64,000 nt of DNA from Actinomycetota bacterium (GTDB lineage: Bacteria > Actinomycetota > Thermoleophilia > Solirubrobacterales > 70-9). Under the pieces are notes generated by a model. That model saw only the letters and a program-made list of their open reading frames with translations, was not told where the DNA came from and did not search any database. How positions within the stretch are numbered: position 1 is the stretch's first letter; every line of letters starts with the position of its first letter. Position numbers and translations under genes: made by a program. The DNA lies in contig JAFDWB010000092.1 in assembly GCA_018268675.1 (NCBI GenBank), positions 124,001 through 188,000 on the forward strand, written 5' to 3'. This document shows, piece after piece, positions 1-64,000 of the stretch.

Positions 1-131
1 CCCTCGCGGTCGACTTTCCGGGACGCGCCGGTGTTCCCTTGGCAGGCCCCGACTTCTCGGCGTCGATAGTCCACGCAAGACGCACCGAATTCCACGGCTG
101 ACGGGCGTCGACGGGGGAAAGGCTCGGGGGC

Positions 132-170
132 GTGGAGCCTTCCTCTCTCTATGCGAGAGGAAGGCTCCAC
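132..170. repeat. Perfect 16-bp hairpin enclosing a start codon
   Basis: Left arm GTGGAGCCTTCCTCTC (132-147) is exactly complementary to 155-170, with the 7-nt loop TCTATGC. The ATG of the downstream DUF559 gene is in the loop and the right arm encodes its first residues (M-R-E-E-G-S). There is no T-run, so it is not a normal terminator. It could be an operator, a translation-controlling mRNA hairpin, or a recognition site of the protein itself. The 131 bases before it show no gene. Confidence 0.9.
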
Positions 171-990
171 AGCCGAGGCTGGGATCGCGGCGATCGCGGC
201 GCGGCAGCAGGGTCTTGTCACGATCGGACAGCTCGCGGCGCTCGGGATTGACAAGAGCGGGGTGACCCGTCGGGTGCAGATGGGGCGGTCGCACCGCTTG
301 CACCGGGGCGTGTACGCGGTAGGGCATCGGAATCTCTCGTGGCGGGGGCGGTGGCTGGCGGCGGTGCTCGCCGTGGGGGACGGGGCGGTGCTGTCGCACG
401 CGAGTCCCGCGGCGCTGTGGCAGTTTCTGCGGCCGATGCCGGGGCCGACGCATGTCACCGTCGGTGCGGCTGTTCATCGAAGGCCACGGTCGGGAGTACA
501 AATCCATCGCTCGCGCACGCTTGTGCCGCGGGATGTCACTCGCCGCCATGGGATCGTGGTGACGACTCCGGCGAGGACGATCGAGGACATGCGCGGCGGG
601 GTCGAGCCGTATCTATTTCGCCGCGCGCTGCGGCAGGCGGAGCTCGCCGGGTATCGGGTGCCGCACCTCGGGCGCGTGAAACGGACGCGGTCGGACCTCG
701 AGCTGCGCTTCCTCGCCCTATGCAAGCGGCACGGGCTGCCGCGGCCGCTTGTCAACCAGCGTGTCCACGGGCGGCTCGTCGACTTTTACTGGCCCGAGCA
801 GCGGCTCGCGGTCGAGACCGACAGCTGGGACTACCACCGCGGCTCGGTCGCGTTCGAGGACGACCACGGCCGCGACCTCGAGCTGCGCGCCCACGGGATC
901 GCGACGCGGCGGTACACCGGCGAGCAGCTAGAAGCCGCTCCGCAGGCGGTCGTCGCCGACCTGCGACAGGCGCTCGGCCTCGCCTCGTAG
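151..990 (+). CDS. AbiEi-like / DUF559 domain protein (putative PD-(D/E)XK nuclease)
   Basis: A 279-residue protein of the family annotated as 'type IV toxin-antitoxin AbiEi family' or 'DUF559 domain'. Residues ~10-60 look like the AbiEi winged-helix N-terminus (GLVTIGQLAALGI, then HRGVYAVG). The C-terminal ~95 residues resemble the Vsr/DUF559 endonuclease fold: E184 (SDLELRF), D211 (LVDFYW) and E222-T-D224 (AVETDSW) are the likely metal-binding acids. The family is abundant in Actinobacteria, but substrate and role are not established. The start codon sits in the loop of a perfect hairpin, so translation may depend on its folding. No toxin or antitoxin partner is adjacent; polA follows at once on the same strand. 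It is a paralogue of the protein at 15384-16301. The family call is firm; nuclease activity is inferred. Confidence 0.85.
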   Translation: MREEGSTAEAGIAAIAARQQGLVTIGQLAALGIDKSGVTRRVQMGRSHRLHRGVYAVGHRNLSWRGRWLAAVLAVGDGAVLSHASPAALWQFLRPMPGPTHVTVGAAVHRRPRSGVQIHRSRTLVPRDVTRRHGIVVTTPARTIEDMRGGVEPYLFRRALRQAELAGYRVPHLGRVKRTRSDLELRFLALCKRHGLPRPLVNQRVHGRLVDFYWPEQRLAVETDSWDYHRGSVAFEDDHGRDLELRAHGIATRRYTGEQLEAAPQAVVADLRQALGLAS

Positions 991-993
991 AGT
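988..993 (+). promoter_or_regulatory. Probable -10 element TAGAGT for leaderless polA
   Basis: TAGAGT lies 7 nt before the polA ATG, and its first three bases are the stop codon of the preceding gene. No Shine-Dalgarno is visible, which fits a transcript starting at or near the ATG. Confidence 0.5.
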
Positions 994-1000
994 TGCGCCG

Positions 1001-3628
1001 ATGGCCGACGCCCCTGAGCTCTTTCTGATCGACGGCAACAGCCTCGCCTACCGCGCGTTCTTCGCCCTCCCCGAGTCGATCGGGACCAGCGACGGGCGCC
1101 CCACGAACGCGATCTTCGGGCTCGCCTCGATGCTGGTGAAAATCATCGACGAGCACCACCCGCAGGGGGTGATCGTCGCCTGGGACGCCGGCTGGAGCGG
1201 GCGCGAGAAGACCTACGACCTGTACAAGGCGCAGCGCAAACCACGCCCCGACCTGCTGCGCGAGCAGTGGCCGCACCTGATGCCGCTGGTCGAGGCCTTC
1301 GGCTACACCAACGTCAAGGTCGAAGGCTTCGAGGCCGACGACGTGATCGCCTCGCTCGCCAAGGCCGCCCGCGAGCAGGGGATCGAGGTGATGGTCGTGA
1401 CCGGCGACCGCGACGCCTACCAGCTGGTCGGCGACGGCGTCCGCGTGATGAGTACCTCGCGCGGCATCACCGAGACGAAGATCTACGACGCCGCCGCGGT
1501 CGAGGAGCGCTATGGGGTGCCGCCGGAGCTGATCACCGACCTGATGGGCCTCCGCGGCGACACCTCCGACAACATCCCCGGCGTCCCCGGGATCGGCGAG
1601 AAAACCGCCACCCAACTGCTGCAGAAATTTGGCTCGCTCGACGGCGTGCTGGCGAGCGTCGACGAGATCTCCGGGGCCAAACGCAAGGAAAACCTCACCA
1701 ACCACGCCGAGGACGCGCGGATGTCGAAAGCGCTGGCGACGCTCCAGTTCGACATCGAGACCGGGGTGGACCTGGCGGCGGCGCTGGCGGGCGAGCCCGA
1801 CCGCGGCGCGCTCCGTGACTTCATGCGCGAGTTCGAGCTCCGCGCCGTGCTCGAGCGGCTCGAAGAAGCGCTGCCGGAGGGCGACGCCGTCCCCGGCCGC
1901 AAGGTCGAGACCGAGCTCGCGGTCGAGACCGTGGAGGCGACCCCCGCCGACCTCGGCGACGCGCCCCGCATCGCGCTCGCCCTCGACGGCGAGCAGTGGG
2001 CCGCGGCCGAAGGCGAGCGCATCCTCACCGGCCGCAGCTCCCGGGACGAGCTCGCCGTCGCCCTCGCCGACAAGCCGCTGGCCGGCCACGACCTGAAGTC
2101 GCTCGGCGGCGGCCGCCACGGTCTGCTCGCCGCCGCTGCCCGCGAGGGCGTCGAGCTGGCCCTCGAGCACGACACGATGCTCGCCGCCTATCTGATCGAG
2201 CCGCAGCGCCGCACCTACGACCTGGTCGAGCTCGCCGCCGACGCCGGGATCGGCATCGCCGCCGGCGCCGCCCCCGACGCGGGCAAGGAGGCCGACGGCC
2301 AGCTCTCGCTCGGCGAGGAGGTCGAGGCGGGGCTCGACCCGGCCGAGGAGGCGCGCCTCGTCGCCGCCCTCGCCGAGGACCAGCTGCCCCGCATCCAGGC
2401 GCTCGGCCTGGAGACGCTGATGCGCGAGGTCGAGCTCCCCCTGATCGCCGTCCTCGCGGCGATGGAACGCGAGGGGCTGAAGCTCGACGCCGAGCGCCTC
2501 GGCGAGGTCGGCCACGGCTTCGGCGAGCGGATCGACCAGCTCGAAGCCGAGATCTTCGAGCTCGCCGACGAGGAGTTCACGATCGGCTCCCCGCAGCAGG
2601 TCGGCCGCATCCTCTTCGAGAAGCTCGAGCTGACGAAAAAGCGCCGCGGCAAGACCGGCTACTCGACCGACGCCCGCGTCCTCGCCCAGATCCGCGACGA
2701 GCACCCGATCGTCGAGAAGATCGAGTCCTGGCGCGAGCTGACCAAGTTGAAGAACACCTACCTCGACTCGCTCCCCGACCTGATCGACCCCGAGACCGGC
2801 CGCGTCCACACCACCTTCAACCAGGCGGCGACGACCACCGGCCGCCTCTCCAGCACCAATCCGAACCTGCAGAACATCCCGATCCGCACCGAGATCGGGC
2901 GCCCGGTCCGGGCCTGCTTCGTCGCCGAGGAGGGCGCCCGCCTGCTCTCCGCCGACTACAGCCAGGTGGAGCTCCGCGTGCTCGCCCACGTCGCCGACGA
3001 GCAGGTGCTGAAGGACGTCTTCCACGCCGGCGAGGACGTCCACGCGGCGACCGCCGCCGAGGTCTTCGAGATCCCGCCCGACGAGGTCGACGTCGGGCAG
3101 CGTTCGAAAGCCAAGATGGTCAACTTCGGGATCGTCTACGGGCTGACCGGCTTCGGCCTCGCCGACCGCCTCAACATCCCCCGCAAGGAGGGCGAGGAAT
3201 TCGTCGCCCGCTACCTCGAACGCTTCCCCGCCGTGCGCCGCTTTCGCGAGGAGGTGGTCGAGCGCGCCCAGGAGGACGGCTTCGTGACGACCTTGATGGG
3301 GCGCCGCCGGCCGATCCCCGAGCTGCGCTCCGGCAACCCGAACACGCGCCGCCTCGGCGAGCGCCTGGCCGTCAACACGGTGATCCAGGGGACCGCCGCC
3401 GACATCATCAAGGTGGCGATGGTGCGCTGCTGGGCGCGCCTGCGCGAGGAGCGGATGGCGACCCGCCTCGTCCTCCAGATCCACGACGAGCTCCTCTTCG
3501 AGGGGCCGCCGGAGGAGATGGACGCGGCGCTCGAGCTGGTGCGCCGGGAGATGACGCTCGCCTACGACCTCGACCCGGCGCTCGAGGTCGACGCCGGCGT
3601 CGGCACCGACTGGCTGAACGCCAAGTAG
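1001..3628 (+). CDS. polA: DNA polymerase I
   Basis: Fills gaps in excision repair and removes Okazaki primers. The 875 residues match family length. The N-terminal 5'-3' exonuclease (about 1-290) opens with DGNSLAYRAFFALP and has GLRGDTSDNIPGVPGIGEKT. A middle domain (~310-460) occupies the proofreading position but lacks a recognisable DxE motif, as in Taq and mycobacterial Pol I, so proofreading is probably lost. The polymerase domain carries motif A DYSQVELR (D652), motif B around RSKAKMVNFGIVYG and motif C QIHDELLFE (D829, E830). The 3' end overlaps the convergent FAD reductase gene by 67 bp. Linkage to rpsA, coaE, uvrB and uvrA is the usual actinobacterial order. Confidence 0.98.
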   Translation: MADAPELFLIDGNSLAYRAFFALPESIGTSDGRPTNAIFGLASMLVKIIDEHHPQGVIVAWDAGWSGREKTYDLYKAQRKPRPDLLREQWPHLMPLVEAFGYTNVKVEGFEADDVIASLAKAAREQGIEVMVVTGDRDAYQLVGDGVRVMSTSRGITETKIYDAAAVEERYGVPPELITDLMGLRGDTSDNIPGVPGIGEKTATQLLQKFGSLDGVLASVDEISGAKRKENLTNHAEDARMSKALATLQFDIETGVDLAAALAGEPDRGALRDFMREFELRAVLERLEEALPEGDAVPGRKVETELAVETVEATPADLGDAPRIALALDGEQWAAAEGERILTGRSSRDELAVALADKPLAGHDLKSLGGGRHGLLAAAAREGVELALEHDTMLAAYLIEPQRRTYDLVELAADAGIGIAAGAAPDAGKEADGQLSLGEEVEAGLDPAEEARLVAALAEDQLPRIQALGLETLMREVELPLIAVLAAMEREGLKLDAERLGEVGHGFGERIDQLEAEIFELADEEFTIGSPQQVGRILFEKLELTKKRRGKTGYSTDARVLAQIRDEHPIVEKIESWRELTKLKNTYLDSLPDLIDPETGRVHTTFNQAATTTGRLSSTNPNLQNIPIRTEIGRPVRACFVAEEGARLLSADYSQVELRVLAHVADEQVLKDVFHAGEDVHAATAAEVFEIPPDEVDVGQRSKAKMVNFGIVYGLTGFGLADRLNIPRKEGEEFVARYLERFPAVRRFREEVVERAQEDGFVTTLMGRRRPIPELRSGNPNTRRLGERLAVNTVIQGTAADIIKVAMVRCWARLREERMATRLVLQIHDELLFEGPPEEMDAALELVRREMTLAYDLDPALEVDAGVGTDWLNAK

Positions 3629-4746
3629 TCGCCGCCGTCGGCGAACTCGGGCGGCGCGATGTTCAGGTAGTGGCCGAAGGACCAGTCGACGAAGCGGCGT
3701 ACGCCGAAGAGGCGGATCAGCGGGCCGAGCAGGCGCGGCGGCACCCGCGGCACGATCTTCTGCGTCCGCAGCATCCACCTGAACTTCCACTCGTGCGAGT
3801 CGCTGAACTCGGCGTAATGCCGGGCGGCCTCCTCGCGGCTCTGGCGTCCCTCGACCACGCCGCGCAGCTCGCGCCCCAGCGCGATCCCGAAGTAGAGCGC
3901 GGTGCGGATCCCCTCCGCGGTCAGCGGCAGGCAGTGGCCGGCCGAGTCGCCGGCGAAGAAGACGCCCCGCCCGGTCGCCGCGCGCAGCTTGTGGGGGATC
4001 CAGTTGCCCTGGTAGCGGACGCGGTCGCGGTCGAGGTCCTCCGCCAGCAGCTCGGTCGTCTCGCGCACGTGGAAGCGGGGGTCGAAGGAGCCGACGCCGA
4101 TCCGCGTCTCCTCGCCCGCCGGGAAGGACCAACCGTACCCGGCCGGCACATAACGGCGGTCGATCCAGATCTCGAGGTCGGCGGCGCCGCCTTCCGGGTG
4201 CACCTCGAGCCCGCGCGAGAGCGGCGCTTCCGGCGGCTGGTAGCCCGCCGGCCCGGCCAGCACCCGCCGCCAGCCGAGCGCGTCGACCACGAGCGGGGCG
4301 GTGACCACGCCGCGGTCGGTCTCGACCGCGATCGCGTCGGCGCCGTTCGCGGCCCCGCCGACCAGCCCCTCGACCTTGGCGGTCTCGAAGCGGGCGTCGC
4401 AGCCGTCCCACAGCAGCGCGCAGAGCGTCCGGTAGTCGAAGGTGGAGAAGGTCCAGGGCAGCCGGTAGCGCGAGTCCCCGTGCGGGGTGTGGATGACCAG
4501 CGTGTCGAAGCGCTGGCGCTCCGCCTCCAGCAGCCCGAGTCGCTCCAGCCACGCGGTCGGGATCCCGCAGGCCGACGTCTGGCGCTCGCCGATCTCGTAG
4601 CGGTCGACGATCAGCACGTCGGCCCCCGATCCGGCCAGCTCCCGGGCCACCGCCAGGCCGGCGAAGCTCGCCCCGCAGATCAGCACGTCGTGGGCCCCCG
4701 CGAGAGAGGTCCGTTCGTCGCCGCGTTTGGTCGCTCGGGTAGGCAT
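3562..4746 (-). CDS. FAD-dependent oxidoreductase, geranylgeranyl reductase-like
   Basis: A 394-residue flavoprotein of the GGR/UbiH type. The N-terminal Rossmann signature CGASFAGLAVARELA and the following D-containing turn (LIVDRYEIG) bind the FAD ADP moiety; YGWSFPAG and FFAGDSAGHCLPLTAEGIR are typical of the geranylgeranyl reductase family, the latter being the second FAD motif. Members reduce isoprenoid double bonds (quinone side chains, polyprenyl lipids) or act on other hydrophobic substrates; the substrate here cannot be read from sequence. It is convergent with polA, and its last ~20 residues are encoded by DNA that also encodes the polA C-terminus. Its start lies 61 bp from that of rpsA on the other strand, so promoters share this gap. 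Confidence 0.85.
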   Translation of the reverse strand: MPTRATKRGDERTSLAGAHDVLICGASFAGLAVARELAGSGADVLIVDRYEIGERQTSACGIPTAWLERLGLLEAERQRFDTLVIHTPHGDSRYRLPWTFSTFDYRTLCALLWDGCDARFETAKVEGLVGGAANGADAIAVETDRGVVTAPLVVDALGWRRVLAGPAGYQPPEAPLSRGLEVHPEGGAADLEIWIDRRYVPAGYGWSFPAGEETRIGVGSFDPRFHVRETTELLAEDLDRDRVRYQGNWIPHKLRAATGRGVFFAGDSAGHCLPLTAEGIRTALYFGIALGRELRGVVEGRQSREEAARHYAEFSDSHEWKFRWMLRTQKIVPRVPPRLLGPLIRLFGVRRFVDWSFGHYLNIAPPEFADGGDYLAFSQSVPTPASTSSAGSRS

Positions 4747-4807
4747 CGCCAGGCAGCGTATCGGCGACGCGCGCCCGCCGGCTCATCTATGCCATCATGC
4801 TCAACCC

Positions 4808-6196
4808 GTGGCCGCGACCGAGACCATGACCCCTGCGCCCAGCGCGACCCCCGTCGAGGGGAGCGGCGGCCTGCTGCTCAACATCGACGGCCGGATCGTC
4901 CCCAACTACGCGGCGACGATGGTGTCGTTCGACGAGGGCGACGTCGTCAACGGCAAGGTCGTCCGCATCGACAAAGACGAGGTCCTGGTCGACATCGGCT
5001 ACAAGGCCGAGGGCGTCATCCCCAGCAACGAGCTCTCGATCCGCAAGTCGGTCAACCCGGCCGAAGAGGTCGAGCTCGGCGAGGAGGTCGACGCCCTGGT
5101 CCTCACCAAGGAGGACTCCGAGGGCCGCCTGATCCTCTCCAAGAAGCGCGCCCGCTTCGAGAAAGCCTGGCGCCGCATCGAGGTCGCCGCCGACTCCGGC
5201 GAACCGGTCGAAGGCAGCGTGATCGAGGTGGTCAAGGGCGGCCTGATCCTCGACCTCGGGGTGCGCGGCTTCCTGCCCGCCTCGCTGGTCGACATCCGCC
5301 GCGTCCACAACCTCGACGAGTTCATGGGCCAGACGCTCGAGTGCAAGGTGATCGAGCTGAACCGCTCGCGCAACAACGTCGTCCTCTCGCGCCGCGCGGT
5401 GCTGGAGGAGGAGCGCAAAGAGGTCCGCGAGCAGATCCTCGGCCGGCTCGAGCCGGGCCAGGTCGTGGAAGGGAAGATCTCCAACATCGTCGATTTCGGC
5501 GCCTTCGTCGACCTCGACGGGATCGACGGCCTGATCCACATCTCCGAGCTTTCCTGGAGCCACGTCAACCACCCGAGCGAAGTGGTGGCGATCGGCGACA
5601 CGGTGCGGATCAAAGTCCTCGACATCGACCGCGACCGCCAGCGCATCAGCCTCGGCCTGAAGCAGACCCAGGAGGACCCGTGGCAGCGGGTGATCTCGAC
5701 CCACCGGCCCGGCGACGTGCTCGAGGGCACGGTGACCAAGGTCGTCGCCTTCGGCGCCTTCGTCGAAATCCTCCCCGGGGTCGAGGGCCTGGTCCACATC
5801 TCCGAGCTTGCCGACCACCACGTCGAGAACCCCTCCGAAGTGGTCGAGCCGGGGTCCAAGCTGAACGTCAAGATCCTCGAGATCGACGAAGACCGGCGCC
5901 GCCTTTCGCTCTCGATCAAGCGGGTCGAGGGGCAGAACATGCCGATGCAGGACCTCAGCGCGCAGATCGCCGCCGCGAACGCGGCGTATGACGAAAGCGC
6001 GGCAGCCGCGGGTCCTGTCGCGGATGAGGACTCCTCGTCCTCGCAAGCAGCGGGCGAAGAGCCCTCATCCGCGCCACCCGCGGACGGGGCGCCGGAGGTT
6101 GACGCCGAGGCGCCGGAGGCTCTTGCGGAGGATGCCGCGGTCGAGCCTCCTGAGGCTCCGGCCGCCGACAGCGACAGCGAGTCCGCGCAGGACTGA
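4808..6196 (+). CDS. rpsA: 30S ribosomal protein S1
   Basis: Helps load mRNA on the 30S subunit. Four S1 RNA-binding repeats are visible: ~44-110 (NGKVVRIDKDEVLVDIG), ~133-200 (EGSVIEVVKGGLILDLG), ~216-285 (EGKISNIVDFGAFVDLDG) and ~301-370 (EGTVTKVVAFGAFVEILPG), the four-repeat form of Actinobacteria. The last ~75 residues are a low-complexity acidic Ala/Ser/Glu/Pro tail. The reading frame is open further upstream, but GTG 4808 is chosen because it gives the usual short lead before the first repeat; ATG 4826 is an alternative. No good Shine-Dalgarno is seen. coaE follows after 13 bp. Confidence 0.96.
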   Translation: MAATETMTPAPSATPVEGSGGLLLNIDGRIVPNYAATMVSFDEGDVVNGKVVRIDKDEVLVDIGYKAEGVIPSNELSIRKSVNPAEEVELGEEVDALVLTKEDSEGRLILSKKRARFEKAWRRIEVAADSGEPVEGSVIEVVKGGLILDLGVRGFLPASLVDIRRVHNLDEFMGQTLECKVIELNRSRNNVVLSRRAVLEEERKEVREQILGRLEPGQVVEGKISNIVDFGAFVDLDGIDGLIHISELSWSHVNHPSEVVAIGDTVRIKVLDIDRDRQRISLGLKQTQEDPWQRVISTHRPGDVLEGTVTKVVAFGAFVEILPGVEGLVHISELADHHVENPSEVVEPGSKLNVKILEIDEDRRRLSLSIKRVEGQNMPMQDLSAQIAAANAAYDESAAAAGPVADEDSSSSQAAGEEPSSAPPADGAPEVDAEAPEALAEDAAVEPPEAPAADSDSESAQD

Positions 6197-6209
6197 GCGG
6201 CGGGGCCGG

Positions 6210-6794
6210 GTGGCGCCGCTGACGATCGGGTTGACCGGCGGCATCGCCGCGGGCAAGTCCGAGGCGCTGGCCGCCTTCGGCCGGCTCGGGGCGGCGACCC
6301 TCTCCAGCGATGCGGTCGTCCACGAGCTGCTCGAAAGCGAGCCGCTGCGGCGCGAGCTGACCGCGCGGTGGGGCCCCGAGGTGGCGCCGGTGGGCGCCCC
6401 GACCGACCGTGCCCGGATCGGCGGCATCGTGTTCGCCGACCCCGACGAGCTGACCTGGCTCGAGTCCCAGATCCACCCGGCGGTCGGCGCCGCCACCGCC
6501 GCCTGGCTGGCGGCGCTCCCCGACGACGTCGAGTTCGCCGTGGTCGAGGTGCCGCTCCTCTTCGAGGGGGGCCGCGACGGGGTCTTCGACACGACCGTCT
6601 CGGTGGTCGCCGCCGAGGAGGTCCGCCGCGAGCGGGCCGCCGCCCGCGGCCACGCCCTGGTCGACGCCCGCGAGGCGCGCCAGCTGACCCAGGAGGAGAA
6701 GGCCGAGCGGGCCGACCACGTGGTCGCCAACGACGGCTCGGTCGCCGACCTCGAGGCGTCCCTGTCCGCGCTCCTCGCGAAGCTGCGCGAATGA
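6210..6794 (+). CDS. coaE: Dephospho-CoA kinase
   Basis: Catalyses the last step of coenzyme A synthesis, ATP-dependent phosphorylation of the dephospho-CoA 3'-hydroxyl. The P-loop GLTGGIAAGKSE is at residues ~5-16, followed by the family's SSDAVVHELL and VVEVPLLFEGG. At 194 residues it lacks the GrpB/UPF0157 extension seen in mycobacterial CoaE. The GTG start at 6210 was chosen because the frame upstream is a shadow of the rpsA tail and the P-loop must be near the N-terminus. The stop overlaps the next start as ATGA, so translational coupling is likely. Confidence 0.95.
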   Translation: MAPLTIGLTGGIAAGKSEALAAFGRLGAATLSSDAVVHELLESEPLRRELTARWGPEVAPVGAPTDRARIGGIVFADPDELTWLESQIHPAVGAATAAWLAALPDDVEFAVVEVPLLFEGGRDGVFDTTVSVVAAEEVRRERAAARGHALVDAREARQLTQEEKAERADHVVANDGSVADLEASLSALLAKLRE

Positions 6795-7387
6795 GCGCCA
6801 GGGCACGCCCCCGACAGCGCAGCCGCTGGCCGCTCTGGGTCGGGATCGCCGCCGTGGTCGGCCTCTTCGTCGGCATCGTCGTCGCGAGCGGCGCCTTCGA
6901 CAAGGCGATCAAGGAACTCAGCCTGCCGCTCGAACACGAGAACATCATCCGCCGGCAGGCGCGCGAAAAGGGGGTCGACGCGGCGCTGATCGCGGCGGTG
7001 ATCGACACCGAGTCGAAGTTCACCAACGCCGAATCGAGCGCCGGGGCGCGCGGCCTGATGCAGATCACGCCGGCGGCCGCCAAGTTCATCGAGAAGCAGA
7101 GCGGCGGCACGACCTTCAAGCTCTCCGACCTCTCCAACCCGGAAATCAACATCCGCTACGGCACCTTCCTGCTCAAGGAACTGCTCGAACGCTACGAAGG
7201 CGACGAGGCCGCCGCGCTGGCCGCCTACAACGCGGGCCCCGGGAACGCCGACAAGTGGGGTGGGGCGGGGCTCTCGGTCGAAGAAATCCCCTTCCCGGAA
7301 ACGCGCGCCTACGTCGAAACCGTGCTCGAACGGCAGAAGCAGTACCGGGAAAAGTACGCTTCCGAGTTGGGGTATGGCGGGGGATAA
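6791..7387 (+). CDS. Membrane-anchored soluble lytic transglycosylase (SLT domain)
   Basis: Cleaves the MurNAc-GlcNAc bond of peptidoglycan with formation of 1,6-anhydro ends. A single N-terminal membrane helix (~14-35) follows a basic stretch, so the enzyme faces outward. The SLT domain fills the remainder: catalytic Glu74 in DTESKF, then GLMQITP and AAYNAGPG, all family hallmarks. The 198-residue length is short but complete for a single-domain enzyme. The start overlaps the coaE stop and the stop lies inside the next gene, so it is mid-operon. Substrate-specific accessory domains are absent. Confidence 0.93.
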   Translation: MSARARPRQRSRWPLWVGIAAVVGLFVGIVVASGAFDKAIKELSLPLEHENIIRRQAREKGVDAALIAAVIDTESKFTNAESSAGARGLMQITPAAAKFIEKQSGGTTFKLSDLSNPEINIRYGTFLLKELLERYEGDEAAALAAYNAGPGNADKWGGAGLSVEEIPFPETRAYVETVLERQKQYREKYASELGYGGG

Positions 7388-8747
7388 GCCCAATCCGCGG
7401 GTCTGGGCGCTGGCGCTGGCGGTCGGCGTCGTGCTGGCCGACTCCTCGATCGTCGTCCTCGCCCTCCCGGACATCTACCGGGAACTGAACACCTCGGTCT
7501 TCGGCGTCACCTGGGTCCTCGTCTCCTTCAACCTGGTGATGGCGCTGGCCGCGGTGCCCGCAGCGATGGTGGCGCGGCGGGTCGGGCCGGGGCGGGCGGC
7601 GGCGGTCGGCCTCGCGATCTTCGCCGGGGCGGGGCTCGCCTGCGGCGTCTCCGAACACCTCTCGACCCTGGTCATCGCCCGGTCCGTGCAGGCGCTCGGC
7701 GGCGCCCTGGCGGTGACCGCGGCGCTCGAGCTGCTGCCCGCGACGGTCGGCTCGGAGCGCCGCGCGACCGCCGTCTGGGCGACCGCTGGGGCGACCGGCG
7801 CGGCCCTCGGCCCGGCGCTCGGCGGCATCCTCACCCAGCTCGTCTCCTGGCAGTCGATCTTCCTGCTCCAGGTGCCGATCGCGCTCGCCGCGGCCGTCCC
7901 GATCCTCACCGTCGCCCGCGCCGAGATGTCGACCCAGGTGATCGGGCCGGAGCTGCGCCGCACCGGCAGGCCGCACCTGTGGGCGAACGTGGCGCTGGCG
8001 ATGGTCTCCGCCTCGATCGCCGCGGCGCTCTTCCTCCTCGTCCTGCTGCTGATCGAAGGCTGGCGGCTCAGCCCGATCGGCGCCGCGCTCGTCGTCTCGG
8101 TGATGCCGCTGGCGGCGGTGCTCGGCTCGCGCCTCTCCGGCTGGGTCGAGGACACCCGGGCGCGCGCCGCGGCCGGGGCCCTCCTCCTCGCCGGCGGCCT
8201 CGGCGGTCTCGCCCTGCTGCCGAAGGCGACCGTCTGGCTCACCGTGCCGCCGCAGATCCTGATCGGGATCGGGCTCTCGCTGGTCCTCTCGGCGCTGACC
8301 GAGACGGCGCTGTCGGGCCGCGCCCCGCAGGCGATCCACGGCGGCTGGACGATCTCCGCCCGCCACGCCGGCGTCGTCATCGGCCTGCTGGCGCTGACCC
8401 CGGTCTTCACCCACGACATCGCGGTCCAGCAGAAGGATGCGATCAACGCCGGGACCGCGGTGATCCTCGACTCGCCGATCCGCCCGGTGACCAAGATCGC
8501 CCTGGCGACGAAGATCGGCGAACACCTGAGATCGGAGAGCGGCAAGGTGCCGAACCTCGGCGACGTCTTCGAACCGCTCCCCGAAGGCGAAGCCGAGCGC
8601 GCCGAAGTCGTCCAGCTGCGCGAAGAACTCCAGAACCAGCTGAACCGCGGCGCCACCCACGCCTTCAGCCCCTCGTTCGGGATCGCGGCCCTGATCGCGG
8701 CGCTGGCCTTGGTGCCGATCGGCCTCGCGCGGAGGATCGACCTGTGA
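7374..8747 (+). CDS. MFS transporter (drug-efflux-like)
   Basis: A 457-residue major facilitator protein. Motif A-like GPGRAAAVG after helix 2 and a string of hydrophobic helices separated by short polar turns support the family; the first segment VLADSSIVVLALPDIY resembles the DHA2 (14-helix) drug transporters. A long polar segment before the last helix (~res 365-425, with acidic coiled-coil-like PEGEAERAEVVQLREEL) is unusual and is predicted to be extracytoplasmic. Start ATG 7374 overlaps the transglycosylase end. The substrate is unknown. An MFS gene between coaE and uvrA also occurs in mycobacteria. Confidence 0.88.
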   Translation: MAGDKPNPRVWALALAVGVVLADSSIVVLALPDIYRELNTSVFGVTWVLVSFNLVMALAAVPAAMVARRVGPGRAAAVGLAIFAGAGLACGVSEHLSTLVIARSVQALGGALAVTAALELLPATVGSERRATAVWATAGATGAALGPALGGILTQLVSWQSIFLLQVPIALAAAVPILTVARAEMSTQVIGPELRRTGRPHLWANVALAMVSASIAAALFLLVLLLIEGWRLSPIGAALVVSVMPLAAVLGSRLSGWVEDTRARAAAGALLLAGGLGGLALLPKATVWLTVPPQILIGIGLSLVLSALTETALSGRAPQAIHGGWTISARHAGVVIGLLALTPVFTHDIAVQQKDAINAGTAVILDSPIRPVTKIALATKIGEHLRSESGKVPNLGDVFEPLPEGEAERAEVVQLREELQNQLNRGATHAFSPSFGIAALIAALALVPIGLARRIDL

Positions 8748-9262
8748 CCCGCGCCCGCGGTCTGGTGCTCGGCGCGCTCGCCGTCTCGCTGGCGCTGATC
8801 GGCGTCTACCTCGCCGCGGGCGGCGCCTCCTACACGCCCGAGAAGACCCTCAACCCCTGCGAACCGCGCCCCTACCAGCCGACCAGCGGCGGCCTCGAAG
8901 GTCTGGCCGAGGAATTCTCGCTCTCGGCCCTCGACGGCGCCGCCTGCAAGCTCGGCGTCAGCCGCGAGCGCCTCGCCCGCGCCCTCGCCAGCAAGGAAAA
9001 CCGCGAACGGTTCGCCAAGCACTTCCACATCGGCGACGAAAAGCTCGCCGAAGCGATCCGCGCCGGGTTGGTACGGGCGATCGACGACGCCGAAGAACAC
9101 GGGAAGCTGAGCTCCTTCGTCGCCGGGCCGCTGCGGACCGCGGTCGAGCACATCCCGCTCGAACAGGCGATCGAACTGATCCAGGACGCGAAAAAGGTGT
9201 TCAGCGGCGCGGAAGGCCTGCTCGGACCGCTCGGGGGGCTGGTCGAACAGTTCCTCCCCTGA
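8744..9262 (+). CDS. Hypothetical membrane-anchored protein
   Basis: 172 residues, GTG start overlapping the MFS stop by 4 nt (GTGA). One N-terminal hydrophobic helix (LVLGALAVSLALIGVYLAAGG) acts as signal anchor; the rest is a soluble, helical, charged domain outside the membrane with ACKLGVSRERLARALAS and HFHIGDEKLAEAIRAGL, which look like two related helix-turn-helix-like repeats. A Cys pair (NPCEP, GAACKLG) could form a disulphide. I do not recognise the family. Tight coupling to the MFS gene suggests a shared function at the envelope. Confidence 0.75.
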   Translation: MTRARGLVLGALAVSLALIGVYLAAGGASYTPEKTLNPCEPRPYQPTSGGLEGLAEEFSLSALDGAACKLGVSRERLARALASKENRERFAKHFHIGDEKLAEAIRAGLVRAIDDAEEHGKLSSFVAGPLRTAVEHIPLEQAIELIQDAKKVFSGAEGLLGPLGGLVEQFLP

Positions 9263-9269
9263 CGCGGTT

Positions 9270-9298
9270 CCTCCCCGACTCAAGAATCGGGTAGGAGG
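9270..9298 (+). terminator. Stem-loop after the coaE-MFS operon
   Basis: CCTCCCCGA pairs with TCGG...GGAGG with a small bulge (loop about 9279-9286). It lies between the end of the upstream operon and the epimerase gene. No T-tract follows, so it is a weak terminator or an operator rather than a classical intrinsic terminator. Confidence 0.4.
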
Positions 9299-9314
9299 GT
9301 CGATAGAGGACCAA

Positions 9315-10721
9315 ATGTCCGAGATCCAGCTGCAGGTCCCCGTCGTCGTCGGCACCCGACCCGAGGCGATCAAGCTCGTCTCGCTGATCCTGGCGCTCCG
9401 GGCGAGCGAGCACCACAACCCGATCGTCGTCTCCACGGGCCAGCACAACCGCCTGGTCGAGTACATCTTCGAGCTCGCCGACATCAAGCCCGACGTGACG
9501 CTCTGGGCGGGCTCGCGGCGCGCCGCGCTGAACGAGCGGGTCGCCTCGGTGATGCAGCGCTTCGAAGACTTCTGCGTCGAGCGCTTCGACATAGACCCGG
9601 ACGTGATCCCGAGCCGCGAGGACGTGCTCTCGGGCCGCCACCCGGCGATGGTGCTGGTCCACGGCGACACCAGCTCGGCGATGGCGGCGGCCCTCGCCTC
9701 CTTCCATATGCGGATCCCGGTCATGCACGTCGAGGCCGGGCTGCGCACCGGCGGCAGCAACCTGGTCCCGTTCCCGGAGGAGCTGAACCGGCAGGTGATC
9801 TCGACGATCGCGGCGATGCACTTCGCGCCGACGGCGGAGAACCTCGGCAACCTGGTGCGCGAGAACATCCCGGTCGAGCAGGTCTTCGTCACCGGCAACA
9901 CCGGCATCGACGCGCTGCGCTGGTCCTCGGAAATGGACGTGCGCTTCGCCAACCTCGATCTTCAGGCGCTGCACGACTCCGACCGCCGCGTCGTCGTCAT
10001 CACCGCCCACCGGCGCGAGAACTGGGGCGACGGGCTGCGGGGAATCGCCGAGGGGGTCGCGCGGCTCGCCGACCGCCACCCGGAGATCGGCTTCGTGCTG
10101 CCGGTCCACCCGAACCCGCGGGTACGCGAGGTGCTGACCGAGCGGCTGCAGGGTCTCGACAACGTGCTGCTCACCGAGCCGCTCGGCTACGCGACCTTCG
10201 CCCGCCTGCTGGCGCGCGCCCACATCGTGATCACCGATTCCGGCGGGATCCAGGAAGAGGCGCCCTCGCTGGGCAAGCCGGTGCTGGTGACGCGGGAGAC
10301 GACCGAGCGCACCGAGGGGCTCGCCGCGGGCACGCTGCGGCTGGTCGGCACCAACCCGCAGGTGATCTTCGACGAGGCGAACCGGCTGCTGGAAAGCGAG
10401 GCGGCCTACCGGGAGATGTCGGAGGCGGAGAACCCCTACGGCGACGGCCACGCCGCCGAGCGGATCGTCGCCGCACTCGAGCACCTGCTGCTCGGCACCC
10501 ACCCGCCGACCCAGTTCGGCACCGGCTACAGCCGCGCCGCGGTGGCGATCGCCTCCGGCCTGCGCTCGGGGCGCGACATCGGGGTCGAGGGCCTGCGCGA
10601 GGCGATCGACGAGGCGGCGCTCACCGGCGCGGGCCCGGCGGTCGGCGACCTCGAGCTGGAGGAGGAGCTGGCGGCGCAGCAGGAGGGCATCGTGGTCAGG
10701 GCGCGGCTCGCGGGGGAGTGA
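9315..10721 (+). CDS. wecB: UDP-N-acetylglucosamine 2-epimerase
   Basis: Interconverts UDP-GlcNAc and UDP-ManNAc for cell-surface polysaccharide synthesis. Family signatures: GTRPEAIKL (near residue 12), HVEAGLRTGG, VTGNTGIDAL, AHRREN, and DSGGIQEEAPSLGKPVL, which binds UDP. At 468 residues it is ~80 longer than typical WecB; the extra length is mainly a C-terminal extension after ~res 395 with an acidic end, plus a small insertion before HGDTSS. AGAGGA before ATG may serve as ribosome site. The glycosyltransferase gene begins 4 bp after the stop, so the two probably work on the same polymer. Confidence 0.93.
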   Translation: MSEIQLQVPVVVGTRPEAIKLVSLILALRASEHHNPIVVSTGQHNRLVEYIFELADIKPDVTLWAGSRRAALNERVASVMQRFEDFCVERFDIDPDVIPSREDVLSGRHPAMVLVHGDTSSAMAAALASFHMRIPVMHVEAGLRTGGSNLVPFPEELNRQVISTIAAMHFAPTAENLGNLVRENIPVEQVFVTGNTGIDALRWSSEMDVRFANLDLQALHDSDRRVVVITAHRRENWGDGLRGIAEGVARLADRHPEIGFVLPVHPNPRVREVLTERLQGLDNVLLTEPLGYATFARLLARAHIVITDSGGIQEEAPSLGKPVLVTRETTERTEGLAAGTLRLVGTNPQVIFDEANRLLESEAAYREMSEAENPYGDGHAAERIVAALEHLLLGTHPPTQFGTGYSRAAVAIASGLRSGRDIGVEGLREAIDEAALTGAGPAVGDLELEEELAAQQEGIVVRARLAGE

Positions 10722-10725
10722 CGTC

Positions 10726-12093
10726 GTGCCCGGCGCCGCCCTGATCTCGCCCGCGTCGGTGCGCTGGCCCTTCGAAGGTCTGGCGCTCCCCTGGGTCGTC
10801 CTCTTCACCGCCTGCCTGGTGGTCGTCGCCGGGATGTTCCTCTGGACGGTGCTGCTGTTCGTCCGCGGCCACCGCGCGTTCCTGCACCCGCCGCAGCCGC
10901 CCGCCGCGGGCGCCGACGCCTTCACCTGGGTCTTCCTGGTCCCGGCGATGAACGAGGAGGTGGTGATCGCCGACTCGGTCGAGCGCCTGGTCGCGCTGCC
11001 GGTGGCGCGCAAGCGGATCGTCGTCGTCGACGACGCCTCCGAGGACCGCACGCCGGCGATCCTCGCCGCGATCAAGGACCCCGATCTCTTCGTCCTGCGG
11101 CGCGAGAAGCCCGACGCCCAGACCGGCAAGGCGGCGGGGCTGAACTACGCCTACCGGTCCCTGCGCGACATCGCCGACCGGGAGCGGACGATCGTCGTCA
11201 TCGTCGACGCCGACGGGCGCCTTGCCGCCGACGCGCCGCTCTACGCCTCCGGGCACTTCGCCGATCCCGCCGTGGGCGGGGTGCAGGCGCTGGTGCGGAT
11301 GTACAACCGCCGCAAGCCCTTGGTCTGGCTCCAGGACGTCGAGTTCGGCGTCTACGGGCACCTTTTCCAGGCGGGGCGGAACGCCTGGGGGACGGCGGGG
11401 ATGGGCGGCAACGGGCAGTTCAACCGGCTGAGCGCGCTCGACGCGGTCGCGGGCGCGGAGGGGCCGTGGCGCGACCGGCTGACCGAGGACCAGGACCTCG
11501 GCCTGCGCCTGATCGCGGCCGGCTGGGAGGGGCGGCAGGACCTGCGCGCGGTGGTCGAGCAGCAGGGGCTCTCGAAGCTGCGGCCGCTGTTCCGGCAGCG
11601 CACCCGCTGGTCGCAGGGGAACCTGCAGGCGATCGGCCTCTGGCACGAGGTGATGCGGGCGGGATCGCTCGGCCTCGGGCCGCGGATCGAGCAGATGGCC
11701 TACCTCTTCATGCCCTTCTGGCAGGGCCTGATCGGGCTCGGCCTGCTCGGCGCGGTCGTCCTGGCGATCACCGGGGCGGCGCCGTTCTGGGGCGGCGGCC
11801 CGACCTGGCAGCTGCTCCTCTTCTACGTCCTCGCCTTCGGTGGCACCTCGCTCGGGGTGATCGCCTCGCGGGCCGAGCAGGGCCCGTTCGGCTGGCTGGT
11901 CGGCTTCCTGATCGGCCAGGTGTACACGCTCTACAGCTGGTTCCTGTGGCCGGTGCTGATCCGCTCGACCGCGCGCCAGCTGCGCGGGCGCGGGAGCTGG
12001 GCGAAGACGGCGCGCGAGCCGATCGGCGACGGGGGGACCGAGGACGCTCAGTCGGCGGTCGCGCGCCAGACCCAGAGCATCGCCAGGGGTTGA
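10726..12093 (+). CDS. Membrane glycosyltransferase family 2
   Basis: A 455-residue processive-type GT2 enzyme. A hydrophobic helix at ~20-48 precedes the GT-A domain, which has [11 protein letters not shown] (nucleotide binding), DADGR (metal-binding DxD equivalent), TEDQDLG (catalytic acid) and [10 protein letters not shown], the Q/RxxRW motif of processive synthases. Three or four C-terminal helices (~330-430) follow. The closest known types are poly-beta-1,6-GlcNAc and hyaluronan-type synthases, but donor specificity is not readable. Coupling to the 2-epimerase suggests UDP-ManNAc or UDP-GlcNAc. The last 46 bp overlap the convergent DoxX-like gene. Confidence 0.9.
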
Positions 12094-12410
12094 AGCGGCA
12101 GCCGGGCCCAGAGCGCCCAGCGCGGGATCCTCGCGCCGGGGCCGGGGACCTTCTCCGGGCTGACCGCCATCCAGACGTTCGCCGGGAAGATCGCGACCAG
12201 CAGCGCCAGCAGCCACCAGCGCCCGGCGCGGCGGGTGGCGGGGTGGAGGACGGCGAGCGCGCCCGCGATCTCCGCCACGCCCGAGATCGCCACCGACTCC
12301 CGCGGCGGGAACGGCGGCGGCACGATCGCTTCGTAAGGCCGCGGCCGGGCGAAGTGCATCGCCCCGGCGAGGGAGAAGAACGCGGCGAGCCCAGTGCGGG
12401 AGGCATCCAT
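12048..12410 (-). CDS. DoxX-like small membrane protein
   Basis: About 120 residues, four hydrophobic helices, with GAMHFARP and the [12 protein letters not shown] helix characteristic of the DoxX/DUF4267-like membrane family. The family is associated with redox and thiol stress in other bacteria, but its biochemical role is mostly unknown. The ATG at 12410 (M-D-A-S-R-T) is preferred; ATG 12428 would add six residues. It is convergent with the glycosyltransferase and overlaps its end. A palindrome of the GAGTTCGCA family begins just upstream of it. Confidence 0.7.
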
Positions 12411-12438
12411 CCGCGCGCAGTCTCCCACGCCCCTGCGA

Positions 12439-12483
12439 TGAGTTCGCAGTTCGCCGCGCTATCCGCGGGTTTCTGCGAACTCA
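12439..12483. repeat. GAGTTCGCA-family palindrome, copy 1
   Basis: Arms TGAGTTCGCAG and CTGCGAACTCA pair perfectly (11 bp); inside them CCGCG pairs with CGCGG. It lies in the divergent gap between the DoxX-like gene and uvrB, 30 bp before the uvrB -10 hexamer. The inner part closely matches copy 5 at 44936 (CGCGGGTTTCTGCGAAC). Confidence 0.85.
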
Positions 12484-12512
12484 CTGCGGCGGGGCCGCGC
12501 CACCCGGGTCGC

Positions 12513-12518
12513 TATCTT
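12513..12518 (+). promoter_or_regulatory. Probable -10 element TATCTT for leaderless uvrB
   Basis: TATCTT is 6 nt before the GTG start with no ribosome-binding site between, as expected for a leaderless transcript. Confidence 0.55.
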
Positions 12519-12524
12519 GATTTC

Positions 12525-14522
<1,998 letters not shown>

Positions 14523-14551
14523 CCCCGCCCCGGCCGACCTCGGCCGCTCCC

Positions 14552-14557
14552 TAGAAT
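14552..14557 (+). promoter_or_regulatory. Probable -10 element TAGAAT for leaderless thioredoxin gene
   Basis: TAGAAT is 6 nt before the ATG and matches the actinobacterial TANNNT consensus well. No Shine-Dalgarno is seen. Confidence 0.55.
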
Positions 14558-14563
14558 TTCCGC

Positions 14564-15322
14564 ATGCCTCTTGACACGACCGAAACCGATTTCGAGCGCG
14601 ATGTCGTCGAGCGCTCCAAGCAAGTCCCCGTAGTCGTCGACTTCTGGGCCGAGTGGTGCGGGCCCTGTCGGCAACTGGGCCCGGCGCTGGAGGCGGCCGA
14701 GAGCAAGCGCGGGGGTGACGTGGTCCTCGCCAAGGTCGACGTCGACTCCAACCAGGCGCTGGCCGCCCGCTTCGGCGTCCAGGGCATCCCCGCGGTGAAG
14801 GCGTTCCGCGACGGCAAGATCGTCGACGAATTCGTCGGCGCCGTGCCGCCGGCCAAAGTCGAAGCCTTCTTCGACGGCCTGGCGCCCTCGCGGGCCGACC
14901 AGCTGCTGGCGGCGGGCGACGAGCTCTCCCTGCGCGAGGCCTCCGAACTGGAGCCGCGCCGCGCCGACATCGCGCTCGCGCTCGCCCGGGCCCGCCTCGC
15001 CCGCGGCGCCGAAGCCGAGGCCCTCGAGGCGATCCAGGGCTTCCCCGACGACTTCGCCGCCGCCGGCATCGCCGCCCGGGTGCGTCTCGTCGCGGCCGGC
15101 GTCGCCCCGCAGGCCTGGAGCGCCCTCGACGGCGGCAACCGCACCGCGGCTCTCGACACCCTCCTCGAGTCCCTGTCCCAGAACGGCGACGCCGCGGGCG
15201 AGATGGACCCCACCGAGCGCCGCGACCTGATCCGCAAGGCGATCATCGGCGTCCTCGCCGACCTCGACCCCGCCGACCCGACCGCCCGCGAGTACCGCCG
15301 CAAGCTCTCCGCCGCCCTCTAG
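14564..15322 (+). CDS. ybbN: Thioredoxin-TPR co-chaperone, CnoX/YbbN type
   Basis: 252 residues: thioredoxin fold (1-~105) with the active site WAEWCGPCRQ and the cis-proline loop VQGIPAVKAF, then a helical tetratricopeptide-like half (~110-250). This is the architecture of YbbN/CnoX, which protects oxidised or unfolded clients and hands them to chaperones. E. coli CnoX has lost redox activity, but here the CGPC pair is intact, so dithiol activity is likely. The gene stands alone, with its own leaderless-type promoter, and ends just before a perfect 22-bp palindrome. Confidence 0.9.
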   Translation: MPLDTTETDFERDVVERSKQVPVVVDFWAEWCGPCRQLGPALEAAESKRGGDVVLAKVDVDSNQALAARFGVQGIPAVKAFRDGKIVDEFVGAVPPAKVEAFFDGLAPSRADQLLAAGDELSLREASELEPRRADIALALARARLARGAEAEALEAIQGFPDDFAAAGIAARVRLVAAGVAPQAWSALDGGNRTAALDTLLESLSQNGDAAGEMDPTERRDLIRKAIIGVLADLDPADPTAREYRRKLSAAL

Positions 15323-15337
15323 CCCCCCGCCCCCCGG

Positions 15338-15384
15338 GTGAGTTCGCACTTAGCCACAATAGTTGTGGCTAAGTGCGAACTCAC
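15338..15384. repeat. GAGTTCGCA-family palindrome, copy 2 (22-bp perfect stem)
   Basis: 15338-15359 is exactly complementary to 15363-15384, with a TAG loop. It begins GTGAGTTCGCACTTAGCC. It lies between the convergent ends of the ybbN-like gene and the second DUF559 gene, whose stop codon it touches. No T-run follows on either side. With copy 3 it brackets the DUF559 gene. Confidence 0.95.
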
Positions 15385-16301
15385 TAGGCGGCCTTGGGGG
15401 AACGGCGCCGGTCGAGGTGCCTTGCGATGCGATTCGCGACCTCCCTCGGTTCGTGTTTCAGACGGGTGCCGGTGATGCGGATCGTCTCGATGCCCGCCAT
15501 CGCGAGGCTCTCCTGGCGCTTGCGGTCCTCCTCGAACGAGCGCCGCGACCGGTGGTGCTCCCAACTGTCGAGTTCGACCGCGAAGCGCTCCCGCTCCCAA
15601 TAGAAGTCGAGCTCGAAGCCTTCGATGAAGTTGTTGACGGCCGGTCGTCGGACGCCGGCGTCGGCGAGGGCGACGAGCAGCCGTTTCTCACCGCCGGACC
15701 GGGTGAGGTCGGTCTCCCGGTAGATCGTCAGCGCTTTCTGGAGGCGTGACCGTCCGCGATGGCCTCGGACCTCGTCGGTGATCCGGTCGATCTCGGCGGG
15801 GTCCAGTAGATCCATCCGATCCGCTCGGTCGATCGCGAGTTCGAGCCGGTACTGCTTGGCGGTCGAGGCGTAGTCCAAGAGCGTTCTGGGCACCGAGGTC
15901 ACCGGAAGCCCCTCGGTTCTCGTGAAGTCCTCGGCCCGCAGGGCCGGGTAGTGGTGGAGCCCGATCGCATTCTGGGAATGTCCGCGCCACCGCACGCTGA
16001 CATTGACCGGGATCGCGAGCTTGCTCTCGAATCCCCAGAGCCAGACGGCGGACTGGTAGCTCAGAAGCGCTCCGTCGCCCCGGAACAGCACCGCCGCCAT
16101 GCAGAGCCCGTGCCGGCTCAGCCCGCCATGGCCGACGGCGAACACGTTGCGGTGCCAGGCCTGCAGCCGTCCGGTCGCGAGCGCGTGGTCGACCATGCGA
16201 TCCGTATATCCGAGCCTGTCCAGCTGGTCGCGGGTCACGATTCCGTACTGACTGGCGGCCAGGCGCGCCAGCCTCTGATGAGTTCGCACTTGTCTACGCA
16301 T
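15384..16301 (-). CDS. AbiEi-like / DUF559 domain protein, second paralogue
   Basis: 305 residues, same architecture as the protein at 151-990: AbiEi-type winged helix ([28 protein letters not shown]) and a C-terminal DUF559/Vsr-like nuclease domain with E205 (GGEKRLL), D232 (ELDFYW) and E243-L-D245 ([10 protein letters not shown]). The predicted ATG lies in the loop of a GAGTTCGCA-family hairpin, whose downstream arm encodes Q-V-R-T-H at codons 4-8. A perfect palindrome of the same family starts at its stop codon, so the gene is bracketed by family members. No obvious toxin partner. A gene plus flanking palindromes may be one unit, by analogy with REP/RAYT elements; that is inference. Confidence 0.85.
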
Positions 16302-16320
16302 GTTGTGGCTAAGTGCGAAC
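16282..16320. repeat. GAGTTCGCA-family palindrome, copy 3, enclosing the DUF559 start
   Basis: GTTCGCACTT (16282-16291) pairs with AAGTGCGAAC (16311-16320). The 19-nt loop contains the ATG (16301-16299 on the minus strand) of the DUF559 gene. The right half matches copy 2 (TTGTGGCTAAGTGCGAAC). Confidence 0.85.
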
Positions 16321-16455
16321 GCGGCCCGAGTTGTCCCCCCTTGACGGCCCGTCCAGCGCGGAAAACGCCGGAAAGCGCGGGAACTTGACGCCCTTCGGGC
16401 CGGTGCGGGCGATCGAGGGTCGGGCGAAGGGAGGGGGAACGTCTGTTCGCTTGGG

Positions 16456-16461
16456 TAGACT
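16456..16461 (+). promoter_or_regulatory. Probable -10 element TAGACT for uvrA
   Basis: TAGACT lies 8 nt before the GTG start. No LexA/SOS box is obvious around it. Confidence 0.45.
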
Positions 16462-16469
16462 CGTTATCG

Positions 16470-19337
<2,868 letters not shown>

Positions 19338-19734
19338 TACGCGCGGCAGAGCCTGGAAACTCCCGCTTCCGGCCCGGCGACGGGTCGTGGGCAGCGGCTC
19401 GAGCGTCGCCGGGGCGCCGCCTCGAGGACTGGCGCACCGGTCAAATATCTCGCTGTGAACTTATGGTGCCATGGCAACCAAAATGCTTCAGCGGGCATCC
19501 TGGGAGTCCGCCGGAGCCACCTTCGTCCCTCCCCGCCCGAGCCCACAACACCTGACGGCACACCCGCGCCCGGTGGTGAGGGGATCCCGACAGGGGGCGA
19601 ACGGCTTGTACCCTGAGCTTCAAATCCCCTGGCGACAGCTTCAAGCCGCCCCGCGCGAAGGGTTGAGAGAGCCCCCTGTCGGGATCCCCTCCCGGCAAGC
19701 CCCTGAGCCCGCGGAGAGCCCGCTATGTCGAGAC
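19338..19734. other. Intergenic region between convergent uvrA and MMPL genes
   Basis: About 400 bp with no supported gene. It holds long hairpin element A (19580-19689). Before it are two CTCGAG hexamers and an imperfect palindrome around TGGTGCCATGGCAACCA (~19464), neither of which is convincing as a terminator. Confidence 0.6.
19580..19689 (+). repeat. Long hairpin element A (divergent copy)
   Basis: Arms GGGGATCCCGACAGGGGG (19580-19597) and its exact complement (19672-19689) form an 18-bp stem. Inside, CGAACGGCTTGT leads to an inner stem ACCCT (19610-19614)/AGGGT (19659-19663), then TGAGAGAG. Elements B1, B2 and C share this plan with different arms. The apical part (19615-19658) differs from the other copies. 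Confidence 0.85.
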
Positions 19735-21921
19735 CTACTCGGTCTCGGTCGCGACTTCCGGTTTCGGCGAGCCGTCGGGGTGCGACTCGTGGGGCTCGAC
19801 GGCGAGGTTCGGCAGGACCTTGGCGAGCCACTCGGGCATCCACCAGGCTTTTTTGCCGAACAGCTGCATGATCGCCGGGACGAGGACCGAGCGGATGATC
19901 AGCGCGTCGACCAGGACCGCCGAGGCGAGCCCGAGGCCGAACAGTTTCGTGATCCGTTCTTCGGTGAGCATGAACGAGGCGAAGACGGTGATCATGATCG
20001 CCGCCGCCGCCGTGATCACGCGCCCGGTCAGGGCGAGGCCACGGGTCACCGCTTCCGGGGCGTCCTTGCGGCGCTCCCACTCCTCGTGGATGCGCGACAT
20101 CAGGAACACCTCGTAGTCCATCGAGAGCCCGAAGACGATCGAGAACAGGAATATCGGGAAGAAGGCGATGATCGGCCCGGTCTGGTCGACGCCGATGATG
20201 CTCGCCCCCCAGCCGTTCTGGAACACGGCGACGACGATGCCGAAGGCCGCGCCGATGCTCAGCAGGTTCATCAGGATCGCCTTCAGCGGCACCAGCACCG
20301 AGCGGAAGACCGCCATCAGCAGGATCGCCGAGAGCAGGATCACCACGCCGATGAAGAGCGGCAGCTTTTCGGAGATCGCGGTGCCGAAGTCCTCGAAGAT
20401 CGCGGTGATGCCGCCGACGTGGATGGTCGCGCCGGTCTTCGCCGCGATCGGCGGAATCACTTCGCCGCGGATGTGGTTCAGCAGGTCGGTGGTTTCCGAG
20501 CTCTGCGGCGAGGTGGTCGGGTAGACCTGGCAGAGGCCGACGGTTTTCGCCGGGTTGTAGGTCACGTTGGTGACCGAGGCCACGCCCGGTTCCTTCGCCA
20601 GCGTCGAGCAGAGCTGTTCGATGCCTGCGCCCTGGCCCTTTTCGGGCAGCGAGGCGACCATCACGAACGGCCCGTTGAAGCCGGGGCCGAAGCCTTCGGC
20701 GAGCAGGTCGTAGGCTTCCCGCGTGGTCTGGCCCTTCGGGTTGGTGCCCGCATCGTTGGAGCCCAGGCGCAGCGACAGGGTAGGGACGCAGAGGAGGAGC
20801 AGCAGGGCGCCGGAGGCGATCGCCGCGGTCCACGGGCGCTTCTGGATGAAGCGGCTCCAGGCGTACCACTTGGTGTCTTCGCGCATCGTGTTGCGCCCGC
20901 CCGCGAGCCCCGGGATCTTCCACTTGTTCACCCGGTGGCCGACCCAGGCCAGCATCGCCGGCAGCAGGGTCAGCGCCGCGATCATCGTGAAGAGCACCGC
21001 CAGCGCGGCGGCGACGGCGACGCCGTAGAGGAAGGTGATGTTCAGCAGGAACATCCCCATCAGGGAGATGATCACCGTCGTCCCGGCGAAGAGCACGGCG
21101 CGCCCGGCGGTGTCGACGGCGTTGATCGCCGCCGCCTGCGGGGCGAGCCCTTCGTCGAGGTTGTTGCGGAAGCGGGTGAGGATGAAGAGCGCGTAGTCGA
21201 TCCCGACCCCGAGCCCGATCATCGCCGCCAATACCGGGGCGAAGTTCGCCGTCTTCAGGACGTAGGTCGAGAGCGTGACCAGGCTCAGCCCGACCCCGAG
21301 CGCGAACAGCGCGGTCAGGATCGGCAGCCCCATCGCCACCACCGAGCCGAAGGCCAGCAGCAGGATGATGATCGCGGCCAGGAGGCCGATCGCGAACGAG
21401 GAGTCACCGCTTTCTTCTTTGGCTTCTTCGACCGGCTGGCCGCCCATCTGCACTTCGAGGCCGTTGCCGCTCAGGCCCTGGGCGGTCTTGATGATTTCCC
21501 GGGTGTCGTTTTTGTTGAGCTTGTTGCCGGCGACTTCGTACTGGATCGTCGCGTAGGCGATCTTGCCGTCTTTGGAGATCGCCGCGGCGCCGCCGGAGCT
21601 GCCGTAGGGGCTCACGACTTCGCTCACCTTCGGCTTTTCTTCGACCTCTTTGAAGAGGCTTTCCATCTTCTGCTGGACCCGCGGCGATTTGACGCCTTCT
21701 TCGGCTTTCCAGACGATCGTCGCGGTGCTGCCCGACTGCTTCGGGAAGTCGTTTTCGAGCAGTTCGTAGGCCGCGGTCGAGTCCGAGGCCGGCAGTTTGA
21801 ATTCTTCGGAGAAGTTGGAGCCCGCGTTCCCCGCGATCATGCCGATCACGATCAGGGCGGCGATCCAGCCGAAGATCACCGTCTTGCGGTGGCCGGTGGT
21901 CCAGGTGGCGAAGCGGCGCAT
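19735..21921 (-). CDS. MMPL family RND transporter
   Basis: 728 residues, two MMPL halves each of one helix, a large extracytoplasmic loop and five to six helices. Characteristic segments: GVGIDYALFILTRFRNNL and FGLSMDYEVFLMSRIHEEW, which hold the Asp-Tyr pairs of the proton relay in helices 4 and 10. In mycobacteria such pumps export lipids; in other Actinobacteria they export lipids or antibiotics, and the substrate here is unknown. A good Shine-Dalgarno (GGAAGGAG) precedes the ATG, unlike many neighbours. No regulator or lipid-synthesis gene is adjacent. Confidence 0.93.
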   Translation of the reverse strand: MRRFATWTTGHRKTVIFGWIAALIVIGMIAGNAGSNFSEEFKLPASDSTAAYELLENDFPKQSGSTATIVWKAEEGVKSPRVQQKMESLFKEVEEKPKVSEVVSPYGSSGGAAAISKDGKIAYATIQYEVAGNKLNKNDTREIIKTAQGLSGNGLEVQMGGQPVEEAKEESGDSSFAIGLLAAIIILLLAFGSVVAMGLPILTALFALGVGLSLVTLSTYVLKTANFAPVLAAMIGLGVGIDYALFILTRFRNNLDEGLAPQAAAINAVDTAGRAVLFAGTTVIISLMGMFLLNITFLYGVAVAAALAVLFTMIAALTLLPAMLAWVGHRVNKWKIPGLAGGRNTMREDTKWYAWSRFIQKRPWTAAIASGALLLLLCVPTLSLRLGSNDAGTNPKGQTTREAYDLLAEGFGPGFNGPFVMVASLPEKGQGAGIEQLCSTLAKEPGVASVTNVTYNPAKTVGLCQVYPTTSPQSSETTDLLNHIRGEVIPPIAAKTGATIHVGGITAIFEDFGTAISEKLPLFIGVVILLSAILLMAVFRSVLVPLKAILMNLLSIGAAFGIVVAVFQNGWGASIIGVDQTGPIIAFFPIFLFSIVFGLSMDYEVFLMSRIHEEWERRKDAPEAVTRGLALTGRVITAAAAIMITVFASFMLTEERITKLFGLGLASAVLVDALIIRSVLVPAIMQLFGKKAWWMPEWLAKVLPNLAVEPHESHPDGSPKPEVATETE

Positions 21922-22102
21922 CTGTCTCCTTCCGTGACTGGTGCTCGTGGGGGCGCCCGAGGCTGTGGACGAGACTAGGGCGGCCCGCGGAGCCTTTCAT
22001 CGGCCCCAGGGGGGAAATCCGGATAAACCCTCCTCCACCCGAGGGTGGAGAGGGTGAAAGTACCGATAAACGCGGCGGCCGTCGCCCCCGATGGCTACTT
22101 TT

Positions 22103-22108
22103 TAGGTT
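22103..22108 (+). promoter_or_regulatory. Probable -10 element TAGGTT for leaderless fakA
   Basis: TAGGTT is 5 nt before ATG 22114 and supports that start over the upstream ATG 22045. Confidence 0.5.
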
Positions 22109-22113
22109 CTCCC

Positions 22114-23745
22114 ATGCCCGATCCTTCGATTGCCCGCTTCAGGCGGGTCGTCAGCTCCGCCCTGGCCTCGCTCGAGTCCCGGCGCCAGGAGGTGAACGAC
22201 CTGAACGTCTTCCCGGTCGCCGACGGCGACACCGGCGACAACATGGCGATGACCATGCGCGCGGTGCTGGAGGAGCTCGACCGCGTCGACGGCCAGGGGC
22301 TCGACGAGATCGGCCGGACCGCCCTGGTCCAGACGCTGGCGCGGGCGGCGCTGATGGGGGCGCGCGGCAACTCCGGCGTGATCCTCTCCCAGATCGTCCG
22401 CGGCGCCGCCGAGGAGCTCGCCTCGCGCCCCGGCGAGCTGGTCGACCCGCTGCTGGTCGCCGCCGCCTTCGCCTCCGCCGCCGACGCCGCCTACGACTCG
22501 GTCCGCGAGCCCGCCGAGGGGACGATGCTGACCGTCTTCCGCGAGATGGCCCACTCGCTGACCCGCCAGCTCGCCCACCTCTCGGCCGACAAGCAGCGGC
22601 TCGGCGCCGACGTCTCCGAAGAGCAGCAGGACGCGGTCCTGGCCGAGGTGCTGGAGCGGGCGATCGCCGACGGCGAGCGGGCGGTGGCGCGGACGCCCGA
22701 GCAGCTCGCGGTGCTGCGCGAATCGGGCGTGGTCGACGCGGGCGGTCACGGCCTGGTGCTGATCCTCGCCGGGGTGGTGGCCGGGCTGCGCGGCGACGGC
22801 GCACCGCTCCCCGAGGTCGCCCACCACGAGCCGCCGAAGCTGACCCGGCCCCATCACGAGGACAGCCGCTACCGCTACTGCACGAACTTCATCGTCGCCG
22901 GGGTCGGGCTCGACGACCGGGCGGTGTTGCCGCGCCTGGAGGCGCTGGGGGACTCGGTGCTGGTGGTCGGCGACGAAGCGACCCTCAAGGTCCACGTCCA
23001 CACCGACACGCCGGAGGTGGCGATGGCGCTCTTCGAGGGCGCGGGCGAGGTGACCAACGTCGACGTCGCCGACATGCGCCAGCAGGTCGCCGAACGCGAC
23101 GCGCGCCTCGGCGCCGGGCGGACCGGGGCGCTGGCGGTGGCCGCCGGGGCGGGGATGGAGCGCCTCTTCGCCGGACTCGGCGCCGACGTCGTCCCCGGCG
23201 GCGAGACGCTCAACCCCTCGACCGCCGAGTTGCTCGCCGGGATCCACGGCGCCGAGGCCGAGGAAGTGCTGGTGCTGCCGAGCTCCTCGAACGTGATCAT
23301 GGCGGCGGAGCGCGCCTGCGAGCTCTCGGAGAAGCCCGCCCGGGTGGTGCCCGCGACATCGCAGCAGGCGAGCCTGCTGGCGCTGGTCGAGCTCGACCCC
23401 GGCGCGACGCTCGACCAGAACGCCGAGCGGCTGACGGCGGCGCTCGCCGACGTCGCCACCGGGGGCGTCGCGCCGGCGGCGCGCGACGACGCCCAGGGGC
23501 GCTTCAAGCGCGGCGACGCGGTCGGGTTCTCGGGCGGCGAGATCGTCGCCTGGGGCGGCGCCGGGTCGACCCTCTCGGAGACGATCTCGATCCTCGCCGC
23601 GGGCGCCGAGATCGTCACCGTGATCGGCGGCGAGGACGCCCCGATCCCGCTCGACCAGGTCGACGCGCACGTGCCCGAGGGGGTCGAGCTGGAGAAGCAC
23701 GAGGGGGGCCAGCCGAGCTGGTGGTGGCTGCTCGCGGCGCAGTAG
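22114..23745 (+). CDS. fakA: DAK2-domain kinase, FakA/YloV family
   Basis: 543 residues. The N-terminal DhaL-like ATP-binding domain has the family motifs NVFPVADGDTGDNM (three Asp that bind Mg-ADP) and GARGNSGVILSQIVRG; the middle and C-terminal regions (NLNPSTAEL-like GETLNPSTAELL, VLPSSSNVIMAAERA) match FakA. In Firmicutes FakA phosphorylates fatty acids bound to FakB; no fakB is in the window, so the partner must lie elsewhere. It immediately precedes recG, as yloV does in Bacillus. Membership is clear; the fatty-acid substrate is inferred from the family and from nearby plsX and acpP. Confidence 0.88.
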   Translation: MPDPSIARFRRVVSSALASLESRRQEVNDLNVFPVADGDTGDNMAMTMRAVLEELDRVDGQGLDEIGRTALVQTLARAALMGARGNSGVILSQIVRGAAEELASRPGELVDPLLVAAAFASAADAAYDSVREPAEGTMLTVFREMAHSLTRQLAHLSADKQRLGADVSEEQQDAVLAEVLERAIADGERAVARTPEQLAVLRESGVVDAGGHGLVLILAGVVAGLRGDGAPLPEVAHHEPPKLTRPHHEDSRYRYCTNFIVAGVGLDDRAVLPRLEALGDSVLVVGDEATLKVHVHTDTPEVAMALFEGAGEVTNVDVADMRQQVAERDARLGAGRTGALAVAAGAGMERLFAGLGADVVPGGETLNPSTAELLAGIHGAEAEEVLVLPSSSNVIMAAERACELSEKPARVVPATSQQASLLALVELDPGATLDQNAERLTAALADVATGGVAPAARDDAQGRFKRGDAVGFSGGEIVAWGGAGSTLSETISILAAGAEIVTVIGGEDAPIPLDQVDAHVPEGVELEKHEGGQPSWWWLLAAQ

Positions 23746-23747
23746 CG

Positions 23748-25901
23748 GTGCGCGGCTTCGCCGGGGCGGGGGAGTCGACGCGGGCCGCGCTCCTGGCCGC
23801 CCCGGTCCACTGGGCCCGCCCGAGCGTCCTCGAGACCGGCCTCGAGGCTCTCGACGGGGTCGGGCCGAAGCTCGCCGACGCCGCCCGCCGGGCCGGCATC
23901 CAGACGGTCGGCGACGTCCTCTTCCGCTTCCCCCACAGCCACCGGGATCGCCAGATCCGCCCCCTGGAGACGCTCGAGTCGGGCGAAACCGGAACGGTCC
24001 TGGTGACGGTGATGGGCAATCCTCCACGCCCCTTCCTCCGTGGGAAACTCACCATGGTCGGGGTCAAGGTCGGCGACGAGACGGGGACCGTGAGGGCCAC
24101 GTGGTTCAACCAGCCGTGGATCAGCGGCAAGCTCGAACAGGGGTCCCAGATCGTCATCACCGGCAAGCGGAGCCCGAAAGGCCTCGCGGTCCAGGAGTGG
24201 GAGCTGGTCGCGCGGGCGAGCGAGGACAGGGCGGGGCCGGCCGAGGAGCGGTCGGGAAGCTTCGTCCCCGTCCATCCCGCCACCGAGGACCTGCCGCCGA
24301 AGAAGATCCGCGAGTGGGCCGAGCAGGCGGTCCGGTGGGCGCCGAACGCGATCGAGGGGCTGCCCGCGGCGCTCCAGGCGCGGCGGCGCCTGACCTCGGT
24401 CGGCAGCGCGATCCGCGCGGCGCACTTCCCGACTTCCCCGGAGGAGCTCGAAGCGGCTCGGCGGCGGCTCGGCTTCGAAGAGCTGTTCCTCCACCAGGCG
24501 CTGCTGGCGACCCGCAAGACGAGCCACCGCCGCGCGCGCCCCGCGCCCCGCTTCGGCAGGCCGGGCGCGGCCGTGGACCGCTGGCTCGCGTCGCTGCCCT
24601 TCGCCCCCACCGACGACCAGCGCGCCGCCTTCGCCGACATCGACAAGGACCTCGACTCGGGGGAGCCGATGCAGCGTCTGCTGATGGGGGAGGTCGGGTC
24701 GGGGAAGACGGTGGTCGCGGTCTACGCGATGCTGCGGGCGCTCGAAGCGGGCTTCCAGGCGGCGCTGATGGCGCCGACCGAGACGCTCGCCGAGCAACAC
24801 GCGATCACGCTCGGGCGCCTGCTCGCCGCCGAGGCGGTGCCCTTCGCCCTGCTGACCGGCGCGACGCCGGCCGCGATTCGCCGCCAGGCCCTGAACCAGC
24901 TGGCGAGCGGCGAGCTGGGGCTGATCCTCGGGACGCACGCGCTGATCGAGCCGACCGTGCGCTTCGCCCGCCTCGGCCTCTGTGTGGTGGACGAGCAGCA
25001 CCGCTTCGGGGTCGAGCAGCGGCGCGCGCTCGACTCCAAGGGGGTCGCGGGGATGTCTCCGCACGTCCTCCACATGACCGCGACGCCGATCCCGCGCACG
25101 CTGTCCCTGACCGCCTACGGGGATCTCGACACGACCGCCCTGCACGAGCTCCCGGCGGGCCGCAAGCCGGTGCTGACGCGGGTGGTGGGGGAGGACGACC
25201 GCGAGGTCGCCTACGACTTCCTGCGCGCGCGCCTGCGCGAGGGGCGCCAGGCGTTCGTCGTCTGCCCGCTGGTCGAGGTCTCCGAGAAGACGCCGGGCAA
25301 GGCGGCCGGGGAGGAGGCCGAGCGGCTGCGGCGCGGGCCGCTGCGGGACTTCCGGGTCGGGCTGCTGCACGGGCAGATGCCCTCGGCCGAGAAGGGGGAG
25401 GCGATGGGCGCCTTCGCCGCCGGGGAGACCGACGTGCTGGTCGCGACGACGGTGATCGAGGTCGGCATCGACGTGCCGAACGCGACCGTGATGCTGATCG
25501 AGGGGGCCGAGCGCTTCGGCGTCTCCCAGCTCCACCAGCTGCGCGGGCGGGTCGGGCGCGGCGAGCACCCCTCGCAGTGCCTGCTGTTCGCGGGCGAGGC
25601 GGGGGAGATGGCGCGGCGCCGCCTGCGCGCGGTGGAGGAGACCCGCGACGGGTTCGAGCTCGCCGAGGTCGACCTCGAACTGCGCGGCGAGGGGGAGATT
25701 CTCGGGACGCGCCAGAGTGGCCTGCCGCGCTTCGCCGTCGCCTCCCTGCCCGAGGACGGCCGCGCCTTGGTCGAAGCCCGCGAGGAGGTCCTCGCCCTGC
25801 TGCGCCGGCACGGCTCGCTGGCGGACCCGAGCCTCGGTCCCCTGCTCGAGGCCGCCCGCCGCCGCTTCGGCGCCGGCGCCGCCGACCCGATCCCGCTGTG
25901 A
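23748..25901 (+). CDS. recG: ATP-dependent DNA helicase RecG
   Basis: Remodels stalled forks and branched DNA. About 717 residues: N-terminal wedge/OB domain (GLEALDGVGPKLADAARRAGI, TVRATWFNQPWI), then a superfamily 2 helicase core with Walker A LLMGEVGSGKTVV, DEQH box VVDEQHRFG, motif III MTATPIPRT, and the RecG-specific C-terminal region with QLRGRVGRGEHPSQCLLF. GTG 23748, 2 nt after the fakA stop, is preferred to GTG 23721, which would overlap fakA by 25 nt. A palindrome follows the stop by 4 nt. Confidence 0.97.
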   Translation: MRGFAGAGESTRAALLAAPVHWARPSVLETGLEALDGVGPKLADAARRAGIQTVGDVLFRFPHSHRDRQIRPLETLESGETGTVLVTVMGNPPRPFLRGKLTMVGVKVGDETGTVRATWFNQPWISGKLEQGSQIVITGKRSPKGLAVQEWELVARASEDRAGPAEERSGSFVPVHPATEDLPPKKIREWAEQAVRWAPNAIEGLPAALQARRRLTSVGSAIRAAHFPTSPEELEAARRRLGFEELFLHQALLATRKTSHRRARPAPRFGRPGAAVDRWLASLPFAPTDDQRAAFADIDKDLDSGEPMQRLLMGEVGSGKTVVAVYAMLRALEAGFQAALMAPTETLAEQHAITLGRLLAAEAVPFALLTGATPAAIRRQALNQLASGELGLILGTHALIEPTVRFARLGLCVVDEQHRFGVEQRRALDSKGVAGMSPHVLHMTATPIPRTLSLTAYGDLDTTALHELPAGRKPVLTRVVGEDDREVAYDFLRARLREGRQAFVVCPLVEVSEKTPGKAAGEEAERLRRGPLRDFRVGLLHGQMPSAEKGEAMGAFAAGETDVLVATTVIEVGIDVPNATVMLIEGAERFGVSQLHQLRGRVGRGEHPSQCLLFAGEAGEMARRRLRAVEETRDGFELAEVDLELRGEGEILGTRQSGLPRFAVASLPEDGRALVEAREEVLALLRRHGSLADPSLGPLLEAARRRFGAGAADPIPL

Positions 25902-25905
25902 GAAT

Positions 25906-25940
25906 CCGACGCTTGTCCTCGATACGAAGACAAGCGTCGG
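25906..25940. repeat. GACGCTTGTC palindrome, copy 1
   Basis: CCGACGCTTGTC (25906-25917) pairs perfectly with GACAAGCGTCGG (25929-25940). The loop CTCGATACGAA is the reverse complement of the loop in copy 2 at 35125, so the two copies are the same element in opposite orientation. This one occupies the short recG-rsmD spacer. Confidence 0.9.
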
Positions 25941-25968
25941 GGCGGGCGCGCCGCCTGCGGGGGTTTGC

Positions 25969-26504
25969 GTGCGCGTCATAGCGGGGGAGCTCAAGGGGCA
26001 GAGGCTCGTGGCGCCGCGGGGGTGGAAGGTGCGGCCGACCTCGGAGCGGGTGCGGGAGGCCGTCTTCTCGACGCTCGGGACGCGGGTGGAGGGCGCCGCG
26101 GTCCTCGACCTCTACTGCGGCACCGGGGCGCTGGCGATCGAGGCGCTCTCACGCGGCGCCGCCCGTGCCACCCTGGTCGACCGCGACACCCGGCCGGCGC
26201 TCGGCAACGTCGAGCGACTCGGGCTCGCCGACCGGGCGGAGCTGGTGCGCGCGGACGCCGGCGCCTGGCTCGCCGGCCGGCCGGACGGGGCCCGCTACGA
26301 CCTCGTCTTCGTCGATGCTCCCTATAGACTCGCCGACCTCGTGGCCCGGCAACTGGACACGCACCTCCCCGGCGTGCTGGCGCCCGGCGGGCGTGCCGTG
26401 GTCGAGAGCGGCGCCCGCCGCCCGCTTGCGATCGCCTCGCTGGAGCGCCTGCGCCAGCGCCGCTACGGGGCCGCCGACGTCTCGATCTACGCGCGGGAGG
26501 GCGA

Positions 26505-26508
<4 letters not shown>
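25969..26508 (+). CDS. rsmD: 16S rRNA (guanine(966)-N(2))-methyltransferase
   Basis: Methylates G966 of 16S rRNA using S-adenosylmethionine. The 179 residues contain the opening MRVIAGELKGQRL-type sequence (VRVIAGELKGQRL), the SAM-binding motif VLDLYCGTGALAIEALSRGA and the catalytic FVDAPYR, in the place of the family's DPPY. The GTG at 25969 begins this conserved N-terminus. It overlaps coaD by 4 nt; rsmD-coaD is a nearly universal actinobacterial pair. Confidence 0.95.
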
Positions 26509-27005
<497 letters not shown>

Positions 27006-27043
27006 GCCGGTCCGCAAGGTAGGCTTGTTTGCGCTCGCCCTTT

Positions 27044-27073
27044 CCTGGGCATCTCCTTGCAAAATCGCCCAGG
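27044..27073 (+). promoter_or_regulatory. Hairpin in the AT-richer coaD-sepIVA spacer
   Basis: CCTGGGC (27044-27050) pairs with GCCCAGG (27067-27073) across a 16-nt loop. TAGGCTTGT and TAGGCTTAT at 27020 and 27110 flank it as near-repeats; the second is a possible -10 for the next gene (12 nt from ATG). Confidence 0.4.
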
Positions 27074-27126
27074 CATACTCTTTCTTGGCCAAAACCCCCG
27101 CATACACGTAGGCTTATCCACCGTTC

Positions 27127-27606
27127 ATGGACGTCCTGGTCCTCATAGACAAACTCGATGACGTTGTTCACAACGCCCGCCCGGTCCCACTGACCGATCA
27201 GGTGCGCGTCGATCGCGAGGAGATCTACGACCTCCTCGATCAGATGCGCGCGACGATCCCGGAGGAGATCAAGCAGGCGCGGTGGATCGTCAAGGAGCGC
27301 CAGGAGATGCTGGCCGAGGCCAAACGCGAGGCCGAGCGCATCGTCCGCGAGGCGCGCGAGCAGCAGGCCCGCCTGATCTCCGACGAGGAGGTCACCAAAC
27401 AGGCCGAGCGCGCCGCCGACGAGATCGTCGAGGACGCCCGCAACCGCGAGCGCGAAATCCGCCTCGGCGCCGAGGACTACGCCGACGAGATCCTCAACAC
27501 CTTGGAAGTCAACCTGCAGAAGTTCCTGGCCGCCGTCCAGCGCGGGCGCGACCGGCTGGCGGGGCGCGAGGAAGAACCGGCGCCTGAGCTCGATCAGGCC
27601 CCTTAA
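27127..27606 (+). CDS. SepIVA/DivIVA-like coiled-coil protein
   Basis: 159 residues with a short conserved N-terminal helix pair (LVLIDKLDDVVHNARPVPL, then DREEIYDLLDQMRATIPEEI) followed by a long charged coiled coil and a helical end (YADEILNTLEVNLQKFLAAV). I recognise resemblance to mycobacterial SepIVA (Rv2927c), an essential septation/envelope factor encoded beside the DUF177-rnc-smc block; the neighbourhood here is the same. The mycobacterial protein is ~245 residues, so the coiled coil here is much shorter. Probable role in cell division or polar growth is inferred from that relationship only. Confidence 0.75.
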   Translation: MDVLVLIDKLDDVVHNARPVPLTDQVRVDREEIYDLLDQMRATIPEEIKQARWIVKERQEMLAEAKREAERIVREAREQQARLISDEEVTKQAERAADEIVEDARNREREIRLGAEDYADEILNTLEVNLQKFLAAVQRGRDRLAGREEEPAPELDQAP

Positions 27607-27624
27607 GGGGCTCGGTGTTGCGGG

Positions 27625-27743
27625 GGGCCGATCCCGGTCCCCCTCTCGCTCAACCTTCCGGCGGGGATCGCCGGTGGACGGGCGAGACGGTTTTTGGCGC
27701 CAAGGAAGGTAGAAGCCGCTCGGAGGGGGACCGGGATCGGCCC
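27625..27743 (-). repeat. Long hairpin element B1
   Basis: Perfect 21-bp arms at 27625-27645 and 27723-27743. Inner stem ACCTTCC (27653-27659)/GGAAGGT (27704-27710). In the orientation of elements B2 and C it is on the minus strand. Internal-loop sequences match the family (GAGCGGCTTCT and TGAGCGAG on that strand). Confidence 0.92.
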
Positions 27744-27885
27744 ACGCGGCGCACGTGAAGGGTTCGGAGCCTGATCTCGGGGCGCCCGGCTGGAACAAGG
27801 GTCCGGCAGCAAACAAACTTCTGGGACGGGCGTGCGGCAGCAAAAAGCAACCCGGGTGGGTGCAAGAGCCCTGCACTGGCTCCGA
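27744..27885. other. Spacer between inverted elements B1 and B2
   Basis: About 140 bp with no supported gene. It contains a loose direct repeat (CGGCAGCAAACAAAC and CGGCAGCAAAAAGC). Apparent open frames here are translations of the repeats. Confidence 0.5.
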
Positions 27886-28004
27886 GGCGGGGGTCCTGAC
27901 CCCTCCGAGCGGCTTCTACCTTCCTTGGCGCCGGCGGCAATCTTGCTCGTCCACTCCGCGATCCCCGCCGGAAGGTTGAGCGAGGAGGGGTCAGGACCCC
28001 CGCC
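27886..28004 (+). repeat. Long hairpin element B2
   Basis: Perfect 21-bp arms at 27886-27906 and 27984-28004 with a sequence different from B1. Inner stem ACCTTCC (27918-27924)/GGAAGGT (27970-27976). GAGCGGCTTCT and TGAGCGA fill the internal loop. It ends 15 bp from the DUF177 stop codon, in inverted orientation to B1. Confidence 0.92.
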
Positions 28005-28018
28005 CCCGCAACCCGTCC

Positions 28019-28543
28019 CTAATCCAGCTTCAGGTCCTTGAGGGCCGCCCAGCGGGAGTCGATCGGCTTCTCGTGCTGGTGCGCCGCCGGGTCGGCGTCG
28101 TTCAAGGGCTCGCCGCAGGTCGGGCAGAGGCCGAGGCAGTCGGGGCGGCAGAGGATCTGGGTGGGGAGGGCGAGCATCACGGCGTCGTGGGCCCAGCGGC
28201 CGATGTCGAGCTCGTCGTCCTCCACGTAGGGGCTGCGGAGCTCGGCGTCGGCGGCCCCGGTCTGGTCGACCTCGCGCGCCTCGACATCGAGGTCGAATCC
28301 GGCGGGCTCGAGGCAGCGCATGCAGGGGCCCTCGATGTGGACCGGGAAGGTGAGCTTGAAGGCGAAGCCGCTGGAGTGCCGCGAGGCCTCGAGGCGGACG
28401 CGCGGCGCGGGCGGGTCGGCGAGGTAGGTCTGGCCGCCGAGCTCGAACGGCGCCAGCTCGACAGGCAGCTCGAGTCGTCGCCCGTCCCCGGGCGAAAGGT
28501 TGAGGCGGGAGATGTCGACGACGGTCTCGGGTGCGCTCGGCAT
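28019..28543 (-). CDS. DUF177 / YceD family protein
   Basis: 174 residues. Conserved YceD features: FPVHIEGPCMRCLEP in the centre and a C-terminal CRPDCLGLCPTCGEPLN with Cys arranged as a probable zinc site. YceD/DUF177 is linked to 23S rRNA accumulation and almost always sits directly upstream of rpmF on the same strand. Here it is on the opposite strand, with a methyltransferase gene between it and rpmF, so it must have its own promoter in the 16-bp divergent gap or be leaderless. Biochemical role is unknown in bacteria. Confidence 0.88.
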   Translation of the reverse strand: MPSAPETVVDISRLNLSPGDGRRLELPVELAPFELGGQTYLADPPAPRVRLEASRHSSGFAFKLTFPVHIEGPCMRCLEPAGFDLDVEAREVDQTGAADAELRSPYVEDDELDIGRWAHDAVMLALPTQILCRPDCLGLCPTCGEPLNDADPAAHQHEKPIDSRWAALKDLKLD

Positions 28544-28559
28544 ACTGCGAGGTTACGGA

Positions 28560-29096
28560 ATGGCGGATTTCACCTGGAAACCGGATGGCTACCTCGGCTG
28601 GGTCTACGACGAGGTCCCGCGCTACGACGAGCTGCAGGAACAGGCGATCGCGGCGATCCCCTTCGCCCCCGAGCGGGTGCTGGAGCTCGGCATGGGCACG
28701 GGGGAGACGACCCGGCGGCTGATCGAGGCCTATCCCGACAGCTGGGTGATCGGCCTCGACTCGTCCCCGGACATGGTCTACCGCGCCCGCGAGGCCTACG
28801 ACGACGTGCAACTGGCGCGGATCGAGGACCCGCTGCCCGACGGACCCTGGGACCTGGTGATCGGCGTGCTCTCGATCCACCACCTGCGCGCGCCGCAGAA
28901 GCGGGAACTCTTCCGCCGCGTGCGCGAGCAGTCGCGCGCCCTGGTGATCGGCGACATCGTCAAGGCCGATGTCCAGATCACCTCGGTCACCCCCGACTAC
29001 GACTTCCCCGAGACCGCCGCCGACCTCGCTGAGTGGAGCGGCGGCGAGGTCACCTGGGCCGCGGACGATCTCGCGGTCGTGCGAGCGGTCTACTGA
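28560..29096 (+). CDS. Class I SAM-dependent methyltransferase
   Basis: 178 residues with motif I VLELGMGTGETTRRL, acidic motif II WVIGLDSSPDMV and LVIGVLSIHHLRAP. It resembles small-molecule or tRNA-modification methyltransferases of the CmoA-like group, but the substrate cannot be assigned. Start ATG 28560 puts MADFTWKPDGYLGWVYDEVP at the N-terminus. It is divergent from DUF177 with a very short gap and is inserted between DUF177 and rpmF, breaking a widely conserved pair. Confidence 0.8.
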   Translation: MADFTWKPDGYLGWVYDEVPRYDELQEQAIAAIPFAPERVLELGMGTGETTRRLIEAYPDSWVIGLDSSPDMVYRAREAYDDVQLARIEDPLPDGPWDLVIGVLSIHHLRAPQKRELFRRVREQSRALVIGDIVKADVQITSVTPDYDFPETAADLAEWSGGEVTWAADDLAVVRAVY

Positions 29097-29117
29097 CCCG
29101 CTAGGATTCCGCGACCT

Positions 29118-29327
29118 ATGGCCGTCCCGAAGAAGAGAACCTCAAGCGCTCGCCGCGACAAGCGCCGCGCTCAGCACAAGGCCGGCAAGGCCGCCCTGGC
29201 TCGCTGCCCCCGCTGCCACAGCCCGCACATGCCCCACCGCGTGTGCCCGACCTGTGGCACCTACGCCGGCCGCGAGGTCGTCTCCCACAAAGTCACCGAC
29301 CCGACGGTGACCACCGCCGACAGCTGA
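29118..29327 (+). CDS. rpmF: 50S ribosomal protein L32
   Basis: 69 residues: basic N-terminus (AVPKKRTSSARRDKRRAQHK) and a zinc ribbon CPRCHSPHMPHRVCPTCG with all four Cys, i.e. the zinc-bound C+ form. plsX follows after 7 bp, as in most bacteria. TAGGAT at 29102-29107 is a possible -10, 10 nt from the ATG. Confidence 0.97.
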   Translation: MAVPKKRTSSARRDKRRAQHKAGKAALARCPRCHSPHMPHRVCPTCGTYAGREVVSHKVTDPTVTTADS

Positions 29328-29334
29328 TCCAACC

Positions 29335-30375
29335 GTGGCGCGCAGCCGCCCGGTGACGATCGCCCTCGACGGGTTCGGGGCGGAGCAGGGTTTCGACGTA
29401 CTCGCCGAGGGCGCCCGCCGCGCCGCCGCCGACGGGATCGGGGTGCGCGTGTTCGGGCCGGAGCGCTCGCTGCGGCTGGCGGGGGTGTCGGGGATCGAGG
29501 TGATCCCGACCACCGAGTGGATCGGCAACGACGACGACCCGGTGCAGTCGGTGCGCGAGCGCCGCGAGGCCTCGGTCGTGCGCGCCGCCCGCGACGTCGC
29601 CGAGGGGAACGCGGCGGCGATGGTCAGCCTCGGCTCGACCGGGGCGACGATGGCAGCCGCCACCTTCGGCCTGCGCCGCCTCAAGGGGGTGCAGCGGCCG
29701 GCGCTGGCGGTGCGCCTGCCCTCGCCGGTCAAACCGGTCCTCTTCCTCGACGTCGGCGCCAACATCGAGGTCCGCGCCCAGCACCTGGTCCAGTTCGCCT
29801 TCCTCGGCGCCGCCTTCAGCGCCGCGGTGCTGGAGGTCCGCGAACCGACAGTCGGCCTGCTGACGGTCGGCGAGGAGGCGGGGAAGGGGCGCCCCGAGAT
29901 CGTCGAGGCGCACCGGATCCTCGCCGAGGCGCCCGGGGTCGACTTCGCCGGCAACATCGAGGGCGGCGACCTGCCGGAAGCGAAGGTCGACGTCGTCGTC
30001 ACCGACGGCTTCACCGGCAACGTGGCGCTGAAGGTGATGGAGGGCGCGGCGCGGACGCTGGCCGGGGCGATCTCCGACCTCGCGCACAAGAACGTCCTCG
30101 CGGCGGCGGGCGGGCTGCTGCTGAAACCTGCGCTGGGCGGCCTGCGCAAGGAGTTCGACCCCGACACGACCGGCGGCGCGATCCTGCTCGGGCTGCGCGC
30201 GGTGACGATCGTCGGGCACGGCTCCTCGGGCGCCGACGGCGTCGCCAACGCGATCCGCCTCGCCGCCCGCTCGGTCGACGTCGACGCGGTCGGGCGTACC
30301 GCGGCCCTGCTGCGCGAGGGCCACGCCGGGCGCGCCGCGCTGGCGGGCGACGCGGTCGGCGACGAAGCTGCGTGA
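29335..30375 (+). CDS. plsX: Phosphate acyltransferase PlsX
   Basis: Makes acyl-phosphate from acyl-ACP, the first step of the PlsX/PlsY route to phosphatidic acid. 346 residues with the family's IALDGFGAEQG opening, VSLGSTGATMAAATF, FLDVGANIEVRAQHLVQFA and VTDGFTGNVALKVMEG. It is co-directional with rpmF and acpP; GTG start. With FakA in the same block, exogenous fatty acids could also feed acyl-phosphate, but that is inferred. Confidence 0.96.
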   Translation: MARSRPVTIALDGFGAEQGFDVLAEGARRAAADGIGVRVFGPERSLRLAGVSGIEVIPTTEWIGNDDDPVQSVRERREASVVRAARDVAEGNAAAMVSLGSTGATMAAATFGLRRLKGVQRPALAVRLPSPVKPVLFLDVGANIEVRAQHLVQFAFLGAAFSAAVLEVREPTVGLLTVGEEAGKGRPEIVEAHRILAEAPGVDFAGNIEGGDLPEAKVDVVVTDGFTGNVALKVMEGAARTLAGAISDLAHKNVLAAAGGLLLKPALGGLRKEFDPDTTGGAILLGLRAVTIVGHGSSGADGVANAIRLAARSVDVDAVGRTAALLREGHAGRAALAGDAVGDEAA

Positions 30376-30379
30376 TAAT
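30374..30379 (+). promoter_or_regulatory. Probable -10 element GATAAT for leaderless acpP
   Basis: TGATAAT (GATAAT core) is 6 nt before the acpP ATG and overlaps the plsX stop codon. It would give acpP a separate transcript. Confidence 0.5.
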
Positions 30380-30385
30380 CCCCGG

Positions 30386-30631
30386 ATGGAGCGCGACGAA
30401 GTCATCGAGCTGGTCCGCGGGCATCTCGCCGAGGAGCTCGAAGTCGACCCCGGCAGGATCGAGGAGGGGACCCGCTTCCGCGAGGACCTCGAAGCCGACT
30501 CGCTCGACCTCTACGAGCTGGTGATGGAGCTCGAAGACCGCTACGGGATCAAGGTCACCGAGGAGGAGGCGACCCGGATCGCGACCGTCGGCGACGCCGT
30601 CGCCTTCGTCCTCGAGCGGGCCCCCGCCTGA
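30386..30631 (+). CDS. acpP: Acyl carrier protein
   Basis: 81-residue acidic helical protein. Ser39 in EADSLDLYELVMELEDRYG is the phosphopantetheine attachment site (consensus DSLD). Carries acyl chains for fatty-acid synthesis and for PlsX. The next start is 1 nt after the stop, so acpP and rnc are coupled, as in most bacteria. Confidence 0.97.
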   Translation: MERDEVIELVRGHLAEELEVDPGRIEEGTRFREDLEADSLDLYELVMELEDRYGIKVTEEEATRIATVGDAVAFVLERAPA

Positions 30632-30632
30632 G

Positions 30633-31373
30633 ATGTCGGACGGGCCGGCGGCCGATTTCGCCCCCGGGGGCGAGGCCGACGACCCCGCCGGGCGCGGCGC
30701 CGTCGCCGCGCTCGCCGCGCTGATCGTGGACCTGCCGGAGGAGCTCCGCTCCCAGGCGCTCACGCACTCCTCCTGGACCGAGCGCCGGGTCGACTCGTTC
30801 GAGCGCCTCGCCTTCCTCGGCGACAGCGTGCTCGGGCTGTCGGTCGCCGGGGCGCTCTACGAGCGCTTCCCCGACATCGCCGCGGGCGGCCTCACGAAGA
30901 TCCACAACCAGGCGGTGTCCGGGGTCTCCTGCGCGGCCGTGGGGCGCCTGCTCGGCGTGCCGGGGATGCTGCGCGCCAACGAGCCCGAGGGCGTCACCGC
31001 GGCGATCCCGGCGGAGGTGCTGCTGGACGGAGAGCGACCGCTGCCGGAGGCGACCGAGGCGCTGATCGGCGCCTGCCACCTGGCCTTCGGCTTCGAGCGC
31101 GCGGCGGCGGCCGTGGCGGCCGCGTTCGCGCCGCGGATCGAGCTCGCCGCGGAGACGCGGATCGACTTCAAGAGCGCTTTGCAGGAGCTTTTGGCGCGCC
31201 GCGGGGCGCGCGTAAGCTATGAGGTGACGGCCGCCACGGGCCCTCCCCATCGGCGAACCTTCGAGGTCGTGGCGATCGTCGATTCCGAGCGGGTGGGGTC
31301 GGGCGAGGGGCGCAGCAAGAAGGCGGCGGAGCAGGTGGCGGCGGAGGAGGCATTACGGGCTTTGGGTGGTTGA
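30633..31373 (+). CDS. rnc: Ribonuclease III with altered catalytic acids
   Basis: 246 residues, N-terminal nuclease domain (~25-165) and C-terminal dsRNA-binding domain (~180-244; SALQELLARRG, GEGRSKKAAEQVAAEEAL). The signature helix reads ERLAFLGDSVLGL where the family has ERLEFLGD; the second acid (E41 in E. coli) is Ala. The second metal helix reads PEATEALIGA, so D114 appears replaced by Glu while E117 is kept. E38 and D45 remain. RNase III matures rRNA and cuts dsRNA; this version may be less active or use a modified metal site. Position between acpP and smc is canonical. Confidence 0.92.
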   Translation: MSDGPAADFAPGGEADDPAGRGAVAALAALIVDLPEELRSQALTHSSWTERRVDSFERLAFLGDSVLGLSVAGALYERFPDIAAGGLTKIHNQAVSGVSCAAVGRLLGVPGMLRANEPEGVTAAIPAEVLLDGERPLPEATEALIGACHLAFGFERAAAAVAAAFAPRIELAAETRIDFKSALQELLARRGARVSYEVTAATGPPHRRTFEVVAIVDSERVGSGEGRSKKAAEQVAAEEALRALGG

Positions 31374-31447
31374 GAGAGGGGACGGCATCTGGGATGCCCT
31401 CTCTCACAACAGCGGGGAGGTTCGTTCGGGCATCCCAGATGCCGTCC
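31371..31447 (+). promoter_or_regulatory. Two mutually exclusive hairpins in the rnc-smc spacer
   Basis: Stem 1: TGAGAGAGGG (31371-31380) with CCCTCTCTCA (31396-31405). Stem 2: a perfect 20-bp pairing of 31379-31398 with 31428-31447. They share 31379-31380 and 31396-31398, so only one full stem can form. The layout resembles an attenuator or antiterminator ahead of smc, but no T-tract is visible. Confidence 0.6.
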
Positions 31448-31517
31448 TCGGAAGCCGCAAAGTGAGACGTTCTGTGTCGCGGGTCCTGTCCGAGGGGAGG
31501 AGGAGGCTAGAAGTTCG

Positions 31518-33902
31518 ATGTATCTGCGATCGATCACGATGAAGGGGTTCAAGTCCTTTCCCGAGCGGGTGAGCCTCGAGTTCTCGCCTGGCGTCAGCGT
31601 CATCGTCGGGCCGAACGGGTCGGGGAAGAGCAACATCACCGACGCGGTGCTGTGGGCGCTCGGCGAGCAGAGCCCGGGGGCGATCCGCGGCGCCTCGATG
31701 CAGGACGTGATCTCGGCGGGGGGGAAGAACACCGGGGCGCGGCGCGAAGCCCAGGTCGAGGTCGTGATCGACAACTCCGACGGGCGGGCGAAGACGGAGT
31801 TCTCCGAGATCGCGGTGGAGCGGCGCCTCGACCGGGGCGGCGAGGGCGGCTACCGGCTGAACGGGGCGCGGGCGCGGCTCGCCGACGTGATCGAGGTGCT
31901 CTCCGACACCAACCTCGGGCGCGAGATGCACTCGGTCATCAGCCAGGGCCGGGTGGAGTCGATCATCCACTCCAAGCCGCGGGAGCGGCGGCTTTTGATC
32001 GAGGAGGCGGCGGGCCTCGGCAAGCACCGCAAACGGCGGCGGCGGGCGGAACTGAAGCTGCGCGGGACGCGCGACAACCTCGATCGGGCGCTCGACGTCG
32101 AGCGCGAGGCGCGGGCGCGGCTGCGGCCGCTGAAGCGCCAGGCGCAGGCGGCCGAGATCGGGGCGCGGATCGACCGCGAGGAAATGGAGCTGAAGGGGCG
32201 GATCGTCTCGGAGGAGCTGCGCTTCGGCGCCGACCGGGCGGCCGCGGCGGCGAAGGCGGCGGCCGCCGCCCGGGCGACGCGGACGAAGCTCGAGGGGCAG
32301 CTCGCCGAGGTGAGCAAACGGCGCTCCGCCGCCGAGGAGCGCTTCGCCGAGCGCGACCGGGCGCGGACCCAGGCCTGGGGCGTGCTGACCAAACTGCGGG
32401 CCGAGTCGGAGCGGGTCGCGGTGCGGGTCGCCGGGCTGGCGCGGAGCGAGGCGGAGGTCGAGGCGCGCCTCGAGGCGCTGCGGGCCGAGCTCGGGCCGCT
32501 GACCCTGGACGTCGGCGGCGGCGACGCGCCGACCCAGCGGGCGCGGAAGCTGGAAGAGGAGCTGGGCGAGGTCGACGCGGGGCTGAAGTCGGCGCTCGAC
32601 GGCCTGGCGACGGCGCGCTCCGAGGACGCCACCGAGACTGCCCGCGAGCGGGCACTCGGCGAGGTGCGAGCGGGGAGCGAACGGGCGATCCGCCACGCGC
32701 GGCGGGCCGAGGGGCTGCTCGGCGAGCGCCACCGGGAGAAGATGCGGGCGCGCCTGGCGGGCGGCGAGGAGCTGCTGGACGACGTGCGGGCGGCGTTGGC
32801 CGCGGTCGACCAGGTCGGCAACGCGATCCGCGCCCGGGTCGAGCGGACCGAGTCGACCGTGGTGGGCAACGAGGGCGACGGCGACGAGATCGCCGACGAG
32901 CTGCGCGCCTGCTCGAAGCTCGAGTTCGAGCTGCAAGGGCAGATGCGGTCGGTGAGCGAAGAGCTGACCCAGGCCGAGGTCGAGGCCGCCCACCTCGGCG
33001 ACCGGAGGGCCGAGGCCGAACGGGAGATGGCGGCGATCGTCGAGAAGCTCGGCGAGGAGGTGCCCGCGGCGGAGATCGCGATGACCGAGGAGGAGCGCGC
33101 CGAGATCGACCGCAAACTGGGGCGACTGGAGCGTCGGCGCGCCCAGATCGGCCCGGTCAATCCGCTCGCCGAGCGCGAATACGAGGAGGCGCGCGAGCAC
33201 GTCGAGCAGCTGCAGGCGCAGCGCGAGGACACCGAGCGGGCGATGCGCGAGCTGGAGTCGCTGATCCGCGAGATCGACGACGAGATCGAGCGGGCGTTCG
33301 AGGAGACCTTCGAGGCGACCGCGAAGAACTTCGAGGAGATGGTCGAACACCTTTTTCCCGGTGGCCGCGGCAGGCTGCGGCGGGTGAACCTGCGGGCGGT
33401 CCGCGAGGAGGAGCAGGCGCCGGCGCAGGCGGAGGGGGAGGAGGCCGCCGAGAGCGCCGAGCCGGACCCCGACGAGGAGGAGCGCGACGAACGGGACGAG
33501 TTCGGGGTCGAGATCGAGGTCAACCCGGCGGGCAAGTCGACCCGCAAACTCAGCTTGATGTCGGGCGGCGAGAAGTCCCTCGTCGCGCTCGCCTTCGTCT
33601 TCGCCGTCTTCCTCGCCCGGCCCTGCCCCTTCTACATCCTCGACGAGGTCGAGGCCGCTCTCGATGACGCCAACATCGACCGCTTCCTTCAGTTGATCCG
33701 CCGCTTCTGCGACCGCGCCCAGTTCGTCATCGTCACCCACCAGAAACGCACCATGGACGCCGCCGACGTCCTCTACGGCGTGACGATGGGCGGCGACGGC
33801 GTCACCAAAGTCGTCAGCCGCAAGCTCCCCCGCGACGCCGCCGAGGACGAAGACGACCTCAGCGACGACGCCGGCCCCGGCCCCCTGAGCGCCGTCGCCT
33901 GA
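31518..33902 (+). CDS. smc: Chromosome segregation SMC protein, short and apparently hingeless
   Basis: ATPase that organises chromosomes with ScpAB. N-terminal head (1-~170): Walker A VGPNGSGKSNITDAVLWALGEQ and Q-loop region SVISQGRVESIIHSKP. C-terminal head (~600-794): signature LSLMSGGEKSLVALA, Walker B FYILDEVEAALDDAN, then VTHQKRTM. Between them is only ~430 residues of charged coiled coil; the ~150-residue Gly-rich hinge domain expected mid-protein is not seen, and the protein is ~794 rather than ~1,180 residues. An acidic insertion (~640-675) sits inside the C-terminal head. The frame is uninterrupted. ATG 31518 gives the normal MYLRSITMKGFKSF start. Confidence 0.9.
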   Translation: MYLRSITMKGFKSFPERVSLEFSPGVSVIVGPNGSGKSNITDAVLWALGEQSPGAIRGASMQDVISAGGKNTGARREAQVEVVIDNSDGRAKTEFSEIAVERRLDRGGEGGYRLNGARARLADVIEVLSDTNLGREMHSVISQGRVESIIHSKPRERRLLIEEAAGLGKHRKRRRRAELKLRGTRDNLDRALDVEREARARLRPLKRQAQAAEIGARIDREEMELKGRIVSEELRFGADRAAAAAKAAAAARATRTKLEGQLAEVSKRRSAAEERFAERDRARTQAWGVLTKLRAESERVAVRVAGLARSEAEVEARLEALRAELGPLTLDVGGGDAPTQRARKLEEELGEVDAGLKSALDGLATARSEDATETARERALGEVRAGSERAIRHARRAEGLLGERHREKMRARLAGGEELLDDVRAALAAVDQVGNAIRARVERTESTVVGNEGDGDEIADELRACSKLEFELQGQMRSVSEELTQAEVEAAHLGDRRAEAEREMAAIVEKLGEEVPAAEIAMTEEERAEIDRKLGRLERRRAQIGPVNPLAEREYEEAREHVEQLQAQREDTERAMRELESLIREIDDEIERAFEETFEATAKNFEEMVEHLFPGGRGRLRRVNLRAVREEEQAPAQAEGEEAAESAEPDPDEEERDERDEFGVEIEVNPAGKSTRKLSLMSGGEKSLVALAFVFAVFLARPCPFYILDEVEAALDDANIDRFLQLIRRFCDRAQFVIVTHQKRTMDAADVLYGVTMGGDGVTKVVSRKLPRDAAEDEDDLSDDAGPGPLSAVA

Positions 33903-33931
33903 GCCCGCCGCCAGAGCCGGCGCTCGGCCGC

Positions 33932-33971
33932 TTGGTGAGTTGACCCCGCTGGGGTGTGGTCAACTCACCAA
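33932..33971. repeat. GGTGAGTTGACC palindrome
   Basis: TTGGTGAGTTGACC (33932-33945) pairs perfectly with 33958-33971 across a 12-nt loop. The outer GGTGAGTT matches the GAGTTCGCA family, so it may be a diverged member. It starts 30 bp after the smc stop and has no T-run. Confidence 0.85.
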
Positions 33972-34070
33972 CCCTCTGGCGGTTTTCAGGATGGAGGGAG
34001 GGCTCGTGACGCTTCTGGCCGGAGTTCGTGCGTAAGGCGGAGTGCGTGTCACCTGCAAGCTGTCCGGACC

Positions 34071-34185
34071 GGGAGACCCGACCCCCTCCGAACGGCTTGT
34101 ACCTTCCTTGGCGCCGGTCGCCATCTCGCCCGTCCGCAACGCGATCGCCGCCGGAAGGTTGAGCGAGGAGGGGGTCGGGTCTCCC
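34071..34185 (+). repeat. Long hairpin element C
   Basis: GGGAGACCCGACCCCCTCC (34071-34089) is exactly complementary to 34167-34185. Inner stem ACCTTCC (34101-34107)/GGAAGGT (34153-34159); internal loop GAACGGCTTGT opposite TGAGCGA. The interior is close to B2, the arms are not. Confidence 0.92.
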
Positions 34186-34249
34186 GCTTAACCAGCCCTT
34201 CGCTGATCCCAGCCCCTGTGCCGGTCTAGTCTCTTCTCAGGAGGTAGGG

Positions 34250-35800
34250 ATGCCACAGCGCCACATGGACCGGCTGTCGTCGTTCGACACGTCGTTCCTC
34301 GCCAACGAGAAGGACAACGCGCACATGGCGATCGGGGCCTTGCTGGTCTTCGAGGGGCAGCCGCCGGCGCAGGACGAGTTTCTCGCGCAGATCAGGTCAC
34401 GACTGCACCAGCTCCCACGGCTGCGGCAGAAGCTCTTGAGGCCGCCGCTCGGGTTGGGGACGCCGTTCTGGGTCGATGACGAGACCTTCGACGTGCACCG
34501 CCACGTCGGCCGCGCGACGCTGCCGGCGCCCGGTGGAGATGCCGAGCTGCGGGCGCTCGCGGGGGAGCTGCTCGCGCCGCCGCTCGACCGCGGCAAGCCG
34601 CTCTGGGAGCTGACCTTGGTCGACGGGTTCGCGGAGGAGCGCTTCGCGGTCGTCTACAAGACCCACCACGCGATGGCCGACGGGATCTCCGCCGTCGACA
34701 TCGGGATGCTGCTGTTCGACGTCGCCCCCGAGGCCGCGCCGCCCGAGCCCGCGGAGCCGTGGCGCCCGCACCGCTCGCCCTCGAGCACCGGCCTCGTCGT
34801 CCACGCCGCGACCGGGGCCCTCGCCACCCTGCGGCGCCTCGCCCGCTGGCTGTCCCGCGCCGCCGCGGACCCCGGCAAGGCCGCGCGCCGCGCCGGCGAC
34901 GGGCTCACCGGCCTCTGGGAGGTCACCTGGAACCTGCTGCGCCCCGCGCCGCGTGTGCCGATCAACCCCCGCGGCGTCGGCCCGCGTCGTGAGTTCGCCT
35001 GGGCCACCTTCGATCTGGCGGAGTTCAAGCGGATCAAGAACGCCCTCGGCGGCACCGTCAACGACGTCTCGCTCGCCGTCGCCACCGGCGCCCTGCGCGC
35101 CTGGCTCGCGGAATGGGACCCCCCCGACGCTTGTCTTCGTATCGAGGACAAGCGTCGAGGAGCTCGGGGTGGGCTGGAGCTGAAGGCGCTCGTCCCGGTC
35201 TCGATCCGGACCGTGGACGAGCACGGGGAGTTGGGGAACAAACTGACCGCGATGCGGGGGCCGCTACCGGTCGGGATCGCCGACGCGGCTGGGCGCCTGG
35301 CCGTGATCTCGACCGCGATGGACGGCCTCAAGGCCTCCAAGCAGCCGCTCGGCGCGGAAGCGATCTGGGCCCTCAACGACTGGTTCCGCGACTTCGCTCC
35401 ACCCGTCCTCCTCGCCCCGACCGCGGCGATCAACTTCTCGACCCGCCTCTTCAACCTGCTGGTGACGAACTTCCCCGGGCCGCAGATTCCCTTCTACCTG
35501 CGCGGCCGCGAGCTCCTCGCGATCCACCCGGTCGGCTTCCTCGCCCGCCGCCACGGCCTTGCGATCGCGATCCTCTCCTACAACGGCAAGGTCAGCTTCG
35601 GCCTCCTCGCCGACCCCGATTCGGCTCCCGGAGCGGCGCGGCTCGCCGCCCACCTCGACGCCGCGGTGGCCGAGCTCGGCGCCGCCGCCACGCGAGCCGC
35701 CCCGCCGCTAGCCTCCCCGGGCGATGGCGACCAGCTGGCAGGAGATGATCGACCTCGGTTCGCGCGAGCCCGCGAACGCCGCGCCGCCCGCGGAGGCTGA
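34250..35800 (+). CDS. WS/DGAT acyltransferase (wax ester synthase / diacylglycerol acyltransferase)
   Basis: Esterifies acyl-CoA to diacylglycerol or fatty alcohol for storage lipid. The catalytic HHxxxDG is present as KTHHAMADGISA (~res 142), and the opening MDRLSSFDTSFLANEKDNAHM and C-terminal NFPGPQIPFYLRG are family hallmarks. Length 516 is a little long. Residues ~292-303 (ACLRIEDKRRG) are encoded by a palindrome also found between recG and rsmD, so this loop looks like an in-frame insertion just before LELKALVPVSIR. The last 77 bp overlap ftsY. A strong Shine-Dalgarno (AGGAGGT) precedes the ATG. Confidence 0.92.
   Translation: MPQRHMDRLSSFDTSFLANEKDNAHMAIGALLVFEGQPPAQDEFLAQIRSRLHQLPRLRQKLLRPPLGLGTPFWVDDETFDVHRHVGRATLPAPGGDAELRALAGELLAPPLDRGKPLWELTLVDGFAEERFAVVYKTHHAMADGISAVDIGMLLFDVAPEAAPPEPAEPWRPHRSPSSTGLVVHAATGALATLRRLARWLSRAAADPGKAARRAGDGLTGLWEVTWNLLRPAPRVPINPRGVGPRREFAWATFDLAEFKRIKNALGGTVNDVSLAVATGALRAWLAEWDPPDACLRIEDKRRGARGGLELKALVPVSIRTVDEHGELGNKLTAMRGPLPVGIADAAGRLAVISTAMDGLKASKQPLGAEAIWALNDWFRDFAPPVLLAPTAAINFSTRLFNLLVTNFPGPQIPFYLRGRELLAIHPVGFLARRHGLAIAILSYNGKVSFGLLADPDSAPGAARLAAHLDAAVAELGAAATRAAPPLASPGDGDQLAGDDRPRFARARERRAARGG
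35125..35157. repeat. GACGCTTGTC palindrome, copy 2, inside the WS/DGAT gene
   Basis: CGACGCTTGTC (35125-35135) pairs with GACAAGCGTCG (35147-35157); loop TTCGTATCGAG. Over arms and loop it is the reverse complement of copy 1 at 25906-25940. The 33 bp are in frame and add no stop codon. Confidence 0.92.
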
Positions 35801-36725
35801 GCCGGAGCGCCGTCGCGGTGTCTTCCGCCGCCTGCGCGAGAGCCTCTCGAAATCCCGCCAGGCGCTGCAGGAGGAGATCAGCGCCTCGGTCTTCGAGAAG
35901 ATTGACGACGAAACCTGGGAACTCCTCGAGGAGGCGCTGATCCTCGCCGACGTCGGCGCACCGACCACCGCCGCGGTGGTCGAACGGCTCGAGCACGAGG
36001 TCGACTCCGGCGCCGTCCCCGCCGACGGCGAGGCGATCCGCGCCCGCCTGATCGAGATCCTCGCCGAGGTCGCCTCGACCGCCCGCGCCAAGATCGACCT
36101 CTCCGCCCAACCCGCGGTGCTGATGATGGTCGGCGTCAACGGCACCGGCAAGACGACGACGATCGGCAAGATCGCCTGGCACCTCTCGAAGGAATTCGGC
36201 CTTTCGGTGGTGATGGGCGCCGGCGACACCTACCGCGCCGCCGCCGCCGAGCAGCTCGCCGAGTGGGCCGACCGGGCGGGCGCCGAGGTGGTCCGCGGCC
36301 AGGCGGGCGCCGACCCCGGCTCGGTCGCCTACGACGCCGTTTCCGCCGCCGTGGCTCGCGGCGCCGACGTGGTGATCGTCGACACCGCCGGCCGCCTCCA
36401 CACCCAGGACAACCTGATGGAGGAGCTCGCCAAGGTCCGCCGCGTGATCGGCAAGCTGATCCCGGACGCGCCGCACGAGACCCTGATCTCGATCGACGCG
36501 ACCACCGGCCAGAACGGCCTCCGCCAGGCGAAGGTCTTCTCGGCGGCGGCCGAGGTCGACGGCGTGGTCCTGACCAAGCTCGACGGCACCGCCAAGGGCG
36601 GGATCGCGCTGGCGATCGCGTCCGAACTCGGCATCCCGGTGAAGCTGATCGGCGTGGGGGAGAAGCTCGAGGACCTGCGCCCGTTCGACCCCGCCGAGTA
36701 CGCCGCCGCGCTCCTGGCCGAGTAG
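35724..36725 (+). CDS. ftsY: Signal recognition particle receptor FtsY
   Basis: Membrane-associated GTPase that docks SRP. 333 residues: short N-terminal acidic/basic A region, helical N domain (~30-110) and GTPase G domain with GVNGTGKTTTIGKIA, DTYRAAAAEQL, IVDTAGRLHTQ, TKLDGTAKGG and the closing GVGEKLEDLRPF. The start overlaps the WS/DGAT gene by 77 bp. TAGCCT 9 nt before ATG is a possible -10. ffh follows after 9 bp; together with lepB this block serves protein export. Confidence 0.96.
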   Translation: MATSWQEMIDLGSREPANAAPPAEAEPERRRGVFRRLRESLSKSRQALQEEISASVFEKIDDETWELLEEALILADVGAPTTAAVVERLEHEVDSGAVPADGEAIRARLIEILAEVASTARAKIDLSAQPAVLMMVGVNGTGKTTTIGKIAWHLSKEFGLSVVMGAGDTYRAAAAEQLAEWADRAGAEVVRGQAGADPGSVAYDAVSAAVARGADVVIVDTAGRLHTQDNLMEELAKVRRVIGKLIPDAPHETLISIDATTGQNGLRQAKVFSAAAEVDGVVLTKLDGTAKGGIALAIASELGIPVKLIGVGEKLEDLRPFDPAEYAAALLAE

Positions 36726-36728
36726 CCT
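36723..36728 (+). promoter_or_regulatory. Probable -10 element TAGCCT for leaderless ffh
   Basis: TAGCCT overlaps the ftsY stop codon (TAG) and is 6 nt from the ffh ATG. No ribosome site is seen. Confidence 0.45.
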
Positions 36729-36734
36729 GGATCG

Positions 36735-38099
36735 ATGTTCGACCAGCTGTCCGACCGCCTCCAGTCGACGCTCTCCGATGTCCGCTCGCGCGGCAAGCTG
36801 AGCGAGTCCGACATCGACTCGGCGATGCGCGACATCCGGCTCGCGCTGCTGGAGGCCGACGTCAACTTCAAAGTCGTCAAAGCGTTCACGAAGACGCTGA
36901 AAGAGCGCTGCCTTGGCGCCGAGGTGATGGACAGCCTCGACCCCGGCCAGCAGGTGGTGAAAATCGTCAACGAGGAGCTCGCCGATCTGATGGGCGGCAC
37001 CGGCGCCGACCTGACGATGGCGGCGAGCGGGCCGACCGTGATCCTGATGGCGGGCCTGCAGGGCTCCGGCAAGACGACCGCCTGCGCGAAGCTCGCGCAG
37101 TACTTCAAGGGGCAGCGCAAAGACGTGGCGCTCGCCGCCTGCGACGTCTACCGGCCCGCCGCGGTCGACCAGCTGGTGACGATGGGGCACCCGGCCGGCG
37201 CCCACGTCTACGAGAAAGGCATCGACGCCGACCCGGTCGACATCGCGGTCTGGGCGCTCGAGCGCGCCCGCGAGGAGCGCCGCGACGTCCTCATCGTCGA
37301 CACCGCGGGGCGCCTCCACATCGACGGGGACCTGATGAAGGAGCTGTCGCGGATCCGTGACAAGACGAAGCCCGATGACGTGTTGCTGGTGGTCGACGCG
37401 ATGACCGGCCAGGACGCGGTCGGGGTCGCCGAATCCTTCGCCGAGGCGGCCGAGTTCGACGGCGTCGTGATGACCAAGCTCGACGGCGACGCCCGCGGCG
37501 GTGCCGCGCTCTCGGTCAAGGCGGTGACCGGCAAGCCGATCATGTTCGCCTCGACCGGCGAGAAGATCGAGGACTTCGACAAGTTCCACCCCGATCGCAT
37601 GGCGCAGCGGATCCTCGGCATGGGCGACGTGCTGACGCTGATCGAGAAAGCCGAAAGCCAGGTCGACGAGAAGTCCGCCGAAGAGCTCGAGGAAAAACTC
37701 AAAAAGGACCAGTTCACGCTCGAGGACTTCCTCACGCAGATGAAACAGGTCCGCAAAATGGGCCCGCTCAGCGGGATCCTCGGGATGCTCCCCGGCATGG
37801 GCGCGATGAAACAGCTGAAGAACGCCAACATCGACGAGCGCCAGCTCGACAAGACCGAGGCGATCATCCTCTCGATGACCCCGGCCGAGCGCGCCGACCC
37901 GCACCTGATCAAAGGCCGGCGGCGCAAACGAATCGCCGACGGCTCGGGCACGAAAGTTCAGGAGGTGCGGGCGCTGGTCAAACAGTTCGACCAGATGCGG
38001 GTGATGATGCGCTCGATGGTCAACGGCAAGATGCCGGACCCGCAGAAGCTGATGCAGATGAGCGGCCAGGCACCGCGGCCGAAGGTGCGGAGGCGCTGA
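36735..38099 (+). CDS. ffh: Signal recognition particle protein Ffh
   Basis: GTPase that binds signal sequences and 4.5S/SRP RNA. 454 residues: N domain, G domain (GLQGSGKTTACAKLA, DVYRPAAVDQL, VDTAGRLHID, TKLDGDARGG, GEKIEDFDKF) and Met-rich M domain (MGPLSGILGMLPGMGAMKQL, then the RNA-binding GSGTKVQEVRALVKQFDQM). The C-terminus is short and basic. No SRP RNA gene was identified in the window. Confidence 0.97.
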   Translation: MFDQLSDRLQSTLSDVRSRGKLSESDIDSAMRDIRLALLEADVNFKVVKAFTKTLKERCLGAEVMDSLDPGQQVVKIVNEELADLMGGTGADLTMAASGPTVILMAGLQGSGKTTACAKLAQYFKGQRKDVALAACDVYRPAAVDQLVTMGHPAGAHVYEKGIDADPVDIAVWALERAREERRDVLIVDTAGRLHIDGDLMKELSRIRDKTKPDDVLLVVDAMTGQDAVGVAESFAEAAEFDGVVMTKLDGDARGGAALSVKAVTGKPIMFASTGEKIEDFDKFHPDRMAQRILGMGDVLTLIEKAESQVDEKSAEELEEKLKKDQFTLEDFLTQMKQVRKMGPLSGILGMLPGMGAMKQLKNANIDERQLDKTEAIILSMTPAERADPHLIKGRRRKRIADGSGTKVQEVRALVKQFDQMRVMMRSMVNGKMPDPQKLMQMSGQAPRPKVRRR

Positions 38100-38129
38100 G
38101 AGCGCCGTTCCGCTACTCTCTTCCGGCTC

Positions 38130-38384
38130 ATGGCAGTCCGAATCAGACTTAGACGAGTGGGTTCGAAGAAGAACCCGGTGTGGCGGATCGTCGTCGCCGA
38201 CAAACGTTCCCCGCGCGACGGGCGGACGATCGAGACGATCGGCCAGTACAACCCGCAGACCGAGCCCTCGACGATCGTGGTCGACGAGGAGCGCGCCCGC
38301 CACTGGCTCGAGCACGGCGCCCAGCCGTCGGAGACCGTGGCCGGCCTGCTGCGCACCAAGGGCATCGCCGCTCACGGCAGCTAG
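38130..38384 (+). CDS. rpsP: 30S ribosomal protein S16
   Basis: 84 residues; [20 protein letters not shown], then [12 protein letters not shown] and IGQYNP are the canonical S16 pattern. TACTCT ~10 nt upstream of ATG is a possible -10. It heads the rpsP-khpA-trmD-rplS group. Confidence 0.97.
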
Positions 38385-38402
38385 CCGTCGCGGCCCGCGG
38401 CG

Positions 38403-38633
38403 ATGACCGAGCTGCTCGAATTTCTCGTCAAGGCGTTGGTCGAGGATCCCGACGCGGTCGAGATCGAGGAGCTCGAAGAGGACGGTGACCTCGTCTACGA
38501 GATCAGCGTCGCCGAAGGCGACCTCGGACGCGTGATCGGCAAAGGCGGCCGGGTCGCCAACGCGATCCGCACGATCGCCAAGGCGGCCGCGGTGCGGATC
38601 GACCGCCGCGTCATCGTCGACATCCTCGACTGA
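38403..38633 (+). CDS. khpA: KH-domain RNA-binding protein KhpA
   Basis: 76 residues, a single KH domain with the GxxG loop VIGKGGRVANAIRTIAKAAA. KhpA pairs with KhpB in Firmicutes to control cell-division and sRNA targets; the partner is not in the window. It sits directly after rpsP, the usual place; rimM, which normally comes next, is absent and trmD follows after 15 bp. Confidence 0.94.
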   Translation: MTELLEFLVKALVEDPDAVEIEELEEDGDLVYEISVAEGDLGRVIGKGGRVANAIRTIAKAAAVRIDRRVIVDILD

Positions 38634-38648
38634 GCGGCGGCTCCCGCT

Positions 38649-39368
38649 TTGCGGCTGGACATCTTCTCCCTCTTTCCGGAGTCGTTCGACTGGCTGCAGA
38701 CGCAGCGCCCGGTGCAGAACGCGCTGCGCGAAGGGAACGAGCTGCGCCTCTTCAACTACCGCGACTCGACCCCGCTCTCCGGGCGCCAGGTCGACGACGC
38801 GCCCTACGGCGGCGGCGCCGGGATGGTGCTGCGGGTCGACGTGATTGACGCCGCGCTGCAGGCGGCCTACGGCGACGGGCTGCGGCCGCGGATCGTGTTG
38901 CTGACGCCGACCGGGCGGCTGCTCGACGACGAGCTCGCCGACGAGCTCGTGGCCGAACGGCACGTGGCGCTGCTCTGTGGACGCTACGAGGGCTTCGACG
39001 AGCGCGTCCACGAGCACTTCGCCGACGACGAGGTGTCGATCGGGCGCTACGTGCTGGCCGGAGGCGAGCTGCCGGCGATGGTCGTCGCCGACGTCCTGAT
39101 GCGGAAGCTGCCGGGGGCGCTCGGCAATGCGAGTTCGGCCGCGGAGGACTCCTACAGCCGGGTGCTGGAGGGCATGCCGGAGTACCCGCATTACACGCGG
39201 CCGCCGGTCCACCGCGGCTGGAAGGTGCCCGAGGTGCTGCTCTCCGGGGACCACGAGAAGGTCCGCGAGTGGCGCCTGGAGCGCTCCCGCGAACGCGCCG
39301 CGGCCTTCGCCGAGGCGGAGCGGAGCGCCCACCGGGACAGCCCAAAGTCCGCTTCGCGCACGGAATAG
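38649..39368 (+). CDS. trmD: tRNA (guanine(37)-N(1))-methyltransferase
   Basis: Methylates G37 of tRNAs, preventing frameshifts. 239 residues with the trefoil-knot motifs [26 protein letters not shown] and [15 protein letters not shown] (the more usual Asp after SIG is Arg here), then AEDSYS, which holds the catalytic Asp, and [20 protein letters not shown]. Start is TTG 38649, because homologues begin [13 protein letters not shown]. Confidence 0.96.
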
Positions 39369-39369
39369 C

Positions 39370-39451
39370 TAACATTCCGCGACCGCGCGGATCCCACCGG
39401 GGGCCTGGGCGGTTTTTCTTCGCCGGCACCCGACCCACCGCAAAATTCGCC
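39370..39451 (+). promoter_or_regulatory. Putative promoter and leader of rplS
   Basis: TAACAT (39370-39375) directly after trmD is a good -10 candidate and would give a ~70-nt GC-rich leader that contains a T5 run near 39414. Ribosomal-protein leaders are often autoregulatory; I see no clear known structure. Confidence 0.35.
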
Positions 39452-40186
39452 ATGAGCTCAGTCATCGAAAGCATCGAGCGCGATCAGCTCAAGAAGGGCC
39501 TGCCTTCTTTCGAGCCCGGCGATCGCGTCCGCGTCCACTTCCAGGTCATCGAGGGCTCGCGCAAGCGGACCCAGGTCTTCGAGGGCGTCGTCCTGCGCCG
39601 CCAAGGCTCCGGCGCGCGCGAGACGTTCACCGTGCGCAAGCAATCCTTCGGCGTCGGCGTCGAGCGGACGTTCCCGCTGCACTCGCCGAAGATCGAGAAA
39701 CTCGAGGTCGCGGCCCGCGGGGACGTGCGCCGCGCCAAGCTCTACTACCTGCGCGGCCGGATCGGCAAGGCGGCCCGGGTGGCCGAGCGCCGCTGGGGCA
39801 TCGACGAGGACATGGTCTCGAAGCCCGTCGCGGCGGGCGATGAGTCGACCGCGGTCGACGCCGAGGGCCTGAGCCAGGAGGAGGCCGCGCCGGAGGCGGC
39901 GCCGACCGAGGCCGAGCAGGCCGCGGCGGGAGCGCCGGAGGGAGAGGCGACCGAGGTCGTGCCCGAGACCACCGAGACTGCGGCCGAGGAGGCCACCGGG
40001 GACGAGGCCGAGGCGAGCGCCGCGGAGGCGCCCGGGGCCGATGCAGGGGCTGAGGCTGATGCAGCGGCGGATACGGACAGCGAGCCGACCGCCGGCGGGG
40101 AGACCGAGGGCAGTGCAGCGTCGGAGGATGCCGAGGACGAGAAGCCGGACAAATCCGGTGACTCCGACGAGGACTCCGCGGGCTGA
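39452..40186 (+). CDS. rplS: 50S ribosomal protein L19 with acidic C-terminal extension
   Basis: The first ~115 residues are canonical L19 ([71 protein letters not shown]). A ~125-residue Ala/Glu/Asp/Gly-rich low-complexity tail follows, bringing the protein to 244 residues, about twice the usual size. The ATG at 39452 ([13 protein letters not shown]) is the family start; the frame upstream is noncoding. The rpsA tail has similar composition. Confidence 0.96.
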
Positions 40187-40290
40187 AACTGTCGCTACCC
40201 AAGTCGAGCGGCGAAAGGGCCCCGGTCGCGGACGGGATCGGGCCGCCAGACCCAGTCGGCCGCCTTTAGGCGCGCTTCGGACTTTTAATC

Positions 40291-40296
40291 GAGAAT
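40291..40296 (+). promoter_or_regulatory. Probable -10 element GAGAAT for lepB
   Basis: GAGAAT is 7 nt before the GTG, in a locally AT-rich stretch (ACTTTTAATCGAGAAT). Confidence 0.4.
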
Positions 40297-40303
40297 CGCC
40301 GCC

Positions 40304-40942
40304 GTGAAATTCAGGATCCCGAAGCCGCAGAGCAAAGCCGGGGGGCTGATCGAGCTCGTCGTCATCGTCGCCCTCGCTCTCGGGCTGGCGCTGGCGATCC
40401 AGGCCTGGGTGGTGAAGCCGTACCAGATCCCGTCCGGCTCGATGGAACCGACCCTGGACGTCGGCCAGCGGGTCCTGGTCAACCGCTTCATCTACCACTT
40501 CCGCGAACCGGCGATTGGCGACATCGTCGTCTTCCACCCGCCCGCCGGCGCCGAGTCGAGCAGCGAATGCGGCGTGTTGGTGCGCAAGATGCAGCCACTC
40601 GAAACAGGCATGGCGTGCCCGAAACCGACGCCGCAGGAGTCCGAACAGACCTTCATCAAGCGGATCGTCGCGGTCGGCGGCGACACGCTCTCGATCAAGG
40701 AAGGGCACCCGGTGGTGAACGGGGTCGAGAACTCCAACGAGCCCTACATCAACCCTTGCGGGGGCGGCTACGAGTGCAATTTGCCGAAGACGATCAAGAT
40801 CCCGCCCGGTTACTTCTTCATGATGGGGGACAACCGTGGCGAAAGCGACGACAGCCGCTACTGGGGCCCGATCCCGAAGGAATGGATCATCGGCGAAGCG
40901 TTCGCGACCTACTGGCCGCCCGATCGGATCGGCACCCTCTAG
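40304..40942 (+). CDS. lepB: Signal peptidase I
   Basis: Removes signal peptides at the outer face of the membrane. 212 residues: one membrane helix (~17-36), then catalytic Ser46 (PSGSMEPTL) and Lys119 (FIKRIVAVGGD), and box E MGDNRGESDDSRYWGPIP. A Cys-containing insertion between boxes (ECGVLVRKMQPLETGMACPK and PCGGGYEC) could carry disulphides. GTG start. Confidence 0.96.
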   Translation: MKFRIPKPQSKAGGLIELVVIVALALGLALAIQAWVVKPYQIPSGSMEPTLDVGQRVLVNRFIYHFREPAIGDIVVFHPPAGAESSSECGVLVRKMQPLETGMACPKPTPQESEQTFIKRIVAVGGDTLSIKEGHPVVNGVENSNEPYINPCGGGYECNLPKTIKIPPGYFFMMGDNRGESDDSRYWGPIPKEWIIGEAFATYWPPDRIGTL

Positions 40943-40963
40943 CTCCCGCGGTGGGGGCGCCCG

Positions 40964-41746
40964 GTGAGCGGCAAGCTCCACAAACGGCGCCTGCGGCGCA
41001 GCCAACGTCTCTTCGACTTCGATCGTGGGCTCGACCACCGCTTCGTCGCGGGCGCCGACGAGGCGGGGCGCGGCTGCCTGGCCGGGCCGCTGGTGGCGGC
41101 CGCGGTCCTCTTCGACTACGAGGAGCTCTCGCTCGGTGACCGGCGCATCCTCGGCGGCCTCCACGACTCCAAGCAGATGACCGAGGAGCGGCGCCTGGAG
41201 ATGTATCCGTGCGTGCTGCGGGCGGCGACGCGGGTGGCGATCGTGGTCCGCTCGGCGCCAGGGATCGACCGCCGTGGCCTGCACCGGACCAACTGCGAGG
41301 CGCTCGGCGACGCCCTGGCGCGCCTCGAGCCGGGGCCGGAGGCGATCTGCCTGGTGGACGGCTTCCGGCTGCCGCGTTGCGAGGTCCCGCACCGGCGCGT
41401 GGTCGGCGGCGACCGCACCAGCGCCGCGATCGCCGCCGCCTCGGTCCTCGCCAAGGTGACCCGCGACCGCTACATGCGCGAGGCGGCTGCGCGCCACCCC
41501 GGTTGGGGCTTCGAGGAGCACGTCGGCTACTCGACTCCGGAGCACCGCGCGGCGATCGAGGAGCTCGGCATCTCGCCGCTCCACCGCCGCTCCTTCGCCA
41601 GCGTCGCCTACACCCAGCTTGGCCTCGAGGACGAACTGGAGCATCTAGAAGGCCCCGGGGATGTGCTCGAGGTCGACGACTTCGTCGTCCGGGCCGATGA
41701 CGACGCCGATGGCGTCGAAGCGGATCTCGGTGTAGCGCGGCACTGA
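40964..41746 (+). CDS. rnhB: Ribonuclease HII
   Basis: Cuts RNA in RNA-DNA hybrids and removes single ribonucleotides. 260 residues with the catalytic GADEAGRGCLAGP, the LHDSKQM segment, LVDGF and AIAAASVLAKVTRDRYM, which hold the four acids. After the domain (…FASVAYTQLGL) a ~35-residue acidic tail is encoded by DNA shared with the convergent yraN gene (102-bp overlap). GTG start with GGTGAG context. Confidence 0.95.
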   Translation: MSGKLHKRRLRRSQRLFDFDRGLDHRFVAGADEAGRGCLAGPLVAAAVLFDYEELSLGDRRILGGLHDSKQMTEERRLEMYPCVLRAATRVAIVVRSAPGIDRRGLHRTNCEALGDALARLEPGPEAICLVDGFRLPRCEVPHRRVVGGDRTSAAIAAASVLAKVTRDRYMREAAARHPGWGFEEHVGYSTPEHRAAIEELGISPLHRRSFASVAYTQLGLEDELEHLEGPGDVLEVDDFVVRADDDADGVEADLGVARH

Positions 41747-42037
41747 GCCGGCCTCGCGCCCTTCGGCCATCCAGGCGACGGCGAGCCGCCGCACCTGCAG
41801 CTGCTTGCGCGGCGTGACCCAGAGCACGGGACGCTCGGGGCCGATCTTGCCCCCCGCGCGGACGGCCTTCACCTCGACGAACACGAGGGCGCGGCGGCGG
41901 CCGTCGAAGGCGACGAGGTCGAGCTCCCCGTATCTGGTGCGGGCGTTGCGGGCGAGGATCCGGTGGCCGAGCGAGCCGAGGTGTTCGGCTGCGCGGGCCT
42001 CGGCGAGGCGGCCGGTGCGGAGGCGGTGGCTGGTCAT
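41645..42037 (-). CDS. yraN: UPF0102 / YraN family protein
   Basis: 130 residues of the YraN family, an endonuclease-like PD-(D/E)XK fold: GRLAEARAAEHLGSLGHRILARN, then GELDLVAFDG and VFVEVKAVR provide the acid-acid-Lys set. Function in bacteria is not settled, though it lies among DNA-uptake genes in many genomes. It is on the strand opposite to rnhB and comM, whereas in other Actinobacteria it is usually co-directional. ATG 42037 is preferred; ATG 42055 is an alternative. Confidence 0.9.
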   Translation of the reverse strand: MTSHRLRTGRLAEARAAEHLGSLGHRILARNARTRYGELDLVAFDGRRRALVFVEVKAVRAGGKIGPERPVLWVTPRKQLQVRRLAVAWMAEGREAGSVPRYTEIRFDAIGVVIGPDDEVVDLEHIPGAF

Positions 42038-42147
42038 GGGCGCACCATGCACCATGGCGGGCGCTCCGAGTCCGTTTGTCACCGAATTGGCCCAGGGACG
42101 GCACACAAGATTTGCTTTCTGCGAGCCATGCGTGCGGATTTGCCGCC

Positions 42148-42153
42148 TAGCGT
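42148..42153 (+). promoter_or_regulatory. Probable -10 element TAGCGT for leaderless comM
   Basis: TAGCGT is 7 nt before ATG 42161, the start that matches homologues. Confidence 0.45.
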
Positions 42154-42160
42154 CGCCTCC

Positions 42161-43654
42161 ATGCTCGCCACCGCCCGCACCTTCACCCTCGACGGCATCT
42201 CGGCCCGACCCGTACGGGTCGAGGTCGACGTCCACCGCGGCCTGCCGGCCTTCGCGATCGTCGGGCTGCCCGACACCGCGGTGCGCGAGGCGCGCGAGCG
42301 GGTGCGGGCGGCGCTGGTCAACTGCGGCTTCGAGTTCCCCTTCTCGCGGATCGTCGTCAACCTGGCGCCCGCGAGCCTGCGGAAGGCGGGGCCTGGGATG
42401 GACCTGGCGATCGCCGCGGCGCTCCTCCGCGCGTCGGGGCAGCTGGAGTGGGAGGGGATGGAGCGGGTCGCGCTGGCCGGGGAGCTGGCACTGGACGGCC
42501 AGGTGCGACCGATCCCCGGGGCGCTGGCGATCGTCGAGGCGGCGCGCGAAGACGGCGCCGAAGCGATCGTGGTCCCGGCGGAGAACGGACCGGAGGCGGC
42601 GCTCGCCGGCGGCGTCGAGGTGTTGCCGCTGGGGAGCGTCGCCGGGCTGCCGGGGTTGGCGGCAGGCGAGCGGGGGCCGGAGCCCGAGCCGCTGCGCCTC
42701 GGGACCGGGCCGGTGCCGGGGGCGCCCGACCTGGCCGACCTGCGCGGCCAACCGCACCTGCGCCACGCGCTCGAGGTCGCGGCGGCGGGCGGTCACTCGC
42801 TCCTCATGGTCGGACCGCCGGGAGCGGGCAAGTCGTTGGCGGCGAGCCGGCTGCCTTCGATCCTGCCGCCGCTGGGGGAGGCGGAGGCGCTCGAGGTGGC
42901 GCGGATCGCCAGCGCCACCGGCAGGCTCGGCGTCGGGCTGCCCGCGGGGCGGCCGTTCCGCGCCCCCCACCACACGATCAGCGCCGCCGGGCTGGTCGGG
43001 GGCGGCACGCCGCCGCGCCCGGGAGAGATCACGCTCGCCCATCGGGGAGTCCTGTTCTTGGATGAGCTCTGCGAGTTCCGCCGCGATGTCCTCGAGGCGC
43101 TGCGGGCACCGCTCGAGGCGGGCGAGGTGTCGATCGCGCGGGCGTCGGGAACGCGGCGGCTGCCCTGTCGCTTCATGCTGGTGGCCGCCTCCAACCCATG
43201 TCCCTGCGGGCGCGGCGAGAGTGACCCCGACTGCACCTGCCAGGCCTTCGCGGTGCAGCGCTACCAGGGCAAGCTGAGCGGCGCGCTGGCCGACCGCATC
43301 GACCTGCTGGCCGCCGTCGTGCAGCCGAGCGCGACGGAGATCGGCGGCGGCGCGGGGGAGTCCTCGGCGGCGGTCCGCGATCGGGTCTGCGCGGCGCGCG
43401 AGCGCCAGGAAGCGCGGCTCGGGCTGGGGCGGTGCAACGCCGAGATGACGGCGGCCGAGGTGCGCCGCTGCGAGGTCGCGCCAGGCGCCGCGGCGTTGCT
43501 GGCCGACCTCTACGCGCGCCGTCGCCTCAGCGGGCGCGCCCACGACCGTGCCCTGCGCCTGGCCCGGACCGTCGCTGACCTGGCCGGCGCGCCGGGGATC
43601 GGCGAGGAGGAGATGGCGCAGGCGCTCCAATTGCGGCGGCGGGACCGTGTCTGA
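42161..43654 (+). CDS. comM: YifB/ComM Mg-chelatase-like AAA+ ATPase
   Basis: 497 residues. Hexameric helicase that promotes branch migration during natural transformation in Haemophilus/Vibrio. N-terminal Lon-like domain (VEVDVHRGLPAFAIVGLPDTAVREARERV), then Walker A MVGPPGAGKSLAA, Walker B VLFLDELCEFRRD, sensor RFMLVAASNPCPCG with the Cys-rich loop (CPCGRGESDPDCTC) and C-terminal YarR-type end. ATG 42161 (MLATARTFTL) matches family starts; ATG 42128 is possible. It overlaps dprA by 8 nt. Confidence 0.94.
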   Translation: MLATARTFTLDGISARPVRVEVDVHRGLPAFAIVGLPDTAVREARERVRAALVNCGFEFPFSRIVVNLAPASLRKAGPGMDLAIAAALLRASGQLEWEGMERVALAGELALDGQVRPIPGALAIVEAAREDGAEAIVVPAENGPEAALAGGVEVLPLGSVAGLPGLAAGERGPEPEPLRLGTGPVPGAPDLADLRGQPHLRHALEVAAAGGHSLLMVGPPGAGKSLAASRLPSILPPLGEAEALEVARIASATGRLGVGLPAGRPFRAPHHTISAAGLVGGGTPPRPGEITLAHRGVLFLDELCEFRRDVLEALRAPLEAGEVSIARASGTRRLPCRFMLVAASNPCPCGRGESDPDCTCQAFAVQRYQGKLSGALADRIDLLAAVVQPSATEIGGGAGESSAAVRDRVCAARERQEARLGLGRCNAEMTAAEVRRCEVAPGAAALLADLYARRRLSGRAHDRALRLARTVADLAGAPGIGEEEMAQALQLRRRDRV

Positions 43655-44801
43655 GCTGCGCGCCTGCGTCGGGTGCCTGCGGCGCTCATGGCTGCTCTCG
43701 CTGCTCGGTCCCTATATCGAGAAGACCGCCACCGGTCGGGTCGGGCGGCGCTCGCCCGAACTGCTCCGGTTGAGCAACGAGGACCTGGTCGAGGCGGTCG
43801 CGCCGAAGCGCGGGAGGGGTCTGATCGACCAGGTCGAGGCGCGCGAGGAGGGTTGGTTCGCCGAGCGGCTGGAGAGCGCCGCCTGCTGGGCGACCTGCCG
43901 GCACGACGACCGCTACCCGCCCGGCCTCGGCGACGCCGCGGACGCGCCCTGGGCACTGCTCGGCCGCGGCGACGCGGCCCTGCTCGCAGGGATCGAGCCC
44001 GCGGCGGCGGTGACGATCGTCGGCTCGCGCCGCGCCACCTCCTACGGGCGCGAGGTGGCGCGCGACCTGGCGCGGGAGCTCGCCGGGGCGGGCCTGGTCG
44101 TCGTCAGCGGCCTTGCCTTCGGGATCGACGCCTGCGCCCACCGAGGGGCGCTCGACGCGGGCGGCAGGACGATCGCGGTGCTCGGCTGCGGTCCGGACAC
44201 GTCATACCCGGCGGCGCACCGTTCCCTTTGGCGTCGGATCGCGGAAACCGGGGCGGTGATCTCCGAGCTGCCACCTGGCTCGACCCCGTGGCGCTGGAGC
44301 TTTCCGGCCCGCAACCGGGTGATGGCGGCGCTCGCAGCGATGACGGTGGTGGTCGAGGCGGCGGCGAAGTCGGGGTCCCTGATCACCGCCGACCTCGCCG
44401 CCGAGCTGGGCCGCGACCTGGGCGCCGTCCCCGGGCCGGTCACCTCACGGGGTGCCGCGGGCCCCAACGAGCTCCTCGCGGGCGGCGCCTGCGTCGTCCG
44501 CGGCGCCCAGGATGTCCTCGACGCGATGCTCGGCGCCGGCGTCCGCCCACTGGAGCGCTCGGGGCCGCCGCTCGACGCCGAACAGGCAGCGGTCCTGGCC
44601 GCGGTCGAGTCCGTCGCCGCGGTCGACGGGAGCGGCGCGGGGGCAGTGACCGCCGACGCGATCGCCGCCGCCACCGGCCTGGGCGCCGCCCAGGCCGCGG
44701 CGTCCCTGACCCGCCTCGAGCTCCTCGGCTACGTGGCGCCGACGGCGATTGGCACCTTCACCCGCACCCTCCTCGTCGCCCCGGAGCCGGTCTCCCGGTA
44801 G
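43647..44801 (+). CDS. dprA: DNA processing protein DprA
   Basis: Loads RecA on incoming single-stranded DNA during transformation. 384 residues with the Rossmann core: TIVGSRRATSYGREVARDLA, VVSGLAFGIDACAHRGAL, IAVLGCGPDTSYPAAHRSL, FPARNRVMAAL and VEAAAKSGSLITADLA. A C-terminal winged-helix-like DprA_WH region (~320-380) is also present. GTG 43647 lies within the comM end. With comM it is the only competence marker here; no pilus genes are nearby. Confidence 0.96.
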   Translation: MSELRACVGCLRRSWLLSLLGPYIEKTATGRVGRRSPELLRLSNEDLVEAVAPKRGRGLIDQVEAREEGWFAERLESAACWATCRHDDRYPPGLGDAADAPWALLGRGDAALLAGIEPAAAVTIVGSRRATSYGREVARDLARELAGAGLVVVSGLAFGIDACAHRGALDAGGRTIAVLGCGPDTSYPAAHRSLWRRIAETGAVISELPPGSTPWRWSFPARNRVMAALAAMTVVVEAAAKSGSLITADLAAELGRDLGAVPGPVTSRGAAGPNELLAGGACVVRGAQDVLDAMLGAGVRPLERSGPPLDAEQAAVLAAVESVAAVDGSGAGAVTADAIAAATGLGAAQAAASLTRLELLGYVAPTAIGTFTRTLLVAPEPVSR

Positions 44802-44863
44802 GCCCCCTCGTGCTTCGGCTGGCCATGAGGGCGATGGCCCGCGCCGTGGTGTGCGCCAGGTCC

Positions 44864-44912
44864 GGTGAGTTCGCAGTTGGCCACAACAGTTGTCGATAAG
44901 TGCGAACGCACC
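44864..44912. repeat. GAGTTCGCA-family palindrome, copy 4
   Basis: GGTG-A-GTTCGCA pairs with TGCGAAC-G-CACC with one mismatch, and ACAAC pairs with GTTGT at the tip. The tip CCACAACAGTTGTCGATAA is identical in copy 6. Confidence 0.85.
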
Positions 44913-44936
44913 AGGCCCGGGCCGGGCGTGGTGCTG

Positions 44937-44981
44937 GTGAGTTCGCGCTTTCCCGCGTACCGCGGGTTTCTGCGAACTCAC
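44937..44981. repeat. GAGTTCGCA-family palindrome, copy 5
   Basis: GTGAGTTCGC pairs with GCGAACTCAC (10 bp) and CCCGCG pairs with CGCGGG inside. Its right half matches copy 1 before uvrB. It is ~25 bp from copy 4, so the two form a tandem. Confidence 0.85.
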
Positions 44982-45040
44982 TGGCGGCGCGGGGGAGGGA
45001 CGGGCGAGGTCCACGGCCAGGGCGGCCGTCCGAGTCACGT

Positions 45041-45092
45041 CCCGGGCGCCTCATGGGGTCCTGGCAGGCTGTGGCCCCATGAGGCGCCCGGG
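45041..45092. repeat. 18-bp perfect hairpin
   Basis: CCCGGGCGCCTCATGGGG (45041-45058) is exactly complementary to 45075-45092 with a 16-nt loop. No T-run follows. Confidence 0.85.
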
Positions 45093-45250
45093 GCGTGAGG
45101 GGTGCGTGGGAAGAGGGCACGGGTTCGTGCCGAAGATGACGGGGACGTCACGCCCTCGTGCCGTCTGAAGGCCGAGATCGAGGCCGGAAGTATGAAGAAG
45201 ACGGGAGGAAGGGTGACGGACCTCCCCTTTTCCCGGCCGACCTCGTTCCG

Positions 45251-45358
45251 CTGTTCTTTATAGGCCTCACAGGACCATAAGGAACAGCTGGACGGAGGGC
45301 GTCCTCCTGACGAGGACGAAGTTCCACTTCGGTCACGGACCCGTGCCAGTCCCGTGAC
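45251..45358. other. Cluster of four consecutive stem-loops (possible structured RNA)
   Basis: CTGTTCTTTATAGG/CCATAAGGAACAG (45251-45287, two mismatches), CGTCCTC/GAGGACG (45300-45318), GAAGT/ACTTC (45318-45330) and GTCACGG/CCGTGAC (45332-45358) follow each other with almost no spacer. The first is AT-richer than its surroundings. The strand and any transcript are unknown. Confidence 0.45.
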
Positions 45359-45392
45359 TCCCTCGCGACCCTTCCTCCTCTCCCCGCACCCT

Positions 45393-45444
45393 CGGCCGTC
45401 TCGGCCACGGCCACCGCCCGCCAGGGTCGTGGCCGAGACGGCCG
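45393..45444. repeat. 17-bp perfect hairpin before thiD
   Basis: CGGCCGTCTCGGCCACG (45393-45409) pairs perfectly with 45428-45444 across an 18-nt loop, 65 bp ahead of the thiD -10 hexamer. Confidence 0.85.
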
Positions 45445-45509
45445 CGTCCCTTGTGCTGCGGGCGCCGGCTTCCCAACCCCGGAGCCGCGGCCTCGAACCA
45501 CCGGTCATC

Positions 45510-45515
45510 TAGGCT
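45510..45515 (+). promoter_or_regulatory. Probable -10 element TAGGCT for leaderless thiD
   Basis: TAGGCT is 6 nt before the ATG. Confidence 0.5.
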
Positions 45516-45521
45516 CCAGCA

Positions 45522-46381
45522 ATGCCCGAAAAGCCCGTACCCGCGGTGCTCTCGATCGCCGGCTCGGACTCCGGCGGTGGTGCCGGCATCCAGGCCGACC
45601 TGAAGGCCTTTGCGCGGTGTGGGGTGCACGGGATGACGGCGATCACGGCGCTGACGGCGCAGAACACGGTCGGGGTCGAGGCGGTGGAGACGGTGTCGCC
45701 GGCGATGATCGTCGCCCAGGTGCGGGTGGTCGCCGAGGACATCGGGGTCGACGCGGTAAAGATCGGGATGCTCGGCAGCGCGGCCACGGTCGCCGCGGTG
45801 GTCGAGGCGCTGGGTCACGTCGCCGGCGCTCCGGTGGTGCTCGACCCGGTGATGGTCTCCGAGTCGGGCGCCCGACTCCTCGATGACGACGCCCGCGACG
45901 CCCTGGTCGCGCAGCTGCTGCCGCTGGTCACCATCGCCACCCCGAACATCCCCGAGGCGCGGGTGCTCGCGGGACTCGGTGACGACGCGCCGCAGGACCT
46001 CCTCGCCCGTTCGGTGCAACGGCTCGGTCCCGACGCGGTGGTCGTCACCGGCGGCCACTCGGAGGCGCTCGTCGACCTCTTCTACGACGGCGAGGAGTCG
46101 GTCGAGATCCCCGGCGAGCGCTTCCCCGGTCAGTCCGCCCACGGCTCCGGCTGCACCCACTCCGCCGCGATCGCCGCGTTCCTCGCCCGCGGCGCCGAGC
46201 CGCTGCAGGCCGCCGCCGCGGCGCGCCGGCTCGCCTCGCTCGCGGTGGGCGCCGGCCTCGACGGGATCGGCAAGGGCCACGGGCCGGTCGACGTCTTCGA
46301 CCTCGCCGCCCGCGCCGGGGCCGACGCCGAGCCCGTCGCCGAGCCGCGCGGCCCCGCCCGTCTCGTCAGTAGGTTCCGCTC

Positions 46382-46385
<4 letters not shown>
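45522..46385 (+). CDS. thiD: Hydroxymethylpyrimidine/phosphomethylpyrimidine kinase
   Basis: Phosphorylates HMP and HMP-P in thiamine pyrophosphate synthesis. 287 residues, ribokinase fold: [23 protein letters not shown] binds [17 protein letters not shown] and the anion hole/catalytic Cys region [15 protein letters not shown] close the active site. No other thi gene or TPP riboswitch is adjacent. The stop overlaps ilvD by 4 nt. Confidence 0.95.
46370..46375 (+). promoter_or_regulatory. Probable -10 element TAGGTT for ilvD
   Basis: TAGGTT is 6 nt before the ilvD ATG, within the end of thiD, so ilvD may have its own leaderless transcript. Confidence 0.5.
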
Positions 46386-48079
<1,694 letters not shown>

Positions 48080-48082
48080 CGC

Positions 48083-48127
48083 GCTGCACGGCTTTTCCAC
48101 CGTATGGCGTGGAAAATTCACGCAGCG
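48083..48127. terminator. Hairpin between convergent ilvD and 5-FTHF cyclo-ligase genes
   Basis: CGCTGC pairs with GCAGCG and TTTTCCAC (48093-48100) with GTGGAAAA (48109-48116). The A/T runs in the stem give short T-tracts on both strands, so it may terminate in both directions. Confidence 0.6.
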
Positions 48128-48160
48128 TCACTTTGACGCCCGCGGCGCGCGCCGGGGCGG

Positions 48161-48874
48161 CTAGGCGTAGCCCATGCGTTCGAGCACCGGGATCTCGCGG
48201 ATCTGGGGCGGCTGTAGGTGGTCCCAGAGGATGCCGCGGGGGCGGTCGTACTGGCGCTCGATCTCGATCACCGCGCGCGGGGTGGCGATCACGTCGCAGG
48301 GGAGATCGTGGGCGGTGACCATCAGGTGCTGGCGGAGGATCTGGATCGGGTGCACCGTGGTGGCGACCATGATGTGGGAGTCGATCTTGCCCGCCTCGAC
48401 GAGGATGCCGTACTCGAGGTCGTGGTAGCCGCCGCCTTTGCCGATCCGCGCGCCGCTCAGGTTGACGGCGACCGAGCCGCAGAGGACGAAGTCGATCTCC
48501 GGCAGGTCGTCGAGGGCGACCACGCGGCCGTGCTTCAGCGCGCCCTTGATCGTCGCCGCCTCCTGCACCGCCTTTTTCGAGAGCTTCTTCGGGTCGAGGA
48601 CCCGGAACGGGTGCGGATCGCGCAGGCGCGGCACCGCCATGATCACGGTCTTGCCTTCTTCGAGGGCGAGCCGGCGGGCGTGCGTCTGTGGCGAGTCGGG
48701 GTTGGCCTTGACCACCATGGCCCGTTTCCAGAGCCGGTGCGCCGCCAGCTTTTCGGCCGCCAGCTTGGCCCCGGCGAAGTTCGGGATGCGCCCCTCGGCG
48801 CCCGGGAAGCGGGAGACCCCCTGGTCGTCCATCGCCTTCCAGACCTCTGCCCGGACTTCGTCCTTCGAGCGCAT
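48161..48874 (-). CDS. 5-formyltetrahydrofolate cyclo-ligase family protein
   Basis: About 237 residues. The family usually converts 5-formyl-THF to methenyl-THF using ATP. Phosphate-loop-like KGGGYHDLEYG replaces the more common GxGxGYYD motif; IDFVLCGSVAVNLSG and CDVIATPRAVIEIERQ match the longer subgroup often annotated only by homology. It could therefore have another substrate. ATG 48874 is preferred over ATG 48907 because TATGTT stands 7 nt before it. Confidence 0.75.
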   Translation of the reverse strand: MRSKDEVRAEVWKAMDDQGVSRFPGAEGRIPNFAGAKLAAEKLAAHRLWKRAMVVKANPDSPQTHARRLALEEGKTVIMAVPRLRDPHPFRVLDPKKLSKKAVQEAATIKGALKHGRVVALDDLPEIDFVLCGSVAVNLSGARIGKGGGYHDLEYGILVEAGKIDSHIMVATTVHPIQILRQHLMVTAHDLPCDVIATPRAVIEIERQYDRPRGILWDHLQPPQIREIPVLERMGYA

Positions 48875-48881
48875 GGGTCGA

Positions 48882-48887
48882 AACATA
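48882..48887 (-). promoter_or_regulatory. Probable -10 element TATGTT (minus strand)
   Basis: TATGTT on the minus strand is 7 nt before ATG 48874 and fixes that start for the cyclo-ligase family gene. Confidence 0.5.
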
Positions 48888-48978
48888 TCCCTCAACGAAC
48901 TCGGCAAAGCTCGCGGTGTCGCGCCCGCCGCCTACACTTGGTCGGTCACGTCCAACGACCGGCGCCGCGGGGACGGCA

Positions 48979-50013
48979 ATGGGCCGCAGATCGAAGATCA
49001 TCGCTTTGATAGCAGTGCTCGCGCTCGTCCTCGTCGCGGCGGGTGCCTACCTGTACGACCGCTCCCAGGAGGGGAAGATCGCCGCCGGGGTGACGATCGA
49101 AGGGATCGAGGTCGGCGGGATGGACGCGGCCGAAGCCGAAGCGAAGGTCCGGCGGGAGCTGCTGCGCCCTCTCGACCGTCCGTTGCGGGCGGTCTACGGG
49201 GAACGCACCTGGTCGCTCCCGGCGGCGGCGCTGAAGGTGCGCGCCGATGTCGCCGGGGCGGTCGCCGAAGCGGTCCGCGTCAGCCGCGAAGGGGACCTGC
49301 CGACGCGGCTCGGCCGCTATCTCGGCGGCGACACCCTCGAAGTCGAGATCTCCGCCCACGTCGGGTACTCGCACAGCGCCGTCAACGAGTTCGTCCGCCG
49401 GGTCGCCGCCGACGTCGGCCGGCAGCCCCGCGACGCCGCGGTCGACCCGACCGCCGACGCGCTTGAAGTGGTCAGGTCACACTCCGGTCGCAAGCTGCGC
49501 GACGTTCGCTTCACCCGGGAGGTCCACGAAGCGGTCACCCGCGGTGCCCCGCGCACGGTGCGCGCGATCGTCCACAAGACCGCGCCCGCGGTCACCACCG
49601 CGGAGGTGGCGACCCGCTATCCGTCCTATCTCACCCTCGATCGGGGCACCTTCACCCTGCGCCTGTGGCGGGACCTGAAGCTGGCCCGGACCTACACCGT
49701 CGCGGTCGGCCAGGAAGGCCTCGAAACGCCGGAAGGCGTCTACGCGATCCAGGCCAAGGAAGAAAACCCGACCTGGTACGTGCCCGAATCCGCCTGGGCG
49801 GGGGACCTGGCGGGCGAGGTGATCCCGCCCGGCCCCTCGAACCCGATCAAGGCCCGTTGGATGGCGATCTTCGAAGGCGCCGGGATCCACGGCACCGACG
49901 ATGTCGGCTCGCTCGGCAGCGCCGCGTCCCACGGCTGCGTGCGGATGTCGATCCCGGACGTGGAAGAGCTCTATGACGAAGTTGAAGTAGGGACTCCCAT
50001 CTTTATTGGGTAG
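48979..50013 (+). CDS. L,D-transpeptidase (YkuD) with VanW-like domain
   Basis: Makes 3-3 peptidoglycan cross-links or attaches proteins to the wall. 344 residues: signal-anchor helix (~6-27), a VanW/PG_binding_4-type repeat region (~35-200) and a YkuD catalytic domain (~220-344) with GIHGTDDVGSLGSAASHGCVRM, where the Cys is the nucleophile. ATG 48979 places the helix at the N-terminus. TACACT at ~48934 is a possible -10. It is co-directional with the recombinase gene. Confidence 0.92.
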   Translation: MGRRSKIIALIAVLALVLVAAGAYLYDRSQEGKIAAGVTIEGIEVGGMDAAEAEAKVRRELLRPLDRPLRAVYGERTWSLPAAALKVRADVAGAVAEAVRVSREGDLPTRLGRYLGGDTLEVEISAHVGYSHSAVNEFVRRVAADVGRQPRDAAVDPTADALEVVRSHSGRKLRDVRFTREVHEAVTRGAPRTVRAIVHKTAPAVTTAEVATRYPSYLTLDRGTFTLRLWRDLKLARTYTVAVGQEGLETPEGVYAIQAKEENPTWYVPESAWAGDLAGEVIPPGPSNPIKARWMAIFEGAGIHGTDDVGSLGSAASHGCVRMSIPDVEELYDEVEVGTPIFIG

Positions 50014-50109
50014 TGAGTGTGTGGCGGGGTGCCGACCACCCGGGGGGTGCGGTATGTGTGTGCCGTGCTACGCGCAGGACGTGACGGATTGATCGCGAAT
50101 GAGGGTTTC

Positions 50110-50997
50110 GTGAATTGGGATGCGGCGCTTGCCGGATATGACCGTGACCTGCGCACGCGCGGTGCCGCCGAGCGGACGCGGCGCGCATATGGGGTCGATC
50201 TGGCCGCCTTCGTCGAGTGGGCCAAGGCGCTCCGCCTCGGGCCCGGGGATCTGCGGCACCGCGACGTGCGCCGCTACGCCGCCGGGCTGTCCGCCGACGG
50301 CAAGGCCTCGACGACCGTCGCCCGCAATCTCGCCGCGATTCGCGGCCTCTACGACTTCCTCGTCCGCACCGAGCGGGTCGGCGGCAACCCGGCCGAGCTG
50401 GTCTCCAGCCCGAAGCGCCCCCAGAAGCTCCCCAACATGCTGACCGCCGGGCAGATGCGCTCGCTGCTGGAGGGGATCCCGGCGCGCACGCCGCTCGAGC
50501 TGCGCGATCGGGCGATGTTCGAGCTCGCCTACTCCTGCGGCCTGCGCTGCGAGGAGATCGTCAACCTGGACATCGACTCCTTCGACTTCGAAGACGAGCA
50601 GCTGCGGGTGCTCGGCAAGGGCTCCAAGATGCGCCTGCTGCCGGTCGGCGAGCCCGCCCGCAAGGCGCTCGAACGGTACCTGCAGCGGGGCCGGCGGCCC
50701 CTCGCCGGCGATCCGCGCGAGCGGGCGCTCTTCCTCTCCAAGAGCGGCCGGCGGCTCTCCAACTCGGATGTGACCCGACGGCTGCGGATCTGGGTCGCGA
50801 ACGTGTCGTCCGTCGGCGGCGTCTCGCCCCACTCGCTTAGGCATTCATTTGCGACGCATCTGCTTGAGGGCGGCGCGGATCTGCGTACGATTCAGGAATT
50901 GCTGGGCCATTCCTCGATCTCCACGACGCAGGTGTACACCCGGGTCGACGCGGCTCGCCTGCGCGACACCTACTCCGACACCCATCCGCGAGCATGA
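50110..50997 (+). CDS. xerC: Tyrosine recombinase XerC/XerD
   Basis: Resolves chromosome dimers at dif. 295 residues: SAM-like N-terminal domain (DRDLRTRGAAERTRRAYGVDL) and catalytic domain with the six residues R (YSCGLRCEEI), K (GKGSK), H-x-x-R (SPHSLRHSFATHLL), H (LLGHSSISTTQ) and Tyr (VYTRV). GTG 50110 gives the typical VNWDAALAGY start; the frame is open to GTG 50017. XerC and XerD cannot be told apart; the position beside the WhiG-like sigma matches the xerC gene of Streptomyces and mycobacteria. Confidence 0.93.
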   Translation: MNWDAALAGYDRDLRTRGAAERTRRAYGVDLAAFVEWAKALRLGPGDLRHRDVRRYAAGLSADGKASTTVARNLAAIRGLYDFLVRTERVGGNPAELVSSPKRPQKLPNMLTAGQMRSLLEGIPARTPLELRDRAMFELAYSCGLRCEEIVNLDIDSFDFEDEQLRVLGKGSKMRLLPVGEPARKALERYLQRGRRPLAGDPRERALFLSKSGRRLSNSDVTRRLRIWVANVSSVGGVSPHSLRHSFATHLLEGGADLRTIQELLGHSSISTTQVYTRVDAARLRDTYSDTHPRA

Positions 50998-51016
50998 CCG
51001 AAACGCCTGCCGAAAG

Positions 51017-51022
51017 TAGGAT
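51017..51022 (+). promoter_or_regulatory. Probable -10 element TAGGAT for leaderless sigma gene
   Basis: TAGGAT lies 6 nt before the GTG start. Confidence 0.5.
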
Positions 51023-51028
51023 CTGACC

Positions 51029-51808
51029 GTGGCGATGGAGACCGGGGTCAAGGAAGTCGAGCTCCGCGAGCTCTGGCGCCGTTACAAAGAGCAGGGGGAC
51101 GCGGCGGCGCGCGAGCGCCTCGTCGTCGCCTACTCGCCGATGGTGAAGTTCGTCGCCGGCCGGCTCGGTGCGGGGCTGCCTTCCCACGTCGAGGACGCCG
51201 ACCTGATCTCCTATGGCCTGGTCGGGCTGATCGGCGCGATCGAGCGCTTCGAGCCGGAGCGCGGGATCAAGTTCGAGACCTTTGCGATGACCCGCATCCG
51301 CGGCTCGATCATCGACGAACTGCGCTCGCTCGACTGGGTGCCGCGCTCGGTCCGCTCGCGGGCGCGCGAAATCGAAACGGCCCAGGCGAAACTCGAGCAC
51401 GAGCTGCAGCGGGCACCGAGCGAGGAGGAGCTCGCGGCGAAGCTGGGGATGACCGAAGCGGAGCTGCAGAACGCGCTGCTGGAGATCGCCAACTCCTCGG
51501 TCTACGCGCTCGACGAGCTGTGGACGGTCTCCGACTCCTCCGGCGACCAGGTCAGCCTGCTCGACACGATCGCCGACGAGGGCGCCGCCGACCCCCAGGA
51601 GGCGCTCGCCTCCAACGAGGTCAAGGACCGGCTGACCGAGGCGATCGGCTCGCTGCCCGAGCGCGAGCAGCTGGTCGTCGCCCTCTATTACTACGAGAAC
51701 CTGACGCTGCGCGAGATCGGCGAGGTCCTCGGCGTCACCGAGTCGCGGGTGTCGCAGCTCCACACCAAGGCCGTGATGCGGCTGAAGTCCCACCTTCAGC
51801 AAGCCTGA
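51029..51808 (+). CDS. whiG: FliA/WhiG-family RNA polymerase sigma factor
   Basis: 259 residues. Regions 2 (LVVAYSPMVKFVAGRLGAGL, DLISYGLVGLIGAIERFEPERG, KFETFAMTRIRGSIIDELRSLDWVPRSVR), 3 (SEEELAAKLGM) and 4 (LPEREQLVVALYYYENLTLREIGEVLGVTESRVSQLH) are complete. The DWVPRSVR and short region 1 mark the group 3 FliA/WhiG sigmas, which control sporulation in Streptomyces or motility elsewhere. No flagellar or anti-sigma (RsiG) gene is in the window, so targets are unknown. Its position next to xerC is the same as whiG's in Streptomyces. Confidence 0.93.
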   Translation: MAMETGVKEVELRELWRRYKEQGDAAARERLVVAYSPMVKFVAGRLGAGLPSHVEDADLISYGLVGLIGAIERFEPERGIKFETFAMTRIRGSIIDELRSLDWVPRSVRSRAREIETAQAKLEHELQRAPSEEELAAKLGMTEAELQNALLEIANSSVYALDELWTVSDSSGDQVSLLDTIADEGAADPQEALASNEVKDRLTEAIGSLPEREQLVVALYYYENLTLREIGEVLGVTESRVSQLHTKAVMRLKSHLQQA

Positions 51809-51862
51809 TTTCAGAACGCCCGTTTTCGGTTCCGCATTTTGCGGAATGAGCACGGCCGCTGC

Positions 51863-51868
51863 TAACTT
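51863..51868 (+). promoter_or_regulatory. Probable -10 element TAACTT for leaderless zinc-ribbon gene
   Basis: TAACTT is 7 nt before GTG 51876 and inside the longer frame from ATG 51846, arguing for the GTG start. Confidence 0.5.
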
Positions 51869-51875
51869 GAGCCGA

Positions 51876-52916
51876 GTGAGCGGCGAAGATGCCTGTGCGG
51901 TCTGTGGACGGACGTTTCTGGTCGGCGAGCAGGTGCATTCCTACGTCTCCCGGGAGGGTCGCCACGATGTCTGCACGCTCTGCGCGGGGCGCGCCGAGGA
52001 GCTCGGCTGGCTGCCCGGCGATCAGGAGGGGGCGGAGGAGACGGTGCGCGCCGAATCGGAGCGCAAGCCGGGGATCTTCTCGCGACTTTTCGTCCGTTCC
52101 CGTCAGGGCGCGGACGAGGCGCGCGCCGAGGACGACGAAGGGCGCTTCTTTCCTGACGAATCGGTGACGGGGGAGGGCGAGGTGCCGCGCGCCGAGGTCC
52201 CCGCCGAGCCGCCGCGCACGCCCGCCGCGCCGCGGGGCGCGATCCACGAAATGGCGACGGAACGCTACGACGTCGAGGCGGAGTGGCGGGTCGGCGACGC
52301 CGAGCCCGAGCGCCAGGAGGCCGACGATCCGGAGCCGGACCGGAGTGCCGCGGCGAACGATCTGCCCGACGGCCCCGGGGCGCCGGACCTACCCCACGGC
52401 GAGGCCGCTCACCTGATCGCCCCGGACGAGATCCCGGAGCCGGCGACCTCGCCCGCGCCCGTGGCCCCGGCGCCGGCCGCCGACGCGTCGCCGGCGCCAC
52501 TCCCCGACCCGGCGGGCCGGGGAATGCGCCCGCGTCGCCTGCAGCCCGACCTCTCGCCCGCGAGCCGCTTCGAGCGCGCCGTCGCCCGCTTCAACGGCAG
52601 CGACGCGGGGCGCACCGCGGTCGGCCTGACCCGCACGCTCGGGGCGCCGTCGGTCTCGGTCGGCGACCTCGCCGGGGAGGAGGACATCGTCCGCGTCACG
52701 GTCGCCTGGGAGCTGACCTGGTACCAGTGGGGGGTCGACCTCGGCGACGAGCTGCGGCCCGTGTTCGAGTTGGAAAAGGGCTTCGAGGTGTCGGAGATCG
52801 ACGCCGCCGCGCGCCAGTGGAACGCGTCCGCGCACGACGGGCGGATCGCGATGGTCGCGCCGCCGCCCCGCCGCGAGGCGAAGAACGACCGCCCGGTCCA
52901 CCGCCAGGGCGTCTGA
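51876..52916 (+). CDS. Zinc-ribbon protein of unknown function
   Basis: 346 residues. An N-terminal four-Cys ribbon (C7, C10, C33, C36: ACAVCGRTF ... DVCTLCAGRAEELGW) is followed by ~180 residues of Pro/Ala/acidic linker and a conserved C-terminal domain (~225-325: SRFERAVARFNGSDAGRTAVGLTR, then TVAWELTWYQWGVDL). I do not recognise the family. The Cys ribbon and tryptophan-rich domain suggest binding of a partner. It overlaps none of its neighbours closely but RNase HI begins 2 bp after it, so they are co-transcribed. Confidence 0.8.
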   Translation: MSGEDACAVCGRTFLVGEQVHSYVSREGRHDVCTLCAGRAEELGWLPGDQEGAEETVRAESERKPGIFSRLFVRSRQGADEARAEDDEGRFFPDESVTGEGEVPRAEVPAEPPRTPAAPRGAIHEMATERYDVEAEWRVGDAEPERQEADDPEPDRSAAANDLPDGPGAPDLPHGEAAHLIAPDEIPEPATSPAPVAPAPAADASPAPLPDPAGRGMRPRRLQPDLSPASRFERAVARFNGSDAGRTAVGLTRTLGAPSVSVGDLAGEEDIVRVTVAWELTWYQWGVDLGDELRPVFELEKGFEVSEIDAAARQWNASAHDGRIAMVAPPPRREAKNDRPVHRQGV

Positions 52917-52918
52917 GG

Positions 52919-53320
52919 ATGGCGAGGATGACGGTGAACGTCGACGGCGGCGCCCGCGGCAACCCCGGCCCGGCGGCGATCGGCGTGGTGGTGCGGGACG
53001 CCGACGGCGAGATCGTCGAGGCCGTGGGGGAGACGATCGGCGCGACGACCAACAACGTCGCCGAGTACCGGGCGCTGCTGCGGGGGATCGAGATGGCCGC
53101 CGCGCACGGCGCCACCGAGGTCGAGCTGATCGGCGACTCGGAGCTGATCGTGCGCCAGGTCGAAGGCCGCTACAAGGTCAAAAACGCCGGGATGAAGGAG
53201 CTCCACGCGCAGGCGAAGGCGGCCCTCGCGGACTTCCCGAGCTGGTCGATCCGCCACGTCAAGCGGGCCCAGAACGCCGACGCCGACCGGCTCGTCAACG
53301 AGGCCCTCGACAATGCCTGA
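52919..53320 (+). CDS. rnhA: Ribonuclease HI-like protein
   Basis: 133 residues of the RNase H fold: first Asp in VNVDGGARGNPGPAA, Glu in NNVAEYRALLRGIEMA, Asp in LIGDSELIVRQVEGRYKVKN and last Asp in NADADRLVNEALD, so the active site is complete. The short form without an N-terminal hybrid-binding domain matches actinobacterial/archaeal types. ATG 52919 or 52928 could start it. It overlaps the VOC gene by 8 nt. Confidence 0.93.
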   Translation: MARMTVNVDGGARGNPGPAAIGVVVRDADGEIVEAVGETIGATTNNVAEYRALLRGIEMAAAHGATEVELIGDSELIVRQVEGRYKVKNAGMKELHAQAKAALADFPSWSIRHVKRAQNADADRLVNEALDNA

Positions 53321-53825
53321 GCCGGGCGCCGGGTCGCCGCCGATCGATCCCGGTGTCGACATCGGCCACGTCCACCTGAAGGTGTCCGACATCGAGCGAG
53401 CGCTCGACTTCTACTGCGGCGTGCTCGGCTTCGAGCTGATGCAGCGCTACGGCGCCGAAGCCGCCTTCGTCTCGGCGGGGGGCTACCACCACCACATCGG
53501 CCTCAACACCTGGCAGTCGCGCGGCGGCCCGCCACCCGCGCCGGGGACGACCGGTCTCTTCCACCTGGCGATCCGCTACCCGACCCGCGCCGCGCTCGCC
53601 GACGCCTTGCGCCGCCTGATCGAGGCGCGGGTGCCGCTGCAGGGCGCCTCCGACCACGGGGTCAGCGAGGCGCTCTACCTCGCCGATCCGGACGGCAACG
53701 GGATCGAGCTCTACTGGGACCGCCCGCGCGCCGAGTGGCCCCAACCGGGCCCGGGCGAGAAGGTGGGGATGTACACGCGTCCGCTCGACCTCGAGGACCT
53801 GCTCACGGCGGCGGCACCGAGGTGA
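53313..53825 (+). CDS. VOC-family protein (glyoxalase / extradiol dioxygenase-like)
   Basis: 170 residues, two paired beta-alpha-beta-beta-beta modules. Possible metal ligands are His in VDIGHVHLKVSDI, His in GLFHLAIRY and Glu in GNGIELYWDRP. It is closest to the CatE catechol-2,3-dioxygenase-like group (GGYHHHIGLNTW). The substrate cannot be fixed from sequence. It overlaps both RNase HI and the truncated gene at 53822. Confidence 0.85.
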   Translation: MPEPGAGSPPIDPGVDIGHVHLKVSDIERALDFYCGVLGFELMQRYGAEAAFVSAGGYHHHIGLNTWQSRGGPPPAPGTTGLFHLAIRYPTRAALADALRRLIEARVPLQGASDHGVSEALYLADPDGNGIELYWDRPRAEWPQPGPGEKVGMYTRPLDLEDLLTAAAPR

Positions 53826-53908
53826 GCACGGTTGCGATCGCGGGGGGCCACGGGAAGATCGCGATGCTGCTCGGCGGGCTCCGGGTCGCGAGCTTCGAAC
53901 ACCCATAG
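53822..53908 (+). pseudogene. Truncated NAD(P)-binding Rossmann protein
   Basis: GTG overlaps the VOC stop by 4 nt (GTGA) and encodes VSTVAIAGGHGKIAMLLGG, the start of an SDR-a5/NmrA-type protein with its GxxGxxG loop, then only nine more residues before TAG. A normal member is ~210 residues. The coupled start suggests a once functional operon gene. Palindromes of the GAGTTCGCA family begin ~75 bp later, so the loss may be linked to them. Alternatively it is a tiny uncharacterised ORF. Confidence 0.65.
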
Positions 53909-53980
53909 CCTCTCGGTGGACCCGGACCTAGCTCATGGCGTTCGGAACGTCCCTGGCTCGTCGGCTAGCCCCTCGCCCGC

Positions 53981-54031
53981 CGGTGCGTTCGCAGTTTGCC
54001 ACAACAGTTGTCGATAACTGCGAACTCACCG
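53981..54031. repeat. GAGTTCGCA-family palindrome, copy 6
   Basis: CGGTG-C-GTTCGCAGTT pairs with AACTGCGAAC-T-CACCG with a single mismatch; tip CCACAACAGTTGTCGATAA equals copy 4. Confidence 0.88.
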
Positions 54032-54046
54032 AGGGCACCATGGTGT

Positions 54047-54085
54047 GTTCGTCGCTTGTACCCGCATGCGGCACAAGCGACGAAC
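54047..54085. repeat. Related palindrome with ATG in its loop
   Basis: GTTCGTCGCTTGT (54047-54059) pairs perfectly with ACAAGCGACGAAC (54073-54085). The loop contains CCGCATGCGG, itself a palindrome, with an ATG that opens a frame reading M-R-H-K-R-R-T. It recalls the start-in-loop layout of the DUF559 genes, but no DUF559 domain follows. Confidence 0.8.
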
Positions 54086-54132
54086 GCTTTGCGGGGCCTG
54101 TGCCCTGATCGTCACCGGATACGCAGGAGGCC

Positions 54133-54180
54133 GCGCCCGTCCCGCCCTCATGGCCGCCGAAGTGAGGGTGGGACGGGCGC
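54133..54180. repeat. 18-bp hairpin after the MBL/rhodanese gene
   Basis: GCGCCCGTCCCGCCCTCA (54133-54150) pairs with 54163-54180 with one G-T wobble and a 12-nt loop, 10 bp beyond the stop codon of the minus-strand gene. It may act as its terminator. Confidence 0.8.
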
Positions 54181-54189
54181 GCCCGGGGC

Positions 54190-55590
54190 TCAGACCGCGC
54201 TGGGGTTCCGGGCCGGGCCGGACTCGACCGGGTTGCCCGCCGCGCGCCAGGCGCCGACGCCGCGGCCGACGTGGATGACGTCGGCGAAGCCTTCGCGCTG
54301 GAGGATCGAGGCGGCGAGGCCGGAGCGCTTGCCGCCGCGGCAGATCGCGGCGATCTGGCGGTCGCGAGGCAGCTCGTCGACCCGCGCGCCGAGGTCCCCG
54401 TAGGGGATGTGGAGGCTGTCGGGAATGTGCTCGGCGGCGTACTCGGAGGCGTTCCGCACGTCGAGGATCAGCGGCGCGTCGGGGCCGGCGACCCGCCGCG
54501 CGAGCTCCTCGGGGTCGATCAGCTCGATCCGCTCGACCGGCCGACCGTCGGTCCGCCAGGCGGTCATCCCACCCTCGAGGAAGCCGCGCACGGGCAGTCC
54601 CACCGCGGCCAGCAGTTCGGCCGCCTCGCACTCGTCGACGTCGGAACCGGCGACGACGATGATCTCGGCGCCCGCCGGCGCCACCCGGGAGACCTTGGTC
54701 GCGAAGCCGGTGTCGTAGGAGGAGGTGCTGAGCGCGCCGGCGATATGGGCCTCGTCGAACTCCTCGTTGGTGCGTCCGTCGATCACCACCGCGCCCGCCG
54801 CAACCGCCTCCTCCACCTGGTGCGGGGTCATCGCGGCGGGCGTCCCGAAGCCGTGGACCAGCGGGCCGCGGTTGAGGGCGACGATCTGCTCCACGTTCGG
54901 CGGCCGGTCGGGCAGGGAGGAGGTGGCGCTCGCGACGAACTCTGCCTCGTCGCCGATCGCCAGCGCCGCGTTGTGGGCGCGCTCGAAGCCGATCGTCGAG
55001 GAGCTCTTCAGGTCGAGGCCGGAACCGCCGCAGAGCGACCCGCCGAGGTGCCCGGGCCAGACCTCGACCTCGTCGCCCAGCTCCAGCAGCCGCCCGTGCA
55101 GCGACCGGAACATCTGCGCCGCCCCCTCGCGCGGCTCGATCGCCAGGTCGGGGCGGGCGACGTCGCCGATGAACAGCGAGTCGCCGGAGAGGAGCGCCCA
55201 GGGCGCGCCGCCGCGACCCGCGTCGCTGAGCAGGAAGCAGGTGTGCTCGGGCCGGTGGCCGGGGGTGTGGATCGCCTCGACCGTCAGGTCGCCCAGCTCC
55301 AGCCGCCAGCCGTCCGCGAACGGCTCGTGCTCGTACTCGGCCGCGGCGAGCTCGTGGACGTGGATCGTGGCGCCGGTCTGCCGCGCCAGCCGCCCGTGCC
55401 CGGAGACGTGGTCGGCGTGGTTGTGGGTCTCCAGGATGTGCCCGATCCGCACCCCGTGCAGCCGCGCCAGCCGTCGGTATGGCTCGACCTCCCACTGCGG
55501 GTCGACGACCACGGCGACGCCGCTTTCCCGGTCCGCCACCAGGTAGGAGGCGCAGCCGAGATCCTCGTGGATGATCTGCCGGAAGAGCAT
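54190..55590 (-). CDS. MBL-fold hydrolase with two rhodanese domains
   Basis: 466 residues. N-terminal metallo-beta-lactamase domain (1-~240) with THNHADH and later GDSLF and GHL metal ligands, of the persulfide dioxygenase / glyoxalase II-like group. Two rhodanese domains follow (~255-350 and ~365-460); the second has its Cys (AAICRGGKRSG), the first has Ala-Gly-Ser at that place and is probably inactive. Such fusions handle sulfane sulfur (persulfides, glutathione or mycothiol persulfide). ATG 55590 is chosen over ATG 55653 because homologues begin MLFRQIIHEDLG and GAGAAT precedes it. Confidence 0.92.
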   Translation of the reverse strand: MLFRQIIHEDLGCASYLVADRESGVAVVVDPQWEVEPYRRLARLHGVRIGHILETHNHADHVSGHGRLARQTGATIHVHELAAAEYEHEPFADGWRLELGDLTVEAIHTPGHRPEHTCFLLSDAGRGGAPWALLSGDSLFIGDVARPDLAIEPREGAAQMFRSLHGRLLELGDEVEVWPGHLGGSLCGGSGLDLKSSSTIGFERAHNAALAIGDEAEFVASATSSLPDRPPNVEQIVALNRGPLVHGFGTPAAMTPHQVEEAVAAGAVVIDGRTNEEFDEAHIAGALSTSSYDTGFATKVSRVAPAGAEIIVVAGSDVDECEAAELLAAVGLPVRGFLEGGMTAWRTDGRPVERIELIDPEELARRVAGPDAPLILDVRNASEYAAEHIPDSLHIPYGDLGARVDELPRDRQIAAICRGGKRSGLAASILQREGFADVIHVGRGVGAWRAAGNPVESGPARNPSAV

Positions 55591-55597
55591 GCTCAGG

Positions 55598-55603
55598 ATT
55601 CTC
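55598..55603 (-). promoter_or_regulatory. Probable -10 element GAGAAT (minus strand)
   Basis: GAGAAT stands 7 nt before the ATG of the MBL/rhodanese gene. Confidence 0.4.
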
Positions 55604-55788
55604 CGATCCGCCCAGGCTATCGCGTCCCGCCCCGCCCGGCGCCCCGTCGCCAACCGCCGACTTTCTCAGCCCGTTAACTCGAACCCCGCGGACGCCCGCG
55701 AGGATCCACCCGAGTCGGCTCGGCGTGCCTCCAACCGCCGTCCGGCGACATACGAGCATCGGTGTGGCAAGGCACCGGTGCCGCTGGA

Positions 55789-55822
55789 CGACGGCCCCGA
55801 ATCTGCCGCTTCGGGGTCGTCG
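55789..55822. repeat. 13-bp hairpin upstream of tRNA-Gly
   Basis: CGACGGCCCCGAA pairs with TTCGGGGTCGTCG with one wobble and an 8-nt loop. A 12-bp palindrome GGCACCGGTGCC (55771-55782) precedes it. The rest of the ~300-bp gap holds no gene; TATCCT (55870-55875) may be the tRNA -10. Confidence 0.7.
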
Positions 55823-55886
55823 CGCGTCCGGGGCCCTGGCCGTGCGACACCCGGATGCCGGCGGCACGGTATCCTGTCGCCTCCAC

Positions 55887-55960
55887 GCGGCTGTAGCTCA
55901 GCTGGCTAGAGCGTCTGCTTGCCATGCAGAAGGTCGAGGGTTCGAATCCCTTCAGCCGCT
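55887..55960 (+). tRNA. tRNA-Gly (GCC)
   Basis: Full cloverleaf: acceptor GCGGCTG/CAGCCGC, D-stem GCTC/GAGC, anticodon stem TCTGC/GCAGA with loop TTGCCAT (anticodon GCC), T-stem GAGGG/CCCTT with TTCGAAT, and discriminator T, as usual for glycine. CCA is not encoded. It reads glycine GGC and GGT codons. Confidence 0.97.
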
Positions 55961-56020
55961 TCGCCCCGGAATTCGCCGAATCCGGGGATGGCCATCTGGC
56001 CGCCGGAAACGAGCCGCCGC

Positions 56021-57058
56021 TCAGCTGGGCACGGCGTAGATCTGTCCGCCGGCTTCGACGACCTTCTTCGGGGCCAGGGGGGCCGGCGGCGGACCGGCGA
56101 TGACTTCGCCGGTCGAGGCGCTGTACTGGCCCCCGTGGCAGGGGCAGACGATCACGCCTCCTTCGAACCCGACCGTGCAGCCGGCGTGGGTGCAGACCGC
56201 GCTGAAGGCAGTGAGCCTGCCTTGGGAGTCACGGATGATGATGTCCGGTTCGCCACTCGCGGGGTCGCTGTAGGTGGCCGCCTGTCCCTTCGGAAGCCGG
56301 CTGGCGGGGCCTAGCTTCACGGCGCCCTTGGGCACCTTCGACGCGCCTGCGCCCGAGGCGGCTCCTCGTCGGCCCGCGCCGGCGGCCGAGCCGCCCCCGG
56401 AACCGCCACCCGCGGACGCGGACCCGGCGGTCAGGGTGCGAGAGGGGGAGTAGTTGCCTTTCACCAGGGTCGCGATGCCGGCGATCGCCAGCGCCAGCCC
56501 GGCGAGCTCCGCCAGGAGGACCCGCCGGGTCGAGGCGGGAGAGGTTTCAGCGATCTCGCCGGCGGTCACGGGACCCAGGCGGGTTCGCCTCACCAGGCCC
56601 TCGGGAGGATGCTCGAGGACGTTGTCGAGGGCCGGCTGTCCGCTCGCCCCGGCGAGCACGAAGGGCAGCCAGGCGAAGGCGAAGACGAGGTCAGGCCCGA
56701 GGAAGTAGGGACTCGTCTTCCAGCTGGCGGTGAGGAAGAGGAGGAAGTTCAGGCCCATCCCGGCCGCTGCCGCGATCCGGGTGAAGAGCCCGACCGTGAC
56801 CAGCAGGCCGATCAGAATCTCGGTGATCGCGACCCCGACTCCCGCCACCCCCGGATGCGGAATCGCGAACGCGCGGAGGATGAAGCCGCCGGGCGTCCCA
56901 TTGGCGAAGCCTTCGAGCTGGGTGCCGATATACGTTGGCGCGCCGGGGTGAAGAAAGCCCGGGTCGCTCAGCTTCTGAATGCCTGCGTAGACGAAGGTGA
57001 TGCCGAGGAAGAGGCGCAGCGGGAAGAGCGCCAGGGCAGGCGAGAGCCGAGATGACAT
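56021..57058 (-). CDS. DoxX-Rieske fusion protein
   Basis: 345 residues. N-terminal DoxX/DoxD-like domain with four helices (LFLGITFVYAGIQKLSDPGF start; ITEILIGLLVTVGLFTR; LLFLTASWKTSPYFLGPD), a further helix (~185-205), a Gly/Ala/Ser-rich linker (~208-240), then a Rieske [2Fe-2S] domain with CTHAGC and CPCHGG giving two Cys and two His. DoxD is the quinone-facing subunit of archaeal thiosulfate:quinone oxidoreductase; the fused Rieske centre suggests a membrane electron carrier on the outer face. Donor and acceptor are unknown. It is divergent from the methyltransferase gene. Confidence 0.9.
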   Translation of the reverse strand: MSSRLSPALALFPLRLFLGITFVYAGIQKLSDPGFLHPGAPTYIGTQLEGFANGTPGGFILRAFAIPHPGVAGVGVAITEILIGLLVTVGLFTRIAAAAGMGLNFLLFLTASWKTSPYFLGPDLVFAFAWLPFVLAGASGQPALDNVLEHPPEGLVRRTRLGPVTAGEIAETSPASTRRVLLAELAGLALAIAGIATLVKGNYSPSRTLTAGSASAGGGSGGGSAAGAGRRGAASGAGASKVPKGAVKLGPASRLPKGQAATYSDPASGEPDIIIRDSQGRLTAFSAVCTHAGCTVGFEGGVIVCPCHGGQYSASTGEVIAGPPPAPLAPKKVVEAGGQIYAVPS

Positions 57059-57163
57059 TGAGCGAAACGGTCACCTCTCGCGGTAAAGGACCGCGGAAAG
57101 GACCATGAGAGTCTTCTTAGGTGCGGAAGAACATTTGCTGCCGCCGCATGAGACGCTGTCGGG

Positions 57164-57886
57164 GTGGCGGCGGTGGATTCCCGCAAGGAGCATGCCCTGG
57201 AGATGTTCGCGCAGCTACCCGGCAGCTACGACGAGGTCGCCGCCGCGTTCAGCTTCCTCCAGGACGGTCGCTGGAGGAAGGCGATGGTCGCGGCGGTTGC
57301 GGCGAGGCCCGGAGAGCGCGTCCTCGACGTCGCCTGCGGCACCGGCCTCGTCAGCGCCGCGCTGGTGGGGCGCTGGGGCTGCGAGGTGGTCGGACTCGAT
57401 CAGAGCGCGGCCATGTTGGCCCGGGCGCGGAGGCGGGTGGCGGCGGATCCCCGGCTGGCCGGGCGGGTCGGCCTCGTCCAGGGTGAAGCCGAGGCCCTGC
57501 CCTTCGCGGATCGTGAGTTCGACCACCTCACGTTCACCTACCTGATGCGCTACGTCGAGGACCCGGGGGAGACGTTGCGCGAGCTGGTCCGGGTGGTCAA
57601 ACCGGGCGGCCGGGTCGCCTGCCTCGAGTTCTGCGTGCCGACCGGGATCTGGCTGTGGCCCTGGCGCCTCTACACCCGCATCGGCCTGCCCGCCCTCGGT
57701 CGCCTCGTCTCGCGCGGCTGGTATGAGGCGGGGCGCTTTCTTGGCCCCAGCATCGAAGGTCTTTATCGCGCCTACCCGTTGGCACGGCAGGTCGCGCTGT
57801 GGGAGGCGGCCGGTATCGGAAGGGTCTCCGTCAGGCGGATGAGCCTTGGCGGCGGGGTCGTGATCTGGGGCACCGTTGGAGTCTGA
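57164..57886 (+). CDS. UbiE/MenG-like SAM methyltransferase
   Basis: 240 residues. SAM motifs VLDVACGTGLVSAAL, VVGLDQSAAMLARAR, ALPFADREFDHLTFTYLMRYVEDP and LVRVVKPGGRVACLEFCVP; the last is typical of the UbiE/MenG demethylquinone methyltransferases. A quinone substrate is plausible but not proven. GTG 57164 is used; ATG 57203 is possible but would cut off conserved sequence. Its end overlaps the membrane-protein gene by 11 nt. Confidence 0.85.
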   Translation: MAAVDSRKEHALEMFAQLPGSYDEVAAAFSFLQDGRWRKAMVAAVAARPGERVLDVACGTGLVSAALVGRWGCEVVGLDQSAAMLARARRRVAADPRLAGRVGLVQGEAEALPFADREFDHLTFTYLMRYVEDPGETLRELVRVVKPGGRVACLEFCVPTGIWLWPWRLYTRIGLPALGRLVSRGWYEAGRFLGPSIEGLYRAYPLARQVALWEAAGIGRVSVRRMSLGGGVVIWGTVGV

Positions 57887-58631
57887 GGGCCGTCCGCGGC
57901 CCGCCTTCTATGCGCTCGCCGCCGACGGCGGCTGGCGAGACCTGGTCACCGTCCTCCACCCGCCCTACACCCTCTGGCACGTCAGCAACGTGGCGATCGG
58001 GGCGGCGATGGCGGCGCACCTCTACGCCGGCCGCCTGCTGGCGGCGGTCGCGGCCTTCTTCCTCGCGGTCGGCATCGGCGCCCACGCGATGGACGAGCTG
58101 CACGGCCGCCCGCTGGGCACGCGACTTTCCCGGCGGGCATTGATCTGCCTCAGCGCGGTCGGTCTCGGCGGCGCCCTCGCGATCGGTGTCGCCGGCGTGT
58201 TCATCGTCTCGCCGACCCTGATCCCGCTGATCCTGGCGGGGGGCTTCATCGCGCCCGCCTACAACCTGGAGTGGTTCGGGGGACGCTTCCACACCGATTT
58301 CTGGCTTGCCGTGTCCTGGGCCGGCTTCTCCTGCTTCACCGGCTGGTGGGTGAACGCGCTCGGGGTTCACTCGCCCGAGGAAGCTGTAGCCATCGGCGCG
58401 GCGGTGCTCGCCTGCATCTTCCTGGTCACCGCCCAGCGACGGCTCTCGACCCCGGTGCGCGAGCTGCGTCGCCGGACCTTGGCGCTGGAGGGAGAGCAGC
58501 GCCTCGCCGACGGAACCGTCAGGCACCTGAGTCGCGACGCCCTTTCCGCGCCCCTGGACGGAGCCCTGAAGGCGCTGTCCGTCGCGGTGCCGCTGCTCGC
58601 CGTCGCCCTGGTGGCGCTCCGCGCCGGGTGA
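57876..58631 (+). CDS. Polytopic membrane protein, UbiA-like in appearance
   Basis: 251 residues, seven or eight hydrophobic helices. AHAMDELHGRPLGTRLSRRAL after helix 2 has a D-x-x-x-G-R-P-L layout that recalls the NDxxD(R)xxR region of UbiA prenyltransferases, though the full motif is not there. TTG 57876, inside the end of the methyltransferase gene, is the best start. The overlap with a UbiE/MenG-like gene suggests a common pathway, perhaps a prenylated quinone or lipid. Function is not established. Confidence 0.7.
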   Translation: MESEGRPRPAFYALAADGGWRDLVTVLHPPYTLWHVSNVAIGAAMAAHLYAGRLLAAVAAFFLAVGIGAHAMDELHGRPLGTRLSRRALICLSAVGLGGALAIGVAGVFIVSPTLIPLILAGGFIAPAYNLEWFGGRFHTDFWLAVSWAGFSCFTGWWVNALGVHSPEEAVAIGAAVLACIFLVTAQRRLSTPVRELRRRTLALEGEQRLADGTVRHLSRDALSAPLDGALKALSVAVPLLAVALVALRAG

Positions 58632-58670
58632 CCGGTCGTGATGCGCGCATCGATGTCGCGCGGTGCCGTT

Positions 58671-59075
58671 TCACCCGCTGCTTTGCGACCACGGCCTGAG
58701 ATCGACGACCTCGCACGAATGGTCGACGGCCAGCTCGACGATCTCCGGGTCGCCGGTCCAAAGCGGCGCGTCCGCCCTCAGGGCCGTCGCGATGCAGAAG
58801 GCGTCGGCATAGGAGAGGCCGCCGCGTGCCTTGATCGCGGCAGCGGCCGAGACGAGCGGCCAATCCGGGTCGATCACCTCGAGGAGTTCGCGCACCTGGT
58901 CCACCGTGGCGGCCGCCGAGTCCTCACCCTCCTGGCGCATACGGATGTAGAGGACCTCACCGAGATTGACCGAGGAGATCGCCGCACCCTCCTCGAGCCA
59001 GGCCGATTCGATACGTCCGGCGGTCGACTCGCCACCGAGGTAGGCGAGGAGGGCCCAACTGTCAAAGACGACCAA
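58671..59075 (-). CDS. vapC: VapC-type PIN-domain toxin
   Basis: 134 residues. PIN-fold acids: Asp in VVFDSWALLAYLGGE, Glu in ISSVNLGEVLYI, Asp in LSYADAFCIATALR and Asp in LWTGDPEI. Typically a ribonuclease that cleaves tRNA or rRNA. No ATG is near; TTG 59075 lies in the end of the antitoxin gene, so the two are translationally coupled (14-nt overlap). Antitoxin comes first, as usual. Confidence 0.9.
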   Translation of the reverse strand: MVVFDSWALLAYLGGESTAGRIESAWLEEGAAISSVNLGEVLYIRMRQEGEDSAAATVDQVRELLEVIDPDWPLVSAAAAIKARGGLSYADAFCIATALRADAPLWTGDPEIVELAVDHSCEVVDLRPWSQSSG

Positions 59076-59340
59076 CGCCGCGTCCCTCGGCCTTGCGCTC
59101 CTCGAGTTCGCTCTCCCTACGGCGCTCGGCGCGGAGCGCGTCGGTGCCGGCGCCGGGCCAGATGCCGCGCAGCGCCCTGATCCGGTCCGTCCGGTTCGCG
59201 TCGACGTCCTCGACCCGGCGGATCCGGACCTCTTTGTCGTCCGAGTCGAAGGCGACCGCGTCACCGGGGCGGATCCCGATCCGCTCGCGGATGGCCTTGG
59301 GGATCACCACCTGTCCTTTGACACCGACCTTGTGAGTCAT
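59062..59340 (-). CDS. vapB: AbrB/MazE-type antitoxin (VapB)
   Basis: 92 residues. N-terminal SpoVT/AbrB swapped-hairpin DNA-binding domain (KGQVVIPKAIRERIGIRPGD), then a charged C-terminal tail that would wrap the toxin. ATG 59340 is preferred to 59382 because TATACT is 7 nt upstream. The pair probably represses its own promoter. Confidence 0.92.
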   Translation of the reverse strand: MTHKVGVKGQVVIPKAIRERIGIRPGDAVAFDSDDKEVRIRRVEDVDANRTDRIRALRGIWPGAGTDALRAERRRESELEERKAEGRGVGRL

Positions 59341-59347
59341 ACCGGTA

Positions 59348-59353
59348 AGTATA
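59348..59353 (-). promoter_or_regulatory. -10 element TATACT for the vapBC operon (minus strand)
   Basis: TATACT is 7 nt from the antitoxin ATG and is close to the ideal TATAAT, suggesting a strong leaderless promoter. Confidence 0.6.
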
Positions 59354-59440
59354 ACCGCGCTTTCGAGGCCGGTTGGAACCAAAGAGGAGCGTGCCCTCCG
59401 ATACCGAGTTTTGGCCTTGTCCGGCCAGAGGGCCCAGGCC

Positions 59441-59446
59441 TATGTT
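59441..59446 (+). promoter_or_regulatory. Probable -10 element TATGTT for the secreted-protein gene
   Basis: TATGTT is 6 nt before GTG 59453 and supports that start. Confidence 0.5.
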
Positions 59447-59452
59447 CCGCAT

Positions 59453-61225
59453 GTGCGGACCATCGGGCGCAACGGCCGTAGACCCGGGGTGCCAGCCGAC
59501 ACAAGCGTGCCGCGGATCATGGCCGCGATCGTCTTGGCCGTCTTCCTGGCCACGGCCGCGAGCATGCTCACCGTCTCTGGCGCGACGGCGACCGCCGCTC
59601 CCCTCGGCGCCACCTGCCCGGCGGTCACGGGACAGTGCGGGGTGGACGCCCAGACCCACTGTCCCACCGCCGGGCCGCTTCAGCCCGAAGCGCCGGATCA
59701 CTGCGAATCGATACCCGGACAGCTGGTGGTGATCGTGACGAACGAGCCCGGGGGTGGCTGCGTGCAGAACGATTACGTACAGGTGCAGGTGCCGCCCGGG
59801 GTCGAAGAATACGAGGCGGTCTGGTACTCGACGATCGGCCTCGGCACTCGATGGTGGGATCAATCCGAAGCGACCGAAGGCCCGGAATCGGTCACCGGCG
59901 AGGGCGCCACCTACCAGGTGCCCGTCGGTTCCGCGGCCTGGTCGGGTGCGGGCGGTGCCGGTGGAACCTGTAGCGGCAGTGCGCCCGAAGGGACCTACGG
60001 TGTGGCGGGCTGGGGTGTTCCGACCACCTCGTGTGGGCTTCCCGGGGCCGAAGGATCGTCGGCGCTGAGCTTGACGGGCGGGGGCGGCCCACTCGCCTAT
60101 GTGGGGGCGAAGGTCAAAAAGAAACACTGCACCTCGACCTACGTGAAGTGCCCGAACGGGAGCGACGGCAGCTTCGAGCAATGCTTCATCCGCGTGACCG
60201 ACGTGGAAAAGCACCCGGTGACGCCGACCGGCAAGGTCAACGTCGTCGTCCACGGGGCCGGCCGGTCCGGCTCGATCAACGTGACGGTCTCGCTGAAGAG
60301 GACGCCGGGGGGCAGCGCCCGGTCCGCGGTGGTGGTGCCGTGGTTCGTGCTCGAAGCCGGCGAATGGACCGCGACGGCCCATTACCTCGGGGATTCCTTG
60401 CACAAAAAGAGCGAAGAAGGCCCGCAGGAATTCTCGGTCGCCTCCTCACCTTCTTCGATCCTGGGGTTGAAGCAGAACCTCAAGAACATCGCCGCGGCCC
60501 TGGGCCTCGCCGGATCGCTGGTGATCATGCCGGCCGCCGACGCCGGGGCGGCCGCCGTCGGCGGGTATTACCTCCTCGTGAGCGGAACCGGGCTCAACTA
60601 CCTGGTGACGGTGTTCGGCGACCCGCCCGATCCCGAATATCGAGTCGTCGCGACGCCCGACCTCCGAGCCGCCAAGGCCCAGGCGGGTGGCGGGACGCCG
60701 CTCGTCCATGCCGCCCGCACCGTGATGGCGGACGGATTGCGGCTCGAGGCCTTCGGCAAGGCCCTGCACACGACGATCGACCGCGCGTCCAGCGCCGGCA
60801 AGGCCGGCAACCAGGCGGCGAAAGGAAGGCAGGTCCACGCGGCGAGTCGGTATCTGAAGCAGATGGCGGGACTGCTCGAACGCCTGGTCCCCGACCAGGC
60901 CAAGGTCGCGAAGGTTCTGACCCAGGAGGGGCTCGCGACGGATTCGACGCCGCTGAAGACCCTCCAGGCCCACCAGGCCCGGCTCGCGAAGAAGCTCCCG
61001 CCGGCCGCCCTCAAGGTGTTCCGCTCGGCCGGTCTCGACGCCAGGCAGATCGGCGGGATCCAGCATGAGATCGCGGCGGCCAAGCTGCAGAGTCCGGCGA
61101 ACGTGGCGGAAGCATTCGTGAGCCCGTCGCTCACTTCCGCCGAGCGCGGACTGGCATCGAACCTCCGCGAACTGGCGAAGAACCCGCTGGCGGGCGCCCG
61201 CCCCGGCGCGCCTCCGGTGGCCTGA
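59453..61225 (+). CDS. Large secreted protein of unknown function
   Basis: 590 residues. Signal-peptide-like helix (~22-48: AAIVLAVFLATAASMLTVSG, followed by ATATAAP). The next ~220 residues are Cys- and Gly-rich (about nine Cys), then an Ig-like stretch (~255-330: TPTGKVNVVVHGAGRSGSINVTVSL ending EFSVAS), a hydrophobic segment (ALGLAGSLVIMPAADAGAAAVGGYYLL) that may be a second membrane helix, and ~200 residues of charged helices. I do not recognise the family. Codon use is like its neighbours. Probably surface-exposed or periplasmic. Confidence 0.75.
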   Translation: MRTIGRNGRRPGVPADTSVPRIMAAIVLAVFLATAASMLTVSGATATAAPLGATCPAVTGQCGVDAQTHCPTAGPLQPEAPDHCESIPGQLVVIVTNEPGGGCVQNDYVQVQVPPGVEEYEAVWYSTIGLGTRWWDQSEATEGPESVTGEGATYQVPVGSAAWSGAGGAGGTCSGSAPEGTYGVAGWGVPTTSCGLPGAEGSSALSLTGGGGPLAYVGAKVKKKHCTSTYVKCPNGSDGSFEQCFIRVTDVEKHPVTPTGKVNVVVHGAGRSGSINVTVSLKRTPGGSARSAVVVPWFVLEAGEWTATAHYLGDSLHKKSEEGPQEFSVASSPSSILGLKQNLKNIAAALGLAGSLVIMPAADAGAAAVGGYYLLVSGTGLNYLVTVFGDPPDPEYRVVATPDLRAAKAQAGGGTPLVHAARTVMADGLRLEAFGKALHTTIDRASSAGKAGNQAAKGRQVHAASRYLKQMAGLLERLVPDQAKVAKVLTQEGLATDSTPLKTLQAHQARLAKKLPPAALKVFRSAGLDARQIGGIQHEIAAAKLQSPANVAEAFVSPSLTSAERGLASNLRELAKNPLAGARPGAPPVA

Positions 61226-61270
61226 GCAGGACCTAGCGGGCCCCACTGCTCTGGCCTCTTGGCGCCTCCG

Positions 61271-61290
61271 TGTACATGATCGTGTACTCT
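61271..61290 (+). promoter_or_regulatory. TGTACA operator and -10 element of the yefM-like operon
   Basis: GTACA and TGTAC (61272-61276, 61283-61287) form an inverted repeat that overlaps the TACTCT -10 hexamer (61285-61290), 6 nt from the GTG start. TGTACA is the core of the E. coli yefM-yoeB operator, so autorepression at this site is likely. Confidence 0.65.
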
Positions 61291-61296
61291 CGGTCG

Positions 61297-61584
61297 GTGG
61301 CCAAGACCGTTCCCGTCCGCGAGCTTCGTGCCAATCTGAGCAGTCTCCTCGACGAGGTCAGCGATCGCCGCGACCACGTCCTGGTCACCCGCAACGGCGT
61401 GCCGGCGGCGGCGCTCGTGCCGATCGACGAGTACGAGGCGTTGGAGGAGACCGCCGAGATCCTCTCCGACCCCGCCGCGATCGCGGCCCTCGAGGAGGGG
61501 CTGGGGGAGATCGAGCGTGGCGAGGTGATCACGCTGGCGCAGCTGCGCAAAGAGCTGGCGGCCGCCCGCCCGATCGCCGATTGA
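61297..61584 (+). CDS. Phd/YefM-family antitoxin
   Basis: 95 residues. N-terminal YefM fold TVPVRELRANLSSLLDEVSDRRDHVLVTRNGVPAAALVPIDEYEAL binds DNA; the acidic C-terminal tail contacts the toxin. GTG 61297 is chosen because of the -10 hexamer just before it. The toxin start is 3 nt after the stop. Confidence 0.92.
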   Translation: MAKTVPVRELRANLSSLLDEVSDRRDHVLVTRNGVPAAALVPIDEYEALEETAEILSDPAAIAALEEGLGEIERGEVITLAQLRKELAAARPIAD

Positions 61585-61587
61585 GAA

Positions 61588-61851
61588 TTGGCGCGCCTCG
61601 TCCTCGCCCGGCGAGCGCGCCGCGACCTGCTCGACCTCGGGTGGCCGCTGATCGACGCGATCGAGGACGCGCTCGGGTTGCTAGAGCGCGAGCCGTTTGC
61701 AGGCCACGCGCTTCGAGGACGGCTCCGCGGTCTCCGTTCGTTGCGCGTAGGCGTGTACCGGATTCTTTACCAGGTGACCGACGACGGGAAGACGGTCCGC
61801 GTCGCCGCGATCAGGCATCGCTCGGCGTCCTACGGCACCGACCCCCGCTGA
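61588..61851 (+). CDS. RelE/ParE-family toxin
   Basis: 87 residues: basic helical start, then LRGLRSLRVGVYRILYQVTDDGKTVRV and AAIRHRSASY, the usual core strands of RelE (ribosome-dependent mRNA cutting) or ParE (gyrase) toxins. The RIxYxV pattern and C-terminal H-R-x-x-x-Y fit RelE. TTG start. Convergent with the SDR gene. Confidence 0.9.
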   Translation: MARLVLARRARRDLLDLGWPLIDAIEDALGLLEREPFAGHALRGRLRGLRSLRVGVYRILYQVTDDGKTVRVAAIRHRSASYGTDPR

Positions 61852-61876
61852 GCGGAGCGTTCCTCGCAGCCGAACC

Positions 61877-62638
61877 TCAGTAGGCGACCGCGAGCAGGCC
61901 GCCGTCGGCGACCAGGTCGTGGCCGGTCACGAAGCAGGCGTCGTCGGAGGCCAGGAAGAGGGCGGTGCGGGCGATCTCCTGGGGCTGGGCGAGGCGGCCG
62001 AGGGGGTACTCCTTCTCGGCCTGGGCGCGGAGGGCGGCGGGGTCCTCGGCGGCGGCGAAATAGGCCTCGACCATCGGGGTGAGGATGTCTCCGGGACAGA
62101 CCGAGTTGCAGCGGATGCCATCGCGCCCGTAGCGGACGGCGATGGTCTTGGTGAGAGCCATCACGCCGCCCTTCGCGGCGCCGTAGGCGGCCAGGACGCC
62201 GTCGAAGTTGCCGAGGATGGCGGCGATCGAGGCGATGTTGACGATCGAGCCACTGCCGCTGTCGAGCATGGCGCGGACGGCGTATTTGCAGCCGAAGAAG
62301 GGGCCCTTGAGGTTGACCGCCAGGACCCGGTCGAGCTGCTCCTCGGTGGTCTCGGTCAGCTGCTCCTCGACCTGGATCGCGGCGTTGTTGACCATCACGT
62401 CGAGGCGGCCGAAACGCTCGACCGCGTCGACGACCAGCGCCTCGACCTCCGCCTCGCGGGAGACGTCGGTGTGGCGGTAGGCGCCGATGTCCTTCATCGT
62501 CTCGGCCCCAGCCTCGTCGTTGACGTCGCAGCCGAGGACCTTCGCCCCTTCCGCCGCGAACTCGGTGGCGAGGGCACGGCCGAGGCCGGATCCCACGCCC
62601 GTCACCACCACGCCGCGTCCGCTCAGTCGGCCGCTCAT
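61877..62638 (-). CDS. SDR-family oxidoreductase
   Basis: 253 residues. TGVGSGLGRALA binds NAD(P), VNNAAIQ, Ser in IVNIASIAAI and Tyr-Lys in YGAAKGG make the catalytic set; CPGDILTPM and VTGHDLVADGG are usual classical SDR ends. The Asp after strand 2 (LGCDVND) favours NAD. ATG 62638 overlaps the preceding stop (ATGA), so it is the last gene of a three-gene operon. Confidence 0.92.
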   Translation of the reverse strand: MSGRLSGRGVVVTGVGSGLGRALATEFAAEGAKVLGCDVNDEAGAETMKDIGAYRHTDVSREAEVEALVVDAVERFGRLDVMVNNAAIQVEEQLTETTEEQLDRVLAVNLKGPFFGCKYAVRAMLDSGSGSIVNIASIAAILGNFDGVLAAYGAAKGGVMALTKTIAVRYGRDGIRCNSVCPGDILTPMVEAYFAAAEDPAALRAQAEKEYPLGRLAQPQEIARTALFLASDDACFVTGHDLVADGGLLAVAY

Positions 62639-63009
62639 GCTGCCTCGGCGACCGGCACGGGCTGCTCCTCGTAGCCGCGCACCGACTTGAACTTGCCGTC
62701 CTTGACCTCGACGAGCTGGACGCCCTGCAACGCGGACACGTTGCCCTCGGGGTCGGTCAGCGTCGCGCGGAACTCGATCGCCGCCGACGTCTCGCCGTCG
62801 CCGTACTCGCTCAGGATCTCCGTCTCGCAGCCGGGAAACTCGCGGAGGAACCTCTCGGTCATCGCGCGGATCTCGGCATGTCCGCGATAGACGTCGCCGT
62901 TGGACTGGTGGAAGGTCGCATCGGGATGGAAGTACTCGAGCAGGGCGTCCAGGTCGTGCCGGCCCTCGACCTCCCACGCGGATTCTTGAAGTTCGGTGAT
63001 GGTGCTCAT
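62635..63009 (-). CDS. SnoaL-like / NTF2-fold protein
   Basis: 124 residues with the cone-like fold pattern: WEVEGRHDLDALLEYFHPDATFHQ, GHAEIRAMTERFLREFP, LQGVQLVEVKDGKFKSVRGY. Such proteins are often isomerases, cyclases or hydrolases with poor sequence-to-function link. GGGAGGA is a usable ribosome site 4 nt before ATG. Between the amine oxidase and SDR genes, so it probably works in the same degradative or biosynthetic pathway. Confidence 0.85.
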   Translation of the reverse strand: MSTITELQESAWEVEGRHDLDALLEYFHPDATFHQSNGDVYRGHAEIRAMTERFLREFPGCETEILSEYGDGETSAAIEFRATLTDPEGNVSALQGVQLVEVKDGKFKSVRGYEEQPVPVAEAA

Positions 63010-63052
63010 GGGTCCTCCTCGGGAGGGTGTTTGCTTGTCTTGGAAGTCGTGC

Positions 63053-64000
63053 CTAGTCGGCGAGGAGCGCCGTGAGGCGCGCGGCCGCCGCGCCGCCGCT
63101 GTCGACCGCCGCCGTGATCCAGCCGCGGAACGCGTGCGACAGGTCGGACCCGGCGAAGAACAGCCGACCCTCGTCCGCGGCCAGGCCCCCGGCGTGCTTG
63201 GAGAGCAGCCCGGCCGGGGCCGCGCACCAAGTGCCTTTTGCGAACGGGTCGGCGACCCAATCGTGGGTGTCGGATTTCGACACGCGGGCGTCGGGGGCGA
63301 ACTGGCGGAGCGCCGCCTCGACCGCCGCCGGGTCGGTGGCGTCGAGGCCCCGCTCGCGGGTCGAGAAGCCGACCACGAGGTCGCCCTCGGCGACCGCGAA
63401 CTGCGCCGTGAAGGTGTCGAGCGGCGTGGCGCGCTCGCCGACGCCCTGCAGCTTCTCCGGCAGGCCCGTGGCCAGCGCCCAGAGCTTCGTCGTCGTCCCC
63501 GACTGGCCGATCGCGGCGCCGGCCCGCTTCGCCGGTGAGAGCCCGGGCCGGAACTCGATGTCGCCCCAGCAGTTGAGCGGCACGGCGATCACCGCGGCGC
63601 GGCCGCGGAAGCGCGCGCCGCCGCGGGCCAGTACCTCGACCCCCTCGGCCGTCTGCGTCACCGCCTCGACCGGCGTGTCGAAGGCGGTGTCGCAGGCGGC
63701 ATCTGCGAGCAGCGCGTCCGCCAGGCTCACCGTCCCGTCGGCGAACACGTGGGAGGGGAAGTGGGCGATCGTCACCGCGCTGCCGTCGAGGCTCGGCACC
63801 CAGGAGAGGAAATGGAGGGCGGAGATGTCGGCCTCCTCGCAGCCGCCGCTGGTGCGGTTCCAGGCGCCGATCAGTTCGCGCAGCTTCACCGGCAGGTCGA
63901 AGGGCTCGAGGTACCGGTCGAGCGGGACGTCGAGGTCGGCGGTGTCCTGCTGGTCGAGCGGGACCTCCGGATCGATGCGGCGCGCGTCCCTGATGATCGG
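63053..64000 (-). CDS. Flavin amine oxidase-like protein (partial, runs off the window)
   Basis: At least 315 residues of an FAD-dependent amine oxidase; the N-terminal FAD-binding part lies beyond the right edge. Visible: GTVSLADALL, VEVLARGGARFRGRAAVIAVPLNCWGDIEF, and the C-terminal FAD motif GRLFFAGSDLSHAFRGWITAAVDSGGAAAARL. The usual GTEW/Y is replaced by AGSDLS. It is the first visible gene of the operon with the SnoaL-like and SDR genes. The frame is open through the last base, so it is not really started at GTG 63889. Confidence 0.9.
   Translation of the reverse strand, partial: PIIRDARRIDPEVPLDQQDTADLDVPLDRYLEPFDLPVKLRELIGAWNRTSGGCEEADISALHFLSWVPSLDGSAVTIAHFPSHVFADGTVSLADALLADAACDTAFDTPVEAVTQTAEGVEVLARGGARFRGRAAVIAVPLNCWGDIEFRPGLSPAKRAGAAIGQSGTTTKLWALATGLPEKLQGVGERATPLDTFTAQFAVAEGDLVVGFSTRERGLDATDPAAVEAALRQFAPDARVSKSDTHDWVADPFAKGTWCAAPAGLLSKHAGGLAADEGRLFFAGSDLSHAFRGWITAAVDSGGAAAARLTALLAD

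Follow-up and report, generated by a model that had tools for sequence, protein, structure and literature searches.

The window, i.e., the whole stretch of 64,000 nucleotides that was analysed, comes from a draft genome, 4.2 Mb in size and split into 95 contigs, and carries an rnc gene encoding RNase III. The translation of its open reading frame reads FERLAFLGDS and PLPEATEALIGA. Matches above cut-off were obtained with the Pfam models PF14622, PF00636, and PF00035, Ribonucleas_3_3 and dsrm among them. The layout is that of class I RNase III, in which the nuclease domain is followed by one dsRNA-binding domain (dsRBD). With the NCBIfam equivalog model TIGR02191, however, the protein scored 151.7 bits, below the cut-off of 166.25. 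The features of the locus are collected in Table 1, where residues of the E. coli enzyme mark the corresponding places.

Table 1. Features of the rnc locus, in window coordinates.
Feature	Position	Strand	Basis or remark
plsX (FA_synthesis)	29335..30375	+	upstream of rnc
acpP (PP-binding)	30386..30631	+	acyl carrier protein gene; ends one base 5' of the rnc start codon
rnc, RNase III, 246 aa	30633..31373	+	ORF, Pfam, and predicted fold; nuclease domain 36-165, dsRBD 180-244
signature ERLAFLGD	30801..30824	+	alignment to E. coli; E57 (E38), A60 (E41 place, codon 30810-30812), D64 (D45)
A84, E65 place	30882..30884	+	alignment; non-acidic in 107/110 genomes of the order
R135, S110 place	31035..31037	+	alignment; spacing of the eukaryotic catalytic Lys
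E139 (D114 place) to E142 (E117)	31047..31058	+	alignment
A188, Q165 place	31194..31196	+	Ala in 104/109 readable genomes of the order
smc-type gene (SMC_N)	31518..33902	+	downstream of rnc

The predicted fold (mean pLDDT 88) gave its best matches with the RNase III of E. coli, T. maritima, and A. aeolicus, and mitoribosomal chains, Drosha, Rnt1p, and Dicer were found at lower ranks. Whole-model TM-scores to solved RNase III structures were only about 0.5, perhaps owing to a different placement of the two domains.

A separate observation concerns the smc-type gene beside rnc, which encodes 794 residues without a match to SMC_hinge. The smc genes downstream of rnc in L032 and L039 are likewise without such a match, and the smc ORFs of seven near relatives encode 812-826 residues. 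The hinge is present in L041, which belongs to another family of the class. When the whole window genome was searched at E 0.001, no match to SMC_hinge was obtained, as against a match in 10 of 14 control genomes. It would be very unusual for a chromosomal SMC to have no recognisable hinge, and the case merits separate study.

RNase III serves as a model of dsRNA nucleases that use two metals, and its key acids are said to include E41 and D114. When the window protein was aligned to E. coli RNase III, the residues E38, E41, D45, D114, and E117 corresponded to E57, A60, D64, E139, and E142, respectively. Two of the four classic acids of class I are absent, with Ala in the place of E41 and Glu in that of D114; D45 and E117 are the only ones retained. 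The preliminary description had read the signature ERLAFLGDS as bearing Ala (codon GCC) in the E41 place and had put Glu in the D114 place; both readings were borne out, the former by a gapless alignment. Its claim that the metal site would be changed is supported by the same alignment. It had also considered that a neighbouring acid might fill the vacant place. This was ruled out for E41 and D114 alike, the signature being ungapped and no adjacent acid fitting. The codon for A60 is GCC in the window, and each of the nine genes read from the same genus has either GCC or GCG, so that the Ala is not a base-call error. The loop near E100 aligns poorly, and no argument rests on it.

A class-wide search returned an RNase III homologue in 349 of 399 genomes. 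Residues were counted in 110 genomes of the same order (the group surveyed is probably Solirubrobacterales), 70 genomes from elsewhere in the class, and 70 outgroup loci. The order set was made up of 90 genomes aligned first and 20 more, picked to take in the most divergent; among the added ones, the sequence of L322 is truncated and that of L320 is irregular in the stretch directly before AFLGD. The outgroup loci are an uneven sample, being the relatives nearest to the query (80 kept of 130 returned).

Every genome of the order (110/110) has Ala in the E41 place. D45 is kept in all 110 and E117 in all 109 that are readable, and the D114 place is occupied by Ser in 80 and by Glu in 29 of these 109. 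The E38 place is non-acidic in 42/110. Elsewhere in the class E41 is kept in 70/70 genomes and E65 in 68/70, and the D114 place holds Ala (46), Asp (11), Asn (10), Glu (2), or Gly (1). The families outside the order that mostly lack D114 are f5, f7, f8, f9, and f12 (e.g., L114-L143 and L170-L204). In the outgroup loci, E41 is kept in 70/70 and D114 in 60/70. D114 is thus less universal than E41. Thus the alignment to Thermoleophilia RNase III, proposed earlier as a check, revealed a change at E41 that is order-wide rather than private to the window genome, and a loss of D114 in most of the class.

In an RNase III tree built by a quick method, the 90 order rows formed one clade (SH-aLRT 99), so that a single origin of the change at E41, at the root of the order, is the simplest reading. 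The residues found in the other families of the class suggest that variation at D114 predates it. When 396 Actinomycetota genomes (358 of them outside the class) were searched for the pattern ERLAFLGD, RNase III matches were confined to the order and three other matches were not RNase III; the pattern needs E38 and F42, caught 3 of 14 sampled genomes of the order, and is silent on other forms. Phyla beyond Actinomycetota were covered through the outgroup loci only.

The mutants of the E. coli enzyme allow these changes to be put in context. According to Table 1 of PMC8708148, E41A and D114A are each only weakly active in vitro when Mg is in excess and show lowered dsRNA binding, and the same source gives E117K, E117A, and E117Q as inactive. 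In the E. coli product complex, as described in PMC9291653, E41 and E117 hold MgA, D45 and E117 hold MgB, and D114 makes no direct contact with Mg. The counterpart of D114 in EhRNaseIII, on the other hand, does bind Mn (PMC5357909).

R135 of the window protein precedes position 114 by four residues and E117 by seven, and in the predicted model the helix bearing these two positions starts at residue 136, directly past R135. Position 110 is Arg, Lys, or His in 107/109 members of the order, the other two having Ser, as against 3/70 genomes from elsewhere in the class and 0/70 outgroup loci. In EhRNaseIII, K112, D116, and E119 have the same spacing as 110, 114, and 117 (PMC5357909). According to this source the Lys is conserved in eukaryotic RNase III; in KpDcr1 it touches the nucleophilic water, in Rnt1p the phosphate of the product, and its replacement by Ala reduces cleavage by HsDicer and KpDcr1. 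In human Drosha (RTKTLADLLE) a Lys lies beside the paired stretch, where the HMMER alignment is gapped. By analogy, Arg 110 may be doing the job of the eukaryotic Lys. A link between the Arg and the loss of E41 is beyond statistical testing, because both changes fall on one branch. Eukaryotic RNase III (Rnt1p, KpDcr1, Dicer, Drosha, and EhRNaseIII) resembles the order proteins in having a basic residue seven before the E117 place (K112/E119 in EhRNaseIII), but the residue is Lys where the window protein has Arg, and the counterpart of E41 is kept (E51 in EhRNaseIII). The eukaryotic enzymes have a second residue, an Asn, and the likeness is drawn for the Lys place alone.

We compared the protein with the known bacterial types. 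Like the class I enzymes (E. coli Rnc; M. tuberculosis 2a11), it has the nuclease domain and dsRBD, the smc and acpP neighbours, D45 with E117, and the fold. Unlike them, the window protein and its order show Ala for E41, Glu or Ser for D114, mostly Ala for E65, Ala for Q165, and Arg at 110. In the acids it comes closer to Mini-III. All ten Mini-III genes read from Clostridia and Lactobacillales genomes carry LAYxGDA and [AS]TGxE, i.e., Ala at E41 and Thr at D114, with D45 and E117 kept; the whole-length profile match of Mini-III was weak (probability 15%, E 0.0017) and was used for the motif register only. The acid set Ala, Asp, non-Asp, Glu is common to 10/10 Mini-III and to 109/109 readable members of the order. 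Mini-III cleaves dsRNA and loses its activity upon the mutation E106Q (PMC5141509, PMC4357697), and we read E106 as the E117 place. Hence the same kind of change does occur in enzymes of proven activity, an outcome that the preliminary description had named as weighing against its own reading.

The differences from Mini-III are also distinct. Mini-III consists of the nuclease domain alone, whereas the window protein has a dsRBD; it has Thr in the D114 place where the order has Ser or Glu, and its Arg is at 111 and not at 110. Descent from Mini-III was ruled out, as Mini-III rows and order rows formed separate clades, each at 100/100. With a dsRBD in the window protein and Mini-III in a clade of its own, the likeness is most simply convergent.

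The engineered E. coli mutant E38A/E65A/Q165A, named 'bacterial Dicer', retains E41 and D114 and gives longer products (PMC9291653). The window protein is like it in having Ala at the E65 and Q165 places, but it keeps E38 and does not have the triple Ala. In seven of the 110 order genomes (L205, L207, L209, L211, L212, L213, and L237) Ala occurs at all three places together, and by sequence these are a natural match of the engineered enzyme.

The number of RNase III domains per genome was determined for 158 order genomes of at least 85% completeness. A match was obtained in 149, of which 148 had exactly one; nine had none, and the second domain of G218 lies at a contig edge. As a control, the same model found both rnc and Mini-III, two matches per genome, in 10/10 Clostridia and Lactobacillales genomes. 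A second rnc or Mini-III in the order was rejected on the strength of the 148/149 genomes with a single domain. The check for a second rnc suggested in the preliminary description likewise found none, a search of the window genome with two Pfam models giving one match. For nine genes of the genus the median dN/dS was 0.23 for the nuclease domain and 0.14 for the dsRBD (36/36 pairs), i.e., both domains are under purifying selection.

The stems that flank 16S and 23S rRNA are classic substrates of RNase III, and they may serve folding too. When 26 genomes were queried for 16S, 14 gave the full gene (12 from the order, 2 from elsewhere in the class, none from the window assembly). Stems joined the 16S flanks (23-46 pairs) and the 23S flanks (34-73 pairs) in 14/14, including 12/12 of the order. 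The stem search was local and was run on turned loci; every score exceeded the highest obtained from 15 single-base shuffles, with narrow margins for the 16S stem of L271 (49.5 vs 47.0) and the 23S stem of L289 (63.0 vs 54.5). Both sides of pairs 4, 6, 7, and 12 of the 16S core were changed in at least one genome of the order (G081 or G118), a count made over 11 of the 14 genomes, the cores of L270, L275, and L278 being missed with their stems present.

Insertions were seen in the 23S genes of two genomes, one of 743 bases in G139 (L295) and three of 739, 756, and 812 bases in G085 (L296). None gave an Rfam intron match at the gathering score. Their ORFs look like LAGLIDADG homing endonucleases, for which we take them by motif. 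The possibility that the insertions are spacers cut by RNase III was rejected, since they resemble inserts that encode homing endonucleases.

Taken together, the single RNase III of the order most likely (a probability of about 0.7) still acts as a dimeric endonuclease on dsRNA and opens the stems of the 16S and 23S pre-rRNA with a remodelled, Mini-III-like site. In such an enzyme the metal known as MgB in E. coli would remain bound to D45 and E117, and the MgA site, formed there by E41 and E117, would be weakened or lost. Arg 110, one helical turn before 114, could keep in place either the scissile phosphate or the water that attacks it, much as the catalytic Lys does in the eukaryotic enzymes. 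The resulting acid set would be that of the dsRNA-cutting Mini-III, and the protein would be expected to be active but to differ in its metal requirements. An active nuclease is favoured because D45 and E117 are invariant, Mini-III provides a precedent, the stems are kept, and there is a single RNase III domain. Counting against it are the weak activities of E. coli E41A and D114A, the part of E41 as a ligand of MgA, and the Mn-binding counterpart of D114 in EhRNaseIII; the role of the Arg is called into doubt by the two members with Ser and by the place of the Arg in Mini-III. That the enzyme is slower, as was suggested from the sequence at the outset, or differently dependent on metal, is possible. 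A more specific proposal, which we hold as tentative, is catalysis with one metal, the MgA site being gone and Arg 110 substituting for it. A class I enzyme would then have independently reached Mini-III-like acids together with a eukaryote-like basic residue.

The loss of two of the four catalytic acids could also mean that the protein is a pseudo-nuclease, whose dsRBD binds dsRNA or pre-ribosomes while another RNase opens the rRNA stems. The mitoribosomal chains among the fold matches, which we take to be mL44, lend this some colour, for mL44 is a mitoribosomal protein derived from RNase III in which the catalytic acids were lost. The weak single mutants of E. coli point the same way (PMC8708148), and the stems may act in ribosome assembly uncut. 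In a protein of the mL44 type the acids would be freed from constraint, but neither D45 nor E117 varies within the order, although substitutions of E117 kill the activity of the E. coli enzyme (PMC8708148). In addition, Mini-III is active with the same acid set. We therefore regard a pseudo-nuclease as unlikely. The earlier suggestions of mainly a binding protein, or of rRNA processing by another route, lose ground accordingly, as the pre-rRNA stems persist with paired changes and no second RNase III domain was found in the window genome.

E. coli can live without RNase III, and if the enzyme had become nearly dispensable in this order too, its active site might be drifting, with a residual slow activity of minor importance. 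The variation of D114, E65, and E38 within the order, and of D114 in the rest of the class, would agree with such decay. However, one and the same residue at E41 throughout the order, the fixed D45 and E117, the basic residue at 110, the purifying selection within the genus, and the retention of the gene in nearly all genomes of high completeness make it improbable. Least credible of all is an error of assembly or alignment, or a proper second rnc elsewhere in the genome. Many of the assemblies are drafts, nine genomes gave no match, and L320 has the irregularity noted above, but the signature recurs, ungapped and identical, in separate assemblies, including the one-contig G017, G139, G298, G356, G364, G093, and G103. 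The single match in the window genome speaks against it as well, and the order-wide pattern already contradicts it.

Among the literature matches listed, judged by title and the start of the abstract and with most subscription journals outside the scope, nothing dealt with this variant or with the RNase III of Thermoleophilia or Solirubrobacter. By dispensing with E41 and D114, mostly in genomes with a single RNase III domain, the order provides a natural test of which ligands the enzyme needs. Its RNase III proteins also offer variants for the processing of dsRNA, and they warn that an enzyme without one of its catalytic residues is not necessarily dead.

What the first reader, a model, noticed from the sequence alone, without database searches (positions are those of the whole stretch)
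31518..33902. SMC appears to lack the hinge domain
Both ATPase heads are complete, but only ~430 residues separate them and no Gly-rich hinge sequence is visible. The protein is 794 residues instead of about 1,180. If real, dimerisation must occur otherwise and the ring would be much smaller. The open frame and intact motifs argue against a sequencing error or pseudogene.
Basis: partly seen in the sequence, partly recalled or inferred. Interest (0 to 1): 0.75.

Follow-up and report, generated by a model that had tools for sequence, protein, structure and literature searches.

The report
A chromosome-organising SMC without hinge
This soil-type actinobacterium and most of its family carry an otherwise normal, single-copy chromosome-organising SMC protein that has lost its central 'hinge', the part that normally joins two SMC molecules, and relatives in the same class lost or shrank the hinge several more times, which gives natural tests of what the hinge is for.

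Summary
Confirmed and extended. Window 31518-33902 is an intact 794-aa SMC with complete N- and C-terminal ATPase heads and no hinge. Neither Pfam SMC_hinge nor a purpose-built actinobacterial hinge HMM run at maximum sensitivity finds one, there is none elsewhere in the genome, and the AlphaFold model is a plain coiled-coil hairpin. It is the genuine chromosomal SMC: single copy, in the plsX-acpP-rnc-smc-ftsY-ffh block, above the NCBIfam SMC cut-off, under purifying selection, with scpA, scpB, parA, parB and parS-like sites elsewhere in the genome. It is no local deletion: eight genera of the family share the same short form, while three genera (sister or nested) keep a full hinge (~1,075 aa). 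Against the closest of these, ~285 residues are missing. Across the class Thermoleophilia the hinge was lost or reduced independently at least four times, with half-hinge and mini-hinge intermediates in another family. A conserved RRxExLLGxR motif just below the new tip is specific to the hinge-less clade. Hinge-less SMCs were reported in 2025 from uncultured marine Actinomycetes, so the kind is known; the identified hosts, recurrence, intermediates and intact ScpAB/ParABS context are, as far as I could find, new. Most likely mechanism (inferred): a natural 'core-only' Smc-ScpAB motor lacking the hinge gate.

The parts
31518..33902 (+). smc, hinge-less SMC protein, 794 aa
31518..32012 (+). N-terminal ATPase head (res 1-165)
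   Evidence: Pfam SMC_N/AAA, AF2 model, PDB SMC head matches
31608..31634 (+). Walker A GPNGSGKSN (res 31-39)
   Evidence: conserved in 29 family members
32013..32504 (+). N-terminal coiled-coil arm (res 166-329), co-linear without indels with the hinge-bearing relative L129
32505..32747 (+). new all-helical tip (res 330-410); the hinge and flanking coils of the hinge-bearing relative (~285 aa net) are missing from about res 350-410
32700..32729 (+). RRxExLLGxR motif (res 395-404) just below the tip, fixed in the hinge-less clade and variable in hinge-bearing relatives
32748..33317 (+). C-terminal coiled-coil arm (res 411-600), includes GPVNPLA motif
33318..33830 (+). C-terminal ATPase head (res 601-771), with an acidic insert (about res 628-658) shared with the order
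33555..33578 (+). ABC signature LMSGGEKS (res 680-687)
33627..33668 (+). Walker B and D-loop PFYILDEVEAALDD (res 704-717)
29335..30375 (+). plsX (synteny)
   Evidence: TIGR00182
30386..30631 (+). acyl carrier protein (synteny)
30633..31373 (+). rnc, RNase III (synteny)
   Evidence: TIGR02191, (151.7 bits, just under its cut-off of 166)
35724..36725 (+). ftsY (synteny)
   Evidence: TIGR00064
36735..38099 (+). ffh (synteny)
   Evidence: TIGR00959

Best explanation
The gene encodes the sole chromosomal SMC (condensin) of this Solirubrobacterales lineage, in which an old deletion removed the hinge and roughly 60-90 flanking residues of each arm, leaving two complete ATPase heads on a ~200-residue (~30 nm) coiled-coil hairpin. 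It most likely still works as Smc-ScpAB: loaded by ParB at parS near oriC, driven by ATP head engagement, with the ScpA kleisin bridging the two heads. The distal end is held together by arm-arm or tip-tip helical contacts, probably at the conserved RRxExLLGxR patch, instead of a hinge doughnut. Functionally it would be a natural 'core-only' motor, able to translocate or extrude DNA but lacking the hinge gate used to bypass large obstacles. Shown: hinge absence, orthology, inheritance, recurrent loss, intact partner genes, selection. Inferred: partner binding, mode of dimerisation, motor activity, loss of bypass.
For: No hinge by Pfam or a tuned HMM. Helical hairpin in AF2, matching solved SMC heads with coiled coil. 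Single SMC in the genome in the usual smc neighbourhood. scpA/scpB adjacent. ParA/ParB and two parS-like sites 39 bp apart beside dnaA-dnaN. dN/dS 0.14-0.26 overall and 0.16-0.33 at the tip. Shared across eight genera, with hinge-bearing genera in the same family. Tip motif specific to the clade. Literature: B. subtilis Smc tolerates replacement of its hinge by a Rad50 zinc hook (PMC5344682). Arm contacts are thought to help dimerise hinge-less Smc (PMC5526789, citing Minnen 2016). A Wadjet 'core' lacking elbow-to-hinge still cleaves plasmid, taken as loop extrusion, provided the ring is closed, but cannot bypass obstacles (PMC12647877).
Against: No experiment on this protein. The AF2 model is moderate (pLDDT 77.5, pTM 0.49) and monomeric, so tip dimerisation is unproven. 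In B. subtilis the shortest functional arms in the deletion screen were 253-267 residues (PMC5344682), longer than here. In Wadjet, loss of the elbow cross-link abolished activity, so an unclosed ring would not work as proposed. The RRxExLLGxR patch may only stabilise the hairpin.
Confidence: 0.6

Rival explanations
1. Hinge-less SMC with no distal closure: the dimer is held only at the heads by ScpA bridging and ATP engagement, so it acts as a clamp or tether (RecN-like) rather than a ring-shaped loop extruder.
For: The tip turn itself (res ~369-379) is poorly conserved and gap-rich; no dimerisation fold is predicted; no CXXC.
Against: The patch just below the turn is strongly conserved and clade-specific; ParABS and ScpAB are retained as for a normal condensin.
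Confidence: 0.25
2. An unrelated small protein supplies dimerisation at the tip in trans.
For: Not excluded; no hinge homologue in trans was found, but a non-homologous partner would be invisible.
Against: No candidate in the smc neighbourhood; the genes around smc are ordinary.
Confidence: 0.08
3. Pseudogene, frameshift or assembly error in a normal SMC.
For: A few relatives have contig breaks or frameshifts in smc (G222, G182, G200).
Against: Same short form in dozens of genomes from independent studies, low dN/dS, intact motifs.
Confidence: 0.01
4. A paralogue of another kind (SbcC/Rad50, RecN, MukB) rather than SMC.
For: Overall plan of heads plus coil without hinge resembles Rad50/RecN.
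Against: SMC_prok_B 611 bits over its cut-off, against Rad50 78 of 700, RecN 42 of 408, ASRP 77 of 300; no CXXC; tree nests it among Solirubrobacterales SMCs; single copy at the smc locus.
Confidence: 0.01

Closest known systems
'Hinge-less' SMC cluster of uncultured marine Actinomycetes (Sussfeld et al. 2025, PMC12153180)
   Same: SMC heads and arms, no hinge, no zinc hook, apparently not a paralogue beside a normal SMC
   Different: That set was oceanic metagenomic ORFs with an unknown host lineage and no neighbourhood. Here the host families (class Thermoleophilia), hinge-bearing relatives, several independent losses, half and mini-hinges, and ScpAB/ParABS are shown. Whether the marine clade is a further loss was not testable.
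Canonical Smc-ScpAB (e.g. B. subtilis; TIGR02168)
   Same: Heads, arms, GPVNPLA region, locus, ScpA, ScpB, ParB/parS
   Different: No hinge; arms ~200 residues instead of ~344 (PMC5344682)
Engineered Wadjet core lacking elbow-to-hinge (PMC12647877)
   Same: SMC core without hinge or distal arms
   Different: Artificial, needs an elbow cross-link; JetABCD is a plasmid-defence SMC, not the chromosomal one
Rad50/SbcC and archaeal ASRP/coalescin (PMC9389158)
   Same: SMC superfamily heads and coil without SMC hinge
   Different: They dimerise by a CXXC zinc hook, absent here; different families by HMM
Channel-less hinges of MukB, Wadjet II/III, Acetobacter Smc (PMC12647877)
   Same: Loss of the hinge channel
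   Different: Those keep a dimerising hinge and tend to have longer arms; here the hinge is gone and arms are shorter

Membership tests
Bacterial SMC (TIGR02168 SMC_prok_B) | Score above curated cut-off | tested here: met
   611 against 567.35 bits
Bacterial SMC (TIGR02168 SMC_prok_B) | Complete ABC-type heads: Walker A, signature, Walker B | tested here: met
Bacterial SMC (TIGR02168 SMC_prok_B) | Central hinge domain (PF06470) | tested here: not met
   therefore filed as a hinge-less SMC variant (orthologue), not as a canonical SMC
Bacterial SMC (TIGR02168 SMC_prok_B) | Orthology: single copy, smc locus, tree position | tested here: met
Bacterial SMC (TIGR02168 SMC_prok_B) | Kleisin ScpA and kite ScpB encoded | tested here: met
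Bacterial SMC (TIGR02168 SMC_prok_B) | Dimerises, binds ScpAB, extrudes DNA | not testable with these tools
   needs biochemistry
Marine hinge-less SMC cluster (PMC12153180) | SMC without hinge and without CXXC | tested here: met
Marine hinge-less SMC cluster (PMC12153180) | Same clade by phylogeny | not tested
   marine sequences not held here
Rad50/SbcC | Zinc hook CXXC at coil apex | tested here: not met
   cysteines only at 465, 703, 731
RecN | TIGR00634 cut-off | tested here: not met
   42 against 408 bits
Archaea-specific SMC-related protein | NF045487 cut-off | tested here: not met
   77 against 300 bits

The most novel reading that the evidence does not exclude
Thermoleophilia contain natural 'core-only' chromosomal condensins. 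Independent lineages have discarded or shrunk the SMC hinge, ring closure has moved to a new helical tip contact, and the machine still loads at parS and translocates. The hinge would then be dispensable for the essential job of a chromosomal SMC in nature, its loss accompanied here by shorter, not longer, arms.
Probability: 0.45. Interest if true: 0.85.

Novelty: new variant of a known kind. Interest (0 to 1): 0.72.

Why it matters
The hinge is treated as a defining, near-universal part of SMC proteins, and its purpose (dimerisation, DNA entry, obstacle bypass) is debated. A clade in which close relatives differ by presence or absence of the hinge, repeated several times with half-hinge and mini-hinge intermediates, is a ready natural experiment. 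[quoted passage not shown] It also runs against the suggestion there that hinge-channel loss goes with longer arms. It supplies sequenced, classifiable hosts for the hinge-less SMC idea first raised from ocean metagenomes.

Tried and rejected
Diverged hinge: rejected by Pfam, tuned HMM and AF2. Hinge encoded elsewhere in the genome: rejected for PF06470 homologues. Zinc hook: rejected. Second full-length SMC: none found. Local deletion or pseudogene: rejected. One origin of all hinge-less SMCs: rejected; adding L065 to the family's hinge-less set gives AU p=3e-5, while one origin within the family is not rejected (p=0.22), although the free tree puts the hinge-bearing genera inside the family's hinge-less set with modest support. 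Short SMCs L086-L090 and L101 of other actinobacteria first looked hinge-less but keep a full hinge on shorter arms. The exact 16-bp parS with up to 2 mismatches gave no site; the 14-bp core with 1 mismatch found the sites. parS counts did not separate hinge-bearing from hinge-less genomes. Two searches of many genomes with a full-length SMC query failed. Families f13 and f16 of other classes also lack a PF06470 hit but their SMCs could not be fetched.

Full report
The observation. The window ORF 31518-33902 (+) is an uninterrupted 794-codon SMC. Pfam gives one SMC_N match from residue 2 to 763 and nothing resembling a hinge at E<=1. NCBIfam assigns it to bacterial SMC, 611 bits over a 567-bit cut-off, far above Rad50, RecN or ASRP. 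The Pfam hinge family PF06470 is absent from the entire 4.2-Mb assembly (97% complete), while it rings in 10 of 14 control genomes and is found at E about 1e-10 in close relatives, so a hinge in trans of the known kind would have been seen.

Hinge test with a tuned model. I aligned 24 hinge-bearing actinobacterial SMCs, cut out the hinge, built an HMM and ran hmmsearch --max at E<=100. Hinge-bearing SMCs score 16-117 bits. The window protein and every short SMC of its family give no domain at all. The 24 training sequences match by construction; dozens of hinge-bearing SMCs outside the training set also match.

Relatives. tblastn over 50 genomes of the family found SMC in 47. Short forms without a hinge (about 775-820 aa where complete) occur in eight genera (g1-g7, g11). 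Genera g8, g9 and g10 carry ~1,075-1,090-aa SMCs with a full hinge of ~100 bits; g12 is unresolved. Named members include the MAGs Solirubrobacterales bacterium 70-9 and 67-14 and the nearest, SZAS-9/-14/-15 at 92-93% identity. The alignment with the hinge-bearing L129 runs without an indel from residue 1 to 350 and, from residue 410 onward, with only a few residues of net difference; ~285 residues (hinge plus hinge-proximal coils) are missing between.

Recurrence in the class. In a draw of 299 Thermoleophilia genomes, 206 have PF06470. Among the others, SMC open frames of 702-735 aa appeared in several genera of a different order (family f7). Fetching these gave: f7 SMCs of ~702-726 aa without a detectable hinge; f7 SMCs of 838-883 aa with only the first part of the hinge (HMM positions 2-78 at most); f2 genus g29 SMCs of ~935 aa that lost the hinge but kept the arms, next to congeners with a full hinge; and a Thermoleophilaceae MAG (L065) of ~790 aa. 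A maximum-likelihood tree of the heads (62 rows, 477 columns, hinge and arms excluded) needs six changes for the hinge-less state; starred branches force at least four. One clade of this family's hinge-less SMCs is not rejected (AU p 0.22), although the free tree places the three hinge-bearing genera inside that set with modest support (91/75), so a second loss within the family is possible; joining L065 to them is rejected (p 3e-5). The f7 short form is not quite hinge-less: its sequence keeps 'GGEMWFAA'-like remnants and AF2 draws a small beta-alpha-beta-beta element at the tip (residues 344-380; low confidence, pLDDT 66 overall). A phylum-wide sample at >=95% completeness had the hinge in 263 of 298 genomes, so absence is uncommon but not unique; f13 and f16 of other classes remain unchecked.

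Structure. AF2 with 29 family sequences gives pLDDT 77.5, pTM 0.49: two head halves and helices 167-329, 338-367, 373-449, 454-511, 524-544 and 551-612, with no strands between the heads. PDB matches are SMC heads with coiled coils (P. yayanosii Smc head with coil and joint, E 8e-25). The turn at ~368-372 lies in a variable, gapped stretch. Just below it RRxExLLGxR (395-404) is fixed in 12 divergent hinge-less members, where arm positions average 63% identity; in 18 hinge-bearing relatives E398, L400, L401 and G402 are not conserved. I read this as the likely new distal contact; it could also just stabilise the hairpin. Only cysteines 465, 703 and 731 are present, so there is no zinc hook.

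Is it the working chromosomal SMC? It lies between rnc and ftsY-ffh in the plsX-acpP-rnc-smc block, with one acyltransferase gene between smc and ftsY, and is the only SMC found in the genome. scpA and scpB lie together elsewhere, as in the hinge-bearing genera. parA and parB sit beside rsmG and yidC near dnaA-dnaN-recF-gyrB, with two parS-like GTTCCACGTGAAAC sites 39 bp apart (dnaA, dnaN, recF, gyrB, yidC and rsmG were recognised by eye from the translations). dN/dS is 0.14-0.26 overall and 0.16-0.33 at the tip. So selection maintains this form.

Mechanism. Established elsewhere: the B. subtilis hinge can be replaced by a Rad50 zinc hook, so its fold is not critical there (PMC5344682); arm-arm contacts are thought to contribute to dimerisation of hinge-less Smc (PMC5526789); a Wadjet core lacking elbow-to-hinge still cleaves plasmid, the read-out for loop extrusion, if its ring is closed by a cross-link, but cannot bypass obstacles (PMC12647877). 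Those facts make a natural core-only Smc-ScpAB plausible. The steps not shown here are dimerisation, ScpAB binding, translocation and loss of bypass.

Known or new. Hinge-less SMCs were announced in 2025 from marine Actinomycetes ORFs of unknown host (PMC12153180), so this is a new variant of a known kind. Literature searches in the held open-access library found no report for Thermoleophilia. New here, as far as that library shows: named and classified hosts, hinge-bearing genera in the same family, at least four independent changes, half-hinge and mini-hinge intermediates, and the intact ScpAB/ParABS context.

Noticed in passing
L176 (G046:C5:86000-89000) and L150 (G046:C33): Genomes of another family (f8, genus g67: G046, G076) carry a full-length SMC plus a second, very short SMC-like protein (~630 aa, only ~400 residues between Walker A and signature, no hinge, 302 bits to SMC_prok_B, below cut-off): a possible prokaryotic SMC paralogue.
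   Followed up: partly
L148, L154, L155 (family f7): SMCs of 838-883 aa keep only the first part of the hinge domain (HMM positions 2-78 of 115), intermediates between full hinge and none.
   Followed up: partly
L138, L139, L140 (family f2, genus g29): SMCs of ~935 aa lost the hinge but kept their arms; L138 and L140 have a tryptophan-containing helix (WxxxWxxVR) near where the hinge was, while congeners keep the hinge.
   Followed up: partly
L086-L090, L101: SMCs of other Actinomycetota (970-985 aa) with a full hinge but arms about 90-100 residues shorter per side than usual.
   Followed up: partly
families f13 and f16 of the phylum: Near-complete genomes in other classes also lack any PF06470 hit; possible further hinge losses, SMC length unchecked.
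   Followed up: no
window 34250-35800: A wax ester/triacylglycerol synthase (WS/DGAT) gene sits between smc and ftsY and overlaps the annotated ftsY start by about 77 bp.
   Followed up: no
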